From Candidatus Sumerlaea chitinivorans (GTDB lineage: Bacteria; Sumerlaeota; Sumerlaeia; Sumerlaeales; Sumerlaeaceae): a stretch of DNA of 64,000 nt. Location: assembly GCA_003290465.1 (NCBI GenBank), contig CP030759.1, positions 1,641,144 through 1,705,143 on the forward strand, given 5' to 3'. The notes under the pieces are model-generated. The model was not told where the DNA came from. It worked only from the letters and a program-made list of their open reading frames with translations, and searched no databases. Position numbers and translations under genes: made by a program. Positions 1 through 64,000 of the stretch are shown here, one piece after another. Each line of letters starts with the position of its first letter. Position 1 is the first letter of the stretch.

Positions 1-1608
1 GCCGACCTTGCGCTACGCATGCAAGCAGACGGTGAGATCGGTGTCGGGATCCTGCCGCCGTACGACTATCTGATTCTCGACGAAGCTCACACGCTTGACG
101 AGGTTGCCACGGATTACTTTGCGACTTCGATATCCGCTCTTGGAATTCGGCGCCAGTTGGGGAGGTTGCACTCGACCAAGGGAGAGCGCAAGGGGGCTCT
201 GGCCAGCTTGCAGAGTGAGGTTCTCCGACTGGATCCCAAAGAACGTTACGAGCCAACGGAGACCCTGCATGCGCTTTTTGGGAAAGAGCTCGACCGCGCC
301 TACATCAGTCTCGTCAATTCATTGGATATCCGTTGGCCCGAGATCGAAAAGCTCTTCAAAGAACTGAGTGAGGGCACGACGAGAACCGCGGGCCGCGAAA
401 CGCAAATTCGAATTCCACCTCAAAGTGTCCCTTCAGAGGAGTGGAAGGAGAAATGGGCTCATCTGTGTGAACACATCGAGGTCATTCAGGACAATATCCG
501 AGCGCTTGCCAAAGTGGTGAAGAACATCGTGGGTGCCATGGACGAATACCCGGAGAAAATCCGTAAAGAGCTGCTCGATCTCCGCACACGGATCCATGGC
601 ACTTACCAAAAACTGCAAGATTATGCCCATGGAATGGAGCTGTTTGCGACGGCTGAGGATGAGCGCTACTGCCGTTGGCTTGGTGCTTCGACTTCCGATA
701 AACGTTCCCACGTGAGTCTGTGTGTGGCGCCAATTGATATGTCGCCAGCGCTTCGTCAGGGATTGTTCGAAGCAAAAAGAGCCCTGATTCTGACCTCAGC
801 GACACTGACGTCTGCGGGAAGTTTTGATTTTTTTGCGCGCTACGTTGGCTTGCCATCGCCGAAGACGCCACTGATGCGCGCCTCAGACACGCGTGGTGAA
901 GACCAACCCACAACCCCTCTGGACAGACGGGTAGACTATGTGATCCTCGACTCTCCCTTTGACTACGCGAACATCTGCTTGCTCGGCGTCCCGACCAACC
1001 TCCCAGACCCAAACGACTCAAGGTTTCTCAGCGAAGCCCTGCCTGTGGTGTCGCGCTCACTTCAAATTACCACAGGCCATGCGTTCGTCCTCTTCACTTC
1101 CTACAAAGACTTGGAAAGCGCGTACAAAGCATTAGCCCCGCAGCTACGTGAGGAGGGGATGACGGTACTGAGGCAGGGGGAAGGATCGAATCACAAAGTC
1201 ATTCAGACATTCTTACGTGCACGCAATCCTGTGCTTTTCGCGACCGCCTCCTTCTGGCAAGGGGTGGATGTGCGCGGCGACAAACTCCAGAACCTGATTA
1301 TCGTTCGTCTTCCGTTCCAGCCGCCTACCAGTCCTATTTTGGAAGCGCGGTGTGAGCTTATGAGAAAAGAGGAAAAGGATCCCTTTCAACTGTTGTCCCT
1401 GCCATACGCAATCATCCGCTTTAAGCAAGGCTTTGGCCGCCTAATTCGCTCGAAAACAGACCGGGGCATTGTGCTGGTCCTCGATTCGCGATTAGTTACC
1501 CGCCCTTACGGAAAAGCTTTTTTGCGCAGTCTACCACCGGTGCGAATTGTGACGGGCAAATCCGACGATGTGTTGGGTGCCCTCAACTCATTCGTTCGAT
1601 CGTGGTGA
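1..1608 (+). CDS. dinG: DinG/Rad3-type ATP-dependent DNA helicase, 3' part
   Basis: Superfamily 2 helicase of the XPD/DinG type, expected to unwind DNA 5'-3' during repair or replication-conflict removal. The reading frame is open from base 1, so the 5' end with the Walker A motif lies outside the window. The visible part has the Walker B box DEAH about 27 codons in, a TSAT motif III near codon 265 and a motif VI block QGFGRLIRS near codon 477, in the normal order. A long helical region between DEAH and TSAT matches the FeS/arch insertion zone of the family, but I cannot see a clear four-Cys cluster in it. Family assignment is secure; the choice between DinG and the related YoaA is not. Confidence 0.85.
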   Translation, partial: ADLALRMQADGEIGVGILPPYDYLILDEAHTLDEVATDYFATSISALGIRRQLGRLHSTKGERKGALASLQSEVLRLDPKERYEPTETLHALFGKELDRAYISLVNSLDIRWPEIEKLFKELSEGTTRTAGRETQIRIPPQSVPSEEWKEKWAHLCEHIEVIQDNIRALAKVVKNIVGAMDEYPEKIRKELLDLRTRIHGTYQKLQDYAHGMELFATAEDERYCRWLGASTSDKRSHVSLCVAPIDMSPALRQGLFEAKRALILTSATLTSAGSFDFFARYVGLPSPKTPLMRASDTRGEDQPTTPLDRRVDYVILDSPFDYANICLLGVPTNLPDPNDSRFLSEALPVVSRSLQITTGHAFVLFTSYKDLESAYKALAPQLREEGMTVLRQGEGSNHKVIQTFLRARNPVLFATASFWQGVDVRGDKLQNLIIVRLPFQPPTSPILEARCELMRKEEKDPFQLLSLPYAIIRFKQGFGRLIRSKTDRGIVLVLDSRLVTRPYGKAFLRSLPPVRIVTGKSDDVLGALNSFVRSW

Positions 1609-1622
1609 CCCACCAATTTTTT
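1603..1622 (+). terminator. weak intrinsic terminator at the helicase stop codon
   Basis: A 5-bp stem TGGTG/CACCA with a 3-base loop is followed by ATTTTTT. The stem overlaps the TGA stop codon. The stem is short, so termination may be partial. Confidence 0.35.
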
Positions 1623-1836
1623 GCGCTTTGCTCACCGAAAACACATGTGGCACGCCGTCCTTTTCAAACACTGGAATCGATCAGAACTGTTCCCCTCCCG
1701 CTCGGCCAGTGTGAATAAAATCAAAGGCTTTGCGCATTTATCGCGCATTGAGAGGCGGGCAACTTGAGCGAGTTCGTACGGCCTGCCCACTGCAAGCTGG
1801 GGAAGTAGAATTCTAAGACGGTTTTCGAGGTTAGCA

Positions 1837-4368
1837 TTGCCAGCGAAAAAAACAACCACGGCTAAGAAAACGACGAAGTCTGCACCTGCAAAAAAGACAC
1901 AGGCTGCGGCAACGACCAAGGCCGCAGCTCGCGCTCGAACCAGCACACGAAAAAAGACTACGGCAGCCGAAGCCTCCGCGGTTCGGGCTCGTATTCGCGA
2001 TGGTCAGTCGCTCGTCGTAGTGGAATCGCCTGCGAAGGCCAAGACGCTCCAGAAGTATCTTGGGTCCAATTTCATGATCGAAGCTTCGCGCGGTCATGTG
2101 AAGGATCTGCCCACCAACAAGCTTGGGGTGGACATTGAGCGTGGTTTCCAGCCTGAGTACGTCATTGTTGAAGGGAAAGAGCGGATCCTCGCAGAGATCT
2201 GCGCAAACGCGAAGAAGTCGTCGCGCGTGTTCTTAGCGACAGACCCTGACCGCGAAGGTGAAGCCATTGCATGGCACATTGCCGAGCATCTCCGGGAACA
2301 CAACGTCACACAGGAGATCCTGCGAGCTACCTTCAACGAAATCACCAAGCAGGCAGTTCAGGAAGCGATCGCAAACCCGCACGAACTTGATCAACGTCTC
2401 TACGACGCCCAGCAGGCCCGTCGCATTCTTGACCGCCTTGTGGGCTATCAGCTGAGCCCGCTATTGTGGAAAAAGGTGATGCGGGGTCTCAGTGCGGGAC
2501 GCGTGCAGTCGGTGGCGGTCCGACTCATCGTCGAACGCGAACGCGAAATCGAAGCTTTTCGCCCCGAGGAATACTGGACCATTGAAGCGGAGTGCTCGGC
2601 TGCCACTCCCCCGCCTTTCAAGCTTCAGCTGACGAATCTCAACGGAGCGAAACCGAAGCTTGCGACTGCAACGGAGGCCAAGCAGGTGCTCGCTGCACTC
2701 GGCGCGACGCAAGTGCAAGAAAGCACGGTCGCGAACCCTCGGCGACCCAAAGAGCTCCTGCAGCAACTGGTTGCCGCCCTTGCAACACGCTGGACAGTTA
2801 AAGGTGTTGAGCGCAAAGAGGTCCGGCGGCGCCCCGCACCCCCTTTTATCACAAGTACACTTCAGCAGGAAGCTGCGCGAAAGCTGGGGTTCTCGGCGAG
2901 TCAAACCATGGCGATTGCGCAACGCCTATACGAAGGAGTCGAGTTAGGTGAGATGGGAATGACCGCCCTCATCACCTACATGCGTACCGATTCCACGCGA
3001 CTATCGCCTCAGGCGGTTGAACAGGCGCGTGAGTTTATTCGCAAGACTTACGGAGACGAGTATTTACCGGCAAAGCCCAACGTCTATCAGTCGCGTCGAG
3101 GGGCACAGGATGCTCACGAGGCCATTCGCCCTACGGATCTCAGCCTAACGCCGCAAGCGGTGGCGCCGTACCTTGAGCCAAGATTCGTGCGCCTATACGA
3201 GTTGATTTGGAACCGCTTCCTCGCCTGCCAAATGGCGGACGCCATTTTCGAGCAAACCCGCGTCGAGGTGGAACCGCGAGAGGGTTACCTCTTCACGGCC
3301 ACTGGGCTGGTTTCAAAATTCCGAGGCTTCCTCGCCCTATATGACGAAGGAAAGGATGAGACGGAAAACGGAGAGAACGGGAACGGGGCGCTGCCGGAGC
3401 TCAAAGCCGGCGACACACTGCAAGTGCGCGCCCTGCGTGGCCTTCAGCATTTCACCCAACCGCCTCCTCGTTTCACAGAAGCCTCACTGATTCGCGAACT
3501 CGAGCGGCTTGGCATCGGTCGCCCTTCAACGTATGCCACGATCGTTTCCACGATCCAAGAACGCAAATACGTCGACAAAGATGAGTCCAAGCGATTCTAC
3601 CCCACAAAGATCGGGACAACCGTGACCGATCTCCTCGTCGAGCACTTCTCAGAAATTCTGGACGTAAACTTTACGGCCCAAATGGAAGCCGAGCTCGACG
3701 AAGTTGAGGAAGGAAAGCGGAATTGGCAGGAAGTGCTGCAGGAATTCTACGCCCGTTTCAAGCATCAGCTCGAGCAAGCAATCGCCAACATGCGCAACGT
3801 TCGTCAGGAGGCTGAGCCCACGGACATTGTGTGCGACAAATGTGGCAAAGCCACGATGGTGATCCGATGGGGACGGCGGGGGCGCTTCCTGGCTTGCTCG
3901 GATCCAGAGTGTGGGAATACCCGCAATCTAAGAGAATCCAATGGCAAAGTTGAAGCGGTCATACCCGAGGTCTCAGCAGAAAAATGCCCGGAATGTGGCC
4001 GCCCGATGGTGATTCGGTCCGGGCGTTTTGGTCGCTTTCTCGCATGCACGGGATATCCGGATTGCAAGACCACGCGCCCACTTTCTACTGGTGTGAAATG
4101 CCCAGAGTGCGGCGCCGGTGAGCTGACCGAACGGCAAAGCAAAGGCAAGAAGGTCTACTTCGCGTGCTCAAATTACCCGGCGTGCAAGTTCGTGACGTGG
4201 GATCGGCCCGTGCTGCAGGCGTGCACAGAGTGCGGTCACGCGTACGTGTTCGAGCGTCTGCGGCGAAAAAAGCGGGTTATGGTATGTCCAAACTGCAAGG
4301 CTGAGAAAGAACTCGAGGAAGGAAACGCGGAAGTTACTTCGTCCTCAGAGGCGAGTGACGACGTCTGA
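1837..4368 (+). CDS. topA: DNA topoisomerase I (type IA) with lysine-rich N-terminal tail
   Basis: Relaxes negative supercoils by single-strand cleavage. Starts at TTG 1837, preceded by CGAGG. Residues 1-56 are almost only K, A, T and R (AKKTT/PAKK motifs), like a histone H1 or HU tail. The Toprim fold begins at SLVVVESPAKAKT (about residue 57), with its acidic DPDREGEA box near 137. The catalytic tyrosine is Y381 in ITYMRTDST. The C-terminus (about 665-820) carries four four-cysteine zinc ribbons: three C-x2-C...C plus a final C-x2-C...C-x2-C. At 843 aa it is close to the usual size. The basic tail is the unusual part and probably adds non-specific DNA binding; that role is inferred. Confidence 0.97.
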   Translation: MPAKKTTTAKKTTKSAPAKKTQAAATTKAAARARTSTRKKTTAAEASAVRARIRDGQSLVVVESPAKAKTLQKYLGSNFMIEASRGHVKDLPTNKLGVDIERGFQPEYVIVEGKERILAEICANAKKSSRVFLATDPDREGEAIAWHIAEHLREHNVTQEILRATFNEITKQAVQEAIANPHELDQRLYDAQQARRILDRLVGYQLSPLLWKKVMRGLSAGRVQSVAVRLIVEREREIEAFRPEEYWTIEAECSAATPPPFKLQLTNLNGAKPKLATATEAKQVLAALGATQVQESTVANPRRPKELLQQLVAALATRWTVKGVERKEVRRRPAPPFITSTLQQEAARKLGFSASQTMAIAQRLYEGVELGEMGMTALITYMRTDSTRLSPQAVEQAREFIRKTYGDEYLPAKPNVYQSRRGAQDAHEAIRPTDLSLTPQAVAPYLEPRFVRLYELIWNRFLACQMADAIFEQTRVEVEPREGYLFTATGLVSKFRGFLALYDEGKDETENGENGNGALPELKAGDTLQVRALRGLQHFTQPPPRFTEASLIRELERLGIGRPSTYATIVSTIQERKYVDKDESKRFYPTKIGTTVTDLLVEHFSEILDVNFTAQMEAELDEVEEGKRNWQEVLQEFYARFKHQLEQAIANMRNVRQEAEPTDIVCDKCGKATMVIRWGRRGRFLACSDPECGNTRNLRESNGKVEAVIPEVSAEKCPECGRPMVIRSGRFGRFLACTGYPDCKTTRPLSTGVKCPECGAGELTERQSKGKKVYFACSNYPACKFVTWDRPVLQACTECGHAYVFERLRRKKRVMVCPNCKAEKELEEGNAEVTSSSEASDDV

Positions 4369-4550
4369 GTTTTTCCGGTCAGGCGCAGCCGACCGCCAGT
4401 CGCCACGCAGGGACTCAAGAGCCGACCGAGCTGAGTTCCGCGAGGAGCTTCGGAAATTGCCTCCTGCCTGTCGCTTTTTCTGTTGCACCGCGCAATTTGG
4501 GCGAAATCTTGTGACGAACAAACTTTCATCAAAAGGAGTGCGTTTGCGAG

Positions 4551-5300
4551 ATGAGCTCAGCAGGTGCATGCACGGCGTGGATTCAAGGTGGAACACAACC
4601 CTGCGATCGAACGGATCCCCCGCCCGCACGGCCGTATCGGTTGGTTCTTCTTGGGGCACCGGGAGTCGGTAAGGGCACGCAAGCAGAGCTGCTTTCAGAG
4701 CGCCTCAAGGCCTGCCAACTCTCAACGGGCGAGATTTTCCGGGCTGCTCGAGCGGCCGACCCTGCGACTCTATCACCTGCCATGTTGGACGCGCTCGGCT
4801 ACATGAAGCGGGGGGAACTCGTTCCCGACGAGACCGTCATCGCTTTGGTTCGCGAACGCACAGCTTGCCTGAAGTGCAAATATGGATTTTTGCTGGACGG
4901 ATTTCCGCGAACAGTTCCTCAGGCGGAGGCGCTCGAAGAAATCCTCCACGAAAATGGACTGGAACTCGACGCGGTGCTGAACTATGAGCTTCCGGTCGAG
5001 GAAACAGTTGCACGCCTGAGTGGCCGGCGGACGTGTAGGGTTTGTAAGACAACCTATCACGTTGTCACCAAGCCTCCCAGAAACGAGAATGTGTGCGACA
5101 AATGTGGCGGCGATCTCTATCAGCGCGAGGATGATCGGCCGGAATCCATCCGGGTGCGGCTTCAGGCCTACGAAGAGAGCACGGCTCCGCTCACAAAGTA
5201 CTTTCAAAAGCTTGGGATTCTCATCAACATTCCGGCCACAGGGTCGCCGCAGCAGGTTTTCGAGCGAACGATGACTTGGCTAAACGAGCGGCGTGGATAG
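4551..5300 (+). CDS. adk: adenylate kinase, zinc-lid type, N-terminally extended
   Basis: Catalyses ATP + AMP to 2 ADP. The P-loop GAPGVGKGTQ is at residues 35-44 and the LID domain carries a zinc site (CRVCK ... CDKCG, about 163-186), as in Gram-positive and thermophile adenylate kinases. DGFPRT, an AMP-site signature, is present. Adenylate kinases normally begin right before the P-loop strand; here ATG 4551, preceded by AAAAGGAG 13 bases upstream, adds about 30 polar residues. A TTG at 4641 would give a conventional N-terminus but has no visible ribosome binding site. It is the last gene before a convergent membrane gene. Confidence 0.95.
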   Translation: MSSAGACTAWIQGGTQPCDRTDPPPARPYRLVLLGAPGVGKGTQAELLSERLKACQLSTGEIFRAARAADPATLSPAMLDALGYMKRGELVPDETVIALVRERTACLKCKYGFLLDGFPRTVPQAEALEEILHENGLELDAVLNYELPVEETVARLSGRRTCRVCKTTYHVVTKPPRNENVCDKCGGDLYQREDDRPESIRVRLQAYEESTAPLTKYFQKLGILINIPATGSPQQVFERTMTWLNERRG

Positions 5301-5320
5301 AGGATCGAGTCTGCGTTTGA

Positions 5321-7021
5321 TCACGGCGCCGCCACTTCGGTGGGCGTAAATGGAATTTGGTCCCACCGAATAGCGGGCGATCCCTTTTTCAAATAGACCG
5401 AAAATCCGGCAATCTCACCTTGCAAATAGGTGCCGTGGAGATAGCGATGGGAATCGCCTAACGTGCGACGCCAAATGGCGCACACGACGTCGGGCTGCAG
5501 CTCGCCGATCGAGTATTTATAGTCCCATTTCAAGTGGCCGGGGTAATATTCGAGAAACCTACTCACGCCCAAGACATTGCGATGGGCAGGCAGCCGAGCT
5601 ACATGGCGATCCGCCTTGCCCAGTAAGTCGATCATTTGTCGGTCAGCAAAATAGGCAGGGGCGCCAGCGTAATCCACAGCGACAGTTGCGTGGGGCTGAG
5701 TGAATTCTCGGAGCGCAAGAGCCAACCGGACATTGCGTTCGTTATCGGCCTTGTAGAGAGGTGGCTCAAGCAGCACGAGATATGCGAGCGACGACGGGCC
5801 AAAAAACATGTTGGGGTTTACGAGACCTGCAAAACCATAAGCGATTAGGCCAAGGGATCGCCCGCGGCTAAACAAGCGCTGCACGCCTCCCAGATGCTCA
5901 AGGGTGCCAAACGCCAAGATAAACGCAAACGGAACGACAGGCGCAATAAAGCGGTTCGCGCCAGCAATGCGTTCCCACGCGTCACCGCCGACGTAGCAAC
6001 TATAGAGCGTCTGGGCACCAACGAGGCCTAAAAGAAGCAAGGACGGCGCCAATGTATCTGCGGAAATGCGGCGGAGTGACTCCTCGCGCGTTCCCTCTCC
6101 AGCAGGGCCGGTTCGACGGCTCACGGTTACCCAATGCCACAGTGCGAGGGCCGCAAACGGCCATAGGAACTTTGCCCAAAACCATGCAGCATGCAACGTC
6201 CCGCGCGTCATCCGCCAAAACACGGGAAAACCTGTCATCTTCAAATAATACGTGTTCGGTGCGAGGTCGCCATAGTACACCCAACGGAAAAGCGTTTGCC
6301 CCCCGACACACACGAGAAGCCACACGAAGGCAGCTGCAACGATGACCGGCCGTTTTTCGGGATTTCTCCACAGAAGGTAAAAGGCAAAAACGAGGTGGGC
6401 CACGGCGGCGTCGGGCCGCACCAGCATCGCCACCGCCGACGGCAAAAGCGCGATCCAAGGACTGAGCCTTGATCGCTCGCATTGCCATGTGCTCCACACT
6501 CCAGCAGAAAACAAGAGCGCAAGCAGGCCAACTTCCATTCCCTGCAGCGCCCAATTGTTGAGCGGATAATAGAAGGCTGCACATGCAACGCTCAGCAGCG
6601 CGAATCCCTCGCTCAACCTTTGCCGGGCAATGCGTGCCAAAATTAGAAGGTTTGCCAAGAGACAGCATTCACTTGTTATTTGAATCGGGAGGCTCGCTTT
6701 GGACATCGGCCATGGGATCAAATGCCAACCAGCCATGATGAGGGTCCAAAGCGGATTCGTGAATCCCTCGACGCGCTCGCCAGTGGGATTCCAAACCAGC
6801 CCGTGACCGTGAGCGAGGTTTCGCGCATAGCGCATGGAGATCATCGCGTCATCGAACAGGCAAAAAAACCGCTCCCCTTGAACCACAAAACTGGAGCGCC
6901 AGATAAAAGCGACCGCATACGCGACGTGCGCAAGCAGGAGCGCTATCAGCCACCGACGTGCGCGATTTGAGTACACGATTGTGAATTCCACGGCAGCCAC
7001 AGTTCGAGTCAATTGCGACAT
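5321..7021 (-). CDS. polytopic membrane glycosyltransferase (GT-C-like)
   Basis: About 566 residues with many hydrophobic segments. After the first membrane helix there is a block CLFDDAMISMRYARNLAHGHG followed by GLVWNP...VEGFTNPLW. This acidic first-loop signature is typical of GT-C (polyprenol-sugar dependent) transferases of the arabinofuranosyl/mannosyltransferase type. It probably moves a sugar from a lipid-linked donor at the periplasmic face; donor and acceptor are unknown. I chose ATG 7021 (protein MSQLTRTV): an upstream in-frame start at 7141 would run into the divergent acetyltransferase and adds non-conserved residues. No partner gene is adjacent, but two more glycosyltransferases lie within 50 kb. 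Confidence 0.7.
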   Translation of the reverse strand: MSQLTRTVAAVEFTIVYSNRARRWLIALLLAHVAYAVAFIWRSSFVVQGERFFCLFDDAMISMRYARNLAHGHGLVWNPTGERVEGFTNPLWTLIMAGWHLIPWPMSKASLPIQITSECCLLANLLILARIARQRLSEGFALLSVACAAFYYPLNNWALQGMEVGLLALLFSAGVWSTWQCERSRLSPWIALLPSAVAMLVRPDAAVAHLVFAFYLLWRNPEKRPVIVAAAFVWLLVCVGGQTLFRWVYYGDLAPNTYYLKMTGFPVFWRMTRGTLHAAWFWAKFLWPFAALALWHWVTVSRRTGPAGEGTREESLRRISADTLAPSLLLLGLVGAQTLYSCYVGGDAWERIAGANRFIAPVVPFAFILAFGTLEHLGGVQRLFSRGRSLGLIAYGFAGLVNPNMFFGPSSLAYLVLLEPPLYKADNERNVRLALALREFTQPHATVAVDYAGAPAYFADRQMIDLLGKADRHVARLPAHRNVLGVSRFLEYYPGHLKWDYKYSIGELQPDVVCAIWRRTLGDSHRYLHGTYLQGEIAGFSVYLKKGSPAIRWDQIPFTPTEVAAP

Positions 7022-7114
7022 GACGCAAGAGAAGTTGGAATCACGATTTTGTCTTGCCAAATAAATTACCTCCCGCACTTTGTAGCCAAACGTTTCCCGA
7101 CGAAGGACCGCCAG

Positions 7115-8299
7115 ATGAGAGAGATTCGCACGCTGGATCAATCTGAGCTACCCAAGCTCGCCGCACTGTACAAGAATGCCTACCGCATTGATAGCGCCAC
7201 GGCTGCTAAGTGGCTGGAGAACGTGTGTGTCGAAAACACGCGAGCAATTGTGGATGAACACCGCGTCCTGAGTGTTATCCAAATTCTACCCTACCGCGTG
7301 AACATCGGCGGCTGGGATATGGCGATGGGTGGTATTGGCGGCGTTGCGACGTGGGCAGACGCGCAGGGTCACGGCTACGCTGGGGAACTTATGCGAGCAA
7401 GTGTGCGCGAAATGTATGAACGCGAGATGCCCGTTTCTTTTCTATATCCGTTTTCCTATCGCTATTATGGGAAATTCGGGTGGACGCTTGCGGCTCGGCG
7501 CGTGGTTTATACGGGGTTCACACACGCCGATCTCGTGCGCGAACGCAACACGTTGCCCGTGCGGGCGGTCCTGACGGACGAGGATTTCACCCACGTACAA
7601 ACTGCCTACAAAGCATTCCTTCCCCAGTACAACTGCCTCGTCGCGCGAAGCGCACGCGAATGGGAGCAGATGCGCAAACGTCTGACGGAGGACCGGGTCC
7701 ACTGCTACTTGATCGGGGCACAAGACGGTGCACCGCCCGCTGGCTATTTCGTGTGCGAGGATCAGCCCGTGGAAGGTGGGTACGAAACAGTGGTGCGTGA
7801 GCTGGTTTGCCTCGACGACCAAGCCTATACGGCAGCATTTAGCTTCTTAGCCACCCTTCCCACGAACGTGCGCCGGATCACTATTGGCCACGCCGAAAAG
7901 CCCTCGCTTTGGCGGTACTTTAAGGAGCCGTTCCTTGTCACTCGCGTGGATCCATATTTTCAGGCGCGCGTCGTTGACGTGAAGAGAGCATGCGAACAGC
8001 GCGGCTATCGCAGCAACGTTCGGGCAACGGTGCGCTTCGCCATTTATGACGAGATTGCCACATGGAACAAGGGACCATGGGAATTGGACGTTGCAGACGG
8101 CCATGCACGCATTCAAAAAGTCGGATCGGACCCCGAGGTTGAGCTGTCCATTCAGCAGTTCTCGGCCGTTTTTGTCGGCTTCCAAGATCCAGTGGAGTGG
8201 GTTGAGCTTGGCTGCCTGCCCAAACACTGCATGGGCGCTGCCCAACGCCTTCGCGATATTTTCCACGACAAGCCGACGAGTCTCTTGGATTTCTTCTAA
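7115..8299 (+). CDS. GNAT-family N-acetyltransferase, Eis-like
   Basis: 394 residues with the tripartite layout of the Eis (enhanced intracellular survival) family: an N-terminal GNAT domain with an acetyl-CoA loop (about residues 85-100, WADAQGHGYAGELM), a second degenerate GNAT domain, and a C-terminal sterol-carrier-like domain ending in LLDFF. Eis proteins acetylate amines on aminoglycosides, peptides or small molecules; the substrate here is unknown. ATG 7115 is chosen because GAAGGA lies 7 bases upstream; a longer open frame from 7013 would overlap the divergent gene. It is divergent from the membrane glycosyltransferase with about 93 bp between starts. Confidence 0.8.
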   Translation: MREIRTLDQSELPKLAALYKNAYRIDSATAAKWLENVCVENTRAIVDEHRVLSVIQILPYRVNIGGWDMAMGGIGGVATWADAQGHGYAGELMRASVREMYEREMPVSFLYPFSYRYYGKFGWTLAARRVVYTGFTHADLVRERNTLPVRAVLTDEDFTHVQTAYKAFLPQYNCLVARSAREWEQMRKRLTEDRVHCYLIGAQDGAPPAGYFVCEDQPVEGGYETVVRELVCLDDQAYTAAFSFLATLPTNVRRITIGHAEKPSLWRYFKEPFLVTRVDPYFQARVVDVKRACEQRGYRSNVRATVRFAIYDEIATWNKGPWELDVADGHARIQKVGSDPEVELSIQQFSAVFVGFQDPVEWVELGCLPKHCMGAAQRLRDIFHDKPTSLLDFF

Positions 8300-8461
8300 T
8301 CTATACCTGCACGGATCTCCACTTGGACTGCTGTGAAGCACCTCGTGAGAGCGTATACTCCCTGCATGCCCGAGTCTCTAATGGATAAGGCAGAGTCATT
8401 AAGATGATGCAGCACGGGATCATTGACAACCGAAGCGCTGGGGGGAACTGTTTCGGTATTC

Positions 8462-9865
8462 ATGCGTCGTGAGCGGATGCTAATCATTACCTATGACTAT
8501 CCCCCGGCACTAAGCGGGGTACGGCGGATGGTGAAGTTTGCCAAATTTCTACCGGAATTTGGTATTGATCCAATCATCCTCACGACGTTGCCCCTTCGCG
8601 CTTTCCCACAGGACTGGGAGGCGATGGCAGAGGTTGAAGCAGCTGGCTATCCAATCTATCGTACGCCGAGCCTCGATCCACATTACTTGCGGGGGCGCGT
8701 GGCGGAAGTTCCAGCACAACTGCGTCGCTGGCGCGAAAGCCTCCTCAAAATTTTGAATGCTCCTCCATCTCCGGATGAATTGCGACAGCTGGAACAGGAG
8801 GGAGCAGACAGCGCCACGTCTCGCAAACCCTTTGTTTCCCACAAATCCGACGCACAAGTCGGCGGCAAACCACGTTTAACCACCCGCTGTGTCCACCTTG
8901 TACGACGCTGGCTCTACCTGCCGGATACTCGTTTCGCATGGCTTCCCCACGCAATCTCCCAAGCGGAACTCATCTTGGAGCGGGAGCCGGTGCGTTATGT
9001 GCTCACCACCTCATTTCCGAACACGACCCATTTGATCGGTCGCTGGATAGCACGTCGGTACCGTGTGAAATGGGTTGCAGATTTTCGGGATGGGTGGACA
9101 CAGAACCCTTATTTTGCCGACTATCCGACCCCGCTTCATCGGCGTGTGAACCGCAACTGGGAACGTTCGGTAGTGCATGAAGCCTCCGCAGTTCTGGGAG
9201 TCAGCGAGCCTATTGTGCGCCACCTGCAGAGACTCACGCCCGAACCAGAAAAAGTTCATCTTCTGCCAAACGGTTTCGATCCCGATGATTTCGAGAGTAT
9301 CGAGCCGATCGGGTTCGACCGGTTCACGATTGCGTATACGGGTACACTTTTCATGCAGCGGTCGCCGGAGAGCTTCTTCGCTGGGGTGCGGGCCTTGCTC
9401 GACAACTATCGGGGAATCGAAGAGAATTTTCAGGTAATCTTCATGACACAGTTTCGCCCTGAACATGAAGAATGCATTCGGGCCATGGGTCTTGAGCGGG
9501 TGGTGCAAAACTGGGGCCTGCAGTCTTATCGCAAAGCGCTTCAACTCCAGAAAAGTGCAGACGCATTGCTCGTGCTCGAGGGGGAAGGCAAAAACGCCGA
9601 AATCATGATCACGCAGAAGGTCTTTGAATACCTCGCCACGGGCAAACCGATCCTTGCGATCACCCCCCCCAACGCACTGACGGCTTTACTTGAGGAAACA
9701 GGGGCGGGCATCTGCGTGCATCCTGAGGACATTCGCAAGATCAAAGACCGACTCTACGAGCTTTTTACTGGTACGCTCACCCTCCGCCGAAACGAGGAGA
9801 AGATCCGGAAGTTCCATCGCAAAGAGTTGACTCGGCGCCTTGTAGAGATTATACGAGACCGCTGA
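8462..9865 (+). CDS. GT-B glycosyltransferase (family 4-like)
   Basis: About 467 residues. The N-terminal Rossmann half opens MLIITYDYPPALSGVRRMVKFA, with the GG/SG-loop usual for GT4 enzymes that build polysaccharide. The C-terminal half shows IAYTGTLFMQRSPESF (start of the donor domain) and an acidic region AEIMITQKVFEYLATGKPI, corresponding to the E-x7-E-like donor-binding stretch. Starts at 8423 (TTG), 8462 (ATG) and 8477 (ATG) are all possible; 8462 has GGGGGGAA about 14 bases upstream, so the exact start is uncertain. The gene stands alone between the acetyltransferase and the peroxidase pair. Confidence 0.8.
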   Translation: MRRERMLIITYDYPPALSGVRRMVKFAKFLPEFGIDPIILTTLPLRAFPQDWEAMAEVEAAGYPIYRTPSLDPHYLRGRVAEVPAQLRRWRESLLKILNAPPSPDELRQLEQEGADSATSRKPFVSHKSDAQVGGKPRLTTRCVHLVRRWLYLPDTRFAWLPHAISQAELILEREPVRYVLTTSFPNTTHLIGRWIARRYRVKWVADFRDGWTQNPYFADYPTPLHRRVNRNWERSVVHEASAVLGVSEPIVRHLQRLTPEPEKVHLLPNGFDPDDFESIEPIGFDRFTIAYTGTLFMQRSPESFFAGVRALLDNYRGIEENFQVIFMTQFRPEHEECIRAMGLERVVQNWGLQSYRKALQLQKSADALLVLEGEGKNAEIMITQKVFEYLATGKPILAITPPNALTALLEETGAGICVHPEDIRKIKDRLYELFTGTLTLRRNEEKIRKFHRKELTRRLVEIIRDR

Positions 9866-9948
9866 AGAGTGATAAAGGGAGGACCGAGCTGCGATGGGTG
9901 GTGGAAGCGGGGAACTCTAAGCAAATTGCTTGAGAAGAGTTGCACGTT

Positions 9949-9978
9949 TTGAGAATAACGGGACCAGTTTAGTACTAT
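9949..9978 (+). promoter_or_regulatory. candidate sigma70-type promoter for ahpD-ahpC
   Basis: TTGAGA, 18 bases, TACTAT, located 38 bases before the ahpD start. An AT-rich stretch surrounds the -10. I found no convincing OxyR or PerR operator. Confidence 0.35.
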
Positions 9979-10015
9979 ATTTGCGATCAGCGTCAGAAAG
10001 TGAGGCGTACAAGAG

Positions 10016-10645
10016 ATGAGTGAAGGTGTAGCAGTCCAGCCAGCCGAATTGACCGATCGGGCGAAACGTGCGTTAGACCGGATCAAGGAGGTTTTTGGGG
10101 TCGCCGAGGTGCCGGCAGCCCTTACGCGGTTTGCCCAGTCCGAAACTGGCATCAACGATCTCTACATGAACCTCAACCGTCAGCTGCAGGACGGCAAGGT
10201 CTCCAAGCAAACGAAACTTCTGGTTGCACTGGGGGTAGCGACGGCGGTGGGCTCCCCTCAGGCCGTAGAGTTTTTCCGACAAGCTGCAATCGCGGCTGGA
10301 CGCACCGCTGCGGATGCAGCCGAGGCGATTCACACTGCGATTACGTGCAGTACTTACAACGCGTACTATCGTTTCCGCAGTCAAGTGCCCGGCGACTTGG
10401 CGCCGACGTATAGCGAATTTAAGGCCACCTTCAACGGCTCGGTGTTTCTGAAACCGCCGTTCGACGAGCGTGAGGTTGAGGCCATTTGCGTGGCTGTTTC
10501 GTCGGTGAACAACTGCATGAAATGTGTGGATGGCCACGTGAACAAGGCCAAGAGCCTCGGCTACCAAGACGATCAGATTGATGAGATTATCAAAGCTGGA
10601 GCAGCGGCGTTCGCCTTTGCGCTTGCTTGCAATGCATGCCAGTAA
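10016..10645 (+). CDS. ahpD: AhpD-family alkylhydroperoxidase / carboxymuconolactone decarboxylase-like protein
   Basis: 209 residues of the CMD/AhpD fold. The active-site cluster of mycobacterial AhpD (Glu118, Cys130, Cys133, His137) is matched in spacing by E155, C167, C170 and H174 (motif CMKCVDGH). The second residue within the CxxC is K, where the mycobacterial protein has His132. AhpD proteins reduce the oxidised AhpC peroxiredoxin, which fits the next gene, ahpC, 129 bp downstream on the same strand. Ribosome binding site GTGAGG precedes the ATG. It is longer than the 177-residue mycobacterial protein, mainly at the N-terminal side. It could instead be a general CMD-family protein, but context favours AhpD. 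Confidence 0.8.
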   Translation: MSEGVAVQPAELTDRAKRALDRIKEVFGVAEVPAALTRFAQSETGINDLYMNLNRQLQDGKVSKQTKLLVALGVATAVGSPQAVEFFRQAAIAAGRTAADAAEAIHTAITCSTYNAYYRFRSQVPGDLAPTYSEFKATFNGSVFLKPPFDEREVEAICVAVSSVNNCMKCVDGHVNKAKSLGYQDDQIDEIIKAGAAAFAFALACNACQ

Positions 10646-10774
10646 GCGCCCCCGCTTTGCTGGCCACGTGTGCTGTTCTTGCTCACGTGAAGTGGGAAGG
10701 CGTCCTCAAGACGGGGCAGCAATGAGACAAGTTTTAAATTGGAGTCAAATCTTAGAAAGAAAGGAAGGAGAAGT

Positions 10775-11302
10775 ATGATCGGTGTTGGTCAAAAGTGCCC
10801 GGACTTTGAAGTTCCGGCGCTGATCGGCGAAGACGTCAACGGAAAGGTCGCTTTAAAGGATTTCAAAGGCAAGTGGGTTTGCCTGTATTTCTATCCGCTG
10901 GATTTCACGTTCGTCTGCCCGACCGAGATCAAGGCGTTCAGCGACGCAGTACCTGATTTTGAGGATCGCAACTGCGCAGTGCTCGGTGGCTCGTGCGACA
11001 GCGTGTACAGTCACCTTGGTTGGGTTCGCGCGAAGGACGAGCTCAAGGGCCTCAAGCACCCACTCATCAGTGACTACACGAAGTCGCTTTCGCGGGCCCT
11101 GGGGATTCTTGACGAAGAGAAGGGTGTGAGCCAGCGGGCGACCTTCCTGATCGACCCAGACGGAATCGTCCGATTCATCTATGTGACCGATCTGAGCGTC
11201 GGGCGAAACCCCGAGGAAGTGCTCCGTGTACTGGATGCGCTCCAAAGTGGTGAGCTTTGCCCGTGTGGCTGGAAGCCCGGCGATCCAACCATCAAAGTCT
11301 AA
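10775..11302 (+). CDS. ahpC: AhpC-type 2-Cys peroxiredoxin
   Basis: 175-residue thiol peroxidase that reduces H2O2 and organic peroxides. The peroxidatic cysteine C48 is in DFTFVCPTE; the C-terminus has C162 and C164 in LCPCGWKPG, supplying the resolving cysteine. ATG 10775 is preceded by the very strong AAGGAAGGAG 4 bases upstream; longer in-frame TTG starts lack this. It follows the AhpD-like gene, so the pair forms a self-contained peroxide-reducing system in which AhpD recharges AhpC, as in mycobacteria. A strong hairpin terminator follows 25 bases after the stop. Confidence 0.93.
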   Translation: MIGVGQKCPDFEVPALIGEDVNGKVALKDFKGKWVCLYFYPLDFTFVCPTEIKAFSDAVPDFEDRNCAVLGGSCDSVYSHLGWVRAKDELKGLKHPLISDYTKSLSRALGILDEEKGVSQRATFLIDPDGIVRFIYVTDLSVGRNPEEVLRVLDALQSGELCPCGWKPGDPTIKV

Positions 11303-11327
11303 GCATCAGGACCTGGAAAAACTACAT

Positions 11328-11369
11328 CGGCGGTGAGAAGCTGAAAGGCTCTCACCGCCGTTTTCTTTT
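11328..11369 (+). terminator. strong intrinsic terminator after ahpC, possibly bidirectional
   Basis: Perfect 10-bp stem CGGCGGTGAG / CTCACCGCCG followed by TTTTCTTTT. On the minus strand the same stem is followed after a few bases by TTTTT, so it may also end the convergent thiG transcript. Confidence 0.87.
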
Positions 11370-11458
11370 GTCTAAGGCCTGTGCAAATGCACCGAGCCCG
11401 CCGAAAAGAGGCTTCGATCGTCACCGCCAATTGTGCAATTCGCCCTAACCGTGCGGAA

Positions 11459-12268
11459 TCACACAAAGTCGAGGGCTGGGCTGCTGGGAGAGGCGTACCG
11501 CTTTTTGGGAATTCGGCCGGCAAGGTAAGCGAGTCGGCCCGCTTCGCACGCGAGCTTCATCGCACGCGCCATTTTCACGGGATCTTTCGCGCATGCAATG
11601 CCGGTATTTAGAAGAACGCCATCCACGCCCAATTCCATCGCAATTGCAACGTCGGAAGCTGTGCCGACGCCGGCATCAACGATGATGGGCACATGGGCCT
11701 GCTCGAGGATGATGGCGATGTTGGTGGGGTTCAGAATCCCAAGCCCAGACCCGATCGGCGAACCCAGCGGCATAACGGCGGTGGCCCCGGCATCTTCGAG
11801 TTTCCGTGCCATCACCGGATCGTCGTTCGTGTAAGCCAAAACTTTGAAGCCTTCCTTGACGAGGATTTTAGTTGCTTCCAGCGTCTCGATCGGGTCGGGG
11901 AGCAGCGTTTTCTGCTCGGAAAGCACTTCGAGTTTCACCATGTCGCCGAGGCCAAGTTCGCGGGCTAGCATGCAGATCTTAATCGCATCCTCTTTAGTAA
12001 AGCAACCGGCAGTGTTGGGGAGGATCGTGTACTTGTTGCGGTCCAGATAGTCGAGGAGGTTTTTCTCGCCACGCTTGTGGGCATCGAGATCGACGCGTCG
12101 CAAGGCCACCGTCACAATTTCGCAGCCCGACGCCTCGAGCGCCTCAACCATCAGCTCAAACGTCGCGTACTTTCCTGTTCCAACCAAAAGGCGAGAGGAA
12201 TACTCACGATCACCAAGGCGCAGTTTCGTATCGGCCACGGGCTTTGTGATTTCGCTCGGGTTTGCCAT
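11459..12268 (-). CDS. thiG: thiazole synthase
   Basis: Forms the thiazole phosphate moiety of thiamine from deoxyxylulose 5-phosphate, dehydroglycine and ThiS thiocarboxylate. The TIM-barrel sequence carries the Schiff-base lysine K112 in DMVKLEV and phosphate-binding glycine loops (GSPIGSG, DAGVGT). ATG 12268 has GGAAAGGAA upstream and gives 269 residues, normal for the family; a longer frame to 12310 lacks a site. No thiS, thiH/thiO or thiF lies next to it, so the sulfur carrier must be encoded elsewhere. No TPP riboswitch is visible in its upstream region. Confidence 0.95.
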
Positions 12269-12574
12269 TCTTGTAGATTCCTTTCCGTTCAAAGCTAATT
12301 TTTCGGTCACCTAACGGTCCCGGCCGCGTTTGGGGTCAGGCGGGGGCCACTTGCGTTGTTTTCCTCGAGACTTTACCCTATGCTACGCTGGATTGTTCGT
12401 ATCGTACGAGAAGCTTCCGACGACAAGTTTTTTGTTTGGGGCCAGGGGATTATACGGTCAACTGCGCACGGGGAAAACAATCGGCAATACGTCCGGCTCT
12501 AAGGATTCCGCGCAAACCTAGAGACGATGGATAGGGACGCAAACTGTGTACCCGTGGCACGCCTAAGACCCTTG
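12269..12574. other. intergenic region upstream of thiG, nothing recognised
   Basis: 306 bases between thiG and the CBM48-esterase gene on the same strand. I looked for TPP-riboswitch boxes (CTGAGA, ACCCTT) on both strands and found none. A short palindrome TCGTATCGTACGA lies near 12397-12409. No gene is supported. Confidence 0.4.
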
Positions 12575-13873
12575 CTATCTTGACCTTGATTCAAGAATGA
12601 ACTTCAGCGGACGCCATGCCCGCATGCGCCATGCCCGCTCATTGTGAGCGGCGCCGACATCCTCAAAATGTTCGAAGTCGACGCCATCTTTCCAACCCTT
12701 TTGGCGAGCCAAGTTGACAAATTCACGCGTCAGGGGGGCGCCGTCTTGCGTCTCACCGGCGGTGCCATTATCCACGTAGAGCCGGAAGCGCCCACGCCCG
12801 TGCTTTTTGACGACATCAAGCAACGTGCGGCCCTGTGCGTCCGGCACTTGGAACGCCGGTGACAAGGCAGCGACGACTCCGAAGGTGTCGGGATAAACGT
12901 ACCCTGTCGTAATCGAGACGATTCCCCCCATGCTTGATCCCATCACGGCCGTGTGTTTGCGATCGCGACGTGTGCGGAAGTCCTGATCGATCCGCGGCTT
13001 CACCACCTCTCTCAGAAAGCGATGGTAGGGCGAAGGTCGCAAGCGCAGGACGTCGGCTCCGAGGCCGTACTCCGCTAATCGCGCCGAAGAATTGGGTATG
13101 CCCACCAAAATGGCTTGCTGCAAGGTCGTGGTGGAATCCAGCAGCGTATTGAGGTGCCAGCCGCCATGACCGAAACAACAGCGCTCGTCATCCCAGACAT
13201 TCTGGCCGTCGTGGAGATAAATTACTGGGTAGCGGTGTTTTGAACCCGGCGTGAAATACCCTTTCGGTAGGTAGACGAAAATTTGCCGGGGGGCGAGGGA
13301 GTGCGAAGTGCCTTTCTCCTGCGGGAGAGACAACATCTCCGCGCTGAGCAAAAGGCGCCCATGTGTGGCCGTGGGTTCCCGATCATCGTACACTAACCGG
13401 CCCTCTTCAAAGCGCACAGGAATCCAAGATTGTTTGAAATCCGACGGGACCCCACGAACTCGAAATTCCACTGGTGCGGCGGCGAGGTTCAGTAGGGTGG
13501 AACGACGAAGGGGCAACTTGCTTTTTCCGCTACCGATCACGAGAATGGAATTGAATCCGCCAAAGCCGTCACTTACTCGGTTCGGGTTCTTTTCGTCATG
13601 ATACCATTTTCCGTCCGCCACAAACTTGTACAGATAGGCACCTTCTTCCAACTCTACCTCGACCGTAAAAGTACCGTCTGATTGCCGAGTCATCGGGACG
13701 GCAGCGGGGTTCCAGCCCCAATGGTCACCCGTGAGAACCACTGTGGTGGGGTTGTCCTTTGGGTAAAAAACAAATCTGTGTTTCATCGCTTTCTTGGAGC
13801 TAGTTTCAGTGCGAGCGCCCCCCACGGCCCACACCAAAGTAAGTAATAAAACGAGGGTTAGGTTTAATCTCAT
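12575..13873 (-). CDS. secreted esterase with N-terminal CBM48-like domain
   Basis: About 432 residues. An N-terminal signal peptide (RLNLTLVLLLTLVWAVGGA) is followed by an AMPK/CBM48-type early-set domain (TGDHWGWNP...YLYKFVADGKWYHDE). The second half is an enterochelin-esterase/EstD-type alpha/beta hydrolase: VIYLHDGQNVW, nucleophile serine near residue 312 in GSSMGG, and a late AHNERAW histidine block. Such proteins cleave ester groups on carbohydrate or siderophore substrates; CBM48 suggests an alpha-glucan or acylated sugar, but this is inference. A TTG at 13909 gives a 12-residue longer form that would spoil the signal peptide, so ATG 13873 is preferred. Confidence 0.8.
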   Translation of the reverse strand: MRLNLTLVLLLTLVWAVGGARTETSSKKAMKHRFVFYPKDNPTTVVLTGDHWGWNPAAVPMTRQSDGTFTVEVELEEGAYLYKFVADGKWYHDEKNPNRVSDGFGGFNSILVIGSGKSKLPLRRSTLLNLAAAPVEFRVRGVPSDFKQSWIPVRFEEGRLVYDDREPTATHGRLLLSAEMLSLPQEKGTSHSLAPRQIFVYLPKGYFTPGSKHRYPVIYLHDGQNVWDDERCCFGHGGWHLNTLLDSTTTLQQAILVGIPNSSARLAEYGLGADVLRLRPSPYHRFLREVVKPRIDQDFRTRRDRKHTAVMGSSMGGIVSITTGYVYPDTFGVVAALSPAFQVPDAQGRTLLDVVKKHGRGRFRLYVDNGTAGETQDGAPLTREFVNLARQKGWKDGVDFEHFEDVGAAHNERAWRMRAWRPLKFILESRSR

Positions 13874-14195
13874 GTAGCGTAGGTAAATCGTTCCAAAACC
13901 TTCTATCAAGCAGATTTTCAGTTACCTATCGGGTATACGCGAGCAGACAAAACAACTTACGTTCTCACAGGCTGAAACAGCCGACTACTCGTTGCCAAAC
14001 CTGCGAGGACTTGTGTTGGCCAAAACGCATGGAAACCACTAAGGGAGCACCGGTGTCAAACGTGCGGGTACCAATGCCTCCGCGCAAGCCGATGTGAAGT
14101 GGGGACCCCGCTTGTAAATCGGCTTGCGAATTATTCATCCTTGCTTTCTTGTGCGGCAGGTTGTGTGACAATCCACCGTGAAAACAGCGCTATCG
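13874..14195. other. divergent intergenic region, no gene
   Basis: Region between the minus-strand esterase and the pseudopilin operon. Apart from the promoter at 14196 no clear signal was found; short open frames here lack ribosome binding sites. Confidence 0.4.
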
Positions 14196-14224
14196 TTGAC
14201 GTAGGGTCAGCTCTAACATATAAA
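14196..14224 (+). promoter_or_regulatory. near-consensus sigma70 promoter for the pseudopilin operon
   Basis: TTGACG, exactly 17 bases, TATAAA. The -10 is 39 bases before the first pseudopilin ATG, giving a short leader. It is the best promoter match seen in the window. Confidence 0.65.
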
Positions 14225-14263
14225 CGCAATGAGCGGTGGCGCGTCGCGACGATTCGAGCAGGC

Positions 14264-14857
14264 ATGGAACGAGCAAAACGACATAGTGGCGGGTTTACGT
14301 TCGTCGAGGTCCTCGTGGTGGTCCTCATCATCGCGGTTTTGTCCGTCGTTGCCGTTGGCTCGTACGCAAGTTTTCGCAACGCTCGCCGGCTGAATTTGGG
14401 GGCCTCCTCATTGGCCAACACGTTCTCCACTGCCCGCTCATATGCGATTAGCACCAACAAGTGGCACCGTGTTGTTGTTCAATTGAAAAACCCAGTCAGT
14501 GGCGTAGAAGAGTTTGCATACTGGATTGACGAGATCGCAGCGGGTAGTGGCACGATCCCCAACCCCTCGCCAGCAAATGTCGGAGCGGGGGTCGTGCGAT
14601 CAAAGTTAGTGGGAGTTGGCACGTTGCCCGAAGATGTGCGCGTTGCAGAAGCCGCCGTTCATACGACTGGGACACTGATCACGCCTTCCACCGATTATTT
14701 CGCAATTGTGCGATTCAAACCGGACGGTTCTGCAGATATGGCAAGCTTGCATCTTGAAGACATGCGAGCGTCGCCAGCGGGCCCAAATCGTTTGGCGACC
14801 ATCAAAGTCTACCCCGCCACAGGTAAGGTCCAGTTAATCGAAGGGAGCTGGCAATGA
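14264..14857 (+). CDS. type II secretion / type IV pilus pseudopilin, GspH/FimT-like
   Basis: 197 residues. A short basic leader ends in G followed by FTFVEVLVVVLIIAVLSVVAV: a class III prepilin signal with Glu at +5, cleaved by a prepilin peptidase and then forming the pseudopilus core helix. The rest is a Ser/Gly-rich globular domain typical of GspH minor pseudopilins. ATG 14264 puts the cleavage site 11 residues in; longer frames upstream would place it far inside. Its stop overlaps the next gene by 4 bases (ATGA), so the three pseudopilins are probably co-translated. No GspD, E, F or K gene is adjacent. Confidence 0.85.
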   Translation: MERAKRHSGGFTFVEVLVVVLIIAVLSVVAVGSYASFRNARRLNLGASSLANTFSTARSYAISTNKWHRVVVQLKNPVSGVEEFAYWIDEIAAGSGTIPNPSPANVGAGVVRSKLVGVGTLPEDVRVAEAAVHTTGTLITPSTDYFAIVRFKPDGSADMASLHLEDMRASPAGPNRLATIKVYPATGKVQLIEGSWQ

Positions 14858-15288
14858 ACCGAAGTTATCCCACGCCACTCCCAAAAGCATACAGTCTGGT
14901 GGAAGCCATTGTGGCCCTGACGATTCTCCTTGCTGGCTTGCTGGTGGCTGTGCGGGTGTTTCCAGCGGTGCTGGACAGTAGCTCGCGAGCAGCGGATCTG
15001 ACCCAAGCTTCTCTTCTTGCCCAACAAAAAGCTGCAGAAATACTTCGCGATGACGACACCTCGCATTCGCTGGCGCGGGCCGTGGCTTTGCGCACAACGC
15101 CAACCGAACCTGTTCTGTGGCCCGGCGATCCGCGTTTTACTTATTCGTTCAGCGGCCGTTCGATCCTTTTTCCAGAAACCGACCCAATCAGGGGCGCCCC
15201 AAACGTAGCAAGAGTCATTGTGCGATATGCAAAAAGCTACCGATCCAACGAGGATGTGGTCTATGAGCTGCGCTTTTACGAACCGTGA
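14854..15288 (+). CDS. pseudopilin, GspI/PilV-like
   Basis: 144 residues. The prepilin-type segment is YSLVEAIVALTILLAGLLVAV, with Glu at +5. The residue before the predicted cleavage is Ala (PKA/YSLVE) instead of the usual Gly, tolerated by some prepilin peptidases but less efficient. Size and position between an H-like and a J-like gene fit GspI. It overlaps the previous gene by 4 bases and the next by 26. Confidence 0.8.
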   Translation: MNRSYPTPLPKAYSLVEAIVALTILLAGLLVAVRVFPAVLDSSSRAADLTQASLLAQQKAAEILRDDDTSHSLARAVALRTTPTEPVLWPGDPRFTYSFSGRSILFPETDPIRGAPNVARVIVRYAKSYRSNEDVVYELRFYEP

Positions 15289-16237
15289 GGGGCGCGTAGC
15301 CACCTTAGGGCGCGGTCAACCACGGGGTCTGACCTTTATTGAGCTGCTTGTCGCTGTCCTGATCGTGGCAGCGGTGATGGGGTCAGCAATCGTCGCGTTC
15401 GTTTTCCTCGTCCGCGGTAGTGAGGAAATGCGCTACAGGCTCGAGGCAATCAATAACGGGCGCCATGCTCTGGATCAGCTCGCTTCGGACTTGATGCAAG
15501 CAAGCTATGGTCCAACCTCGGCGGTCCCTCCGCACTTTTTCATCGGCGCCTCTGTGACACAGGCGGTTGGGAACGGCAAAGACGATGATAACGACGGCGA
15601 AACGGATGAGGAAATCTTCAACGGGCTAGATGACGACAACGACTGGACCTCTGCGGACGATCGGCATGCGGAAATCTCCACAACCCAGACGGAGCGAGCC
15701 GCGTTTGTGGGGATCCCTGACTGGGGCGATGCCCACGTCGACGAAGATCTGAAATTCTCCCTTACGGATTTGCGGTTCCGTATCCCCGGTGCAGGGGGAT
15801 ACTACTCGATCCACTATTACGTCGGAACGTTTGACGGCAGTCCAAACGTCTTGATCCGTGAAGTGTCCACAACCACGGGAACCCTTGCGTCCCCCGTGGC
15901 ATTCAATGTGCTGTCCTTTGGAACCCTTTATTGGGATTCTTCTACAACGAGTCCCACCCCGTGGAAAACATCATGGGATTCGACTGTGGTTGGACCAGAT
16001 GCACCCGCGCTTCCGAAGTCCGTAGCGCTTCAATTGACCGTCTACGCAGGACGCGCACCGTTGACTTCTGCAGCGTTAGGCACTCCTCTTGAAACCGTTT
16101 CCTTAACGACCGTTGTCAATATCCAGCAGTCTTTGGTGAACTCAACATTTGTGACGACGAACAACCCCGCCAAGGACTTGAAGAACTCCTCGATCGAAGG
16201 GCAACGGCCTGCAGCCGCCGTGAGGCGGAGACCGTAA
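15263..16237 (+). CDS. pseudopilin, GspJ/PilW-like, with calcium-binding-type acidic insert
   Basis: 324 residues from ATG 15263 (GAGG upstream). After a basic leader, GLTFIELLVAVLIVAAVMGSA gives the prepilin cleavage site and core helix with Glu at +5. About residues 110-130 hold two Asp-rich DxDxDG-type loops (KDDDNDGETDEE and LDDDNDW), resembling calcium-binding dockerin or thrombospondin type 3 loops. The globular domain continues to a Lys/Arg-rich C-terminus. GspJ-type minor pseudopilins cap the pseudopilus tip, and calcium binding is known in some pseudopilins, so the loops may stabilise the tip. This is the last gene of the operon; uvrB converges on it. Confidence 0.8.
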   Translation: MSCAFTNREGRVATLGRGQPRGLTFIELLVAVLIVAAVMGSAIVAFVFLVRGSEEMRYRLEAINNGRHALDQLASDLMQASYGPTSAVPPHFFIGASVTQAVGNGKDDDNDGETDEEIFNGLDDDNDWTSADDRHAEISTTQTERAAFVGIPDWGDAHVDEDLKFSLTDLRFRIPGAGGYYSIHYYVGTFDGSPNVLIREVSTTTGTLASPVAFNVLSFGTLYWDSSTTSPTPWKTSWDSTVVGPDAPALPKSVALQLTVYAGRAPLTSAALGTPLETVSLTTVVNIQQSLVNSTFVTTNNPAKDLKNSSIEGQRPAAAVRRRP

Positions 16238-16406
16238 CCCTATTCGCCCCGTTGGCAGCACACACTCCCCACATTCTGAGACATCATCTTGGGCCCAATC
16301 GCACGCGCTTGGGAGGAGGCGTCTGAAAAACCTTCTTGGGAAGCACTGAGGCTAATTCGTCAGCATTCGTGAGATATAAGCAAAGCACAGGGATGACATA
16401 AGACCT

Positions 16407-18479
16407 CTAAAGGCGTGAGCGCCTGCGATAACGTCCCCGATGTTGCGGGACAAATTGTTCTCTTGGCACGGCGGTGGCGAGAACAGCATCCCCACCCGTT
16501 CGCAGTTTCTCCTCAAGGGCAAGAATCTGATCCCGCAGCTCGGCGGCTCTCTCGAATTCCAGTTTTGCTGCAGCCTCACGCATTTCTTTGCGAAGCTGTT
16601 CAATGCGCTTTGGAATTTCTTCAGCGGGAATGTACTCTGCCTCGGCTTCGGCGGCCATGGGCACTTCGACGTAATCGGCCTCATACACCGTGTCGAGGAT
16701 CGTTTTGATTTCCTTGCGCACGGACTCTGGGGTGATGCCGTGCTTGCGGTTGTATTCGAGCTGGCGTGCCCGACGCCGTTCGGTTTCTTCAACGGTCTTG
16801 CGGATGGCCTCGGTGATGACGTCAGCATACATGATGACGGTGCCATTGACGTTTCGCGCAGCGCGCCCACACGTCTGGATCAACGCCGTATGGCCCCGCA
16901 AAAAGCCTTCTTTGTCGGCGTCGAAGATCAGGACCAACGAAACCTCCGGCAGGTCGAGCCCTTCGCGCAAAAGGTTAATTCCCACAAGGACGTCAAACTT
17001 GCCCAACCGCAGATCGCGTATGATTTCCGTGCGTTCGATCGCATCAATGTCGGAATGCATGTACTTTGCGGCGATTCCTAATTCGCAAAGGTACTCGGTC
17101 AATTCTTCGGCCATGCGCTTGGTGAGCGTGGTCACGAGAACGCGTTCGCCGCGCGCAATCCTTTGGCGAATTTCTGGGATGGCGTCCTCGGTCTGGCCGG
17201 TGGCGGGACGAATAATGATTTGGGGATCCACAAGGCCCGTTGGGCGAATGAGCTGTTCAACGACGATGCCCATGGACTTGCGCAATTCCGTCTCGCCCGG
17301 CGTGGCACTCACAAAGATCACCTGATTGACCCGCTCCTCAAATTCCTCGATCTTCAGTGGGCGGTTGTCCAACGCACTCGGTAATCGAAAACCATATTCG
17401 ACAAGCACGAGTTTACGGGAACGGTCGCCCTCGTACATGCCCCGCAATTGCGGGAGCGTGACATGGCTCTCATCAATGAATACGAGAAAATCCTTTGGGA
17501 AGTAGTCTAGAAGAGTGAAGGGAGGCTCGCCGGGTTTTCGCCCGGTGAGGTGCCGCGAGTAGTTTTCAATCCCTTGGCAGTACCCAACGGTCTCCAACAT
17601 CTCCAAATCGTAAGTGGTGCGCTGCTCCAAGCGCTGCGCTTCGACGAGCTTGTTTGCGCGTCGGAGCTCTTCTAACCGCTCCTGCAATTCCTGGCGAATG
17701 GACGCGATGGCTCGCTCCAACGTCGACCGCGATGTCACATAATGAGACGTCGGATAGATAAGGGCCCGTCGTAGCCTGCGCAACCGCTGACCGGTGAGTG
17801 AATCAATTTCGTAGATGGCCTCGACCTCGTTGCCGAAGAATTCCACACGGATTGCCGTTTTCTCCTCGTAAGGCGGGAACACATCCACCACGTCCCCGCG
17901 CACTCGAAACGTGCCGCGGTAAAAATCCAAGTCGTTGCGTGTATACTGGATATCCACAAGGTGTCGAAGAAACTCCGCACGCGTGATGGACTGCCCTTCT
18001 TCCACCAAGACAACCATGAGGTGAAAATCGGTCGGAGACCCGATACCGTAGATGCACGAGACACTGGCCACAACAATGACATCCCGTCGCTCGAGGAGGT
18101 GCTTGGTCGCTGCCAAGCGCATCTTATCGAGCTCTTCGTTAATCGCAGCGTCCTTCTCGATATAGGTGTCGGTTTGGGGCAGGTAGGCTTCCGGCTGATA
18201 GTAATCGTAGTAGCTTACAAAATACTCCACCGCGTTCTCAGGGAAAAGCTCTTTGAACTCGCGGTAAAGCTGAGCAGCCAGCGTTTTATTGTGGGCGAGG
18301 ACAAGCGTGGGGCGATTGACGCGCGCAATAACGTTTGCCATCGTAAATGTCTTACCGCTACCGGTCACCCCAAGAAGTGTCTGATAACGCAGGCCCTTCT
18401 CGATGCCCTTCACAAGGGACTCGATTGCCTCAGGTTGGTCGCCTCGCGGCTCAAAGGTTGTGTGGAGTTTGAATTCCAT
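16407..18479 (-). CDS. uvrB: excinuclease ABC subunit B
   Basis: Damage-verifying helicase of nucleotide excision repair, working with UvrA and UvrC. Walker A GVTGSGKT is at residues 37-44; the beta-hairpin block [17 protein letters not shown] follows near residue 90; Walker B is FIDESH. The C-terminal UVR motif ([27 protein letters not shown]), which contacts UvrC, is complete. 690 residues is normal. It lies 145 bp downstream of the thioredoxin/TPR gene on the same strand and may be co-transcribed with it. Confidence 0.98.
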
Positions 18480-18624
18480 GGACTGTCCGTTTGGAGCTAT
18501 ACCGGTGCTCCTGTTTCATTCGATTGGTCATCCCTCCCCCGTGTGCCACCGGAAGCAAGAAAAGCACGAACAGCCGCCCTGTACAGGGCTCTTGCCATAT
18601 TTCCGACCGCGGGGGGTTACGTGG

Positions 18625-20484
18625 CTACCGCGAGGATGAACTTTTCGACGTCTTCGCAGCAGAGTCCTGTGGCTTTGACGAGGACGATTTTTTTGTGCCT
18701 GAGTCCGTAGCCTTTGAGGTCCCCTTTTGCGAGCTCGCATTAGTAGAAGAGGGCTTGGCAGCGGAGCTGCTCTTACTCCCCGCGGTTGATTTCTGACTGC
18801 TCGCCGCAGACCGCGATTTCGCCGACTCCGTCGGTTTCGTCGCCGGCTTATCGAACCTCGTGGGCAAGCTTTGCCACACAGTGCGAGCAAGCTCTTCATA
18901 GCGCGAGTTTGGGAACTCCTCGGGGAAACGATCCAGCAGAGCATGCGCCTCGGCATAATTGCCTAAGTCCGCAGCCAATGTGGCGCGCACCACCGTGTAG
19001 TAATCGCGGTACGGTGAATTCGGATAACGAGCAAGGAATTCACGGATCTTCTCGTACGCCTTTTTGCGAAGCAGGTCGTCGTCACGATCCACCATGAGCG
19101 CCACCATCTTGATGAACGCTAAGTCGCTTTTGCCTGACATGTTTGTGGGGTCGCTGTTGACGACCTTTGCATACATTGCCTGAGCTTCCTTCTTGTAGCC
19201 GGAAAGAAGTTTGGTTTCGGCGTCTTGGAACCAACGCTCAATATCCTCAGGCGAGGTTTTCTTTTGTGCGCTCTTCGCCGCAGCTTCATCTTTCGACCCG
19301 GTGTCGCGACCTGCACTCTCAGATGGCTTCGCTGCGGTTTCGGCCTGAGGTTTTGTAGAGGGTTTCCGAGACGAAGCAGAGGAAGGCCTCTCCGCTGGAG
19401 CTTTGCTACTTTCGGCTGTCTTAACGGAAGAGGGGGTTTGAGTGGGCTTTGCGGGCGTTTCTGGCACTTTCTGTTCACCCTGTTGCGTGGCGGGCGGGGA
19501 GGCTTTCGTCGAGCTGCCCATCTGTTGGAGCTTCTTTACGGACTCTGGGAGCTCCTTACTGCTCTTTTCAGGTTCCGCAGGTGTCGAAGCGGTGCCAGCT
19601 GGCGTTGCTGCTGGCGTCGCGGCAGGTTTCTCGGTGGTTTTCTGCTCCGCCAGAGAAGGGGTGGATGTACTCGGGACATTTAGAAGCGGCGCGGGCGTTT
19701 CGATGCTCTTTGGCACCGGCAGAGCTTGGGCCAGTTGCCTGCTTGTTCCCTCTGCTCCACCCAAGCCCGATTCATTCTTGAAGCCACTCTTTCCTGCTTC
19801 AGAAGCTGCATTTGCCGCAAACTCGACACGTACTGATTCCCCCTCAGCAACTGCTGGGGCTATGGCTACTGCGGGACGGGCAGCGGCCTGACGAGCCGCA
19901 ACCATGTCGTAGAGATTCGCTCCTTTCGTTTGAACTCCTGTTTTGCCTTGGGCGACCAAAGAGCTTTTCATGCCATTCTTTCCTGAGGAATCCCCCGCGC
20001 TTTGCTGCTTGGGCAACCCGTTCTTTGCTCCTGCGACGAGCGCTTTGGTCTCGGTTGCCCGCACGTTAGCAACCACACGGGAGACCGCAGCATTCAACTG
20101 GTTAGAATCGACGAAACCCACCTCCCGATGGAGAACCTTCCCCGATGGACTCATGAAAACAAGCGTTGGGTAGTACTGGACGCCGAATTGTTCGCGAAGC
20201 TGAGTTTTCTCGTTTCCGTTCACATAGACCCTAACAAAACTCGCAAGCTGTTGCTGAACGGACGAGTCACTCAAGGTTTCGCGTTCCAATTGACGGCACG
20301 CGGGACAGCTTGGTGCTCCAAAATCCACAATGAGCGGCTTTCCCTCATTTCGCGCTCGCGAAATCGCAGCTTCAAAGTCGGTCATCCAACCGGGGATTGC
20401 CAGTGCCGAAGAAGCTATAAGCAAAACACACAAACTAACGACGAACCTGCCAACCCACAAGGGGAACACTCTGCTATTGATCAT
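18625..20484 (-). CDS. exported thioredoxin-domain protein with long low-complexity linker and TPR-like region
   Basis: 619 residues. Residues 1-29 form a signal peptide or anchor (VVSLCVLLIASSALA). A thioredoxin fold follows with redox motif C60-P-A-C63 and the cis-Pro region YYPTLVF. From about residue 150 to 415 the chain is Ala/Ser/Pro/Thr/Lys-rich and probably unstructured. A helical TPR/BamD-like region (about 420-550) holds FLARYPNSPYRDYYTV and LLDRFPEEFPNSRYEEL. The last 60 residues are Ser/Lys-rich. It looks like a periplasmic redox protein joined to a tether; the partner is unknown. It could be a thioredoxin-like YbbN/CcmG-type protein, but no known family covers the whole chain. 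Confidence 0.7.
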   Translation of the reverse strand: MINSRVFPLWVGRFVVSLCVLLIASSALAIPGWMTDFEAAISRARNEGKPLIVDFGAPSCPACRQLERETLSDSSVQQQLASFVRVYVNGNEKTQLREQFGVQYYPTLVFMSPSGKVLHREVGFVDSNQLNAAVSRVVANVRATETKALVAGAKNGLPKQQSAGDSSGKNGMKSSLVAQGKTGVQTKGANLYDMVAARQAAARPAVAIAPAVAEGESVRVEFAANAASEAGKSGFKNESGLGGAEGTSRQLAQALPVPKSIETPAPLLNVPSTSTPSLAEQKTTEKPAATPAATPAGTASTPAEPEKSSKELPESVKKLQQMGSSTKASPPATQQGEQKVPETPAKPTQTPSSVKTAESSKAPAERPSSASSRKPSTKPQAETAAKPSESAGRDTGSKDEAAAKSAQKKTSPEDIERWFQDAETKLLSGYKKEAQAMYAKVVNSDPTNMSGKSDLAFIKMVALMVDRDDDLLRKKAYEKIREFLARYPNSPYRDYYTVVRATLAADLGNYAEAHALLDRFPEEFPNSRYEELARTVWQSLPTRFDKPATKPTESAKSRSAASSQKSTAGSKSSSAAKPSSTNASSQKGTSKATDSGTKKSSSSKPQDSAAKTSKSSSSR

Positions 20485-21164
20485 CTTCTCACGCCCACTG
20501 AGCAGTTTTTCGTCTGTTACTCACAAATGCACGCTCGTTCTCTTCAGGTCAATACCAAAGCGGAAGAAAACCCCCAAAGAGGTCTTGGGGTGTTGTTCGT
20601 GTAAAGCACCGCCATCGCGCTCCCACGCTGATTCCTTGTTCGCGAGCCTGCTATTACTTAAATCAGAAACTGTTACACATTGGCTACGGTGAAACGGCGC
20701 CAAACAACGCGTCGGAAAGCGTTGCCTTGTATTTGGAGCATTCTCTCAAGTATCGGCTCTTGCCAACCTCATCCTGCTTATGCAGGTTGTTTTGGCCACT
20801 GTCACTGAATGGAAAAACGAATACACCTCGGCTACTTAGTAGCGCGGTTTCAGCATTTCGCAAAACAGACGCATTAACATGCCTTTGTAAATCCACACTT
20901 TGTGGTCAGCCCCTCACGACCCCACACTGTTACCACCAGACGGGCCATGATGCCCATGGCATGAGGAATATTTCGCTCTAACCAATTTCTGAGCTTTTGC
21001 GGAAATCATTAGCTATTTGTAATCACACGTAAAAGAATTCTCTGCAGGTCGAGACGAACGCTTCCACACTGCAGTCTAGCGTAGTCGTTTAGGTTGGAAA
21101 ATGCTGTTTGCGTGGACAGACAGTTTCGCATAGCTGATTCTCACAAGAAATTCCCGGTAGCACT
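20485..21164. other. 680-base intergenic region, AT-richer, no gene recognised
   Basis: Lies between two divergently oriented genes. It contains a small hairpin CCTGC-TTAT-GCAGG followed by TTGTTTT (20773-20793) and CCCCCAAAGA/TCTTGGGG near 20571-20590, both weak. No open frame with a convincing start and ribosome binding site was found. It may contain promoters for both flanking genes. Confidence 0.4.
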
Positions 21165-23261
21165 ATGAAGCGGCTCCAATGGTATTTTTATCGAATGCGG
21201 GCTATGCCGCTGCGTGAAATCCCACATCGCGTCCGCTGCGCTGTGGATGCGCAGTGGCGGGCACGCTTCAGGCCACCAATTCAGCGAACTTCGTTTCGTC
21301 CACCTAGCCAACAACAGCTGGAGCTGAGATTCACAAACGAAGAGTTAGCGCCATTAGCTGCCCACCTTGGCTTCTATGAGCGCGTTCGCTCCATCGCTCT
21401 GAGTTCTCGCGCCCATGTGCTGTCGATGCTTGGCGCTCCCGAACGAGACTTTGGTACGCCGGTCAATTGGTTTTGTGATCCAGTTACCGGCGATAACTGG
21501 CCGTCGGACGTATCAGCCTTTCGCCTTAATTATCGCCATCAATCGCGCTTAGGCGAGGTCAAATACGTTTGGGAACTCGGACGGATGCCTTGGCTTGTGC
21601 CATGGGCCATTGCTGCGAGACTTACCCGTGACGGCGATTTGGCTCGGCGCGTGGTTGAGGACATACTTTCGTTCGTTCGCTCAAATCCGCCTTACCGCGG
21701 TGTTCACTGGACAAGTGGCATTGAGCTTGCAGTGCGAGTTGTCGCGTGGACGTGGGCTCTTGCTTTGATCGAACCACTCACGAGCCCGACCGAGCACGAG
21801 TGGCAAGAAATTGGATTCCACATTGCGCTTTACGCGGATTATTGCTGGCGCTTTCGCTCCCTCTATTCCTCTGCAAACAATCATCTGATCGCGGAGGGAG
21901 TTGCCCTCCAGGTGGCTGGATTAGCTTGGCCATGGCTGCCTAAGGCTGCCCAGTTTGCGGAGCGAGGAAGGGCGATTCTCGATCGCGAAATCCCTCGGCA
22001 GATTTTGCCTGACGGCAGCTCCATAGAAATGTGCCTTAGCTATCTTTGCGAGGTGCTCGTTTGGTCCTTTGCGGCAGGACGGGTGCGAGCTCAACACGGC
22101 CTCCGCATTCCGGATTCGTGGCTGGAGCGCTGGCAAGCTTCTGCAAATTTGCTTTTGACAGTTTGCAGGGACGAGGAGCCTTTGCCGCACCTCGGCGATG
22201 ATGATGAAGGGGATGTCCTACCCACGGGTCAGCCGATTCGGCCTCATGAATTAGGCCAAATACTTGCCCTGCTATCAGGGAAAGAGGTCGAACCAAGTGT
22301 TCGCCAAATCCCGCTTTTGGGGTTGGTGTGGGGACCGCAAGAACGAGTCGCTCGGCTCTGTTCGCCACCAAGTGAATCAGTCGCACCTTTGCCGGGAACC
22401 GCCCGCGTGCCGCCGAACACCAGCGATGCTCAGCTATTTTCACATTGCGGACTTGTGGTCCTGCGAGGCCCGAAAACTCGTGTGCTCGCAGATTTTGGTC
22501 CGCATGGAATGCCACCGATCTATGCCCATGCTCATGCTGATGCCCTCTCGGTAACGTTGGACATAGCTGGATACCCTGTCCTTGTAGATCCGGGAACGTA
22601 TTGCTATCACGGGGAGCGTGTGTGGCGTGATTGGTTTCGTTCTACCGCCGCCCATAACACGGTGGAAATTGGGCAGCAAAATCAGTCGCAAATGCTTGGC
22701 CCATTCTTGTGGGGACGCGTCGCACGCACACGGATAATAGAAAACGACTTGGCGCCCCACCAAAAGATATGTGCTGAACATGACGGTTACGCGCCACTCG
22801 TTCACCGCCGGTGCATCCGCCGTTTGTCGAACAAAGAGGCTCAAAGCTTGCTCCGAGAAAACGTAGCGTCGGACATTGATATAGAAGAAGCTGACGCCTT
22901 CTGGGTGCACGACACGGTGGCTCCACTTGCAAATGCGCGTACGTCCGAAGCCGAGTTGCTCAACTTAGCTCGCGATACTATTTTGTGGTGGCACTTCGCT
23001 CCCGGGCACCTCCACCTCACGTCCAATGGAGTTCATTGGAGACGTGGGTCACGAGAGCTGACTCTGATATGGTCCGCAAGTGAGCCCGTCATCGCAGAGA
23101 TTCATGAAGGTGAGCTCTCGCCACCGCAAGGGTGGGTAAGCCCGTGCTTTTCCGTGAAGTATCCAGCACCAGCGTTGGAGCTTCGGATCGCAGTGCCCCA
23201 AAGACTTCCGATCGAATTCTCGAGCCTAATTTTCGCCCGGTACCGTGCTGCCTCTCAGTAG
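21165..23261 (+). CDS. heparinase II/III-family polysaccharide lyase-like protein
   Basis: 698 residues. The N-terminal two-thirds is alpha/alpha-barrel-like (WTSGIELAVRVVAWTWAL; SSANNHLIAEG), the arrangement of heparinase II/III and related alginate lyases. The C-terminal part begins with the family block HAHADALSVTLDIAGYPVLVDPG near residue 455, followed by YCYHGERVWRDWFRSTAAHNTV. No signal peptide is evident at the N-terminus (KRLQWYFYRMRAMPLREIPHR). Proteins with this opening often sit in exopolysaccharide loci and may act on the cell's own polymer. It stands alone here, convergent with aspS. Confidence 0.85.
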   Translation: MKRLQWYFYRMRAMPLREIPHRVRCAVDAQWRARFRPPIQRTSFRPPSQQQLELRFTNEELAPLAAHLGFYERVRSIALSSRAHVLSMLGAPERDFGTPVNWFCDPVTGDNWPSDVSAFRLNYRHQSRLGEVKYVWELGRMPWLVPWAIAARLTRDGDLARRVVEDILSFVRSNPPYRGVHWTSGIELAVRVVAWTWALALIEPLTSPTEHEWQEIGFHIALYADYCWRFRSLYSSANNHLIAEGVALQVAGLAWPWLPKAAQFAERGRAILDREIPRQILPDGSSIEMCLSYLCEVLVWSFAAGRVRAQHGLRIPDSWLERWQASANLLLTVCRDEEPLPHLGDDDEGDVLPTGQPIRPHELGQILALLSGKEVEPSVRQIPLLGLVWGPQERVARLCSPPSESVAPLPGTARVPPNTSDAQLFSHCGLVVLRGPKTRVLADFGPHGMPPIYAHAHADALSVTLDIAGYPVLVDPGTYCYHGERVWRDWFRSTAAHNTVEIGQQNQSQMLGPFLWGRVARTRIIENDLAPHQKICAEHDGYAPLVHRRCIRRLSNKEAQSLLRENVASDIDIEEADAFWVHDTVAPLANARTSEAELLNLARDTILWWHFAPGHLHLTSNGVHWRRGSRELTLIWSASEPVIAEIHEGELSPPQGWVSPCFSVKYPAPALELRIAVPQRLPIEFSSLIFARYRAASQ

Positions 23262-23437
23262 AAGCAACAAGGCATTGCTCCGCATCTTTACGGCTGCTCC
23301 GTGAGAGCGGCTGAAAAACGTCTCCGATGTTCCCCGATGAGCTGTTGCTCCCGCTATTGCATCGAAGTGCTTCAGAGAAGTAGCGAACTGCCTCTTCCGA
23401 AGTGCCGTGACGAGCCGAAAATCGGAGCCTTCCAACG

Positions 23438-25279
23438 TCACTTTTTCTCAGGTTCAGGCAGAACAACCCGAATGCATAGCTCGCGAAGCTGCTCCTCTTC
23501 CACCGGGCTCGGCGCATTGACCATGAGGTCGGCCCCGCTCTGCGTCTTGGGGAATGGAATCACCTCACGGATGGATTTTTCGCCCAAGAGCAACATTAGC
23601 ATGCGTGCGACGCCGAAGGCGAGTCCGCCGTGAGGTGGTGCGCCATAGCTGAGGGCGTCCAGTAGGAACCCGAACTTCCGCTCGGCCGTTTCGTCGTCGA
23701 TCCCGATTGCGCGGAAGACTTTGTTCTGCACGTCGCGGCGGTGGATACGGATGGATCCGCCGCCCAGCTCTTCGCCGTTTACCGCAAGGTCGTAGGCAAG
23801 GGCCCGGACTTTTCGGAGCGGGTGATCGTCGGGGTGCACGCCTTGCCACTTTTGCGGATCTGCGTTGTACTCATCGAGGTAGCAAATGTCCTCTTCCACT
23901 GGAGCCGTGAACGGATGGTGCGACGGCGTAAATACCTTCTCTCGCTCCGAATACTCGAACAACGGGAAGTCCGTGATCCATGCGAACGAGAACGTGCCCT
24001 CTGGAATGAGCCCAAGATCGTTCGCAATTTTCAAGCGGAGCTGCCCGAGGGAGTCGCACACAACCTTCTCGCTGGCTGCGACAATGAAAATAATGTCGCC
24101 CACCTCCGCGCTCATGCGCTGCTTTAGGCCTTCCACCTGAGTCGGTGACAGGAATTTGGTGAGGGGCGATTGGAGTTCGTTCTCCAACACCTTAAACCAC
24201 GCCAGGCCCTTGGCGCCGTAGGTAGCCACAAATGCGGTGTAGTCATCCAGCTGTTTGCGCGAGAAGTTGGCGCCGCCGGGAACCCGCAAACCGCGGATTC
24301 GACCCCGTGCGGCGAGCGCGGAGGCAAACACTTTCACATCCGTGCCAGCGAAGAAGTCAGTGAGCTCGGTAATGGGCAGGTCGAACCGCAGGTCGGGCTT
24401 GTCGCTCCCGTATTTGAGCATCGCCTCGTCGTAGGGAATCCGGCGAAACGGGCGCGGAAGCTCCATGCCAAGGCAGGCCTTCCACACGCGACAAACCATC
24501 CCCTCCATATAGTGGAAAATGTCCTCGGGCGTGACAAAGCTCATCTCGATGTCAATTTGCATGAACTCGGGTTGCCGATTTGCCCGCAGGTCTTCGTCGC
24601 GGAAGCAGGGCGCAATTTGGAAATAGCGGTCGTATCCAGCGACCATGAGCAACTGCTTAAACAACTGCGGACTCTGCGGCAGAGCATAGAAACATCCCGG
24701 ATTGAGGCGCGAGGGAACAAGAAAGTCGCGTGCGCCCTCGGGTGTAGACTTCGTCAAAATCGGCGTGGTGAACTCGATAAACCCGTTTTCGGAGAAATAG
24801 TTGCGAACCTCCTGATAGAGGCGATGGGACATGAGGAAATTCCGCTGCATTTCCGGTCGGCGGAGATCAAGGAAACGGTAACGCAGACGGACATCCTCGT
24901 TTACTGCCGTGTATTCGTCCAGTTTGAAGGGCAAGGGGCGGCACGTGTTGAGGACTTCAAATTCATCCACCAGCAATTCGACCTCGCCCGTTGCGAGATT
25001 GGGGTTCTCCGTCCCCTCTGGGCGGCGCCGGACGAGTCCCTCCACAGCAATGACATATTCATCGCGAAGCGCTCCTGCAGCTTCGAAGCGCTCCGCGCTT
25101 ATGTGCTGCGGATCGAAGACAATCTGACACAGACCTTCCCGATCGCGTAGGTCGACAAACAGCACGCCCCCGTGATCCCTGCGACGATGCACCCACCCTT
25201 TGAGAACAATTTTTTGGCCGATATGGCTCGGCCGAACCTCGCCACAGTAACACGTGCGTGGTTGATTTGCCAAAGGCAT
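23438..25279 (-). CDS. aspS: aspartyl-tRNA synthetase, probably non-discriminating type
   Basis: Class II synthetase of the bacterial type (613 aa) with an N-terminal OB-fold, catalytic core and GAD insertion. Motif 2 is FRDEDLRANRQPEF; motif 3 reads GLAFGVARMLMLLLG, with Ala where most AspRS have Asp before the Arg. The OB-fold has GWVHRRRDHGG: His36 corresponds to His31 of Pseudomonas aeruginosa AspRS, associated with charging both tRNA-Asp and tRNA-Asn, whereas the discriminating E. coli enzyme has Leu here. The gatB gene 10 kb away fits an Asp-tRNA(Asn) amidation route. It lies 52 bp after hisS, so the two likely form an operon. Confidence 0.96.
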   Translation of the reverse strand: MPLANQPRTCYCGEVRPSHIGQKIVLKGWVHRRRDHGGVLFVDLRDREGLCQIVFDPQHISAERFEAAGALRDEYVIAVEGLVRRRPEGTENPNLATGEVELLVDEFEVLNTCRPLPFKLDEYTAVNEDVRLRYRFLDLRRPEMQRNFLMSHRLYQEVRNYFSENGFIEFTTPILTKSTPEGARDFLVPSRLNPGCFYALPQSPQLFKQLLMVAGYDRYFQIAPCFRDEDLRANRQPEFMQIDIEMSFVTPEDIFHYMEGMVCRVWKACLGMELPRPFRRIPYDEAMLKYGSDKPDLRFDLPITELTDFFAGTDVKVFASALAARGRIRGLRVPGGANFSRKQLDDYTAFVATYGAKGLAWFKVLENELQSPLTKFLSPTQVEGLKQRMSAEVGDIIFIVAASEKVVCDSLGQLRLKIANDLGLIPEGTFSFAWITDFPLFEYSEREKVFTPSHHPFTAPVEEDICYLDEYNADPQKWQGVHPDDHPLRKVRALAYDLAVNGEELGGGSIRIHRRDVQNKVFRAIGIDDETAERKFGFLLDALSYGAPPHGGLAFGVARMLMLLLGEKSIREVIPFPKTQSGADLMVNAPSPVEEEQLRELCIRVVLPEPEKK

Positions 25280-25330
25280 AAGCTTCCTTCCCTCGTAAAT
25301 TTTGCTCGCTTCCAGTTGCTACGGTAAACT

Positions 25331-26635
25331 CTACATTTCGGTGAGATTGCGTTCGACTTCGGCAAGCTCCAATTCCACCTGCTCGCTTGATTCGAGATTC
25401 TTCCACTGGACCACTTGGCGCTGGACTTCATCGGCGCCAATGATCAGCGCCACACGCGCCCCCGCCTTGTTTGCGGCCTTTAGTCCCGCTCGGGCGCTGC
25501 GTGGCTGGCAGTCGAAAATTACGGGCACGTTGTTGGTGCGCGCATGCTCGGCAAGCCGGAACGCGACATCGAGAGCTTCTTCATCCAACGCTAAAATGTA
25601 AAACTCGACTTCCGGCGGCGGAGGCGGCTCGATCTCGTTGGCCTCGAGAGCAAGAAGCAGGCGCTCCACACCGATACTCATACCCACGGCGGGCGTCGGG
25701 GGACCACCCAGCTCTTCAATGAGGTCGTCGTAGCGACCTCCCCCAATCACGGCGTTTTGTGCACCCAAACCACCATGCACGATCTCGAACACAGTTCGCG
25801 TGTAATAGTCGAGGCCCCGCACCAGCTCAGGGGCAAGTTCGTAGTGGATGCCAACGGAATCGAGGAGGCCCGCCAGCCGCTCCGCGTGGCGCGTGCAGGT
25901 ATCACACACGGCATCGGCGATTTTTGGCAATTTTGCTGCGAGCTTTTGGCAATCCTCGAGCTTACAGTCGAAAACCCGCATGGGGTTTAGCTCCGCGCGC
26001 CGCAGACACTGCTCGCACCACTGCGGTTCTCCTTCCCCTGCGCTGGCTCCAAGTTTGGCGATTTCCTCACGCAACCGTTCGTTGTATGCGCGGCGACACT
26101 CCTTGCAACCGATGTTATTCAACCGTGTCGTGACCTGTGGGAATCCTAACTTGCGCAGAAAACGATCACAGATCGTGATGATCTCAGCATCCGCCGCGGG
26201 ATGCGCGACTCCAAAAAACTCGATGCCGATTTGGGTGAACTGGCGAAGTCGCCCCTTCTGGGGCTTTTCGTAACGAAACATCGGGCCAATGTAGTAGAGT
26301 TTCTGCTGAGATGTCTCTTTAAGCAGACCCGACTCGATGAGAGCTCGCGCGACGCCAGCCGTGCCTTCGGGGCGGAGCGTGTTCGAGCGGTCTCCGGGAT
26401 CCGTGAACGTGTACATCTGCTTGGAAACCACGATATCGCTCGCTTCGCCGACACTCCGCACAAAGAGTTCTGTGGGCTCAAGGATGGGCGTTCGGATCTC
26501 CCGATAACCGTAAGCTTCAAAAAGTTTTCGCGCTGTTTCCTCAACCCATTGATAAGCACGCGACTCGGCCGGCAGGACATCTTTCGTGCCGCGGATCGCC
26601 TGAATCGTCCGTTGTACTTGTTCCGTCTCGCCCAT
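25331..26635 (-). CDS. hisS: histidyl-tRNA synthetase
   Basis: Class II synthetase of 434 residues. Motif 1 region YGYREIRTPILEPTELF, motif 2 FRYEKPQKGRLRQFTQIG, the histidine-specific loop GLDYYTRTVFE and motif 3 GMSIGVERLLL are all present. A cysteine-rich insertion (GCKECRRAY ... WCEQCLRR ... DCKLEDC ... CDTC) between motifs 2 and 3 is shared by a subgroup of bacterial HisRS. ATG 26635 is preceded by AGGTGG at 6 bases; a GTG 9 bases upstream is less likely. First gene of a hisS-aspS pair. Confidence 0.97.
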   Translation of the reverse strand: MGETEQVQRTIQAIRGTKDVLPAESRAYQWVEETARKLFEAYGYREIRTPILEPTELFVRSVGEASDIVVSKQMYTFTDPGDRSNTLRPEGTAGVARALIESGLLKETSQQKLYYIGPMFRYEKPQKGRLRQFTQIGIEFFGVAHPAADAEIITICDRFLRKLGFPQVTTRLNNIGCKECRRAYNERLREEIAKLGASAGEGEPQWCEQCLRRAELNPMRVFDCKLEDCQKLAAKLPKIADAVCDTCTRHAERLAGLLDSVGIHYELAPELVRGLDYYTRTVFEIVHGGLGAQNAVIGGGRYDDLIEELGGPPTPAVGMSIGVERLLLALEANEIEPPPPPEVEFYILALDEEALDVAFRLAEHARTNNVPVIFDCQPRSARAGLKAANKAGARVALIIGADEVQRQVVQWKNLESSEQVELELAEVERNLTEM

Positions 26636-26818
26636 AAATGCCACCTGTGCTAAACTGCAAAACAGCTACTGCTATACGCAAGCTGCGCGCGCAACTGTAA
26701 AGAAACGTTTAACTGGCTGAGCGGCTGTCAGAGCTTGAAGGATCCGAGAATTACTCCAGCAGATGAGGCTCACGGAAGAGAAGAAAAGAAAGATTTCTGA
26801 GCGAGACGCGTAGCTGAG

Positions 26819-29638
26819 CTATAACTTTCCGGTCAGTAGCTTCTGCCCGATGAGAAGGACCAGACCAACACCGATCACACCCAAAAACACATACTGGGGG
26901 GAAGCCAGGTACGCTTGAACCTGCGGAGCCGACGCACTGACTGCACCGACAGCCTTTTGGACTAACGGAGCCGCAAAGGCAAGTCCCGCCATCCCCACCG
27001 ACCCCGCCGTCACCAAAGTCGGCGCTAAGAACCGTGCCGAAAGGGCAGAGATGAGGAGGGCAATCCCGCACACAAGAAGCCAGTTTGTGAGTGTCCAGCC
27101 GAGTGGATCTGTGAACGCCGAAATAACAAGGCTTCGAAGGGTTTGTTGCGCTGTCGCAGCCGACCCAGCCTGAACATAGGGGAAAAGGAAAAGTCCGACA
27201 CAAGCGACACCAGCTATGCCGCGCACAACGCGATAGAGTTGTGCAAACGCGCCCGCTGTAACCGACACACGGGATTTGCGTCGCTCCTCGGCGAAGGGAT
27301 CCGCATATTGCGTCTTGTGCTGCTGGGCGATTTCTGTAAGGATGACCGTTGCAGCTTCCTGAGCCCTGCGTACGGCCTCATCCTCAGCCACGCCTTGAGC
27401 ACGCAAACGTTTCTGCTCGGCTTTGGCCAACACACGGAGTTCCCTGGCCTTCCTGCGCTGCTCCTCAAGCCGGTCGAGCCACTCGATCAACGGATCGCGC
27501 CAGAGCGCATGTTTTCGGCGCCGCTCGACACTATCCATTCCGGAGGTTCGAGCTCGCGCTCTCACAAGCGCTTCGTAGCCAAAAAGCTCTTCAAAGAGTT
27601 CTTCCCAATCGCGCCCGGCAAAGCGACTTACGAAATCTTCTAAGCCATCCTCGGAAACACCCCGCAGACGGAGCTGTTTTAGGAGTTGACGGAGGCGCTC
27701 CAAAACCGGTGCACGCTGTTTCCGCAGGGGACGCAACACGGCGAACTCATAGGCGCCTGCAAGGATGGCACCCAAAAGCACAATCCCCACCAACCACGCC
27801 GAAAAGCCCGTCTGCCAAACGAGGAAACCACAGAGCAGGAGCAGGGCCGCGCTTGCGATCCACGATCGCCACGACATCCCAAAGACGGCCGCCCGACACC
27901 GCCGGAAAAGATACGAGCGGTGAAGAATGCCGTCGAGCACCACGTGCGCTGGAGCAGCTACCAACATCGAACCCAACAGGAAAAGGCCAAGACGCGGCAG
28001 CCCCAAGAACATCAGCGCCAGCGACAAAAGCGGAAGCCCAGCCCAGAAGCCCAACAGCACAAGTTTGCGGAGACCGACTGCCGGTGCACTGTAGTATTCT
28101 TTCTGACATTCCTCGAGTTCCGCCAAATGCGTTTCCCGAGGGCGAAATACGCCCTTCTCCGTCTCGACGCCAAGGAACTCCTCGAGATCTTGCACCACGG
28201 CGTCCATGTCCGGATAGCGGTCGACCGGATTCTTGGCCAGCATGCGCTCGAGAATCTTTTTCAGCGCAGGCGGCACTGCGCGCACGTAAAGGTCAATGGG
28301 AGGAGGAGGTTCGGTTTTTTGCTTAGTGATAATTTCGTAAGCGGTGGTGCCCGAGAAAGGAGGCTTACCGGCGACGAGGTAGTAGAGGGTGCAGCCCAGA
28401 GAATACTGGTCAGCGCGGTGGTCCACATTTGCTGCGTCAAGTGCCTGCTCGGGGGGCATGTAGGCTGGCGTCCCCATCGCCACGGAAGGCATGGTCACAT
28501 CTGTCGCGGCCTGCATCAGGATGGCATCACGATCCGGGTGACCGCCGGAATCGCCCTCCACCCAACCGCGCAACTTGGCTAACCCCATGTCCGCGATTTT
28601 TACTAAGCCGTGTTCGTTCAGCAGAAGGTTTTCGGGCTTAATATCCCGATGCACAAAGCCACGGCGATGAGCATAAGCAAGAGCACGGGCAGCTTGAAGC
28701 ACGTAGCTGACGGCATCTTCGACTTGCAGTCTTCCGTCACGACGCACGATCTCGCCGAGGTTACTTCCCCGGACGTACTCCATGCTAATGAAATGGGTTT
28801 CGTCTTCAACGCCGACATCGTACACTTGCACAATGTTATGGTGATTGAGTTGGGCGGCGCTAAGGGCCTCGCGGGTAAACCGCACCAGAAACTCGGGATT
28901 GGCAGCAAGCTCGGCTGGGAGCACTTTCAGTGCCACGTCACGATTGAGCGACTTTTGCCGCGCCAGATACACCGTCCCCATTCCCCCGCTGCCAAGCTTA
29001 CTCTTGATCTCGTAGCCGCCTAATGTAATCCCCGTAAGGTCGGCACCTTTGCGGAATCCGCCAGCAGCGCTCTTCCCGGTCGCGCGGGACGGTTTACGAG
29101 CCGCAATGCTGGGAATTTCTCCCTCAGTAGTTTCAGCTGCTGGAGGCTCCACAATTGTAGACGCAGATGCGATTGTCGCTTCTCGGGGCGACGGGCTTTG
29201 TGGGTCTTCCCGCTGCTGATTCAGTGCAGATTGTTTCGCGCGCTCCTGCGAAACCGTTGGTTGAGGGAAAGAGGAGACAGCTCTTTGCTGCGGAGACCTC
29301 AGATCTTCCGCAGCGGCGCGCCGAAAAGATGAACGTTCGGTCGGAGCTTCTTGCGGCCCAATTTGGGTCTTATCAAAGGCGCCGAGGTGGGTTGACTTGT
29401 CGACTTCGATCGTAGGGAGTTCATGCGCTGACGTGGCTTGGGTCGGACTGCTATTCTCGATGACAGTTGGCATCTCATGCAGGGTAGAATCTGCTGCTCG
29501 CATTTTCTGGTTGCCCTGCATTGGTGTCGCTGCTGCAAGTGGCGCGACGGCAAAACACTCCGGACACTGAACAAGTCCGGTCGTCGAGTCCGCCTCAGCG
29601 TCCCAACTGGCCCCACATTTGTGGCATTGTAGCTTCAT
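26819..29638 (-). CDS. Ser/Thr protein kinase with N-terminal zinc ribbon and C-terminal membrane domain
   Basis: 939 residues. Residues 1-30 form a zinc-ribbon (CHKCGASW...VQCPEC) like those of MJ0042-type regulators. A Ser/Thr/Pro-rich linker leads to a Hanks-type kinase: glycine loop GSGGMGTVYLAR near 218, lysine in VALKVLP, catalytic loop HRDIKPENLLL near 328. Metal-binding DFG is replaced by DMG near 352, and the activation segment ends AYMPPEQ. The C-terminal half contains about seven hydrophobic segments with a charged coiled region between (AKEQRRL/RKARELRVLAKAEQKRL). No PASTA repeats are visible. The substrate is unknown; the kinase domain should face the cytosol. Confidence 0.88.
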   Translation of the reverse strand: MKLQCHKCGASWDAEADSTTGLVQCPECFAVAPLAAATPMQGNQKMRAADSTLHEMPTVIENSSPTQATSAHELPTIEVDKSTHLGAFDKTQIGPQEAPTERSSFRRAAAEDLRSPQQRAVSSFPQPTVSQERAKQSALNQQREDPQSPSPREATIASASTIVEPPAAETTEGEIPSIAARKPSRATGKSAAGGFRKGADLTGITLGGYEIKSKLGSGGMGTVYLARQKSLNRDVALKVLPAELAANPEFLVRFTREALSAAQLNHHNIVQVYDVGVEDETHFISMEYVRGSNLGEIVRRDGRLQVEDAVSYVLQAARALAYAHRRGFVHRDIKPENLLLNEHGLVKIADMGLAKLRGWVEGDSGGHPDRDAILMQAATDVTMPSVAMGTPAYMPPEQALDAANVDHRADQYSLGCTLYYLVAGKPPFSGTTAYEIITKQKTEPPPPIDLYVRAVPPALKKILERMLAKNPVDRYPDMDAVVQDLEEFLGVETEKGVFRPRETHLAELEECQKEYYSAPAVGLRKLVLLGFWAGLPLLSLALMFLGLPRLGLFLLGSMLVAAPAHVVLDGILHRSYLFRRCRAAVFGMSWRSWIASAALLLLCGFLVWQTGFSAWLVGIVLLGAILAGAYEFAVLRPLRKQRAPVLERLRQLLKQLRLRGVSEDGLEDFVSRFAGRDWEELFEELFGYEALVRARARTSGMDSVERRRKHALWRDPLIEWLDRLEEQRRKARELRVLAKAEQKRLRAQGVAEDEAVRRAQEAATVILTEIAQQHKTQYADPFAEERRKSRVSVTAGAFAQLYRVVRGIAGVACVGLFLFPYVQAGSAATAQQTLRSLVISAFTDPLGWTLTNWLLVCGIALLISALSARFLAPTLVTAGSVGMAGLAFAAPLVQKAVGAVSASAPQVQAYLASPQYVFLGVIGVGLVLLIGQKLLTGKL

Positions 29639-29795
29639 TGTTATCCCCGTGGAGCTTTGACCCAGACGTGCGCAGCGACCGCCATACCCCTTCGCGTAGC
29701 GCCGTGTTGCTACGCCGTTTCTGGATCGTCCAGCTGCAACCTTTAGTCATCTACTTTATGGCAACGGACCCGAAATGTCAACGCTAACGGCGTGG

Positions 29796-29833
29796 AAAAA
29801 AGCGGGACGCCCCGTCGGGCCGACGGGGCGTCC
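29796..29833 (-). terminator. strong intrinsic terminator after the GH13 gene
   Basis: 13-bp perfect stem GGACGCCCCGTCG / CGACGGGGCGTCC with a 3-base loop; on the minus strand it is followed by CGC and six T. It lies about 40 bases after the GH13 stop codon. Confidence 0.9.
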
Positions 29834-29873
29834 GGTCTCTGCAGTCACAGGCTTGCACAGGGGGTGCAAGGAC

Positions 29874-32228
29874 TCACTGCGACAGGATAATCACTGTATA
29901 CGGCCCAATGCCAACGTTGGCATTATAGTTCATGCCGTCTTTGGCCCCAGAGTTTGCCGTTGTGTTATAGCTGTTCCAGTTGCCAAAGTCGCTCGAATAG
30001 CCGTTCCAGTCGCTATTGAAGCGCACGTACCACGTGCCGCCACGTGGCATGCCAATGTTGTAAGAGGTGTAGGCGCGGTTGGCAAAATTCGCGACAACGA
30101 CTACATCGTCGCCGGGGCCACCTTGATCCCAACGGTGGTAAGCAATGACTTTGTCCGTGTTGTTAATATGATACACATTCACGTTATTGCCGCGCAGCCC
30201 GCGGGTGTTGTTGTACCAGTTACGGCGGAGCTTGATGAGATCCTTGTAGAGCTGCAAGATGCCCGCATACGTCGTGGTCTTCGACCAATCCAACGGATCG
30301 CCGTCGGAGAAGTAGCCGTCCTCGAGGAACTCTTGTCCTTGGAAGATCATGGGAATCCCCGGTGCGGTAAAGAGAATGCCCGCCGCGAGAGTGGAGCGCT
30401 TCTTTGAATACCAGCTGCCGGCGTTGCCCGGCCAAATCTCTTCGGGAAGCCGGCTGTGGCCGTTGGCAACCTCGTCATGGCTTTCCGTGTAAATCACGCG
30501 CTGGAGATGCCAGCCATTGTAGTAATGGGTGATCGCATCGCGAACCGTGTACATGTTGCGGTCGGCGTCGTTGCTTGTGATCACCGTGGATCGAATCGGG
30601 TGCACGAAGCTTGGATCCCATTGCGAATCGAAGCCGGCACCGCCACTCGATGTGGGCTTGGTGAGCCAATCGTTGTTCTGCATGTCTTCCGCGATGGAGA
30701 GTTTCCAGCTTGCGGACGAATCGATTGTGTTGTTGATCCATTGCATGAGGCTCCATCCCTCGGGAATATCCCCACCGCCGCCATTGTTGAGCGCGCGGAT
30801 GTTGCAAGTGGAATCCCAACGCAGACCGTCCATTCGGTAATCATTGAGCCACATCATGGCTGCATCTTTTAGGAAGGAGCGAACTTCGCCGCGGCCGTAA
30901 TCCGGACGAGACCAGCCCCAAGGCGTCACCTTGCGCCAGTCAGAGAAGAAGTAGATGCCGCCGTTGCCATAGCTTTCTCCATCGAAATTCCACAGGGGGA
31001 TACTCGACTCGTACGGGCTCGAGCCCATGTGGTTGAAAACGATATCCATCATGACGCCGATGCCCCGCGCATGCGCCGCATCCACAAGTGCCTTGAGCGC
31101 CTGCACGGAACCATACGCACTTTCCGGCGCGAATTGGCTGTGGGGATTATAGCCCCAAGAGAAATCGCCCGGGAACTCCGTGCAGGGCATCAAGAGAAGC
31201 ATATTCACGCCAAGGCTTTGGAGGTAATCCATTTTGGCCGTAACGGAAGCAAAGTTGCCGGGGCCACCACCGGGGGAATCGTTGAAAGTGCCCACGTGCA
31301 TTTCGTAGATGACGGTGTCGTTCCAAGCAGGGGTGGAATACGAGTAGCTGCCCCACGAGTAGCCCGGATCCACGATGATGGAGTTACCGGCGTCGTTTGT
31401 CATTTGGCGCGCCTGCGGATCCTGTCGCCAGAAGGTGCCGTAGCTTGGGTGGGTAATCACGAATTTGTATTGATCGCCGATAATCGCCTTGTTGAAATCC
31501 ACCGACCACCAGCCATTGCCCTCGCTGGCGAGCTTGTTAGTCGAACCATCCCAGTTGTTGAACGTACCGGCGACCGCGACGGCGGACGCGTTCGGGGCCC
31601 AGACTCGGAAAGTCGTCCCGTTCGTGTAAGGAATGGCCCCCACTCCACCACGAGTGGAGGGCACAGTGTCCGCCGTCACCACAACGTCGTCAATCGCCAC
31701 ACCGTCGGAGGACAGTGGGTAATTGTCATATTCTTGCCACCGGATAATGGTATTTGGTCCCAGCACGAGCCCCAGCGATGAGGCGGCGTTGGAAATGTTC
31801 ACAGTTTGAACCGAGAATGAGGACGAGATCGCGGGAAACGACCAGGTGGTGATCTTTTTATAGGTGAGTCCGCCGTCGGTCGAAAGATAGAGGCCATCTG
31901 ACGAATGAGCCTCGTCCCCCACATTGCGGAACTTAAATGTGAGGACGACATTCGTAACGGTTGCGAGATTGAGTTTTAGATCGAGGCGAGACGTGGCGTA
32001 AGCAGAGTCCCCAACGCTATCGTCGAGAGTGACCCCGTACCCCGAGGATCCGTAACGATAGGTCGTGCTGGTCTGGACGCGCCACGTTCCCGTCCCGCTC
32101 CTGCTCCATTGCGGTCCGAGGGTGGAAGAATTGAAGGAATCGGAAAAAATGGTTGCCGCATCCCCGACCGCAGTAAACCAACACACGGTGGCGGCGATTG
32201 CGGCTGCGGTGCAACGACTGAATCTCAT
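29874..32228 (-). CDS. secreted GH13 alpha-amylase/branching-enzyme-like protein
   Basis: 784 residues. A signal peptide ending near CWFTAVGDAA precedes a beta-sandwich domain (about 25-190) of unknown type with DGLYLSTDGG and DDVVVT motifs. A CBM48 early-set domain (RVWAPNASAVAVAGTFNNWDG, about 210-290) and a GH13 (beta/alpha)8 barrel follow. The nucleophile Asp is in MDGLRWDST (about 469), the acid/base Glu in SIAED (about 512) and the third acid in YTESHDE (about 581). The C-terminal beta domain ends GPYTVIILSQ. CBM48 plus the HDE segment resemble glycogen branching enzyme, yet this protein is exported, so it probably works on extracellular alpha-glucan. Exact activity is uncertain. Confidence 0.88.
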   Translation of the reverse strand: MRFSRCTAAAIAATVCWFTAVGDAATIFSDSFNSSTLGPQWSRSGTGTWRVQTSTTYRYGSSGYGVTLDDSVGDSAYATSRLDLKLNLATVTNVVLTFKFRNVGDEAHSSDGLYLSTDGGLTYKKITTWSFPAISSSFSVQTVNISNAASSLGLVLGPNTIIRWQEYDNYPLSSDGVAIDDVVVTADTVPSTRGGVGAIPYTNGTTFRVWAPNASAVAVAGTFNNWDGSTNKLASEGNGWWSVDFNKAIIGDQYKFVITHPSYGTFWRQDPQARQMTNDAGNSIIVDPGYSWGSYSYSTPAWNDTVIYEMHVGTFNDSPGGGPGNFASVTAKMDYLQSLGVNMLLLMPCTEFPGDFSWGYNPHSQFAPESAYGSVQALKALVDAAHARGIGVMMDIVFNHMGSSPYESSIPLWNFDGESYGNGGIYFFSDWRKVTPWGWSRPDYGRGEVRSFLKDAAMMWLNDYRMDGLRWDSTCNIRALNNGGGGDIPEGWSLMQWINNTIDSSASWKLSIAEDMQNNDWLTKPTSSGGAGFDSQWDPSFVHPIRSTVITSNDADRNMYTVRDAITHYYNGWHLQRVIYTESHDEVANGHSRLPEEIWPGNAGSWYSKKRSTLAAGILFTAPGIPMIFQGQEFLEDGYFSDGDPLDWSKTTTYAGILQLYKDLIKLRRNWYNNTRGLRGNNVNVYHINNTDKVIAYHRWDQGGPGDDVVVVANFANRAYTSYNIGMPRGGTWYVRFNSDWNGYSSDFGNWNSYNTTANSGAKDGMNYNANVGIGPYTVIILSQ

Positions 32229-32469
32229 TGAGGTACCTCCCTGATGGGTAGTTCTCGGCTTTGTGCGGCTAAAGGAAGTCGTGTTGAAGGCACTGGGGTG
32301 CTTGCAGGCAAACCATCACTTTAGCTCACCATAAACCGTGACTACGTGCTTTGAACGATTTTATAGCGATTTGCAAGAACAAAATCGAACCGATCCAAAT
32401 TTCCCAACAAAATATCTTAAGTCTTTAATTTGCAATTTTTCGCCTCTTGGGCATTCGATATTATTTTAG
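32229..32469. other. AT-rich divergent intergenic segment
   Basis: From about 32330 the base composition becomes clearly AT-rich. A minus-strand TTCGAT-18-TATAAA pair fits a weak promoter for the GH13 gene. No gene is supported in this segment. Confidence 0.35.
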
Positions 32470-32494
32470 TTGCGATGTTTGCTGGGAGGAACTG

Positions 32495-32679
32495 GTGAGC
32501 AGGTTTTTTGCCAATATTTTTCTAAAAAATCGGTCCAAGGTTGGTTGGAACAGGATCTTTTGTTAGAATCATTGAAATCCTTTCGTCGCCTCCTCGACGA
32601 AGAAGCTGGTTTTTCTGCCAGTGCGAAGAAGCTTCAAAAACTTTATCTTTCTTTGTTGTACAGGCGGCAAATCCCCTGA
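32495..32679 (+). pseudogene. possible small gene interrupted or slippage-dependent at a T6 run
   Basis: GTG 32495 follows the strong GGGAGGA at 4 bases. In the annotated frame it encodes only 23 residues (MSRFFANIF...) and stops at 32564. One extra T in the T6 run at 32504-32509 would join it to a downstream frame with protein-like composition (WLEQDLLLESLKSFRRLLDEE, then KKLQKLYLSLLYRRQIP), giving about 61 residues ending at 32679. I cannot tell whether this is a sequencing error, programmed slippage, a decayed gene or chance. No family is recognised. Codon use is AT-rich, unlike the neighbours. Confidence 0.3.
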
Positions 32680-32964
32680 TGGGCACTTCCGGGAACCGCG
32701 GATGCGAACATTAACTCCTCTAACGAATCTCCGCGTGAACAAGAAATCGCAAAGGCCTTAGGGGGTACGTCGGCATGCAAGTGTGGGCGGCTTGTGGCGG
32801 TTGCGACTCGCTGGTCGAGGAGACCACTGTTTTGCAATTTTGCAAACGGAGAAAGATGCTGCAATTAAATAGGTTCTATGGAGGATGAATAGAAGTTTAT
32901 TTCTTGTTGCGTGAATCTCGGATCCCAAGCCACTAATGCACGCCACATTTGAGGTGAGAATGGA
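32680..32964. other. intergenic region upstream of greA, nothing recognised
   Basis: 285 bases without a supported gene. A tandem repeat of TTTTGCAA lies near 32830-32846; no promoter was convincing. Confidence 0.35.
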
Positions 32965-35265
32965 ATGGGTGAGAACATCGGCGATTTTTCAGCGCGCGAA
33001 CAACAGATTCTTTCGCTCATTGAATCGGGCAACTTGGATCGGCTCGATGATGCTTGGCTTGAGGTAATCGCGGACTCTCCGAAGGAGGCGGAGTTCTACG
33101 ACAAATTCATTCGAGCGATGCGTCGCGCACATGCCTTGGAGCGTGCGCACGAGCTGCTCCTATTGGCTCTGGAAGAGCTAAAAACGCGCGAGCAATGGGA
33201 ATTGCTGCATGCGGTTGTTCGGATCGCTGCACGATTCTGGCCTGATTCAAAACCACTGCGCCCATACGCAGCTGCGGCTCTGAAGGGGGTATACTCGCAT
33301 CTTCCCCAGCTCTCTGCGATGATTGCGGCATGTAAAGGACTCCCACTGGATCAAGTGTTTCAGCGGTTTGATTCGTTGCTCCAGTTGCTGCCCGGCGAGG
33401 TTTACTCCCACGCGTACTGGGGTGAGGGAATTGTTACGGATCTCGATCTAAGCGCCGGGAAAATAACTTTGGATTTCCCCGAAGAGAAGGGGCGCGTGAT
33501 CGCAATTGAGTTCTTGCGAAAACATCTCACCTACTGTCCGCCGGACTCGTTTCTGGCGCGGCGCCGGAAGAATCCGCAGGAGCTCTATCAGCTCGGGCAA
33601 GGCGCGCCGAGCGAGTTGGTGAAGTTGGTGCTGAGAGGCAATCAGGGCCGCATCAAGCAAGCTGAGCTAAAAGAAGCCCTTGTCGGCTCCGTCATTCCCG
33701 AAGAGGAATGGAACGAATGGTGGAGCCGCGCCCGTAATGAACTGAGAATTGACCCGTGGATTGATTTCGATGTGCGGCGGGGTGCCCATGCCGAAATCGT
33801 GCTTCGGAATGCACCTCGCAGTGCAGTGGATGAGATTGCCGAACGATTTTTTGCCCACGACACGACCATGGCGGATCGCATTGCCGCCGTGCGAAAGCTT
33901 CGGGAGGTGGTGCGTGCAGGCGCGGAACCTGAACCGGAGCTGGTGGGTCGGATGCGTGAGGCTCTGCTACCCTCCCTTGCCAACAACCCAGATGTGGCTC
34001 GCGCCTTGGAGGCACACTACCTTTTGCAAGATCTTCAAAGCATCGCTCCTAATCAACTGCCCGATTTGCCGTGCGACGCAGAAGCGCTCTGCGCCAAGAT
34101 TGAGAACTACGAATTGCTGCTCGAGATGGAGGACGACGAGTACGCAGCCCGCGCTTTGCAGGAACTGGCGCAGCGCGACGGTGACAAAGTGTTTGAGCGC
34201 GCAGGCGAACTCCTCCCCCGCGCTCGGCCAGCCTTGGCACAGGCGATCTGGACTCTTTTGGATCCTGAGCATCACGTGGACATCGCGGTTCGAGCCCTTC
34301 GCACCTTGATGGAAAATCCTCTTTCGAATCCAGAGACCTACCTCTGGGCCATGCGCAACCTCACCGAGGGAAAGTGGGAGCATTTGGAAGACTACCTCCC
34401 CCTCAGTTCGCTCATCTTTGAGCTGTTCGATCAGATGGAGCAATGGCACCGCCTTGTGACCATTGGCGGAGGGACCAACGAAGAAGTTGCGGCTGCAAAG
34501 TGGCTGATCGGCAAAGTTCGTACGCTTATAAGCGGGCGCAATTTTGCGCTGCTTGCCGCAGTCGCAAAGGAAATGCCGCTGGATCAATTGCAGGAGCTGC
34601 GCCGGATCATCCAGCTCCATAATGCTGTCAACGATGTCTTCCGCAATGGCGCGGATCGGGCACTACGCCTTACGCGCCGCGAGCTTGAAGAGCAGACTCA
34701 ACAAACAGCGACCGTTGTCGATCCAGATTCAGGCATTCATTATTGCACTAAGAAGGGGCATGCTTGGGCAGTGCGCGAACTGCACGAGCTCAACACGGTG
34801 CGGATTCCTGCGAACGCACGCGAAATTGAAAAAGCGCGCTCCGAGGGCGATCTGCGCGAAAATGCGGGGTACCACGGCGCACGCGAAAAGCACGTGCTGC
34901 TACTGCAGCAGGCGCATTTCCTACAGCTTGGTTTGGCGACAGCCCGCGTCGTGACGCGTGACAAGGTCAACACCGAGCAGATCGGTTTTGGCACGCGTGT
35001 GATCGTGCAAGACGTGGATAGCGGGGCCGAGCAGGTTTATACGCTGCTGGGCCAGTGGGAAGCGAAACCGGAAGAAGGGATCTATTTCTACAAGGCCCCC
35101 CTCTTTCAGCAGTTCCTTGGTAAGCGAGTTGGGGATGAGTTCACGGTCCGCCTCCCGGACGGCACTCAGCGGCGTTATCGGGTCAAATCCATTGAGAACG
35201 CGTTGGCTAGCGGCGAGTGGGATGTCGGGGAGGGCGTGATCGCCGAGCACGCGGCAAGCGAGTGA
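32965..35265 (+). CDS. greA: oversized GreA-type transcription factor with large N-terminal domain
   Basis: 766 residues. The last roughly 160 residues are a GreA/GreB module: the coiled-coil tip SEGDLRENAGYHGAREK near residue 629 includes the acidic D-L-x-E-N signature that reaches into the RNA polymerase secondary channel to stimulate transcript cleavage. A C-terminal FKBP-like part follows (DEFTVRLPDGTQRRYRVKSIE). The N-terminal 600 residues are mostly helical, HEAT/TPR-like, with no recognised motif. E. coli GreA is only 158 residues; Chlamydia GreA is known to be of similar large size, so this may be a lineage-specific architecture. The function of the added region is unknown; ATG 32965 has GGTGAG nearby. 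Confidence 0.85.
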   Translation: MGENIGDFSAREQQILSLIESGNLDRLDDAWLEVIADSPKEAEFYDKFIRAMRRAHALERAHELLLLALEELKTREQWELLHAVVRIAARFWPDSKPLRPYAAAALKGVYSHLPQLSAMIAACKGLPLDQVFQRFDSLLQLLPGEVYSHAYWGEGIVTDLDLSAGKITLDFPEEKGRVIAIEFLRKHLTYCPPDSFLARRRKNPQELYQLGQGAPSELVKLVLRGNQGRIKQAELKEALVGSVIPEEEWNEWWSRARNELRIDPWIDFDVRRGAHAEIVLRNAPRSAVDEIAERFFAHDTTMADRIAAVRKLREVVRAGAEPEPELVGRMREALLPSLANNPDVARALEAHYLLQDLQSIAPNQLPDLPCDAEALCAKIENYELLLEMEDDEYAARALQELAQRDGDKVFERAGELLPRARPALAQAIWTLLDPEHHVDIAVRALRTLMENPLSNPETYLWAMRNLTEGKWEHLEDYLPLSSLIFELFDQMEQWHRLVTIGGGTNEEVAAAKWLIGKVRTLISGRNFALLAAVAKEMPLDQLQELRRIIQLHNAVNDVFRNGADRALRLTRRELEEQTQQTATVVDPDSGIHYCTKKGHAWAVRELHELNTVRIPANAREIEKARSEGDLRENAGYHGAREKHVLLLQQAHFLQLGLATARVVTRDKVNTEQIGFGTRVIVQDVDSGAEQVYTLLGQWEAKPEEGIYFYKAPLFQQFLGKRVGDEFTVRLPDGTQRRYRVKSIENALASGEWDVGEGVIAEHAASE

Positions 35266-35514
35266 TTCAGCCCCCTATCAGTGCCCTCTCAGTGAGGAAC
35301 TCGGATAACACCGAAAAGGATATGCTGTTCAGGGAACAAACGCTGCTGAAAATTTCTGTGACTGCTGGACCATGCTAAAGGGCACTTGGAGCCCTACCCA
35401 TTTGGAATGGGGGCCAAGCTAATCTGGCCTCTCGTTCATCGTGGCAAAGTGAGCTCATGCGATCGGCGATTTGGTTTTCGCAGCGCACTTGCACGCGCGA
35501 ATACCGTCAACGAG

Positions 35515-36957
35515 TCAGCCACTCATGAGCTTCGTGCGGATCAACTGATTCACGAGCTGTGGATTCGCTTTCCCTCGTGACTTTTTCATCACCTGACCAA
35601 CAAGCGCCTGGATAGTTTTTTCGTTTCCGGCGCGAATCTTCTCGGCCATATCGGGGTTTTCGGCAATCGCTTCATCCACCCACTTCTCGACTTCCCCTGT
35701 GTCGGACACCTGAACAAGACCCTCGGAGCGGACAATCTCTTCCGGATCCCGGCCAGTGTCCAGCGCCCGACTGAATACGCTTTTTGCGATTTTGCCGCTG
35801 ATCTTCCCCTCATCGATCATGCGGACAATTGCCGCGAGTCCTTCGGGTCGGAGAGGTAGTTCGCTGGCTTCGAGATCTCGCTCCCGGAGCTCTCGGAGCA
35901 CCTCCGTCATCATCCAATTGCTGAGCGCTTTCGGATTATTGTACGCGGCTAAGGCGCGCTCGTAGTAGGTCGCGACCTGTTTTGAGGCTGTGAGCACTTG
36001 GGCATCGTACTCCGGTAGCCCGAGCTGTTCCACAAATCGCCGACGCTTCTGCTCCTGCAACTCGGGGAGCGAAGCACGAACAGCCTCCCTCCATTCTGCG
36101 GGAATATGGATTTCCACGAGGTCAGGATCCGGGAAGTAACGGTAATCGTGGGCAAATTCCTTGGACCGCATCGCGCGCGTCTCACCGGCGGCTTCATCCC
36201 ACAGGCGCGTCTCCTGAACAACTTTACCCCCCGAAGCAAGGAGTTCGCTCTGGCGCCGCGTTTCGTACTCGATGCACTTCAGGGCGGTTTTCATGGAGTT
36301 CAGGTTCTTGATTTCCACCTTGGTGCCGAGCTTCGAACTCCCGCGTTCACGGACGCTGATATTGACCTCAAACCGCAAGCGCCCTTCCTGCATTTTGCAG
36401 TCGCTGACCTCGATGTACTCGAGCAGATTCTTCAGCGTCGTCATGTAGGCGAGCGCTTCGTCAGCGCTCTCCATGTCGGGCTCGCTCACAATCTCGATGA
36501 GGGGCGTTCCCGCACGGTTGAGGTCCACCAAAGAATAGTCTGCACCGGGGAGCTCAGGATGTAACAGTTTCCCGGCATCTTCCTCGAGATGGACGTTATT
36601 GATGCGCACGCGTTTTTTGCGATCACCAACAACTATCTCGATCCAACCGTTTGTGCCGAGGCACGCGTAGTTTTGCGAAATTTGGTAGTTCTTCGGCAGA
36701 TCGGGATAGTAGTAGTTTTTTCGATCGAACCACGTCCGTTCGCTAATTTCACAGTTGAGCGCCACGGCCGTGCGAATCGTATACTCAACCGCTTTGCGAT
36801 TCACGACGGGGAGCACGCCCGGCATCCCCAAACAGATGGGGCAAGTTTGCGTGTTTGGGGCAGAACCAAACTTCGTGGAACAGCCGCAGAAAATCTTGGT
36901 TTCTGTGGCAAGCTCCACGTGCACTTCCATACCGATTACGGGTTCGAACGTCGTCAT
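35515..36957 (-). CDS. gatB: Asp-tRNA(Asn)/Glu-tRNA(Gln) amidotransferase subunit B
   Basis: Kinase/amidation subunit of GatCAB, which converts mischarged Asp-tRNA-Asn or Glu-tRNA-Gln. The start VIGMEVHVELATETKIFCGC and the zinc-type CxC...CPICLGMPGVLPVVN are diagnostic, as is the block LVDLNRAGTPLIEIVSEPD. The tRNA-binding YqeY-like tail is complete through the C-terminus. ATG 36957 (TAAGGA immediately upstream) is preferred, though GTG 36969 is in frame. gatA and gatC are not in the window. The neighbour upstream is aceF on the same strand, 98 bp away. Confidence 0.97.
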   Translation of the reverse strand: MTTFEPVIGMEVHVELATETKIFCGCSTKFGSAPNTQTCPICLGMPGVLPVVNRKAVEYTIRTAVALNCEISERTWFDRKNYYYPDLPKNYQISQNYACLGTNGWIEIVVGDRKKRVRINNVHLEEDAGKLLHPELPGADYSLVDLNRAGTPLIEIVSEPDMESADEALAYMTTLKNLLEYIEVSDCKMQEGRLRFEVNISVRERGSSKLGTKVEIKNLNSMKTALKCIEYETRRQSELLASGGKVVQETRLWDEAAGETRAMRSKEFAHDYRYFPDPDLVEIHIPAEWREAVRASLPELQEQKRRRFVEQLGLPEYDAQVLTASKQVATYYERALAAYNNPKALSNWMMTEVLRELRERDLEASELPLRPEGLAAIVRMIDEGKISGKIAKSVFSRALDTGRDPEEIVRSEGLVQVSDTGEVEKWVDEAIAENPDMAEKIRAGNEKTIQALVGQVMKKSRGKANPQLVNQLIRTKLMSG

Positions 36958-37054
36958 GTCCTTACTCACACGTGTTTCGAAACAAAGAATGCAACCGACT
37001 TTGTGGGAGCGCAGGTGCGACTCGCGATTTGAGCACAGGCTTCAAGTCGGTTTG

Positions 37055-38731
37055 TCAGAACCCGAGGAACGTTGCCTCGAAGTTCTCGAGGACTTCTGCT
37101 ACCCGCACAATGAAGCGGGCCCCTTGGGCTCCATCAATAATGCGGTGATCGTAGCCAAGGACAAGCGGGAGATAGTCGCGGGCTGCAACTCCGCTCTCCG
37201 TGAGCACGACGCGCTTTGAGGCACGGCCCACGCCCAGAATCGCCACTTCGGGCGAATTGACAATTGGCGTGAAGTGGCCACCCCCAATGCTGCCCAAGTT
37301 CGAAATTGTAAAGGTACTTCCCCGCAGCTCCTCAATGGTCACTTTTCGATCGCGGGTGCGTTGAGCGAGCTGGGTGAGCTCAATGGCGAGCTCGACAATG
37401 CTCTTCTTGTCCACGTCGCGCACCACTGGCACAATAAGTCCGGCCTTCGTATCCACCGCGATCCCGAGGTGGTAGTAGTCCTTGTAGATAATCTCCTCGG
37501 CACGAGCGTCGTAACTCGAGTTGAATTCTGGGAACTCCTTGAGCGCAATCACGACCGCTTTCATCAGGAAGGGTGTGAGGGTCAGCGCGCCGCCCAGCTC
37601 TTTCACCCGCTCCCGATGACGTTTCTGGAGTTGGAGGAGCTCTGTGACGTCAGCCTCATGGAACTGGTGAACATGGGGAATTGTTAACCATGCTTGGGTC
37701 AAGTGCTCCGCGATCTTTCGCCGTACGCTGTCTGCTTTCACACGGCGGACGGGTCCCCACTGCGAAAAATCAGGAAGCTCAGGCGCCTGAACAGGCAGCG
37801 TCCCCGCTACCTGTGCTCCACCTCGCTTACGAACATATTCTTGAATGTAGGGGTCGAGATCCTCGATGAGGATGCGCCCGTTCTTTCCGCTTCCTTTCAC
37901 GCGCCGCAGATCAAGGCCGATTTCACGCGCGATGCGTCGCACGGCCGGCCCCGCGGGGATAAACTCATCCTCCGGCGTTACGGCGGGCGCCAATGGCTGG
38001 ACAGGCAATTCAAAAGGTTCGGCAACCGCTTTGGGTCCGGGCGAGCTACTCACCGCAAGTTTAGAGTCCCCGTCTGCTGCGGCAGCTGGTCGCGCATCTG
38101 GCGCCTCCTTGAGGGTCGGCTGAGTCTCGAGAGGAACGTCGGTTGCACTCTCCACAATCAGTAGCGTCTCGCCGACACGAACCTTGTCCCCCGGCTTGAC
38201 GAGGATTTCCTTCACGCGGCCACCGACCGGCGTGGGCACCGGCACAGTGGCTTTCTCCGATTCGAGCTCGATGATTGGATCGTCCGGCTGAATGAGATCG
38301 CCGACTTTTACAAGGACGTTTAGAACGTCGCCTGCCTCCACACCTTCGGCAAGGACAGGAAGTTTAATCTCCACCGGTTTTGCAGTGCCAGTGGCTTCCT
38401 GCACTGGTGCTGTAGGAGACAATTGTGTTTCATTCTTTGGCGATTCGGCCGTGGGCGGTGCGGCGGAGACCGTGGGCGGTGCGACGACTTCACCCGGTTC
38501 TTCTAATACAATTAAGGTCTCGCCGACGCGCACTTTGTCTCCTGCTTTCACGAGGACTTCTTTGACTCGTCCACCTACAGGCGAGGGGACTGGAACCGTG
38601 GCTTTTTCGGACTCCAGCTCCACGATTGGGTCGTCGGGTTGGATGACGTCCCCGGGTTTCACGAGCACATTTAGTACATCCCCAGACTCTACGCCCTCGG
38701 CTAACACGGGTAATTTGATTTCGATCGCCAT
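37055..38731 (-). CDS. aceF: pyruvate dehydrogenase E2, dihydrolipoamide acetyltransferase with two lipoyl domains
   Basis: 558 residues. Two tandem lipoyl domains (about residues 2-80 and 119-196, roughly 87 percent identical) carry lipoylated lysines K43 and K160 in the ESEKAT loops. A Pro/Ala-rich linker leads to the peripheral subunit-binding domain (PAVRRIAREIGLDLRRVKGSG) and a catalytic domain with DHRIIDG at the C-terminus. It transfers acetyl groups from E1 to CoA. The gene is 96 bp downstream of aceE. E3 (lpd) is absent from the window. Protein type by association with the homodimeric E1 next door is acetyl-specific. Confidence 0.96.
   Translation of the reverse strand: MAIEIKLPVLAEGVESGDVLNVLVKPGDVIQPDDPIVELESEKATVPVPSPVGGRVKEVLVKAGDKVRVGETLIVLEEPGEVVAPPTVSAAPPTAESPKNETQLSPTAPVQEATGTAKPVEIKLPVLAEGVEAGDVLNVLVKVGDLIQPDDPIIELESEKATVPVPTPVGGRVKEILVKPGDKVRVGETLLIVESATDVPLETQPTLKEAPDARPAAAADGDSKLAVSSSPGPKAVAEPFELPVQPLAPAVTPEDEFIPAGPAVRRIAREIGLDLRRVKGSGKNGRILIEDLDPYIQEYVRKRGGAQVAGTLPVQAPELPDFSQWGPVRRVKADSVRRKIAEHLTQAWLTIPHVHQFHEADVTELLQLQKRHRERVKELGGALTLTPFLMKAVVIALKEFPEFNSSYDARAEEIIYKDYYHLGIAVDTKAGLIVPVVRDVDKKSIVELAIELTQLAQRTRDRKVTIEELRGSTFTISNLGSIGGGHFTPIVNSPEVAILGVGRASKRVVLTESGVAARDYLPLVLGYDHRIIDGAQGARFIVRVAEVLENFEATFLGF
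38144..38731 (-). repeat. tandem duplication of the lipoyl-domain coding segment in aceF
   Basis: Two roughly 235-base segments (about 38497-38731 and 38144-38380) encode lipoyl domains that differ at about ten of 77 positions. They are separated by a linker of about 38 residues. The similarity suggests recent internal duplication or ongoing gene conversion. Confidence 0.8.
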
Positions 38732-38827
38732 AATCCCTTGCTCTCTCTTCACCAAGTTTCTCTGCAATTCTTCTGAAACGCGACGCGCTTCTGGCTCAAA
38801 CTCATGCTCATCGCTAAAACCAAGTAA

Positions 38828-41521
38828 TCAGGCGAACAAGGAGAAGCCTTGCTCTGGGTCCACGCCGAGATCTTCGATGGCTTTCTTCACGACCGAAGGC
38901 TTAATCTCACCACGCTCAGCCAAACGCGCAAGCACGGCAACCACCACATGCGGCGCGTCAATCTCAAAGAACCGGCGGAGGTCTTCGCGCGTGTCGCTAC
39001 GGCCGAAGCCATCGGTGCCCAATGACAATAATCCGCCGGGCACCCACTTTGCGATTTGGTCCGGTACCATCCGCATGCTGTCACTAACCGCCACGAAAGG
39101 TCCTTCCTCAGGCTCGAGAATCTGCTCGAGATAGGATTTCTTGCGAGTCTTCGCCGTTGGATGCAGCATGTTCCACCGCTCGGCTTCCATTGCGCCGTAG
39201 CGGAGGCGTTTGTAGCTGGTCGCGCTCCACACGTCGGCGCTCACGTGATAGCGTTCTGCCAAAATCTGCTGGGCAGCCAGTGCGGAATTGATGGCACTGA
39301 AATCGCCGATAATGTGAGCTTTGTACTTTGCTTTGTCGGGCCCTTTTTGGAATTTGTAGAGGCCTTCGAGCACGCCCTCTTCTACGCCCTCAGCCATCGG
39401 CGGCTGCACATAATTTTCGTTCCCAAGCGTGAGGTAGTAGAACACGTCCTCTTGCTTCTCGAACATTCGCTTCATGCCGTCTTGCAGGATGAGGGCGATT
39501 TCGTAGGCGAAGGCGGGATGATAACAGAGTAGATTCGGCACCGTGGACGCAAGAACGTGGCTGTGGCCGTCCTGATGCTGGAGCCCTTCGCCGTTGAGTG
39601 TCGTGCGGCCAGCCGTCGCGCCCAGCAAGAAACCGCGCACGCGCATGTCAGCTGCTGCCCAAATCAGGTCCCCAACACGCTGGAAACCAAACATCGAGTA
39701 GTAGATGAAGAACGGCATCATCGTGACGCCGTAATTCGCGTACGCAGTGCCGGCAGCGATGAAGCTCGACATGCTTCCCGCTTCCGTAATCCCCTCTTCC
39801 AGAATCTGCCCGTCCTTTTTCTCAAGGTAGTAGAGCAGCTGGTCACGGTCCACCGGCTCGTAGAGCTGGCCAACATGCGAGTAAATTCCGTACTGCCGGA
39901 ACAGGGCTTCCATTCCAAAGGTGCGCGCCTCATCCGGAATGATGGGGACGATGAAACGTCCAAAGTCTTTGTTGCCCAACAAGTGACTTAGCATGCGCAC
40001 GAAAGCCATGGTGGTGGAAACTTCGCGCCCCTCGCTGCCCGTAAAGAAGGTGGCAAAGTACTCACGCTCGGGCATCTGAAGAGGTGGTGCGGTCACGACC
40101 CGAGCCGGCACGTGCCCCCCCAACGCCTTGCGGCGCTCCTTGAGGTAGCGTTCCTCAGGGCTTCCCTCAGGCAGGCGAATGAATGGCAGGTCATCTATTT
40201 CTTCGTCCGGAACCGGGATATTGAAGCGGTCGCGGAACTCCCGAAGTTCCTGCTCGTTGAGCTTCTTTTGCTGGTGTGAGATATTGCGACCTTCGCCAGC
40301 CTCTCCCAGACCGTAGCCTTTGACGGTCTTTGCGAGGATGACGGTGGGTTGCCCTTTGTGCTCCACGGCAGCTTTGTAGGCGGCATAAACCTTCTGAGGA
40401 TCCAGCCCGCCGCGGCGCAGTTTTTCAAGCTCCTCGTCGCTCATGTCCTTCACGAGCTCGAGAAGCTCGGGATACTTGCCAAAGAAATGCTTCCGGATAT
40501 AAGCGCCGTCCGCTATCGAGAATCGCTGGTACTCGCCATCCACGCATTCTTCCATGCGCTTGATGAGAAGGCCAGTCTTGTCGCGCTCGAGCAACCGGTC
40601 CCAGTCTGATCCCCAAATGACCTTGATGACATTCCATCCCGCCCCACGGAAAGCGGCCTCGAGCTCCTGAATGATCTTGCCATTGCCGCGCACGGGGCCG
40701 TCGAGCCGCTGGAGGTTGCAGTTGATCACGAAGATCAAGTTGTCGAGCTTTTCGCGCGATGCGAGCGTGATGGCGCCAAGGGTCTCAGGCTCATCGCATT
40801 CTCCATCCCCGAGAAACGCCCAGACCTTGGTCTGGCTTGTGTCGAGGATGCCGCGATCCTGCAGGTACCGGTTGAAACGCGCATGATAAATTGCCATGAT
40901 CGGCCCAAGGCCCATCGAAACCGTTGGGAACTGCCAGAAACCCGGCATGAGCCAAGGATGCGGGTAAGAGGACAACCCGCCATCTTTTTGGAGCTCGCGG
41001 CGGAAATTATGGAGCTGTTTCGCGTTCAGCCGCCCTTCGATATAAGCCCGCGCATAAATACCGGGCGCCGCATGCCCTTGGAAAAAGACCATATCGCCCG
41101 CCGTTCCCGGGCGCCGGCCCCGAAAGAAGTGATTGAACCCGACTTCGTATAGGGTTGCCGCGCTTGCGAAAGTGGAAATGTGGCCGCCGAGACCGGGATG
41201 CAGACGGTTGGCTTTCACAACCATGGCAAGCGCATTCCACCGAACATAACTCTTGATTCGCCGTTCGATGGCACGGTCGCCGGGATAGGGTGGCTCCGCT
41301 TCTTTTGGAATCGTGTTAATGTAGGGTGTATTGGCCGTGAAAGGGATCTTCACGCCCCACAGGTGGGCAGCATCCGCAAGGGCCTTGAGCAGCTTCTCCA
41401 CATGCTCAGGACCTTCGACCGCCAATTCGTATTTCAAGGCTTCTAACCACTCTTGAAAAGCAAGGCTTTCCAAGTTCTGGGATTTCGTCTCGTTTTCGAC
41501 AAGTACCGTTTCGTTCGTCAT
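38828..41521 (-). CDS. aceE: pyruvate dehydrogenase E1 component, homodimeric type
   Basis: 897 residues, close to E. coli AceE (887). The ThDP-binding motif GDGECDEPE starts near residue 236 and ends in NCNLQRLDGPV; HQDGHSHVLAST is the conserved C-terminal-domain block. It decarboxylates pyruvate and acetylates lipoyl groups on E2. ATG 41521 with AGGAA upstream is chosen over an in-frame start at 41557. Operon order is aceE-aceF; the divergent lplA-like gene starts 109 bp away, so the machine and its lipoylation enzyme are divergently arranged. Confidence 0.97.
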   Translation of the reverse strand: MTNETVLVENETKSQNLESLAFQEWLEALKYELAVEGPEHVEKLLKALADAAHLWGVKIPFTANTPYINTIPKEAEPPYPGDRAIERRIKSYVRWNALAMVVKANRLHPGLGGHISTFASAATLYEVGFNHFFRGRRPGTAGDMVFFQGHAAPGIYARAYIEGRLNAKQLHNFRRELQKDGGLSSYPHPWLMPGFWQFPTVSMGLGPIMAIYHARFNRYLQDRGILDTSQTKVWAFLGDGECDEPETLGAITLASREKLDNLIFVINCNLQRLDGPVRGNGKIIQELEAAFRGAGWNVIKVIWGSDWDRLLERDKTGLLIKRMEECVDGEYQRFSIADGAYIRKHFFGKYPELLELVKDMSDEELEKLRRGGLDPQKVYAAYKAAVEHKGQPTVILAKTVKGYGLGEAGEGRNISHQQKKLNEQELREFRDRFNIPVPDEEIDDLPFIRLPEGSPEERYLKERRKALGGHVPARVVTAPPLQMPEREYFATFFTGSEGREVSTTMAFVRMLSHLLGNKDFGRFIVPIIPDEARTFGMEALFRQYGIYSHVGQLYEPVDRDQLLYYLEKKDGQILEEGITEAGSMSSFIAAGTAYANYGVTMMPFFIYYSMFGFQRVGDLIWAAADMRVRGFLLGATAGRTTLNGEGLQHQDGHSHVLASTVPNLLCYHPAFAYEIALILQDGMKRMFEKQEDVFYYLTLGNENYVQPPMAEGVEEGVLEGLYKFQKGPDKAKYKAHIIGDFSAINSALAAQQILAERYHVSADVWSATSYKRLRYGAMEAERWNMLHPTAKTRKKSYLEQILEPEEGPFVAVSDSMRMVPDQIAKWVPGGLLSLGTDGFGRSDTREDLRRFFEIDAPHVVVAVLARLAERGEIKPSVVKKAIEDLGVDPEQGFSLFA

Positions 41522-41630
41522 TTCGAGTTCCTGATAGTGTACGTGTTTCGACTTCATTTCCAGTGAATTTGGTACTACGGTCGAGTACCTTTGGAAAAAA
41601 CCAGTACAGCGAGAGTTCTATTTTGTACCG

Positions 41631-42374
41631 ATGCAAATACTTGATTTGACCCTTGGGACACCCGAGGAAAACTTGGCACTGGAGGAAGCGCTCTTGGAAG
41701 AAGCGGAGGCGCTTGCAGCGGAGGGGGTCGTCTTAGAGGATGGAGCGGGCGAAGTGATGCGGTTATGGGAAAGCCCGTCTTACTTCGTTGTGGTGGGCGC
41801 CGGCGGAAGTGTCGAGCACGACGTTTTCTCTTTAGAATGTAAAAACGCTGGAATCCCAATCCTACGACGGATCAGTGGGGGGGGGACTGTGCTGCAAGGG
41901 CCCGGGTGCTTGAATTACTCGTTGGTGCTTCGGATTACCACTCACACCCAGTGTGCGGACGTCACGGCCACAAACCGTTATGTCCTTGGCCGGGTACAGC
42001 AGGCACTGCGCCCCATAGTTGGTCCCGTGGAGATTCGGGGAATTAGCGACCTAGCCCTTGGGGGTAAGAAGTTTGGTGGCAGTGCGCAACGGCGGCGGCG
42101 GCACTGCATCCTTTTCCACGGCACCCTACTTTACGGCTTCGATTTGCCGCTGATTTCAAAGTATCTGCGACAACCTACTAAAACACCTGACTACCGTGCA
42201 GGTCGCGCCCACATGGAATTTCTTACAAATGTGGCGGCGGAGGCGGAGGCACTCAAGTATGCGCTTCGATGTGAATGGAACGCTCAGCAGCCGTATCGAG
42301 GCAAGGCGCTTGAGCTCGTGCCCGATCTTGTGAAGACCCGCTATGGGACCAATGAATGGAATTTCCGCTTCTGA
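41631..42374 (+). CDS. lplA: lipoate-protein ligase A / lipoyl transferase family protein
   Basis: 247 residues of the BPL/LplA/LipB fold. RRISGGGTVLQGPGCLNYSLV is the lipoyl-AMP binding loop signature, and DLALGGKKFGGSAQRRRR contains the key lysine (K146/K147), matching LplA Lys133. It attaches lipoate to E2 subunits and H-protein. Its divergent position against aceE-aceF, which encodes two lipoyl domains, supports this job. It lacks an obvious C-terminal accessory domain, so it could be an octanoyl transferase (LipM/LipL type). Ribosome binding site is weak. Confidence 0.85.
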   Translation: MQILDLTLGTPEENLALEEALLEEAEALAAEGVVLEDGAGEVMRLWESPSYFVVVGAGGSVEHDVFSLECKNAGIPILRRISGGGTVLQGPGCLNYSLVLRITTHTQCADVTATNRYVLGRVQQALRPIVGPVEIRGISDLALGGKKFGGSAQRRRRHCILFHGTLLYGFDLPLISKYLRQPTKTPDYRAGRAHMEFLTNVAAEAEALKYALRCEWNAQQPYRGKALELVPDLVKTRYGTNEWNFRF

Positions 42375-42485
42375 CGAAGTTTTGACGCGCTGGGAATCGT
42401 AAGTCGCATAACGAAATGTTGATTGTATCTCAGGTTGGTCCTGTTTTAGAGAAGTAGGTCAATCCACAACACGGGAGATGAACCG

Positions 42486-43280
42486 ATGTCGGATCTGAAG
42501 AAACGCATCTGGGCAGCCTTGCGAAAAGAGGTCGAGGAAGACGCAGCCAGCGAGCCGATCCTTGCCAGCTTTCTGCACGCGGTGGTGTTGAATCACAAGA
42601 CGTTCGAGGAGGCTTTGAGCTTTCATTTGGCGTCGAAGCTGGCGAGTCAGACGCTACACGCGATCGCGCTGCGCGATGTCATGTACAACGCGCACCGAGA
42701 GGATCCTGAAATTGCTCATGCAGGGATCGTGGATCTGAAGGCGGTGAAAGAGCGTGACCCAGCGTGCCGCGGCTACTCGACGCCTTTCCTCTATTTCAAA
42801 GGCTACCATGCGTTGCAAGCTTATCGGATCGCCCACCACTTGTGGAAACAAAACCGCAAAGCGTTGGCGCTTCAGCTCCAAAGCCGGATTTCTGAGGTTT
42901 TTGGTGTCGATATTCATCCTGCAGCCCGAATTGGGAAGGGCATCCTAATGGACCACGCGACTGGGATCGTCATTGGCGAGACCGCGGTCGTGGAGGACGA
43001 CGTTTCGATGCTTCATGGCGTCACGCTGGGTGGTACGGGAAAAGAAACAGGCGATCGACATCCCAAGGTGCGGCGTGGCGTGCTGTTGGGTGTTGGGGCA
43101 ATCGTACTTGGCAACATTGAAATTGGAGAGGGAGCCAAAGTTGGTGGTGGGAGTGTGGTCCTTCACCCGGTGCCACCCCACACCACGGTCGTCGGCGTGC
43201 CGGCCCGCGTGGTGGGCAAGACTTCCGTCGCAGCGCCATCCAAGGTCATGGATCACCGCATCGAAGAGAACTCTAATTAA
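42486..43280 (+). CDS. cysE: serine O-acetyltransferase
   Basis: 264-residue hexapeptide-repeat enzyme that acetylates serine for cysteine synthesis. The N-terminal helical domain (residues 1-140) and the left-handed beta-helix with MDHATGIVIGETAVVEDDVSMLHGVTLGGTGKE are diagnostic; the histidines of MDHAT and MLHGVT are the active-site region. The C-terminal tail (KTSVAAPSKVMDHRIEENSN), used in other species to bind CysK, is present. ATG 42486 follows GGGAGATGAACCG. No cysK is adjacent. Confidence 0.96.
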   Translation: MSDLKKRIWAALRKEVEEDAASEPILASFLHAVVLNHKTFEEALSFHLASKLASQTLHAIALRDVMYNAHREDPEIAHAGIVDLKAVKERDPACRGYSTPFLYFKGYHALQAYRIAHHLWKQNRKALALQLQSRISEVFGVDIHPAARIGKGILMDHATGIVIGETAVVEDDVSMLHGVTLGGTGKETGDRHPKVRRGVLLGVGAIVLGNIEIGEGAKVGGGSVVLHPVPPHTTVVGVPARVVGKTSVAAPSKVMDHRIEENSN

Positions 43281-43308
43281 TGTGAAAACGCGCCGTGGCG
43301 GAAAACTG

Positions 43309-43338
43309 TGGACGAACCCCAGCTCGCTCACCTATAAA
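43309..43338 (+). promoter_or_regulatory. candidate promoter for the Mo-enzyme subunit gene
   Basis: TGGACG, 18 bases, TATAAA, 64 bases before the ATG at 43402. No molybdenum-cofactor riboswitch is visible in the 121-base gap. Confidence 0.4.
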
Positions 43339-43401
43339 AGAATGTTATCCGCAAGGGTAAGAGGATGATGTGCCCATGCATTTGCGCAAGGATGGTTTGG
43401 T

Positions 43402-45804
43402 ATGGCAGCGGTCGGGAAACCTCTGATTCGATTTGACGCGCGAGAGAAGGTGACTGGTGAGACGCGCTACGGTGGGGATCTGTATGAGAAGGGGATGCTG
43501 CATGTGAAGGTGCTGCGAAGCGAGTACGCACATGCCGAGATCCTGAGCGTGGATCCCTCGGCCGCGCTGGCTTTGCCGGGCGTGGTAGGTGTGTATACCG
43601 CACGGGACATCAGTGGCACGAATCGCCATGGGCTCATTCGTCGCGACCAGACAGTGCTTGCAGAGCAGTTTGTGCGCTACAAGGGCGACGCGATTGCAAT
43701 CGTCGTGGCTGAATCGGATAAGATCGCGCGTGAGGCACTGAAGCTGATCAAGGTGGAGTATCGCCCGCTCCCCGTCATCCATACCATTGATGAAGCGCTT
43801 GCCCCCGACGCTCCGAAGATCCACCCGGAGGGCAACGTGATGGGCGACAAGCGGATTCGCAAGGGGGATGCGGAACGCGCTTTCGCCGAAGAATGCGACG
43901 TAATTGTGGAGGAAACCTTCAGCACCCAAACTGTGGACCATGCTTTCTTGGATTTAGAAGCTGGCGCAGCCCTTTATGATGGCGAAATGCTCACCATCTG
44001 GGTGAGCGGCCAGTGGGTCCACGAAGAACGCCGTCTGGTAGCACTTGCGCTGGGACTTCCTGTGGAGCGCGTACGCATCATTCAGCCTGCCACTGGAGGC
44101 GCCTTTGGCGGCCGCGAGGATCTGTCCATTCAGTGCTATGTGGGTTTGGCAGCACTCAAACACCCGAACCGAAAAGTTTACCTTCGCTACTCGCGTGCAG
44201 AAAGCATGACGGCGCGACACAAACGTCATGCGATGCGGATCCACTACAAGTTGGGCGCAAAACGCGACGGCACGCTGGTGGCGGCAAAAGTTACCGTGTG
44301 GAGCGATGAGGGCGCGTACCATTCCACGGGCCTCGCGGTGATGCGTAAGGCGAGTTCCCACTCCACGGGTGTCTATCGCGTGCCGAACATCCACGTCGAT
44401 GTCTATGGGGTGTTCACGAACAACAACCCCACGGGTGCGATGCGGGGCTTCGGGGCTGCACAGATGGCCATTTGTTACGAGGGGATGCTGGACCGTCTTG
44501 CGGCAAAGCTCGGCATGGACCGCATCGAAATTCGCCGCAAAAACGTCCTACGGCACGGCGACGAGATCACGACGAGCCAAGTGTTGCCGGTAGTTACGGC
44601 TGAGGAATGCCTGGATGCGGCCCTCATGCAGTTTGCGCGAGGGGCGGGGGTCAATGTAGCAACGCCGCAAGAGGCTCAGCGCGTTTGGGACGCTCGCTCC
44701 TACGCAACTCCGGCACCCTACCTGCGGCGGGGCTACGGGGTAAGCATTGTGTGCTTTGGCTTGGGCTACGGCGACGCGTTTCCGGATGCGGCACGCGCCG
44801 AAGTCCGCTTCAATGACCAAAACGAGTTGGAGGTTTACACCGGGGCGGTGGAAGTGGGGCAAGGCCTCCTGATGATGGTAAAACAGGTCGCGGCGTCTGT
44901 TTTGGGAATCGACGTTGAGCGCGTGAAAGTCATTGCGGCGGATACTCATCGCACGCCAGAAGCAGGCTCCTCGAGCGCGACCCGCCAGACGTACTTCACC
45001 GGCAGCGCAGTGAAAATGGCATGCGAAGAACTGAAGGAGACCATTCTCGACATTGCCGAAACGCATTTTGGCGTCCATCCGTTCGAGATTCGAATCGAGG
45101 ACGGCATTCTCTATAACGTGAACGACAGGTCAAAGCAGATGCCTTTGGATGAAGTGCTGGCAGAGGCCCGCCGGCGCGGCGTGGGCCTGTCGGCGCGGGC
45201 TATTTTCAAGCCGCGCACGATTCGCGAATCCGAGGACACCGGCTTGAGCCCACGGCCATTTATCACCTACCTTTTCGGTTCGCACATTTCTCAGGTCTTG
45301 GTAGACACAGAGACTGGTGAGGTGAAGATCGAACGACACATCGCGGCACACGATGTCGGCAAAGCGATCAACCCACAGTTAGTTGAGGGGCAAATCCAAG
45401 GCGGTGTCGCGCAAGGCATCGGCATGGCCTTGATGGAAGAAGTGATCTACGGGGAGGACGGAAGGATCCTCAACGCTGGCTTCACGGACTATATTTTGCC
45501 AAGCATCCGCGACGTCCCAGAAATTGAAGCCGTAATCGTCGAACATGATGATCCCTCGGGACCTTTCGGAGCTCATGGCATTGGCGAGCCTCCGCTCATT
45601 GGAACCACGCCGGCCGTTTTGGCAGCTATTGCAGATGCGATCGGAGTACCTGTGAACCAGACACCCGCGACGCCTGAGCGTGTGTGGCGCCTTATTCAGC
45701 AAGCACGCGAACGTGGCGAGTGGCGCGAGGTTGATCCGAGGTGGCAGCCGGCTACAGAGTCAGGGGATAACGCCCCCACCTATCAGCCGCTTGCAACATC
45801 GTGA
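43402..45804 (+). CDS. xanthine dehydrogenase/aldehyde oxidase-family molybdopterin-binding subunit
   Basis: 800 residues of the large (Mo-binding) subunit. It starts KPLIRFDAREKVTGETRYGGD and contains GGAFGGREDLS, the AMRGFGAAQ loop that contacts the cofactor, GQG and QVAASVLGID, and the catalytic GAHGIGEPPL near residue 728 with the Glu that activates the hydroxylation. It oxidises purines, aldehydes or N-heterocycles; substrate unknown. FAD and 2Fe-2S subunits are not adjacent, so it must pair with distant genes or another electron acceptor. Its last 53 bases overlap the convergent UroD-family gene. Confidence 0.9.
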   Translation: MAAVGKPLIRFDAREKVTGETRYGGDLYEKGMLHVKVLRSEYAHAEILSVDPSAALALPGVVGVYTARDISGTNRHGLIRRDQTVLAEQFVRYKGDAIAIVVAESDKIAREALKLIKVEYRPLPVIHTIDEALAPDAPKIHPEGNVMGDKRIRKGDAERAFAEECDVIVEETFSTQTVDHAFLDLEAGAALYDGEMLTIWVSGQWVHEERRLVALALGLPVERVRIIQPATGGAFGGREDLSIQCYVGLAALKHPNRKVYLRYSRAESMTARHKRHAMRIHYKLGAKRDGTLVAAKVTVWSDEGAYHSTGLAVMRKASSHSTGVYRVPNIHVDVYGVFTNNNPTGAMRGFGAAQMAICYEGMLDRLAAKLGMDRIEIRRKNVLRHGDEITTSQVLPVVTAEECLDAALMQFARGAGVNVATPQEAQRVWDARSYATPAPYLRRGYGVSIVCFGLGYGDAFPDAARAEVRFNDQNELEVYTGAVEVGQGLLMMVKQVAASVLGIDVERVKVIAADTHRTPEAGSSSATRQTYFTGSAVKMACEELKETILDIAETHFGVHPFEIRIEDGILYNVNDRSKQMPLDEVLAEARRRGVGLSARAIFKPRTIRESEDTGLSPRPFITYLFGSHISQVLVDTETGEVKIERHIAAHDVGKAINPQLVEGQIQGGVAQGIGMALMEEVIYGEDGRILNAGFTDYILPSIRDVPEIEAVIVEHDDPSGPFGAHGIGEPPLIGTTPAVLAAIADAIGVPVNQTPATPERVWRLIQQARERGEWREVDPRWQPATESGDNAPTYQPLATS

Positions 45805-46822
45805 GATAGTTCTCCCACTTGCAATACTCAGGGAGAGAATTACTCGAGCCAATCGCATAACCGCCGCCCGGTGCGCCTTTGAGCAATGCAGTGCGCACAA
45901 GCCGCTCAACTTCCTCGGGAGTCCCGCGAGCGAGCGTATCCACTTCAATGTGACCCAGCAAAGCAAGGCGTCCGCCCACCCGCTGCTTGAGCTCGCTAAG
46001 ATCCATGGACTTGGGCTCGATGGGATGCAGGCCGTTCACTCCGAGCGCGATCAGATCGTCGAGCACTTCGTACAAAACTCCATCGCTATGATAGAGGAAG
46101 GGAATGGAGCGGCGGCGACAGAGCTCTCCAATCCGGGCCATCCACGGGAAAAGGTACTTGCGCAAGACGTCCGGTGAGACCATGAGCCCACCCGCGTATG
46201 CAATGTCGTCGGTGAACCAGAGCGCCTTCACACAGGGAAAGTCGGCCATGTTCTCAAATAGGTTATAGATGATGCTCCCAACTTTCTCGAAAAGGGCCTC
46301 CACGAGATCGGGTTCTTCAAAAAGGGCTTCCGCAAAACGCTCGAAGCCCATGAGTTCCCACACCAGCGTAAAGATGTCCCCATATTGGCCGATGACACCC
46401 ATATTCTCAGGAAGAAGGCGGCATGCTTCCTCAAAACGCGCGTAACTGACGTCTTCAGGGCGTGGCCAGACATAACGCTCGAATTCCTGCCATTTCGTGA
46501 TCACGCCTGTGTGCTCGTCGGCCCAACGTCGTTGGCCGGCGCCCTCCTCCAATTCGAAGACCTGAGGTCCCGACGCCGGCATAATCTTCGCCGGATTCAT
46601 ATCAATTGCCGGTTGAAGCTTAATGTAATCGTAGCCGGCTCGTTGGGCAAATTCGATCTCGTCCGCAACGGTGACACACGGACGTTCGATCATCAGGCCT
46701 TTGAATATCGGGTGAACACCCAACTCGATGAAGGGCACGCGATCGGGCTCACCTTCACACATGAGCACTTTGCGAAGGCGCTCAAAGTCCGGCTGACGAT
46801 CGAGATGAAATGGTTGTGCCAT
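45752..46822 (-). CDS. uroporphyrinogen decarboxylase (UroD/MtaA)-superfamily protein
   Basis: 356 residues, TIM-barrel fold of the UroD superfamily, which also contains corrinoid methyltransferases MtaA, MtbA and CmuA. The barrel end shows FLYHSDGVLYEVLDDLIALGVNGLHPIEP, the family's common motif before strand 8. The catalytic zinc ligands HxC of the methyltransferases are not present (YHSD), so activity is not implied. ATG 46822 is preceded by GAGGAG. It is divergent from the cobalamin riboswitch transcript, suggestive of a corrinoid link but not proof. True heme UroD activity is doubtful because the family is broad. Confidence 0.8.
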   Translation of the reverse strand: MAQPFHLDRQPDFERLRKVLMCEGEPDRVPFIELGVHPIFKGLMIERPCVTVADEIEFAQRAGYDYIKLQPAIDMNPAKIMPASGPQVFELEEGAGQRRWADEHTGVITKWQEFERYVWPRPEDVSYARFEEACRLLPENMGVIGQYGDIFTLVWELMGFERFAEALFEEPDLVEALFEKVGSIIYNLFENMADFPCVKALWFTDDIAYAGGLMVSPDVLRKYLFPWMARIGELCRRRSIPFLYHSDGVLYEVLDDLIALGVNGLHPIEPKSMDLSELKQRVGGRLALLGHIEVDTLARGTPEEVERLVRTALLKGAPGGGYAIGSSNSLPEYCKWENYLTMLQAADRWGRYPLTL

Positions 46823-46990
46823 GGGTCTCTCCTCTTTTCCACGATCGCATCGATTTGATCGTTCCGAGTATCCGCACCTCAATCAGATTCACCATTCCGA
46901 CGCTGAGAGATGGCGCCTTTGTCCTTCAGTCGTTCGCCCTGCTTCAGCAGGATGTCAACCCTCCCGGACGCCCCAATCCGAAAATTTGTC

Positions 46991-47018
46991 TTGCATCTCG
47001 TTCCCGCCCTGTACTTAT
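46991..47018 (+). promoter_or_regulatory. candidate promoter of the riboswitch transcript
   Basis: TTGCAT, 16 bases, ACTTAT, about 55 bases before the riboswitch aptamer. Matches are moderate. Confidence 0.3.
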
Positions 47019-47072
47019 TTCCCGGCTCGTACTCATGGAGAACTGCCAAACCGCATTTTTTGCGGCTTGGCG

Positions 47073-47246
47073 CCCACCTGCAGCCCTGCAGGTTGGGTGG
47101 GAAACCGGTGAAAATCCGGTACGGGCCCGCCGCTGTGAGCGGGGACGAAAGCCCACATGATGCCACTGGCGCGCGACACGGCATGAGCCGGAGCGCTGGG
47201 AAGGCGTGGGTGAGTAGGAAGATCCGCGAGTCAGAAGACCGGCTCC
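47073..47246 (+). ncRNA. cobalamin (B12) riboswitch
   Basis: Conserved blocks in order: GGGAAACCGGTGAAAATCC, CGGGCCCGCCGCTGTGA, GCCACTGG, GGGAAGGCG, and AGTCAGAAGACCGG (47227-47242). The spacing and the AGTCAGAAGACC end are diagnostic of AdoCbl/B12 aptamers. A hairpin with 11-bp mismatched stem and T5 loop (47045-47071) precedes it. The leader continues about 200 bases to the coding gene; it includes GGCTC..AGCCG and GCGAC/GTCGC hairpins, then GGAGAGGAGGTGATG. CTCC-containing segments could pair the strong GGAGG site, consistent with ligand-dependent sequestration. That mechanism is inferred. Confidence 0.95.
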
Positions 47247-47288
47247 ATGGGCAGCCGCGACTCCCTTCGGTCGCAAGGAGAGGAGGTG

Positions 47289-47522
47289 ATGAACGAGCAT
47301 GCCTATGGGCTTCGCCGAAGGCGCGAATCGGCGAAGCAGCGATTCGTGCGCACTTATGCGCTTTCAGCGCTCCCCTGGATCGCATCATTCAATCGCGCTC
47401 TTACCACGGGGCCTCGGTTGCAGGCCAACATCATTCAAGAAGGGAATTACGAAAATGAAGTTCTTACGCGCATCGCTGTTGGCTGCCATGCTGTGCACGG
47501 TGGCAGTTCATCCTGTCGTTAG
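47289..47522 (+). CDS. possible leader peptide ORF between riboswitch and secreted-protein gene
   Basis: ATG 47289 lies 2 bases after GGAGG, unusually close for an effective start, but the GGAGGTGATG arrangement is common. It encodes MNEHAYGLRRRRESAKQRFV and continues, basic, for 77 residues, past the secreted-protein start in another frame. A perfect 10-bp inverted repeat (47309-47318 with 47328-47337) lies in its first codons. Another ATG at 47299 is in frame with the secreted protein and would extend it by 52 residues. I cannot tell which of these is translated; it could be a non-coding leader only. Confidence 0.25.
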   Translation: MNEHAYGLRRRRESAKQRFVRTYALSALPWIASFNRALTTGPRLQANIIQEGNYENEVLTRIAVGCHAVHGGSSSCR

Positions 47523-48561
47523 TGCACAAATTCACATCCTGTCTGTTCCCGCGGGTTACACAACGGGTTCCATTGAGCTGGGCGTACCGTTTGCGGGAAG
47601 TCTTGCTCCCCTTCCCTCGGACCCCACAAAGCTTTACGTTTCCGTCGGTAGTTACGGCGCTCAAAGTATTGCGCTGGTTGATACCGTGGCCGCTACGGTT
47701 CAGCTTGTCGCCAGCGGCTTCGGTTCGATTGGTGGTATCGCCGTCCTCAGCAATGGGGATCTTGCCATCACCGAAAATGCAACATCGGAGACCATCCTTC
47801 GGGCGCACGATTTGACGAATGACGGCGACTTTCTTGATCCCGGAGAAATTACGGAACTCATTTCTCCAATTTTGGCCGATAGCCCCTTTGGATTCACTGG
47901 GGCGCAAATTGCATTAGCACCCGCAGGCAATGCCGCTGCTATTCCTGCGGGAGCTTTGGTGATCCAGACTGCAGACGGCGAAACCAGCTCAGAGCTGCTG
48001 GTGGTCGAGAATCCAGAAACATCTCCCGCCTTCCGGCCGGCTGGGGGCGCCTTCTTTAGCGGATTCCAATACAACGGCGGAATTGATTTTTCGAACAGTG
48101 GGCACGTGATCATGGGCGAAGGCATGTTCGACATGCTCACCTTCACGTCGTCGGGACGCATTTACGCGTTGGTGAACACGAATGCGGATGCCGTCATTGG
48201 CGCTGGGGAGTGGAACGTCTTGGTGTCGGAAACTCAACTCACCGCCGGCCTGAGTGACTTGGCCATTTCAAAAGAAGATGACGTTTTCACAGTGGAAGGC
48301 AGTGGAACAGTGCGTACGTTTGCGCTTCCCCCAAATCTCTTGAGTGGCTCGGCAACACCGGCGGTATTTGCGCAAACGGATAGCCCCTACCTTTCAACAG
48401 TTCGGTTTGACGACAAGACGAAGACCTTCGCGCCCGGCGCGACAGCGCCTTCTGCGCGACTGTATTTGGGAGGCTACGCAAGCGACTGGACCGCGGCAAC
48501 GAACCTCGTGTGGATTCAGCCACAGCCTGCATCACACGTTGAGAATTGGGCTATTTACTAA
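47455..48561 (+). CDS. secreted beta-propeller-like protein under cobalamin riboswitch control
   Basis: 368 residues from ATG 47455, preceded by AAGGGAA. Signal peptide RASLLAAMLCTVAVHPVVSA/Q directs export; C14 is not in a lipobox, so it is probably soluble or periplasmic. The rest has repeated short beta-strand units such as GSIGGIAVLSNGDLAITEN and TSSGRIYALVNTN, reminiscent of NHL/SMP-30 propellers, and an EF-hand-like DLTNDGDFLDPGE. I do not recognise a family with confidence. Its leader is a B12 riboswitch, so it is probably made when cobalamin is scarce. By analogy to BtuG, a riboswitch-controlled surface propeller of Bacteroides, it may bind corrinoids; this is hypothesis. Confidence 0.65.
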   Translation: MKFLRASLLAAMLCTVAVHPVVSAQIHILSVPAGYTTGSIELGVPFAGSLAPLPSDPTKLYVSVGSYGAQSIALVDTVAATVQLVASGFGSIGGIAVLSNGDLAITENATSETILRAHDLTNDGDFLDPGEITELISPILADSPFGFTGAQIALAPAGNAAAIPAGALVIQTADGETSSELLVVENPETSPAFRPAGGAFFSGFQYNGGIDFSNSGHVIMGEGMFDMLTFTSSGRIYALVNTNADAVIGAGEWNVLVSETQLTAGLSDLAISKEDDVFTVEGSGTVRTFALPPNLLSGSATPAVFAQTDSPYLSTVRFDDKTKTFAPGATAPSARLYLGGYASDWTAATNLVWIQPQPASHVENWAIY

Positions 48562-48584
48562 GCGAAACGCCCGCAGTGCCGATG

Positions 48585-48621
48585 CCCCCGGGGATGAGCT
48601 GACCCGGGGGTAATTTTTTTT
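48585..48621 (+). terminator. strong intrinsic terminator after the secreted-protein gene
   Basis: 8-bp stem CCCCCGGG / CCCGGGGG with a 10-base loop, then TAA and eight T. Confidence 0.88.
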
Positions 48622-48670
48622 GCATTTTTTTGTTGCATTGCAATTAATTCCTGGGGCTTTTTACGTCTCA

Positions 48671-48759
48671 CGCCAAGACGCAGAGGCTATAGACAATCAC
48701 ACACCCAGCTTAATTGTCTACAACCCAGCTTGGCCCCCCTGACACTCTGCGTTTTGGCG
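48671..48759. repeat. nested inverted-repeat element, REP/MITE-like
   Basis: Outer arms CGCCAAGACGCAGAG (48671-48685) and CTCTGCGTTTTGGCG (48745-48759) match at 14 of 15 positions with one G-U-type change. An inner inverted repeat TAGACAAT (48690-48697) / ATTGTCTA (48713-48720) and a direct ACCCAGCTT repeat lie inside. TTTTGTTTTTT follows at 48761-48771. The CAAGACGCAGAG arm resembles short interspersed palindromes found in many bacterial genomes. It lies between the secreted-protein terminator and the panE gene. Confidence 0.65.
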
Positions 48760-48838
48760 CTTTTGTTTTTTAGCGGCTTCGCGGATGCAAAGGCAGGGCG
48801 TCCCCCGTGAATCTCACGAGAAACTCATTCGGAAAAAG

Positions 48839-49807
48839 TCACGACCTTATTCGGCATCGGTTTTGCTGATCCAGCCGGCGAACCAGCGCATAAAGCATTT
48901 CCATTCGCGGGACGGGGATGCCGGCCCGTCGGGCTCGCCGCACGGGTTCCCCGAGAAGCGCTTCAACCTCGAGCGGACGACCATTTTCGTAATCGATCTG
49001 CATCGAGCTCTTGTACGCTCCCATGGATTCTGTCTTCTGCATAAGGTCCGCCCGCAATTCGTCGGGAATTGAGACTCCATCAGCCCGGGCTGCCTCGAGG
49101 ACTTCGCCCATTAGGTTCCACGCTAAAGCCCGAAGTTCCGGATCCTCGAGAATCACGCGCGTGTCGGCATGGTGTGCGGCAACCCCCAATCCATTGAAGG
49201 GGATGTTCCACACCAGTTTTTCCCATCGAATGCTCGCTAACGACTCGCGGACCTCACACTCAATCCCAGCTTCAACAAACGACTGAGCGATTTCGTGGGT
49301 TCGGGAGCGCGGGCGGCCGCAGAACTCCGCCAATCTAATGAAACCATGGGCTGAATGATGGATCACCCCCGGCGCAATGCGATTGCTGCAGAGGAACGCC
49401 GTTCCCCCAATAATCTGCTTGGAAGCCGTCGGAAAATCGCAAACGGTACGATTGCTAACAAGGGCAGCTGCAATTGCTTCCTCGTTGCCGAGACCATTCT
49501 GCAGCGTCAGAATGATGGTGTCCGCGGTTGCTGTGGGAGCGAGAAGCTCCGGGAGAGCAGCGTTATCCACCGTTTTGAGTCCGACGAGCAGGAGGTCACA
49601 CGGGCCAAGCTCGCGTGCCGAGGCGTACACCGGCGGACGTAAGTCAAAATCCCCAAGAATGGATTGGATTCGGAGCCCGTGTTGGCGAACTGCCTCGTAA
49701 TCAGAGCGCATTAGGAAATGAACGTCCGCTCCGGCCCGCGCGAGGCACGCCCCATAAAACGCCCCCAGCGCTCCCGCCCCGATCACCCCGATTCGCCCTT
49801 TGAACAT
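48839..49807 (-). CDS. panE: 2-dehydropantoate 2-reductase
   Basis: 322 residues. NADPH-binding GVIGAGALGAFYG opens the Rossmann domain; the conserved lysine is in VGLKTVDNAALPEL, and TLQNGLGNEE is the family block around the nicotinamide site. The C-terminal helical domain has the SIRWEKLVWNIPFNGLG substrate-site lysine. The enzyme makes pantoate for coenzyme A; paralogues of this family act on other oxo-acids, so the assignment is at family level. Convergent with the secreted-protein gene. Confidence 0.88.
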   Translation of the reverse strand: MFKGRIGVIGAGALGAFYGACLARAGADVHFLMRSDYEAVRQHGLRIQSILGDFDLRPPVYASARELGPCDLLLVGLKTVDNAALPELLAPTATADTIILTLQNGLGNEEAIAAALVSNRTVCDFPTASKQIIGGTAFLCSNRIAPGVIHHSAHGFIRLAEFCGRPRSRTHEIAQSFVEAGIECEVRESLASIRWEKLVWNIPFNGLGVAAHHADTRVILEDPELRALAWNLMGEVLEAARADGVSIPDELRADLMQKTESMGAYKSSMQIDYENGRPLEVEALLGEPVRRARRAGIPVPRMEMLYALVRRLDQQNRCRIRS

Positions 49808-50004
49808 CGACAGCCTCTCACAAAACAGAGAATGCGACGCGTGGGTTCAGTTCAGTGACATGATGTGCGCGGATTCAAGCGTTTCTATGATGCAATTCCC
49901 CCACGGGCAGATGCCTTCGATTGCTTTGCAGCGTGAGAGAGCATTTCTCTCACTTCTTTTCACGGTTGCGTTCCCCACGCGGAGAAGCCTATTCAAACGG
50001 CGAC

Positions 50005-50703
50005 ATGAGGCGATCTCGTAGTGACATTCGAATTTACAAAAACGTGAAAATTGGCCGCGGGGCAGAAATCGGCGAGTATGTCGTCATCGGAGTGCCCCCA
50101 AAAGGCAAAAAAGACGGGGAGCTGAAAACCGTCATCGGACCGAAGGCGATCCTGCGTTCCCACACAGTCATCTATGCAGGGAATGTGATTGGGGCCCACT
50201 TTGCCACCGGCCACGGGGTACTGATTCGCGAAGAAAATGAAATCGGTGATCACGTGAGTATTGGTTCTCACTCCATTGTCGAGCACCATGTGAAAATTGG
50301 CAACGGCGTGCGCATTCACTCTTCGGCTTTTATCCCTGAGTATTCTGTCCTCGAGGACCATGCGTGGATCGGGCCGCATGTGGTGTTCACAAATGTCCTC
50401 CATCCGTTATGCCCGGAAGTGCCCAAGTGCATCAAAGGACCGTATATCTGCAGCGGTGCGAAAATTGGGGCGAATGCAACTCTGCTACCAAGTATCACGG
50501 TGGGGGCAATGGCTTTAGTGGCAGCCGGATCTGTAGTTACGCGGGATGTGCCGCCGCGCGCAGTTGTCGCTGGAAATCCGGCGCGCATCGTGAAGACCAT
50601 TGATGATCTGACTTGCCCGTGGGACTACATTGCGTCGCCGTACACAATCGTAGAAAGCGAAATATCCGAAAAACGTGGGGGAAGCCCAAGAAAACAAAAG
50701 TAA
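50005..50703 (+). CDS. hexapeptide-repeat acyltransferase, sugar N-acetyltransferase-like
   Basis: 232 residues with about a dozen left-handed beta-helix turns (IGRGAEIGEYVVIG through IGANATLLPSITVG). The end GAMALVAAGSVVTRDVPPRAVVAGNPARIVK is typical of WlbB/WbpD-type N-acetyltransferases that modify UDP-amino sugars for O-antigen. It begins an apparent polysaccharide gene run with the next GT and permease. ATG 50005 is the best start by homology-like length; no clear ribosome binding site. Substrate specificity cannot be read from sequence alone. Confidence 0.8.
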   Translation: MRRSRSDIRIYKNVKIGRGAEIGEYVVIGVPPKGKKDGELKTVIGPKAILRSHTVIYAGNVIGAHFATGHGVLIREENEIGDHVSIGSHSIVEHHVKIGNGVRIHSSAFIPEYSVLEDHAWIGPHVVFTNVLHPLCPEVPKCIKGPYICSGAKIGANATLLPSITVGAMALVAAGSVVTRDVPPRAVVAGNPARIVKTIDDLTCPWDYIASPYTIVESEISEKRGGSPRKQK

Positions 50704-50842
50704 TTCGCCTATGTCCTGTCCTCAGGCGTAGTGCGGACAAAGTGCATAACTGTAACATCATTGTGGTTTACGACGTAATACCCACACGTCCGAACCAGTT
50801 GGCCGGCGGACCTCAGAACCTTGTGGGAGTTTGAGAGCATCG

Positions 50843-52063
50843 GTGAAAATTCTCTATATTTGCTGTGATCTCGGAGTTGAAATCTCGGGGCGCAAAGGAG
50901 CCTCAACCCACGTGCGGGAAGCTTGCCATGCTCTCCAGCGCTATGGCCACGAAGTCCTGCTCGTGAGCCCGGTCGTGGGAGACCGCTCAAAACTTGGTTT
51001 CCCTGTGGTGGAAGTCACCCCGCCGCGCACACGCTGGCTGGGCGCGGACCTGCGCTACGTCGTGCTGAATTACCAAATGCAAAGGCTCCTGCCTAAAATC
51101 ATTCAGGACTTTGCTCCGGACGTGGTGTATGAGCGGTATTCGCTCTATCAAACTGCGGGGCAAGCAATCTGCCGCAAGCTGGGCATTCCGCGCATCTTGG
51201 AAGTCAACACTCTGCTGGCCACAGAACTCCGCCACAGACTTCGGTTCCCAAGACTCGCGCGCCTTATCGAAAGCAGACTCTGGCGAGGAGAATCCGCCAT
51301 TATCTGCGTCTCGAGCGTGCTTCGCGATATGATTGTCAAGCAAAGTGGTCTGGATATGGGCCGAATGGCGGGGATCGTGGTGTCGCCCGTCGGAGTCGAC
51401 CCAGACGTCTTTGCCCCCACCGTCTCTCCACTGCCTCGCTCAAAGGTGGGATGCGAGAGACACGTCATCGTGGGCTATGTGGGGACCCTCACGACATGGC
51501 ATGGAGTGGAGCTTTTCTTCAAAGTTGGGCGTCTTCTTCAGGACGAAAACCTGCCAATTTGCTTGGTTGTCGTCGGAGGCGAGCCCGAGCGCGTGGAACG
51601 CCTTCGCCAGCGGGCCGCAACCGAATGCTTGGAGCATCTTCATTTCGCTGGAAGCGTGCCACATGAGGAGGTACCACACTGGCTTGCGACGATGGATATC
51701 TGCCTCATTGCCGACACACAGGATTGGTCCTCGCCCACCAAGTACTTTGAAATGGCAGCGATGGGGAAACCTGTTGTGGCTGCGCGGGTTGCTGCAATCG
51801 AAGAAGTGATGGGTGGGGATGGTGTGGGCGGCGTACTCTTTGAGCGTGGCAACGCGCAGGATGCAGTCTCCAAACTTCGCTTATTGGTTGAGCATCCCGA
51901 GCAAGCGAAAACGCTTGGGCAACAGGCACGCGAGCGCGTCCTTGAAAACTATTCGTGGGAACGCAACCTCGAACGCATGATGGCACTCTACCGAAAACTC
52001 GGTGTGTCCAAAGCTGAACTTTGGGCTGGAAACTCCCAAGCCTCAAGTAGGAGAACGTGCTGA
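50843..52063 (+). CDS. GT-B glycosyltransferase, family 4-like
   Basis: About 406 residues. The N-terminal half opens KILYICCDLGVEISGRKGASTHVREACHALQ, the usual acceptor-side glycine loop. The donor half has VGYVGTLTTWHGVELFFK and an acidic ETADTQDWSSPTKYFEMAAMGKPVVA-like segment, where PTKYFEMAAMGKP fits the nucleotide-sugar site. GTG 50843 has GAGAG upstream; TTG 50831 is also in frame. It overlaps the permease by 7 bases, so the two are probably co-translated. The sugar is unknown. Confidence 0.85.
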   Translation: MKILYICCDLGVEISGRKGASTHVREACHALQRYGHEVLLVSPVVGDRSKLGFPVVEVTPPRTRWLGADLRYVVLNYQMQRLLPKIIQDFAPDVVYERYSLYQTAGQAICRKLGIPRILEVNTLLATELRHRLRFPRLARLIESRLWRGESAIICVSSVLRDMIVKQSGLDMGRMAGIVVSPVGVDPDVFAPTVSPLPRSKVGCERHVIVGYVGTLTTWHGVELFFKVGRLLQDENLPICLVVVGGEPERVERLRQRAATECLEHLHFAGSVPHEEVPHWLATMDICLIADTQDWSSPTKYFEMAAMGKPVVAARVAAIEEVMGGDGVGGVLFERGNAQDAVSKLRLLVEHPEQAKTLGQQARERVLENYSWERNLERMMALYRKLGVSKAELWAGNSQASSRRTC

Positions 52064-52890
52064 CCATGCGACGCCCGCTCGTTCAGCAAATTGAGCTTGT
52101 GCTCAGCCTGACGAAACGCGACCTCAAGGCTCGCTACAAGGAATCTGTGTTTGGATTTCTATGGTCTTTCTTTCGGCCGGCACTGCTGACGCTGATTTTA
52201 TGGTTGGTCTTTGCGGTGATGCTCCGGTTGCCTGCTCCAAGCCCGAACATCCCTTATTGGCTTCACATGCTCGTGAGTGTTCTCCTCTGGAACTACTTTG
52301 CAGGCTCGATCATTGAGTCCACGCACTCACTTGTCGCGAACGCAAACCTAATTAAGAAAGTCGCTCTGGATGCTGAGGTCTTTCCGATCGCCTGCATTTT
52401 ATCGAATGCGATTCACTTGGCGCTGGCGCTGTCTTTAGCCTTTGTCATCATTATCTTCACTACGGGGCAGGTCACGTGGCACCTGTTGCTGTTACCTGTG
52501 TTTGTGGCGGTAGGTTCGTTGACGATCCTCGCGCTCTCCTTGCTCTTTGCAGCGCTCAACGTGCTGGTACGCGACATCGGCAGCGCAGTGGATTTGCTCC
52601 TTCAAGCGTGGTTTTACCTGACCCCCATTTTGTATCCAGTCAGCATGGCCCAAGAGCGGATTCACCACGTTCTCGGCCCAAGATGGTTTGATCTCTACAT
52701 GGCCAATCCTGTCGCGCCGGTGATGGTCGGGGCCCGATACGCATTGCTTTACGGTAACAGCAGCGCCGAAATGGGTACCACTTCTATGTGGTGTTACCTG
52801 GGCTTAGCTACGGCGGTCGGGCTCGCTCTGCTCATACCCAGCTGGGTGGTGTTCCGACGTTTGAGTGCGCGTTTCGCGGACGAATTATAA
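52057..52890 (+). CDS. ABC-2-type polysaccharide/O-antigen export permease
   Basis: 277 residues of the Wzm/KpsM type. The cytoplasmic start LTKRDLKARYKESVFGFLWSFFRPALLTLILWLVF and six membrane spans are characteristic. It exports lipid-linked polymers with an ATPase subunit (Wzt/KpsT). No ATPase gene follows in the window; the next ORF encodes an MBL hydrolase. GTG 52057 has AGGAG 3 bases upstream; ATG 52066 is an alternative. It shares codons with the end of the glycosyltransferase. Confidence 0.88.
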   Translation: MLTMRRPLVQQIELVLSLTKRDLKARYKESVFGFLWSFFRPALLTLILWLVFAVMLRLPAPSPNIPYWLHMLVSVLLWNYFAGSIIESTHSLVANANLIKKVALDAEVFPIACILSNAIHLALALSLAFVIIIFTTGQVTWHLLLLPVFVAVGSLTILALSLLFAALNVLVRDIGSAVDLLLQAWFYLTPILYPVSMAQERIHHVLGPRWFDLYMANPVAPVMVGARYALLYGNSSAEMGTTSMWCYLGLATAVGLALLIPSWVVFRRLSARFADEL

Positions 52891-52907
52891 GATCGCGGAG
52901 GGCCGAA

Positions 52908-53555
52908 GTGAACTATCGTATCCACCTTTTGGTTGGCACGCCGTTTGAAAGCAATTGCTACGTCCTGACGGCACCCGATGGGGCAGCAGTTGTCATTGAT
53001 CCGAATGAGCATACGGATGAGATCCTCGAGATTCTCCGCCGAGAAAAGGCTCGGCTCGAAGTTATCCTAAACACCCACGGGCATTGCGACCACGTGTGGG
53101 GAAACGCGAGTCTTGCCGAAGTCACAGGGGCGCCAATTGCCGTCCATGAACTGGATGCACCCATGCTCACGAATGCCATCCTGAATGGGTCGGCCATTTT
53201 TGGATTTCCGTACTCTCCGGTCGCTCCGCAGCGGTTATTGCAGGATGGCGAGGACATTACCGCCGGTAGTATGGTGCTACGGGTCCTCCATACCCCCGGG
53301 CACAGTCCTGGGTCGGTGTGTTACTACGATGAGCGCAATGGGCACCTCTTCACGGGGGACCTTCTCTTTCAGGGTTCAGTCGGACGGACAGATTTGCCGG
53401 GAGGAAGCTACGAGGAATTGATGACCTCACTCCGCAGAAAGATTCTGCTCCTCTCCGACGAGACGCTCGTCTATCCGGGACATGGGCCGTCCACGACGAT
53501 TGGCGATGAACGTCGCACCAACCCCTTTCTGCGGTTCGGAGGTTCCGGCAAGTGA
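52908..53555 (+). CDS. metallo-beta-lactamase-fold hydrolase, glyoxalase II-like
   Basis: 215 residues. The zinc-binding HxHxDH motif (THGHCDHVWG, about residues 55-62), a TPGHSPGSV histidine, GDLLFQGSVGR aspartate and YPGHGPSTT histidine form a full binuclear site. Such proteins hydrolyse thioesters, lactones or phosphoesters. GTG 52908 with GGAGGG upstream is preferred over a long frame beginning inside the permease. Its stop overlaps the next gene (GTGA). It sits between export and glycosyltransferase genes, but a glycan role is not established. Confidence 0.85.
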   Translation: MNYRIHLLVGTPFESNCYVLTAPDGAAVVIDPNEHTDEILEILRREKARLEVILNTHGHCDHVWGNASLAEVTGAPIAVHELDAPMLTNAILNGSAIFGFPYSPVAPQRLLQDGEDITAGSMVLRVLHTPGHSPGSVCYYDERNGHLFTGDLLFQGSVGRTDLPGGSYEELMTSLRRKILLLSDETLVYPGHGPSTTIGDERRTNPFLRFGGSGK

Positions 53556-55048
53556 GCCGCACGCGTCGGCCACCGCGGAGAGCCACTCAATCCCCAAGAG
53601 CGCAAGTGGCAACGACTGAGAGCCCGCCCAAGCTGGCCGAGAAATGGCCTACGTTCCTTAGCTGGGGGATACTGGTAGGACTCCTTCCCTTTGTTGGCAT
53701 GACTCTCTACGGGATCGCCAAGCTTGTGAGTTACCCCTACGAGGCGAATTTTGGCGAAGGCGGAGTTTTGTACGATGCGATCCGTCTGGCGCGCGGAGAG
53801 GCGATTTATCAACCGGCCGGTCTCGCCGAGCGCTGGCTCAGCCCATACCCCCCGCTTTACCAGTGGATTGTCAGCGTGATTGGGGCTGGCTCTTTTGTGG
53901 CTGCGCGTTACATCTCGGCGGTTGCAGCGTTTACCTCCGCGGCTTGTCTTTTCATTCTATTACGTTACGCGGGTGTGGGGTGGGGTTACGCAGGGGTTGG
54001 GGCAGCTCTCTGGCTGGTGAGCCCGTTCGTGAACGTGTGGGCAGGGCTTGCCCGCGTGGACATGTTCGGGCGGGCACTGGAAAGCCTCGCGATCGTGTGC
54101 CTCGTGATGATTCGGCCGACGGGGTTGCGATGGGCAATGGCCCTTGGTTTTGCAGTGCTGGCAATGCTCACGAAACAGTCCCTGATTGCCGGAGCACTGA
54201 CTTGTTTTGGATTATTGTGGTTCGTGGACTACCGAAAAGCCTGGGGCTTTGCAGGCCTTTGGAGCTTCGGGACGTTGATTTGCTACGGTGCTCTGGCTCT
54301 CGCAACAAATGGGCAATTTCTAAGGAACGTTTTCCTTGATGCAGGCAGATCACTCGAACTGCGCGCCCTCTTCGAATGGCTAATTCTCGGCTTCGCGCTC
54401 AGCCACGTTCCGCAACTGATTTCAGCTGCGTGCGGAACCATTGCTGCGTGGCGGGAGGCTCGAAAGAGAGTGTTTGTCGTGGCAACCGTCGCAGGCCTCC
54501 CCTCGGTGCTACTAAGCGCACACGATGGAGCAGACGTAAATTATTATTTCGACATCCTGTGGGGAACATGTGGACTTGCCACAGTGGGGCTGGAGAAACT
54601 CGCCAGCCGTCGAGAGTTGGTGCCACGCGCAGCCGCGATTGCTCTTAGCGCGGGCATCATCGCTTCCTCGTGGCTAATCCCGATGCGGTGGCCAGATACG
54701 CGCCAGCTTAATCAAGCTCAGGAGGTGCAGGAGCTGCTCAAGCAAGCCCCAAAGCCCGTGCTTACCGAGTTTGTGGCCTTTGGCCTCGCGGCGGGAAGTG
54801 AGCCCGTGTGCGTGCCTTATTTGGATAAAAAGCTTGAAGAGCGCGGAAAATGGCGGTCCTCCTCGCTCGTTGAGCGCATTCGCAGAAAGGAATTTGGTGC
54901 CATTCAACTGACCAGTCAGGCTGGGAACCGCTGGAGCCCGACCATCCTTCAAACCCTCGAGGAGAACTACCGTGTCAGCGCCCACTTTCCCGCGATGTTT
55001 GCGGCGGAAGGCGAACCAACGTTTTTTGTCCTCACGCCAGCACCCTAA
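53552..55048 (+). CDS. polytopic membrane glycosyltransferase-like protein
   Basis: 498 residues, many hydrophobic segments and an N-terminal basic Arg/Pro-rich tail. The first extracytoplasmic loop has YPYEANFGEGGVLYDAIRLARGEAIYQP, whose acidic YEANFGEG segment resembles GT-C/GT39-type enzymes. GTG 53552 overlaps the preceding stop by 4 bases, indicating translational coupling. Likely transfers or flips sugars on a lipid carrier; identity unconfirmed. The reading frame ends shortly before kdsA. Confidence 0.65.
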   Translation: MSRTRRPPRRATQSPRAQVATTESPPKLAEKWPTFLSWGILVGLLPFVGMTLYGIAKLVSYPYEANFGEGGVLYDAIRLARGEAIYQPAGLAERWLSPYPPLYQWIVSVIGAGSFVAARYISAVAAFTSAACLFILLRYAGVGWGYAGVGAALWLVSPFVNVWAGLARVDMFGRALESLAIVCLVMIRPTGLRWAMALGFAVLAMLTKQSLIAGALTCFGLLWFVDYRKAWGFAGLWSFGTLICYGALALATNGQFLRNVFLDAGRSLELRALFEWLILGFALSHVPQLISAACGTIAAWREARKRVFVVATVAGLPSVLLSAHDGADVNYYFDILWGTCGLATVGLEKLASRRELVPRAAAIALSAGIIASSWLIPMRWPDTRQLNQAQEVQELLKQAPKPVLTEFVAFGLAAGSEPVCVPYLDKKLEERGKWRSSSLVERIRRKEFGAIQLTSQAGNRWSPTILQTLEENYRVSAHFPAMFAAEGEPTFFVLTPAP

Positions 55049-55141
55049 ACCGCTGTTCCATAGTTTAGCGGCGGTTTAAACAAGGCGTGACCCGACAAAA
55101 GAGAGTTGCAAGCACTCCCCACCGCCCCCGAGCATAAGCCT

Positions 55142-55996
55142 ATGAACACAGCAAAAATCCCAACGAAGCGCGTTCAAATTGCGAGTGTGGCGATCGGCGG
55201 TGGCGCCCCAGTCGCGGTGATTGCGGGACCATGTGTGATCGAAAGCCGTGAACACACGTTGCGTCTTGCCGAGGCCATCGTGAAAGCGAGCCAGGCAACC
55301 CAAGTCCCTGTGATTTTCAAGGCGAGCTATGACAAAGCCAACCGCAGCTCGATCGCCGCTTACCGTGGGCCGGGGATCGAAGAAGGACTTTGCATTCTGG
55401 CGGAAGTAAAGTCGCAATTCAGCGTTCCGGTGCTGACCGACGTCCACACCGAAGAGCAAGCGAGAATTGCGGCAGAGATCGTGGACGTCATCCAAATCCC
55501 TGCGTTCCTGTGCCGCCAGACCGACCTGCTTGTCGCGGCCGGAAAGACCGGTAAACCTGTAAACATCAAGAAGGGTCAATTCATGGCACCGTGGGATATG
55601 AAGAACGCCTGCGCAAAGGTCGCCTCGACGGGAAATGACCAAATCCTTCTCACAGAACGCGGAGCAAGCTTTGGCTACAACAATTTAGTCAGCGACATGC
55701 GCTCGCTGGTTGTCATGCGGGAAAGCGGTTATCCAGTGATTTTCGATGCGACGCATTCGGTGCAATTGCCCGGCGGTTTGGGCCACGCGACCGGTGGACA
55801 ACGGCAGTACATTTTCCCATTAGCGCGTGCAGCGGCGGCAACCGGCATTGACGCTCTCTTCGTGGAAACCCACGACGATCCGGACCGCGCTCTCAGCGAC
55901 GGGCCAAACGCGTTGCCACTTGCCATGCTTTCCACCTTGATGAACCAAGTCAAAGAGCTCGACGCATGGCTGTCGACTCAGACCATGCAGGCGTAG
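55142..55996 (+). CDS. kdsA: 3-deoxy-8-phosphooctulonate (KDO-8-P) synthase
   Basis: 284 residues. Joins arabinose 5-phosphate and PEP for lipopolysaccharide KDO. VIAGPCVIESREHTL shows the metal-dependent class: Cys replaces the Asn of the E. coli enzyme, as in Aquifex aeolicus. FKASYDKANRSS and PVIFDATHSVQLPGG are active-site blocks. ATG 55142 is used. Its presence indicates a Gram-negative outer membrane and fits the nearby polysaccharide genes. Confidence 0.96.
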   Translation: MNTAKIPTKRVQIASVAIGGGAPVAVIAGPCVIESREHTLRLAEAIVKASQATQVPVIFKASYDKANRSSIAAYRGPGIEEGLCILAEVKSQFSVPVLTDVHTEEQARIAAEIVDVIQIPAFLCRQTDLLVAAGKTGKPVNIKKGQFMAPWDMKNACAKVASTGNDQILLTERGASFGYNNLVSDMRSLVVMRESGYPVIFDATHSVQLPGGLGHATGGQRQYIFPLARAAAATGIDALFVETHDDPDRALSDGPNALPLAMLSTLMNQVKELDAWLSTQTMQA

Positions 55997-56171
55997 GGAA
56001 GGCTCCAAAGGCACGGCATCGGACACGGCGAAGACATTTTGTGCGTGGCACAAAAAAGCACGTGCCTCGAGCTTTCTCTCTCTGAGGCACTTGCCCAGTG
56101 CCTCTCCACGCCGACGCGTTTGGTGCAAATCCTATCGGGTTTTAGCGGTATAGAATTCTGGCGCAGAGGAC

Positions 56172-56245
<74 letters not shown>

Positions 56246-56570
56246 CTCCCCTTTTTCTGCGGAGTCAACATTCCTGAGTGCCGTTCCCGCGTTCTTCGAA
56301 GCTGAACTTCCGCCTCACAAAAGTGCGGCGCGGTGCTTGCCAAATTCCCATCCGCAGCTAAGTTCTTAGCAGACTTTCAGCGTTTTTTTCCGCAGGTTAG
56401 TCACATCGCGAAAGCCAAGGACGCTCTTCCGTCGCTGCCCCCTTGGGATTGGTGGCTGCTATTATCGCACTCCAGCAAAGGAAACGGCCGACACCCCCCT
56501 TTTTTCATGGGGTGCCGGCCAAAGTTCACGTTTACACAAAATGGTCAATGCCCTGAGCGCTCCGCTTGCT
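56246..56570. other. intergenic region between tRNA-Met and gltB end
   Basis: Holds a T5 tract directly after the tRNA (CCTTTTTC) that may end its transcript, and a hairpin near 56486-56520. No gene is supported. Confidence 0.4.
56481..56520 (-). terminator. probable terminator for gltB
   Basis: Stem GGCCG-A-CACCCC / GGGGTG-C-CGGCC with one mismatch, an 11-base loop, then GTTTCC on the minus strand, about 50 bases after the gltB stop. The T run is weak. Confidence 0.45.
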
Positions 56571-59500
56571 CTACGCCGGGATCGGCATGAGCTTTGCCTC
56601 GGCACGCGCCCGCTCCTCCTCGTCGAGCTGGGAGAGAGCTCGACGGAAGTCTTTCGGCATAATTTTCACAAATTGCGGCAGCGTGGCTTCAAATTGATCC
56701 AGGATTCGACGGGCAACCGTGCTGCCAGTCAGCTTCTCATGATTCGTAAGCAAGAGCTTGAGTAGCTCGATATCCTTCTCGTCAGAGACCGGCTCGAGGT
56801 CAACCATTGCTTTGTTGCAGCGGGTTTCGAACTTGCCGTCCACGTCCCACACAAAGGCAATGCCACCACTCATGCCGGCCGCAAAGTTTCGCCCTGTCGG
56901 GCCAATGACCACAACGGTCCCGCCGGTCATGTATTCGCAACCATGGTCGCCAACGCCCTCAACGACTGCCTTTGCACCGCTGTTCCGGACAGCGAAGCGT
57001 TCCCCCGCGCGTCCTCGCACGTAGGCTTCCCCACTGGTTGCGCCATAAAGGCAGGTGTTGCCGATGATGATGTTCTCCTCGGGGACGAATCGGGCATTGC
57101 GTGGGGGGTAAACAATCAACCGCCCTCCGCTGAGGCCTTTGCCAAAGTAGTCATTGGCGTCGCCCTCGAGCTCGAACGTGATACCGCCGTAGAGCCAGAC
57201 ACCGAAGCTCTGGCCAGCCGAACCAGTAAATTTAATGTGAATCGTCTCAGGCGGCATTTGCTCCTCGCCATAGCGTTTGGCCGCCTCACCGCTGAGCATC
57301 GCTCCGACCGTCCGATTCACGTTCCGAATGGGCATCTCGAAACGCACAGGTTCCAACGTGTCGAGAGCGTTTTTGCAGCGCCTGATCAGCTCGTGATCGA
57401 GTGCGTGCTCGAGTCCGTGGTCCTGTGGCTTCACGCACCGGATTTCAACGCCGGGCTTCCGCGGAGGCTGATAGAAGATCTGGGTGAAATCAAGGCCACG
57501 GGCCTTCCAGTGATCAATTGCCTCCTGCACCTCGAGCATATCCGTACGACCGATCATTTCATCCACGGTACGGAAGCCAAGCTGGGCCATGATTTCGCGG
57601 AGCTCTTGGGCCACGAACCGGAAGTAATTGATGACGTATTCCGGGCGCCCTGCAAAGCGTGCGCGCAGAACAGGATCCTGCGTTGCCACCCCGACGGGAC
57701 ATGTATTCAGGTGGCACTTACGCATCATGATGCAGCCCAGCGCCACCAGCGGGGCAGTCGCGAAGCCCCATTCCTCAGCACCCAGTAACGCGGCGATTGC
57801 GACGTCGCGCCCGGTCTTCATCTGGCCATCCACTTGGACTATGATTCGGCTTCGGAGGTCGTTGAGGACAAGCGTCTGCTGAGTCTCGGCCAGCCCGAGC
57901 TCCCAAGGGATGCCGGCGTGCTTGATCGAGGTCAGAGGCGAAGCCCCCGTACCACCGTCGTGGCCACTGATGAGCACGACGTCCGCGTGAGCTTTGGCCA
58001 CGCCCGCTGCCACAGTGCCGACGCCTACTTCAGCGACCAGTTTGACGCTGATGCGGGCCTGTGGGTTGACGTTTTTCAGATCGTGAATCAGCTGCGCAAG
58101 GTCCTCAATCGAATAGATGTCGTGGTGCGGCGGCGGAGAGATAAGACCCACGAACGGCGTCGAATGCCGTACCCGTGCGATTTCCGGGAAAACCTTGTGG
58201 CCGGGGAGCTGACCGCCCTCGCCGGGCTTCGCGCCCTGCGCCATTTTGATCTGGAGTTCATCGGCATTGACGAGATAGTTCGTCGTGACTCCGAAGCGCC
58301 CACTCGCCACCTGCTTGATAGCACTCCGACGCCATTTGCCGTCGGGATCAGGGCGGAACCGCTCGGGATCCTCGCCCCCTTCGCCGGTGTTGCTCTTACC
58401 GCCGAGTTCGTTCATTGCAATCGCAAGGGCTTCATGCGCTTCCTTGCTGATCGAGCCGAAGCTCATCGCGCCAGTGGCGAAGCGCTTCACAATTGAGGAG
58501 ACAGGCTCCACCTCATCGATCGGAATCGGATTTCCCTTTCGGAACTTGAAGAGCCCTCGCAGTGTACAAAGGGCTTCGCTCTGGTCATTGATGAGCTGGG
58601 CATACTCCTTGTACACGTCGTAATTTTCGGTGCGTACAGCGTGTTGGAGCTTGAAGACCGCGTCGGGACTGAACAGGTGAGGTTCGCCCCCTCGGCGCCA
58701 CTGATACTGGCCGCCCCAATCGAGGAGCGGGAGCCGTGAGACGCGGTCCTCCGGAAACGCATTGCGGTGGCGCATGAGGGCTTCGCGCGCAATCACATCG
58801 AGCCCCACCCCGCCAATGCGTGAGGCAGTGTGCGTGAAGTAGCGGTCAATCACTTCTTTGTTCAAGCCGATCGCTTCGAAGATCTGAGCGCCCTGATAGC
58901 TTTGGATGGTAGAAATTCCCATCTTGGCGATGACCTTGAGAATCGCCTTGTCTGCGGCCTTAATAAAGTTTTTGAAGGCCTGCTCGACAGTCAGACCTGC
59001 CGGTGGGAGGAGTTCGGCAGGCAGCGTGCGGTTGCGGACCATATCGGCGATCGTGTCAAACGCCAAGTAGGGATTGATTGCCCCTGCGCCGTAACCAATG
59101 AGAAGCACGAAGTGTTGGATTTCGCGAGCCTCACCGGTCTCGACCACGATCCCCACATAACCGCGGAGTCCTTCGCGAATGAGATGATGGTGGAGCCCAG
59201 CAGTCGCAAGGAGCGACGGGATCGGGGCGTGGTTTTCGTCCACCCCGCGGTCGGATAGGATGATGATACTGTAGCCATCGCGGCACGCCTGCTCCCCACG
59301 GGCGCACAGTTCATCCATTGCTTTGGCCAAACCGGCCTCTCCCTCGCGAACATCAAAAAGCATTGGGATGACGATCGCCCGGTTGAAGCCGTCATCGATG
59401 TTCTTCAGCTTTTCGAGCTGTTCATTGGTGATGATTGGGTGATGGACGCGCACCATTCGCGCATGCGACGGCACTTCGTCGAGGATGTTCCCCCACTTAC

Positions 59501-61157
59501 CGATATAGTTGATGGTGGACATCACCATCTCTTCTCGGATGCTATCGATCGGGGGGTTGGTCACCTGTGCGAACAACTGCTTGAAGTAGTTGAAGAGCAA
59601 TTGGGGGCGTGGGGAAAGGACTGCCAACGGCGCATCATTTCCCATGGAACCAATCGCTTCCTCCCCTTTGGCTGCCATGGGGGCCATCAAAATGCGCAGA
59701 TCCTCAAGGGTGTAGCCGAACGCCTGCTGCAGCGTCAGAAGTTGCTCTTCGTCAATTGGCTGATCCTCTCCCACCTTCGGAGGAGCGGGCAGCTCATCGA
59801 TATCCAGAATGTTTTCTTCCACCCATTTGCGATAGGGATGGCGGGTGGCAAGGCTACGCTTGATTTCGGAATCCTCCACAATTCGGCCGGCCTGTGTGTC
59901 CACGAGCAGCATGCGGCCCGGCTGCATTTTGCCTTTGTAGACAATATTCTCAACCGGGACATCAAGAACCCCAGTTTCGCTCGCATAGATGAGCCGGTCG
60001 TCCGAAGTCACCCAATAGCGACCGGGGCGCAAACCGTTGCGGTCGAGGACCGCTCCGATCCGGACTCCGTCCGTGAACGCAATGGCGGCAGGCCCGTCCC
60101 ACGGCTCCATCAGACAAGCGTGGTACTCATAAAATGCCCTCAGGTCGGGGTCCATGTAGGGGTTACCAGTCCACGCTTCGGGGATCATCATCATGATGGC
60201 CTGCTCGAGCGGGCGGCCACCCATTACTAAGAACTCCAACGCGTTATCGAAGGTCGCGGAGTCGCTTCCGGTTTCCGTGACGAGCGGAAACAGCTTGTAG
60301 ATCTCATCGCCAAACAGAGCGCTCGTCAGCGTAGCTTGGCGCGAGCGCATCCAGTTGCGGTTGCCGCGCAAGGTGTTGATCTCACCATTATGCGCAATCA
60401 TGCGGTAAGGATGGGCGAGTTCCCAGCTTGGGAAAGTGTTTGTTGAAAAGCGCGAATGAACCAGAGCAAGCGCGCTCACCACTTTCGGGTCGTTCAAGTC
60501 GGGGTAAAAGAGGGGGATCTGGTGCGACATGAGCATGCCCTTGTAGATCACTGTCCGACTGGACAGGCTGGGCATATAGAACATTTCGTAGCCCGGAATC
60601 CGATCGTCTTTGATCCGGCGGTTCGCCCACTTACGAATTACGTAAAGTTTGCGCTCAAAAACTTCTTGGCCGGCGTAAATGCCTTTCTTTTTAACGAAAA
60701 ACTGGCGGATCACGGGCATGACCGAGCGGGCGACTTCACCGATGTGCTCGGGGCGGACAGGCACATCTCGCCAGCCAAGAAACTCCTGGCCTTCCTCAGC
60801 CACGACCTCCATAATCTTGCGTTCACAGTGTTCGCGGTGTCCGGGGTTGGGCGAAAAGAACGCCACGCCCACCCCATATTGGCCGGGGCCGGGAAGGTTG
60901 ATGCCAAGCTTGGCGCACTCTTGGACAAAGAACTCGTGCGGAATCTGCAGGAGGATGCCGGCACCGTCGCCCGTCTGCGGATCGCAGCCACATGCGCCAC
61001 GGTGGCTCAGATTGACAAGGACTTGAAGGGCTTGTTGAACGATCTCGTGCGACTTTCGTCCCTTGATGTCGACCACGAACCCGACGCCACAGGCGTCGTG
61101 TTCATATTGCGGATCGTAAAGCCCTTGAGTTGTGGGTCGCACTGTCCCTTGCGTCAT
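56571..61157 (-). CDS. gltB: glutamate synthase large subunit
   Basis: 1528 residues. Converts glutamine and 2-oxoglutarate to two glutamates. The N-terminal class II amidotransferase domain starts after a 22-residue propeptide, with catalytic C23 in HDACGVGF. A central domain, an FMN-binding barrel with the 3Fe-4S cysteines ([15 protein letters not shown]) and the C-terminal GXGXG helix ([14 protein letters not shown]) follow. ATG 61157 has AAAGGTG upstream. The small subunit gltD is not adjacent, so the electron donor (NADPH via GltD, or ferredoxin) is open. Confidence 0.97.
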
Positions 61158-61604
61158 GCTTCACTACACCTTTCGCCATGCTCGGTAGCCGCCCTATCGG
61201 CGTGGCAGCTCCTTTGCTTGTTTGGATGCAAAAAACGCGCCCGCGGATGAAAAATTCGCCTTGGACGAGTAAAACTGCAGCGCAGTGAGAAATAGGGCGC
61301 CGCTGCCGCCTAATTTTGGTGTTCAATGCGGTTCCGTCGAACACTGCGACAGACCGTGGAAGCTCAAACCTCGAGCCTCGACTCGGTGCTCTTTGAGCAC
61401 ATTGTGGTCTTTTTTGCGCGCTCAAATCGTTTCGTCTTGGCCCTAAACTGGCTTCAGGAAAAAGATCCCGTCGGCTTGTCAGTAAATTAGGCAAAACGCG
61501 CGACGGTATTTGCCCAACTTAGAAGCAAGAACGGAAAGAGTGCTTGACCGCACGGCTTTCGCAAGGTGGATTACTTCACTTAGTTGGAGCGGAATGAAGG
61601 GCCG
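61158..61604. other. divergent intergenic region between gltB and accA
   Basis: About 447 bases. No gene, riboswitch or terminator could be supported; it should hold promoters for both flanking genes. Confidence 0.4.
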
Positions 61605-62558
61605 ATGACGATTACAGCGTTTGATTTTGAGAAGCCTCTGATTGAATTAGAAAACCAGCTTCACGAGCTTGAGAAGCAAGAGCCTCGCGACGAGGGCGCG
61701 ATCCAAGCCTTGCGTGAAGAGTTGGAACGTAAACAGAGGGAAGTCTACACGCACCTGACTCCTTGGCAGCGTGTGCTCTTGGCGCGCCATCTCGAGCGTC
61801 CTCATTCGCTCGACTACGTCCATGCGTTGATGACGAACTTCATTGAATTGCATGGGGACCGCGGCTTTGCGGACGACAAAGCGGTCGTGACCGGCTTTGC
61901 GACATTCCGCGGCCAACGTCTTTGTGTCGTGTGCCAGCAGAAGGGGCGCGACACTAAGGAGAACCTCATGCGCAACTGGGGAATGATGCACCCGGAGGGC
62001 TATCGCAAGGCCATGCGGGTGATGCGTTTGGGGGAAAAATTTGGGATGCCGATTGTGGTCTTTATTGACACGCCTGGGGCCTTCCCCGGGATCGGTGCGG
62101 AGGAACGGGGCCAAGCGGAGGCAATCGCTCGCAACATTCGTGACATGTTCACCCTACAGGTCCCCATTATTTGCATTGTGGTCGGAGAAGGTGCAAGCGG
62201 CGGTGCGTTAGGGGTAGGTGTGGGGGACCGCGTCCTCATGCTCGAAAACTCATGGTACTGCGTGATCTCGCCTGAGGGGTGCGCCGCGATTTTATGGAAA
62301 GACCGCGGCCTGGCCGAGCGGGCAGCAGAACAACTTAAGCTCACCGCTTCGGACCTCATCCAACTCAACGTGATTGACGAGATTATTCCGGAGCCGCTCG
62401 GAGGTGCCCACCGGAAACCCAAAGAAACCTATGAGACGGTGGGAACATATTTGGCGCGGCATCTCGGCGAGTTGGCCCGGATTCCCACGGACCAGTTGCT
62501 CGACCTACGGTATCAGAAATTCCGTGCGATGGGACGAGTTGTTGAAGTTGAGGGATGA
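61605..62558 (+). CDS. accA: acetyl-CoA carboxylase carboxyltransferase subunit alpha
   Basis: 317 residues, alpha half of the carboxyltransferase that makes malonyl-CoA. The N-terminal helical opening, FIELHGDRGFADDKAVV and the oxyanion-hole block GEGASGGALGVGVGDRVLMLE are diagnostic. ATG 61605 with GAAGG at 5 bases is chosen over a longer in-frame start at 61584. accD is not adjacent. Confidence 0.97.
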   Translation: MTITAFDFEKPLIELENQLHELEKQEPRDEGAIQALREELERKQREVYTHLTPWQRVLLARHLERPHSLDYVHALMTNFIELHGDRGFADDKAVVTGFATFRGQRLCVVCQQKGRDTKENLMRNWGMMHPEGYRKAMRVMRLGEKFGMPIVVFIDTPGAFPGIGAEERGQAEAIARNIRDMFTLQVPIICIVVGEGASGGALGVGVGDRVLMLENSWYCVISPEGCAAILWKDRGLAERAAEQLKLTASDLIQLNVIDEIIPEPLGGAHRKPKETYETVGTYLARHLGELARIPTDQLLDLRYQKFRAMGRVVEVEG

Positions 62559-62650
62559 GGATGACTACGAGCTGCTGACTGCATCCGATCGGCAGGCACT
62601 CGCTCAACTGTTCTTCTCGAGAGAAACCGTTCAGTGGCCAAGCTCTGGGC

Positions 62651-63784
62651 TTATGGGAGGCATTTTGCTCCTGCCAAAGGAGGTTGCGCAAACCCGATAA
62701 AAATGGGTTCCGGATGTAGTTCGATCCCAAATTTATCATGCACTTGGGTTTGGATGAGCTGCGCGAGCGCAATAATGTCGCGCGATTTGGCTCCGCCTAA
62801 ATTTATAAGCGCCAGCGCGTGACGCTCGGAAATCCCGGCGCGCCCGAGTCGAGAGCCACGGCGGAATCCAGCTCGCTCAATCAACCATGCAGCGGAGATC
62901 TTATAGTCCCCGCTCTCAAGCGCGAACGTCGGTGGAGTTTCTTGCGGCCCCAAAAGATTTGCCTGACGAGCTCTTTCAAGAAACTGCTCGTACTCACTTT
63001 GACTCAGGACTGGGTTCACGAAAAACGAGCCACAGCTGTGGGAATTGACCTCGTTCGGGTCGTAAAGCATGGCTTTTCTCTGACGCAGCGTACGCACGGC
63101 TCCCCGCACTTGGGCCAACGTGGGATGCTCAAAACGCCGATCCTGCAGAAACTGGGCGAGCTCGGGATAGCGCACAATCGGCCTTCCATCTTTCTGCAAA
63201 CGGTAGGTCACAGAGGTAACCACGTACCGCCCCCAATCGGTTGTTCGAAACCGGCTGGTGCGATAACCAAACCCGCAGTCAGAATTCGAAAATGAGACGA
63301 TTTTTTTAGTGAAAAGATCAAGGACTTCCACCGTGGCAATGGTATCCGAGACTTGTTGGCCATAGGCGCCGACGTTCTGAATGGGGGTCGCCCCGACGCT
63401 TCCCGGAATTCCCGAAAGACATTCGATGCCTGCCCAGCCGTTTGCCACTGCATATTCCACCACATAGTCCCAGTGCTCACCTGCCTGAACACGGAGGAAC
63501 ACATCTTCACCCTGAATATGGACCTCGCGCCCCTTGATTTGTAGGTGGACGACAAGGCCCTCCACGCCGTCGTCCGCGATCACCACGTTACTGCCCCCTG
63601 CAAGCACGACAAAAGGAATCCCCTGCTGGCGTGCCCAATCCACAGCCCCCTTTAGCTGGCCAACCGTGGTCACGGGCAGATAATAGCGGGCAGGCCCACC
63701 AACTCCCAGTGTCGTGTTGGCTTGCAGTGGATGGTCGTGAATGATGCGATCTTCGGTTGGGATGTCTGTTTTCTGAGGATCCAC
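62651..63784 (-). CDS. murB: UDP-N-acetylenolpyruvoylglucosamine reductase
   Basis: FAD-dependent reductase of peptidoglycan synthesis. HPLQANTTLGVGGPARYYLPV begins the FAD domain, VLAGGSNVV binds FAD, the FGYRTSRFR arginine and the HSCGSFFVNP serine (proton donor) form the active site, and ELHPEPIFIG ends the fold. The frame stays open to 63967 (TTG), which would add 61 residues rich in Ser/Pro/Lys of no known type; GTG 63784 gives a conventional 377-residue protein but has no visible ribosome binding site. The start is therefore unresolved. Confidence 0.95.
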   Translation of the reverse strand: MDPQKTDIPTEDRIIHDHPLQANTTLGVGGPARYYLPVTTVGQLKGAVDWARQQGIPFVVLAGGSNVVIADDGVEGLVVHLQIKGREVHIQGEDVFLRVQAGEHWDYVVEYAVANGWAGIECLSGIPGSVGATPIQNVGAYGQQVSDTIATVEVLDLFTKKIVSFSNSDCGFGYRTSRFRTTDWGRYVVTSVTYRLQKDGRPIVRYPELAQFLQDRRFEHPTLAQVRGAVRTLRQRKAMLYDPNEVNSHSCGSFFVNPVLSQSEYEQFLERARQANLLGPQETPPTFALESGDYKISAAWLIERAGFRRGSRLGRAGISERHALALINLGGAKSRDIIALAQLIQTQVHDKFGIELHPEPIFIGFAQPPLAGAKCLP

Positions 63785-64000
63785 AAATTTATGAATGCGA
63801 AACTCGCATTTGAAGGTCAAGCAGGATGGTGCGACGAGCGAATGAGAACGGTCGATCTCGTTTTTCCTAATGCCCGCTAAAGAGAGCACCTGTGGGGGAT
63901 GGGGAGGCTCCTTGGCCTGCTTGGCTGAAAAAACTGACGCACACGAAAGGCCCCCATCGCTAAGCAAGGCGAGGTTCGACGTCAGCGCCTCTTAGCTTCG

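Follow-up and report, generated by a model that had tools for sequence, protein, structure and literature searches.

BtuG of Bacteroides, the closest described counterpart of the protein analysed here, is a surface propeller lipoprotein of the YNCE/DUF5074 type (PMC6143338, PMC10404256). The known model does not account for the passage of B12 through the outer membrane of diderms that lack BtuB and TonB. In the open-access literature we found no earlier report of a cobalamin riboswitch in Sumerlaeota, or of one associated with a pilin or pseudopilin, and the Sumerlaeota genome paper (PMC8092238) mentions neither B12 nor TonB nor pili. In this study we analysed a window of 64,000 nucleotides from the single-contig genome of Candidatus Sumerlaea chitinivorans (family Sumerlaeaceae, phylum Sumerlaeota). 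We consider it likely that the riboswitch-controlled product found in this window, RSP1, is a BtuG-like secreted corrinoid-capture protein, which belongs to a B12-uptake regulon of the TonB-poor Sumerlaeota in which a pseudopilus probably helps the crossing.

The window contains a cobalamin riboswitch aptamer (47053..47261, + strand), which matches the RF00174 model of Rfam over its full length (1-189 of 189) with 96.9 bits (E=6e-23), the gathering score being 31.5 bits. A leader of about 190 nt separates the aptamer from the RSP1 gene (47455..48561, +), which encodes a secreted protein of 368 aa whose mature part corresponds to about 47527-48558. The original prediction had described a B12 aptamer preceding a protein with a signal peptide and no lipobox that is none of the usual regulon members, and our analysis corroborates it on each of these points: the N-terminus (MKFLRASLLAAMLCTVAVHPVVSA followed by Q) looks like a type I signal peptide, inspection of the cleavage site revealed no lipobox Cys, and no Pfam family scores above cut-off in RSP1. 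Directly 3' of the aptamer lies the probable expression platform (47262..47288, +), a hairpin assigned by sequence comparison with relatives, in which CUCCCUU can pair with AAGGAG, beside a strong Shine-Dalgarno sequence (AGGAGGTG). Comparable hairpins, some of them followed by terminators, are present 3' of the aptamer in the relatives, which suggests ordinary control of the OFF type. The RSP1 gene is followed by a G+C-rich probable intrinsic terminator (48585..48622, +) with a CCCCCGGG/CCCGGGGG stem, a 10-nt loop and a T-run (-22.8 kcal/mol, z=-2.8); it is missing from our pattern-scan list because the loop limit of the scan was 8. Given this hairpin and T-run, RSP1 is apparently monocistronic in the window.

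The original prediction had also called for a search for homologues downstream of cobalamin riboswitches, and this provided support for the pairing. RSP1 homologues were identified in 16 of 61 genomes, all inside Sumerlaeota (a search with the single RSP1 protein led to the Sumerlaeota contigs QZM1.54 and SSF23). Of the other 15 genomes, 12 have RF00174 directly upstream of RSP1, and the genes of the remaining three are cut by a contig end; the linkage is thus 12/12 wherever upstream DNA exists, besides the pair in the window itself. Three further RSP1 genes (G013, G031, G035) were found by way of their riboswitches and therefore do not constitute independent evidence of linkage.

We then read all 55 cobalamin riboswitches of 37 Sumerlaeota genomes together with their downstream genes. 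This revealed that 50 of the 55 loci contain members of a common cassette, composed of secreted proteins of several families, a pseudopilin and/or BtuF-BtuD-BtuC. RSP1 is encoded at 16 of the 55 loci, RSP2 at 12, BNR-like proteins at 19, PQQ-like proteins at 8 and the pseudopilin at 29, while BtuF is found at 9, BtuD at 9 and BtuC at 5; the BtuF, BtuD and BtuC assignments were checked with Pfam. Smaller secreted-protein families also belong to the set. With the linkage in relatives and the cassette members at 50/55 loci, chance placement of the riboswitch before RSP1 was rejected. In several genomes the module is compact: single operons of the order riboswitch-PQQ-BNR-pseudopilin-BtuF-BtuD-BtuC occur at L082 and L066 (partial ones at L077 and L064), L059 is a single riboswitch-RSP2-pseudopilin-BtuF-BtuD-BtuC operon, and RSP1, RSP2 and the pseudopilin are adjacent in six loci (L065, L067, L085, L094, L103, L104). 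In the genome analysed here the module is split over three loci. A second riboswitch (L049:5613-7354; G000:C1:1488612-1490353) heads RSP2, encoded at L049:5902-6708, and a dedicated pseudopilin, and BtuF-BtuD-BtuC, without a riboswitch, are located at about G000:C1:1757100-1760000 (L132). The separation of RSP1 from both of these loci, and the lack of a riboswitch before its BtuFDC genes, count against the model proposed here.

The solitary position of RSP1 in the window would also suit an ordinary extracellular protein that is more in demand when B12 is scarce, for instance a B12-independent substitute or an adhesin, and that plays no part in uptake. Cobalamin riboswitches do govern B12-independent isozymes as well, and the one at L092 precedes a gene which reads as MetE. 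Another, at L075, precedes a gene which reads as an anaerobic ribonucleotide reductase; both are as expected for cobalamin regulons. We nevertheless regard this explanation as very unlikely, considering that BtuFDC are co-operonic in relatives, that the partner protein RSP2 is BtuH-like, and that the hosts appear to be obligate scavengers without BtuB.

This last feature emerged from a gene-content survey of 40 Sumerlaeota genomes. A B12-binding domain is present in 40/40, which identifies these bacteria as B12 users, and CbiC in 0/40, so that corrin-ring synthesis is probably missing; for the latter reason cobalt uptake was set aside as a riboswitch target. A FecCD (BtuC-family) permease was found in 39/40 genomes, and the distribution of Omp85 (38/40) and secretins (40/40) indicates that Sumerlaeota are diderms. 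The TonB plug occurs in just four of the 40 genomes and the TonB barrel scores over cut-off in three, and neither is found in the single-contig genome of the window. Most Sumerlaeota, apparently obligate B12 scavengers, must therefore have a different way of taking B12 through the outer membrane. The step concerned is the one served by BtuB-TonB transport, with the same riboswitch control and the same BtuFCD downstream, but most of these genomes have no TonB plug or barrel. Sumerlaeota retain the riboswitch, putative capture proteins and an importer in the inner membrane, and a pseudopilin stands where the outer-membrane transporter would.

RSP1 had originally been described as propeller-like, and this part of the claim is supported at the level of sequence alone. 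The RSP1 family profile matched mostly NHL propellers in the PDB, weakly (E 0.0016-0.6), and hhalign comparison of the putative blades gave weak similarity, the best being between blades 4 and 5 (probability 52%). No NHL repeat exceeded the Pfam cut-off (12 bits against 20 for the protein of the window; best E among 13 RSP1 members 0.005, in one member and under cut-off), and AlphaFold prediction from three sequences gave no usable model (pLDDT 34). RSP1 is a probable propeller of the NHL type. Propellers of this type include enzymes, and some of the remaining secreted families at the riboswitches resemble PQQ or BNR proteins, which would be in line with RSP1 being secreted to process corrinoids enzymatically, perhaps by releasing bound cobamides or remodelling them. 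We find this unlikely: no catalytic signature was found in RSP1, its BtuH-like partner comes from a family of binding domains, and the variation of the protein families in a constant context better suits interchangeable binders.

As a putative capture protein, RSP1 resembles BtuG in several respects. It is secreted, probably a propeller, controlled by a cobalamin riboswitch and found in obligate scavengers, and its family is linked to a BtuH-type partner protein, to BtuFCD and to riboswitch-controlled loci for B12 transport. Unlike BtuG, it lacks a lipobox and a BtuB partner, its signature is of the NHL and not the YNCE type, its C-terminal tail is different, and Pfam and PDB profile searches gave no sequence match to BtuG, DUF5074 or the YNCE propeller. 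The suggested analogy to BtuG holds for riboswitch linkage, BtuF/BtuD/BtuC cassettes and the BtuH-like partner, but not for sequence. A riboswitch-controlled surface scavenging protein outside Bacteroides, analogous to BtuG, fits these observations well.

The partner RSP2 (about 269 aa) shows a connection with a binding family. Its profile (27 members) produced just two PDB matches below E=1, both marginal: residues 391-498 of 8BLW, the BtuG1 chain of BtuB1G1 (E 0.0072), and 7BIZ, BtuH2 (E 0.62). The former region is the B12-binding H domain of BtuG1 (PMC10404256), and BtuH2 also binds B12 (PMC8941943). Both matches begin near the start of the H domain and fall within one family, and we infer, with due regard to the marginal E-values, that RSP2 may be distantly related to the B12-binding domain of the BtuH type. 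All 14 RSP2 members tested also matched NF033170, the LIC_13355 family of Leptospira lipoproteins (best 4e-17), with scores below the family cut-off where one is given. DUF4465 (BtuJ; PMC13398666) was considered as the identity of RSP2 and rejected, there being no Pfam match.

Outside Sumerlaeota, RSP2 homologues were found in 33 of the searched genomes. We read 20 of these loci, and 17 contain a cobalamin riboswitch and several a TonB receptor, which ties RSP2 to riboswitch-controlled B12 transport. In TonB-bearing phyla the homologues are encoded in riboswitch-BtuB operons and are at times fused to BtuG-type propellers, as in BtuG1; L188, where a YNCE/DUF5074 propeller is joined to an RSP2 domain and a T9SS tail, reproduces the BtuG1 architecture. 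At L182 one gene run comprises a riboswitch, a TonB receptor and RSP2 together with a protein distantly similar to RSP1 (39.7 bits). RSP2 of Sumerlaeota differs from the BtuH domain proteins in that it has no lipobox, carries a WxxYE tail and is encoded with a pseudopilin instead of BtuB. BtuH-like domains were seen in many phyla (L184, L188, L191, L192, L195, L196 and others), often at riboswitch loci with TonB receptors, a spread which exceeds the reported Bacteroidetes distribution.

Another feature uniting the secreted proteins is a short C-terminal tail with the consensus WxxY(E)-COOH, shared by several unrelated riboswitch-linked families; RSP1 ends in ENWAIY (tail codons 48544..48558, +). 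A tail of the form W-x-x-[aromatic or large hydrophobic]-(0-2 residues) is present in 56 of 59 riboswitch-linked secreted proteins. In a sample of about 0.45 Mb of the source genome, which was used for both tail and pseudopilin-paralogue frequencies, the strict W..[YF] end occurs in only 3 of 337 ORFs, two of them riboswitch-linked and all three with a signal-peptide-like N-terminus. Homologues elsewhere carry PEP-CTERM (L183) or T9SS (L188) tails in the same place, and the WxxY(E) tail is therefore probably a surface-sorting signal, and probably a general, undescribed tag of Sumerlaeota. Some secreted proteins encoded away from riboswitch loci also have it (L133:11324-13339, L074:10705-12774).

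The pseudopilin is found at 29 riboswitch loci in 29 Sumerlaeota genomes. It has a prepilin N-terminus and a GspG/ComGC-like start, like the pseudopilins of the competence pseudopilus and of type II secretion, but forms a distinct subfamily tied to cobalamin riboswitches (its own profile gives it 324 bits, whereas the highest-scoring paralogue within the 0.45-Mb sample reaches 86). Among the 20 loci read outside Sumerlaeota a pseudopilin occurs in that of G244 alone, which is also the only one of these genomes without a TonB plug; the loci of the 19 TonB-bearing genomes have none. There (L183:3270-10764) two adjoining cobalamin riboswitches head RSP2-propeller-pseudopilin and BtuF-BtuC-BtuD, and both RSP2 and the propeller end in PEP-CTERM. 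As G244 is a single case, the tie between pseudopilin and the lack of TonB is suggestive.

The source genome encodes a GspD/GspI/GspK-type set and a separate PilM/PilN/PilQ-type set, either of which could host the dedicated pseudopilin. The two sets are also in keeping with the main rival to a pseudopilus step, in which the RSPs capture corrinoid, the pseudopilin is a cargo-specific part of type II secretion, and corrinoid enters through a putative TonB-independent channel. Pseudopilins are standard secretion parts, and this one might serve protein export alone. In favour of the rival, the WxxY tail is not confined to riboswitch loci; that same generality also speaks against it, since export of tailed proteins would not require a B12-specific pseudopilin. 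The occurrence of the pseudopilin as the sole cassette member at riboswitches L053, L056 and L093, and its presence in one TonB-less relative but in none of 19 TonB-bearing ones, likewise argue against a role restricted to export, which we view as possible rather than probable. With similar caution we propose that Sumerlaeota, along with one or more further lineages devoid of TonB, use a pseudopilus instead of a TonB-dependent channel. Secreted propeller and BtuH-domain proteins would bind B12 at the surface, and a B12-specific pseudopilin, working within the machinery of type II secretion or of a type IV pilus, would deliver it to periplasmic BtuF.

In the model of RSP1 as a capture protein that we prefer, low intracellular cobalamin would permit RSP1 expression through the riboswitch, the signal peptide would export the protein, and the WxxY(E) tail would probably set it on the cell surface. 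RSP1 and the BtuH-domain-like RSP2, the latter expressed from the second riboswitch locus with the dedicated pseudopilin, would capture corrinoid there. A pseudopilus containing the dedicated subunit, in place of the BtuB/TonB channel, would probably help to move the corrinoid, or whatever carries it, through the outer membrane, from where it would be passed to BtuF and then to BtuCD. The pseudopilus step is both the least certain and the most novel part of this scheme. Were uptake to depend on the pseudopilin, this would be a new kind of small-molecule import; in the other case, BtuH-type capture proteins are still extended to many phyla and an undescribed surface-protein tail is indicated. 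The original prediction did not cover its more novel extensions: the lack of BtuB and TonB, a pseudopilin dedicated to the system, the C-terminal tail common to the secreted proteins, and the other riboswitch locus of this genome.

Two further observations concern the immediate surroundings of RSP1. Within 47281-47522 of the window, the strong Shine-Dalgarno sequence adjoining the aptamer faces an ATG at 47289, and the ORF starting there overlaps the beginning of the RSP1 gene in a different frame; a leader peptide or translational coupling is possible. The divergent gene upstream (45755-46822, - strand) encodes a protein of the URO-D family, which includes components of corrinoid-dependent methyltransferases, and this arrangement is also kept in the relative L130.
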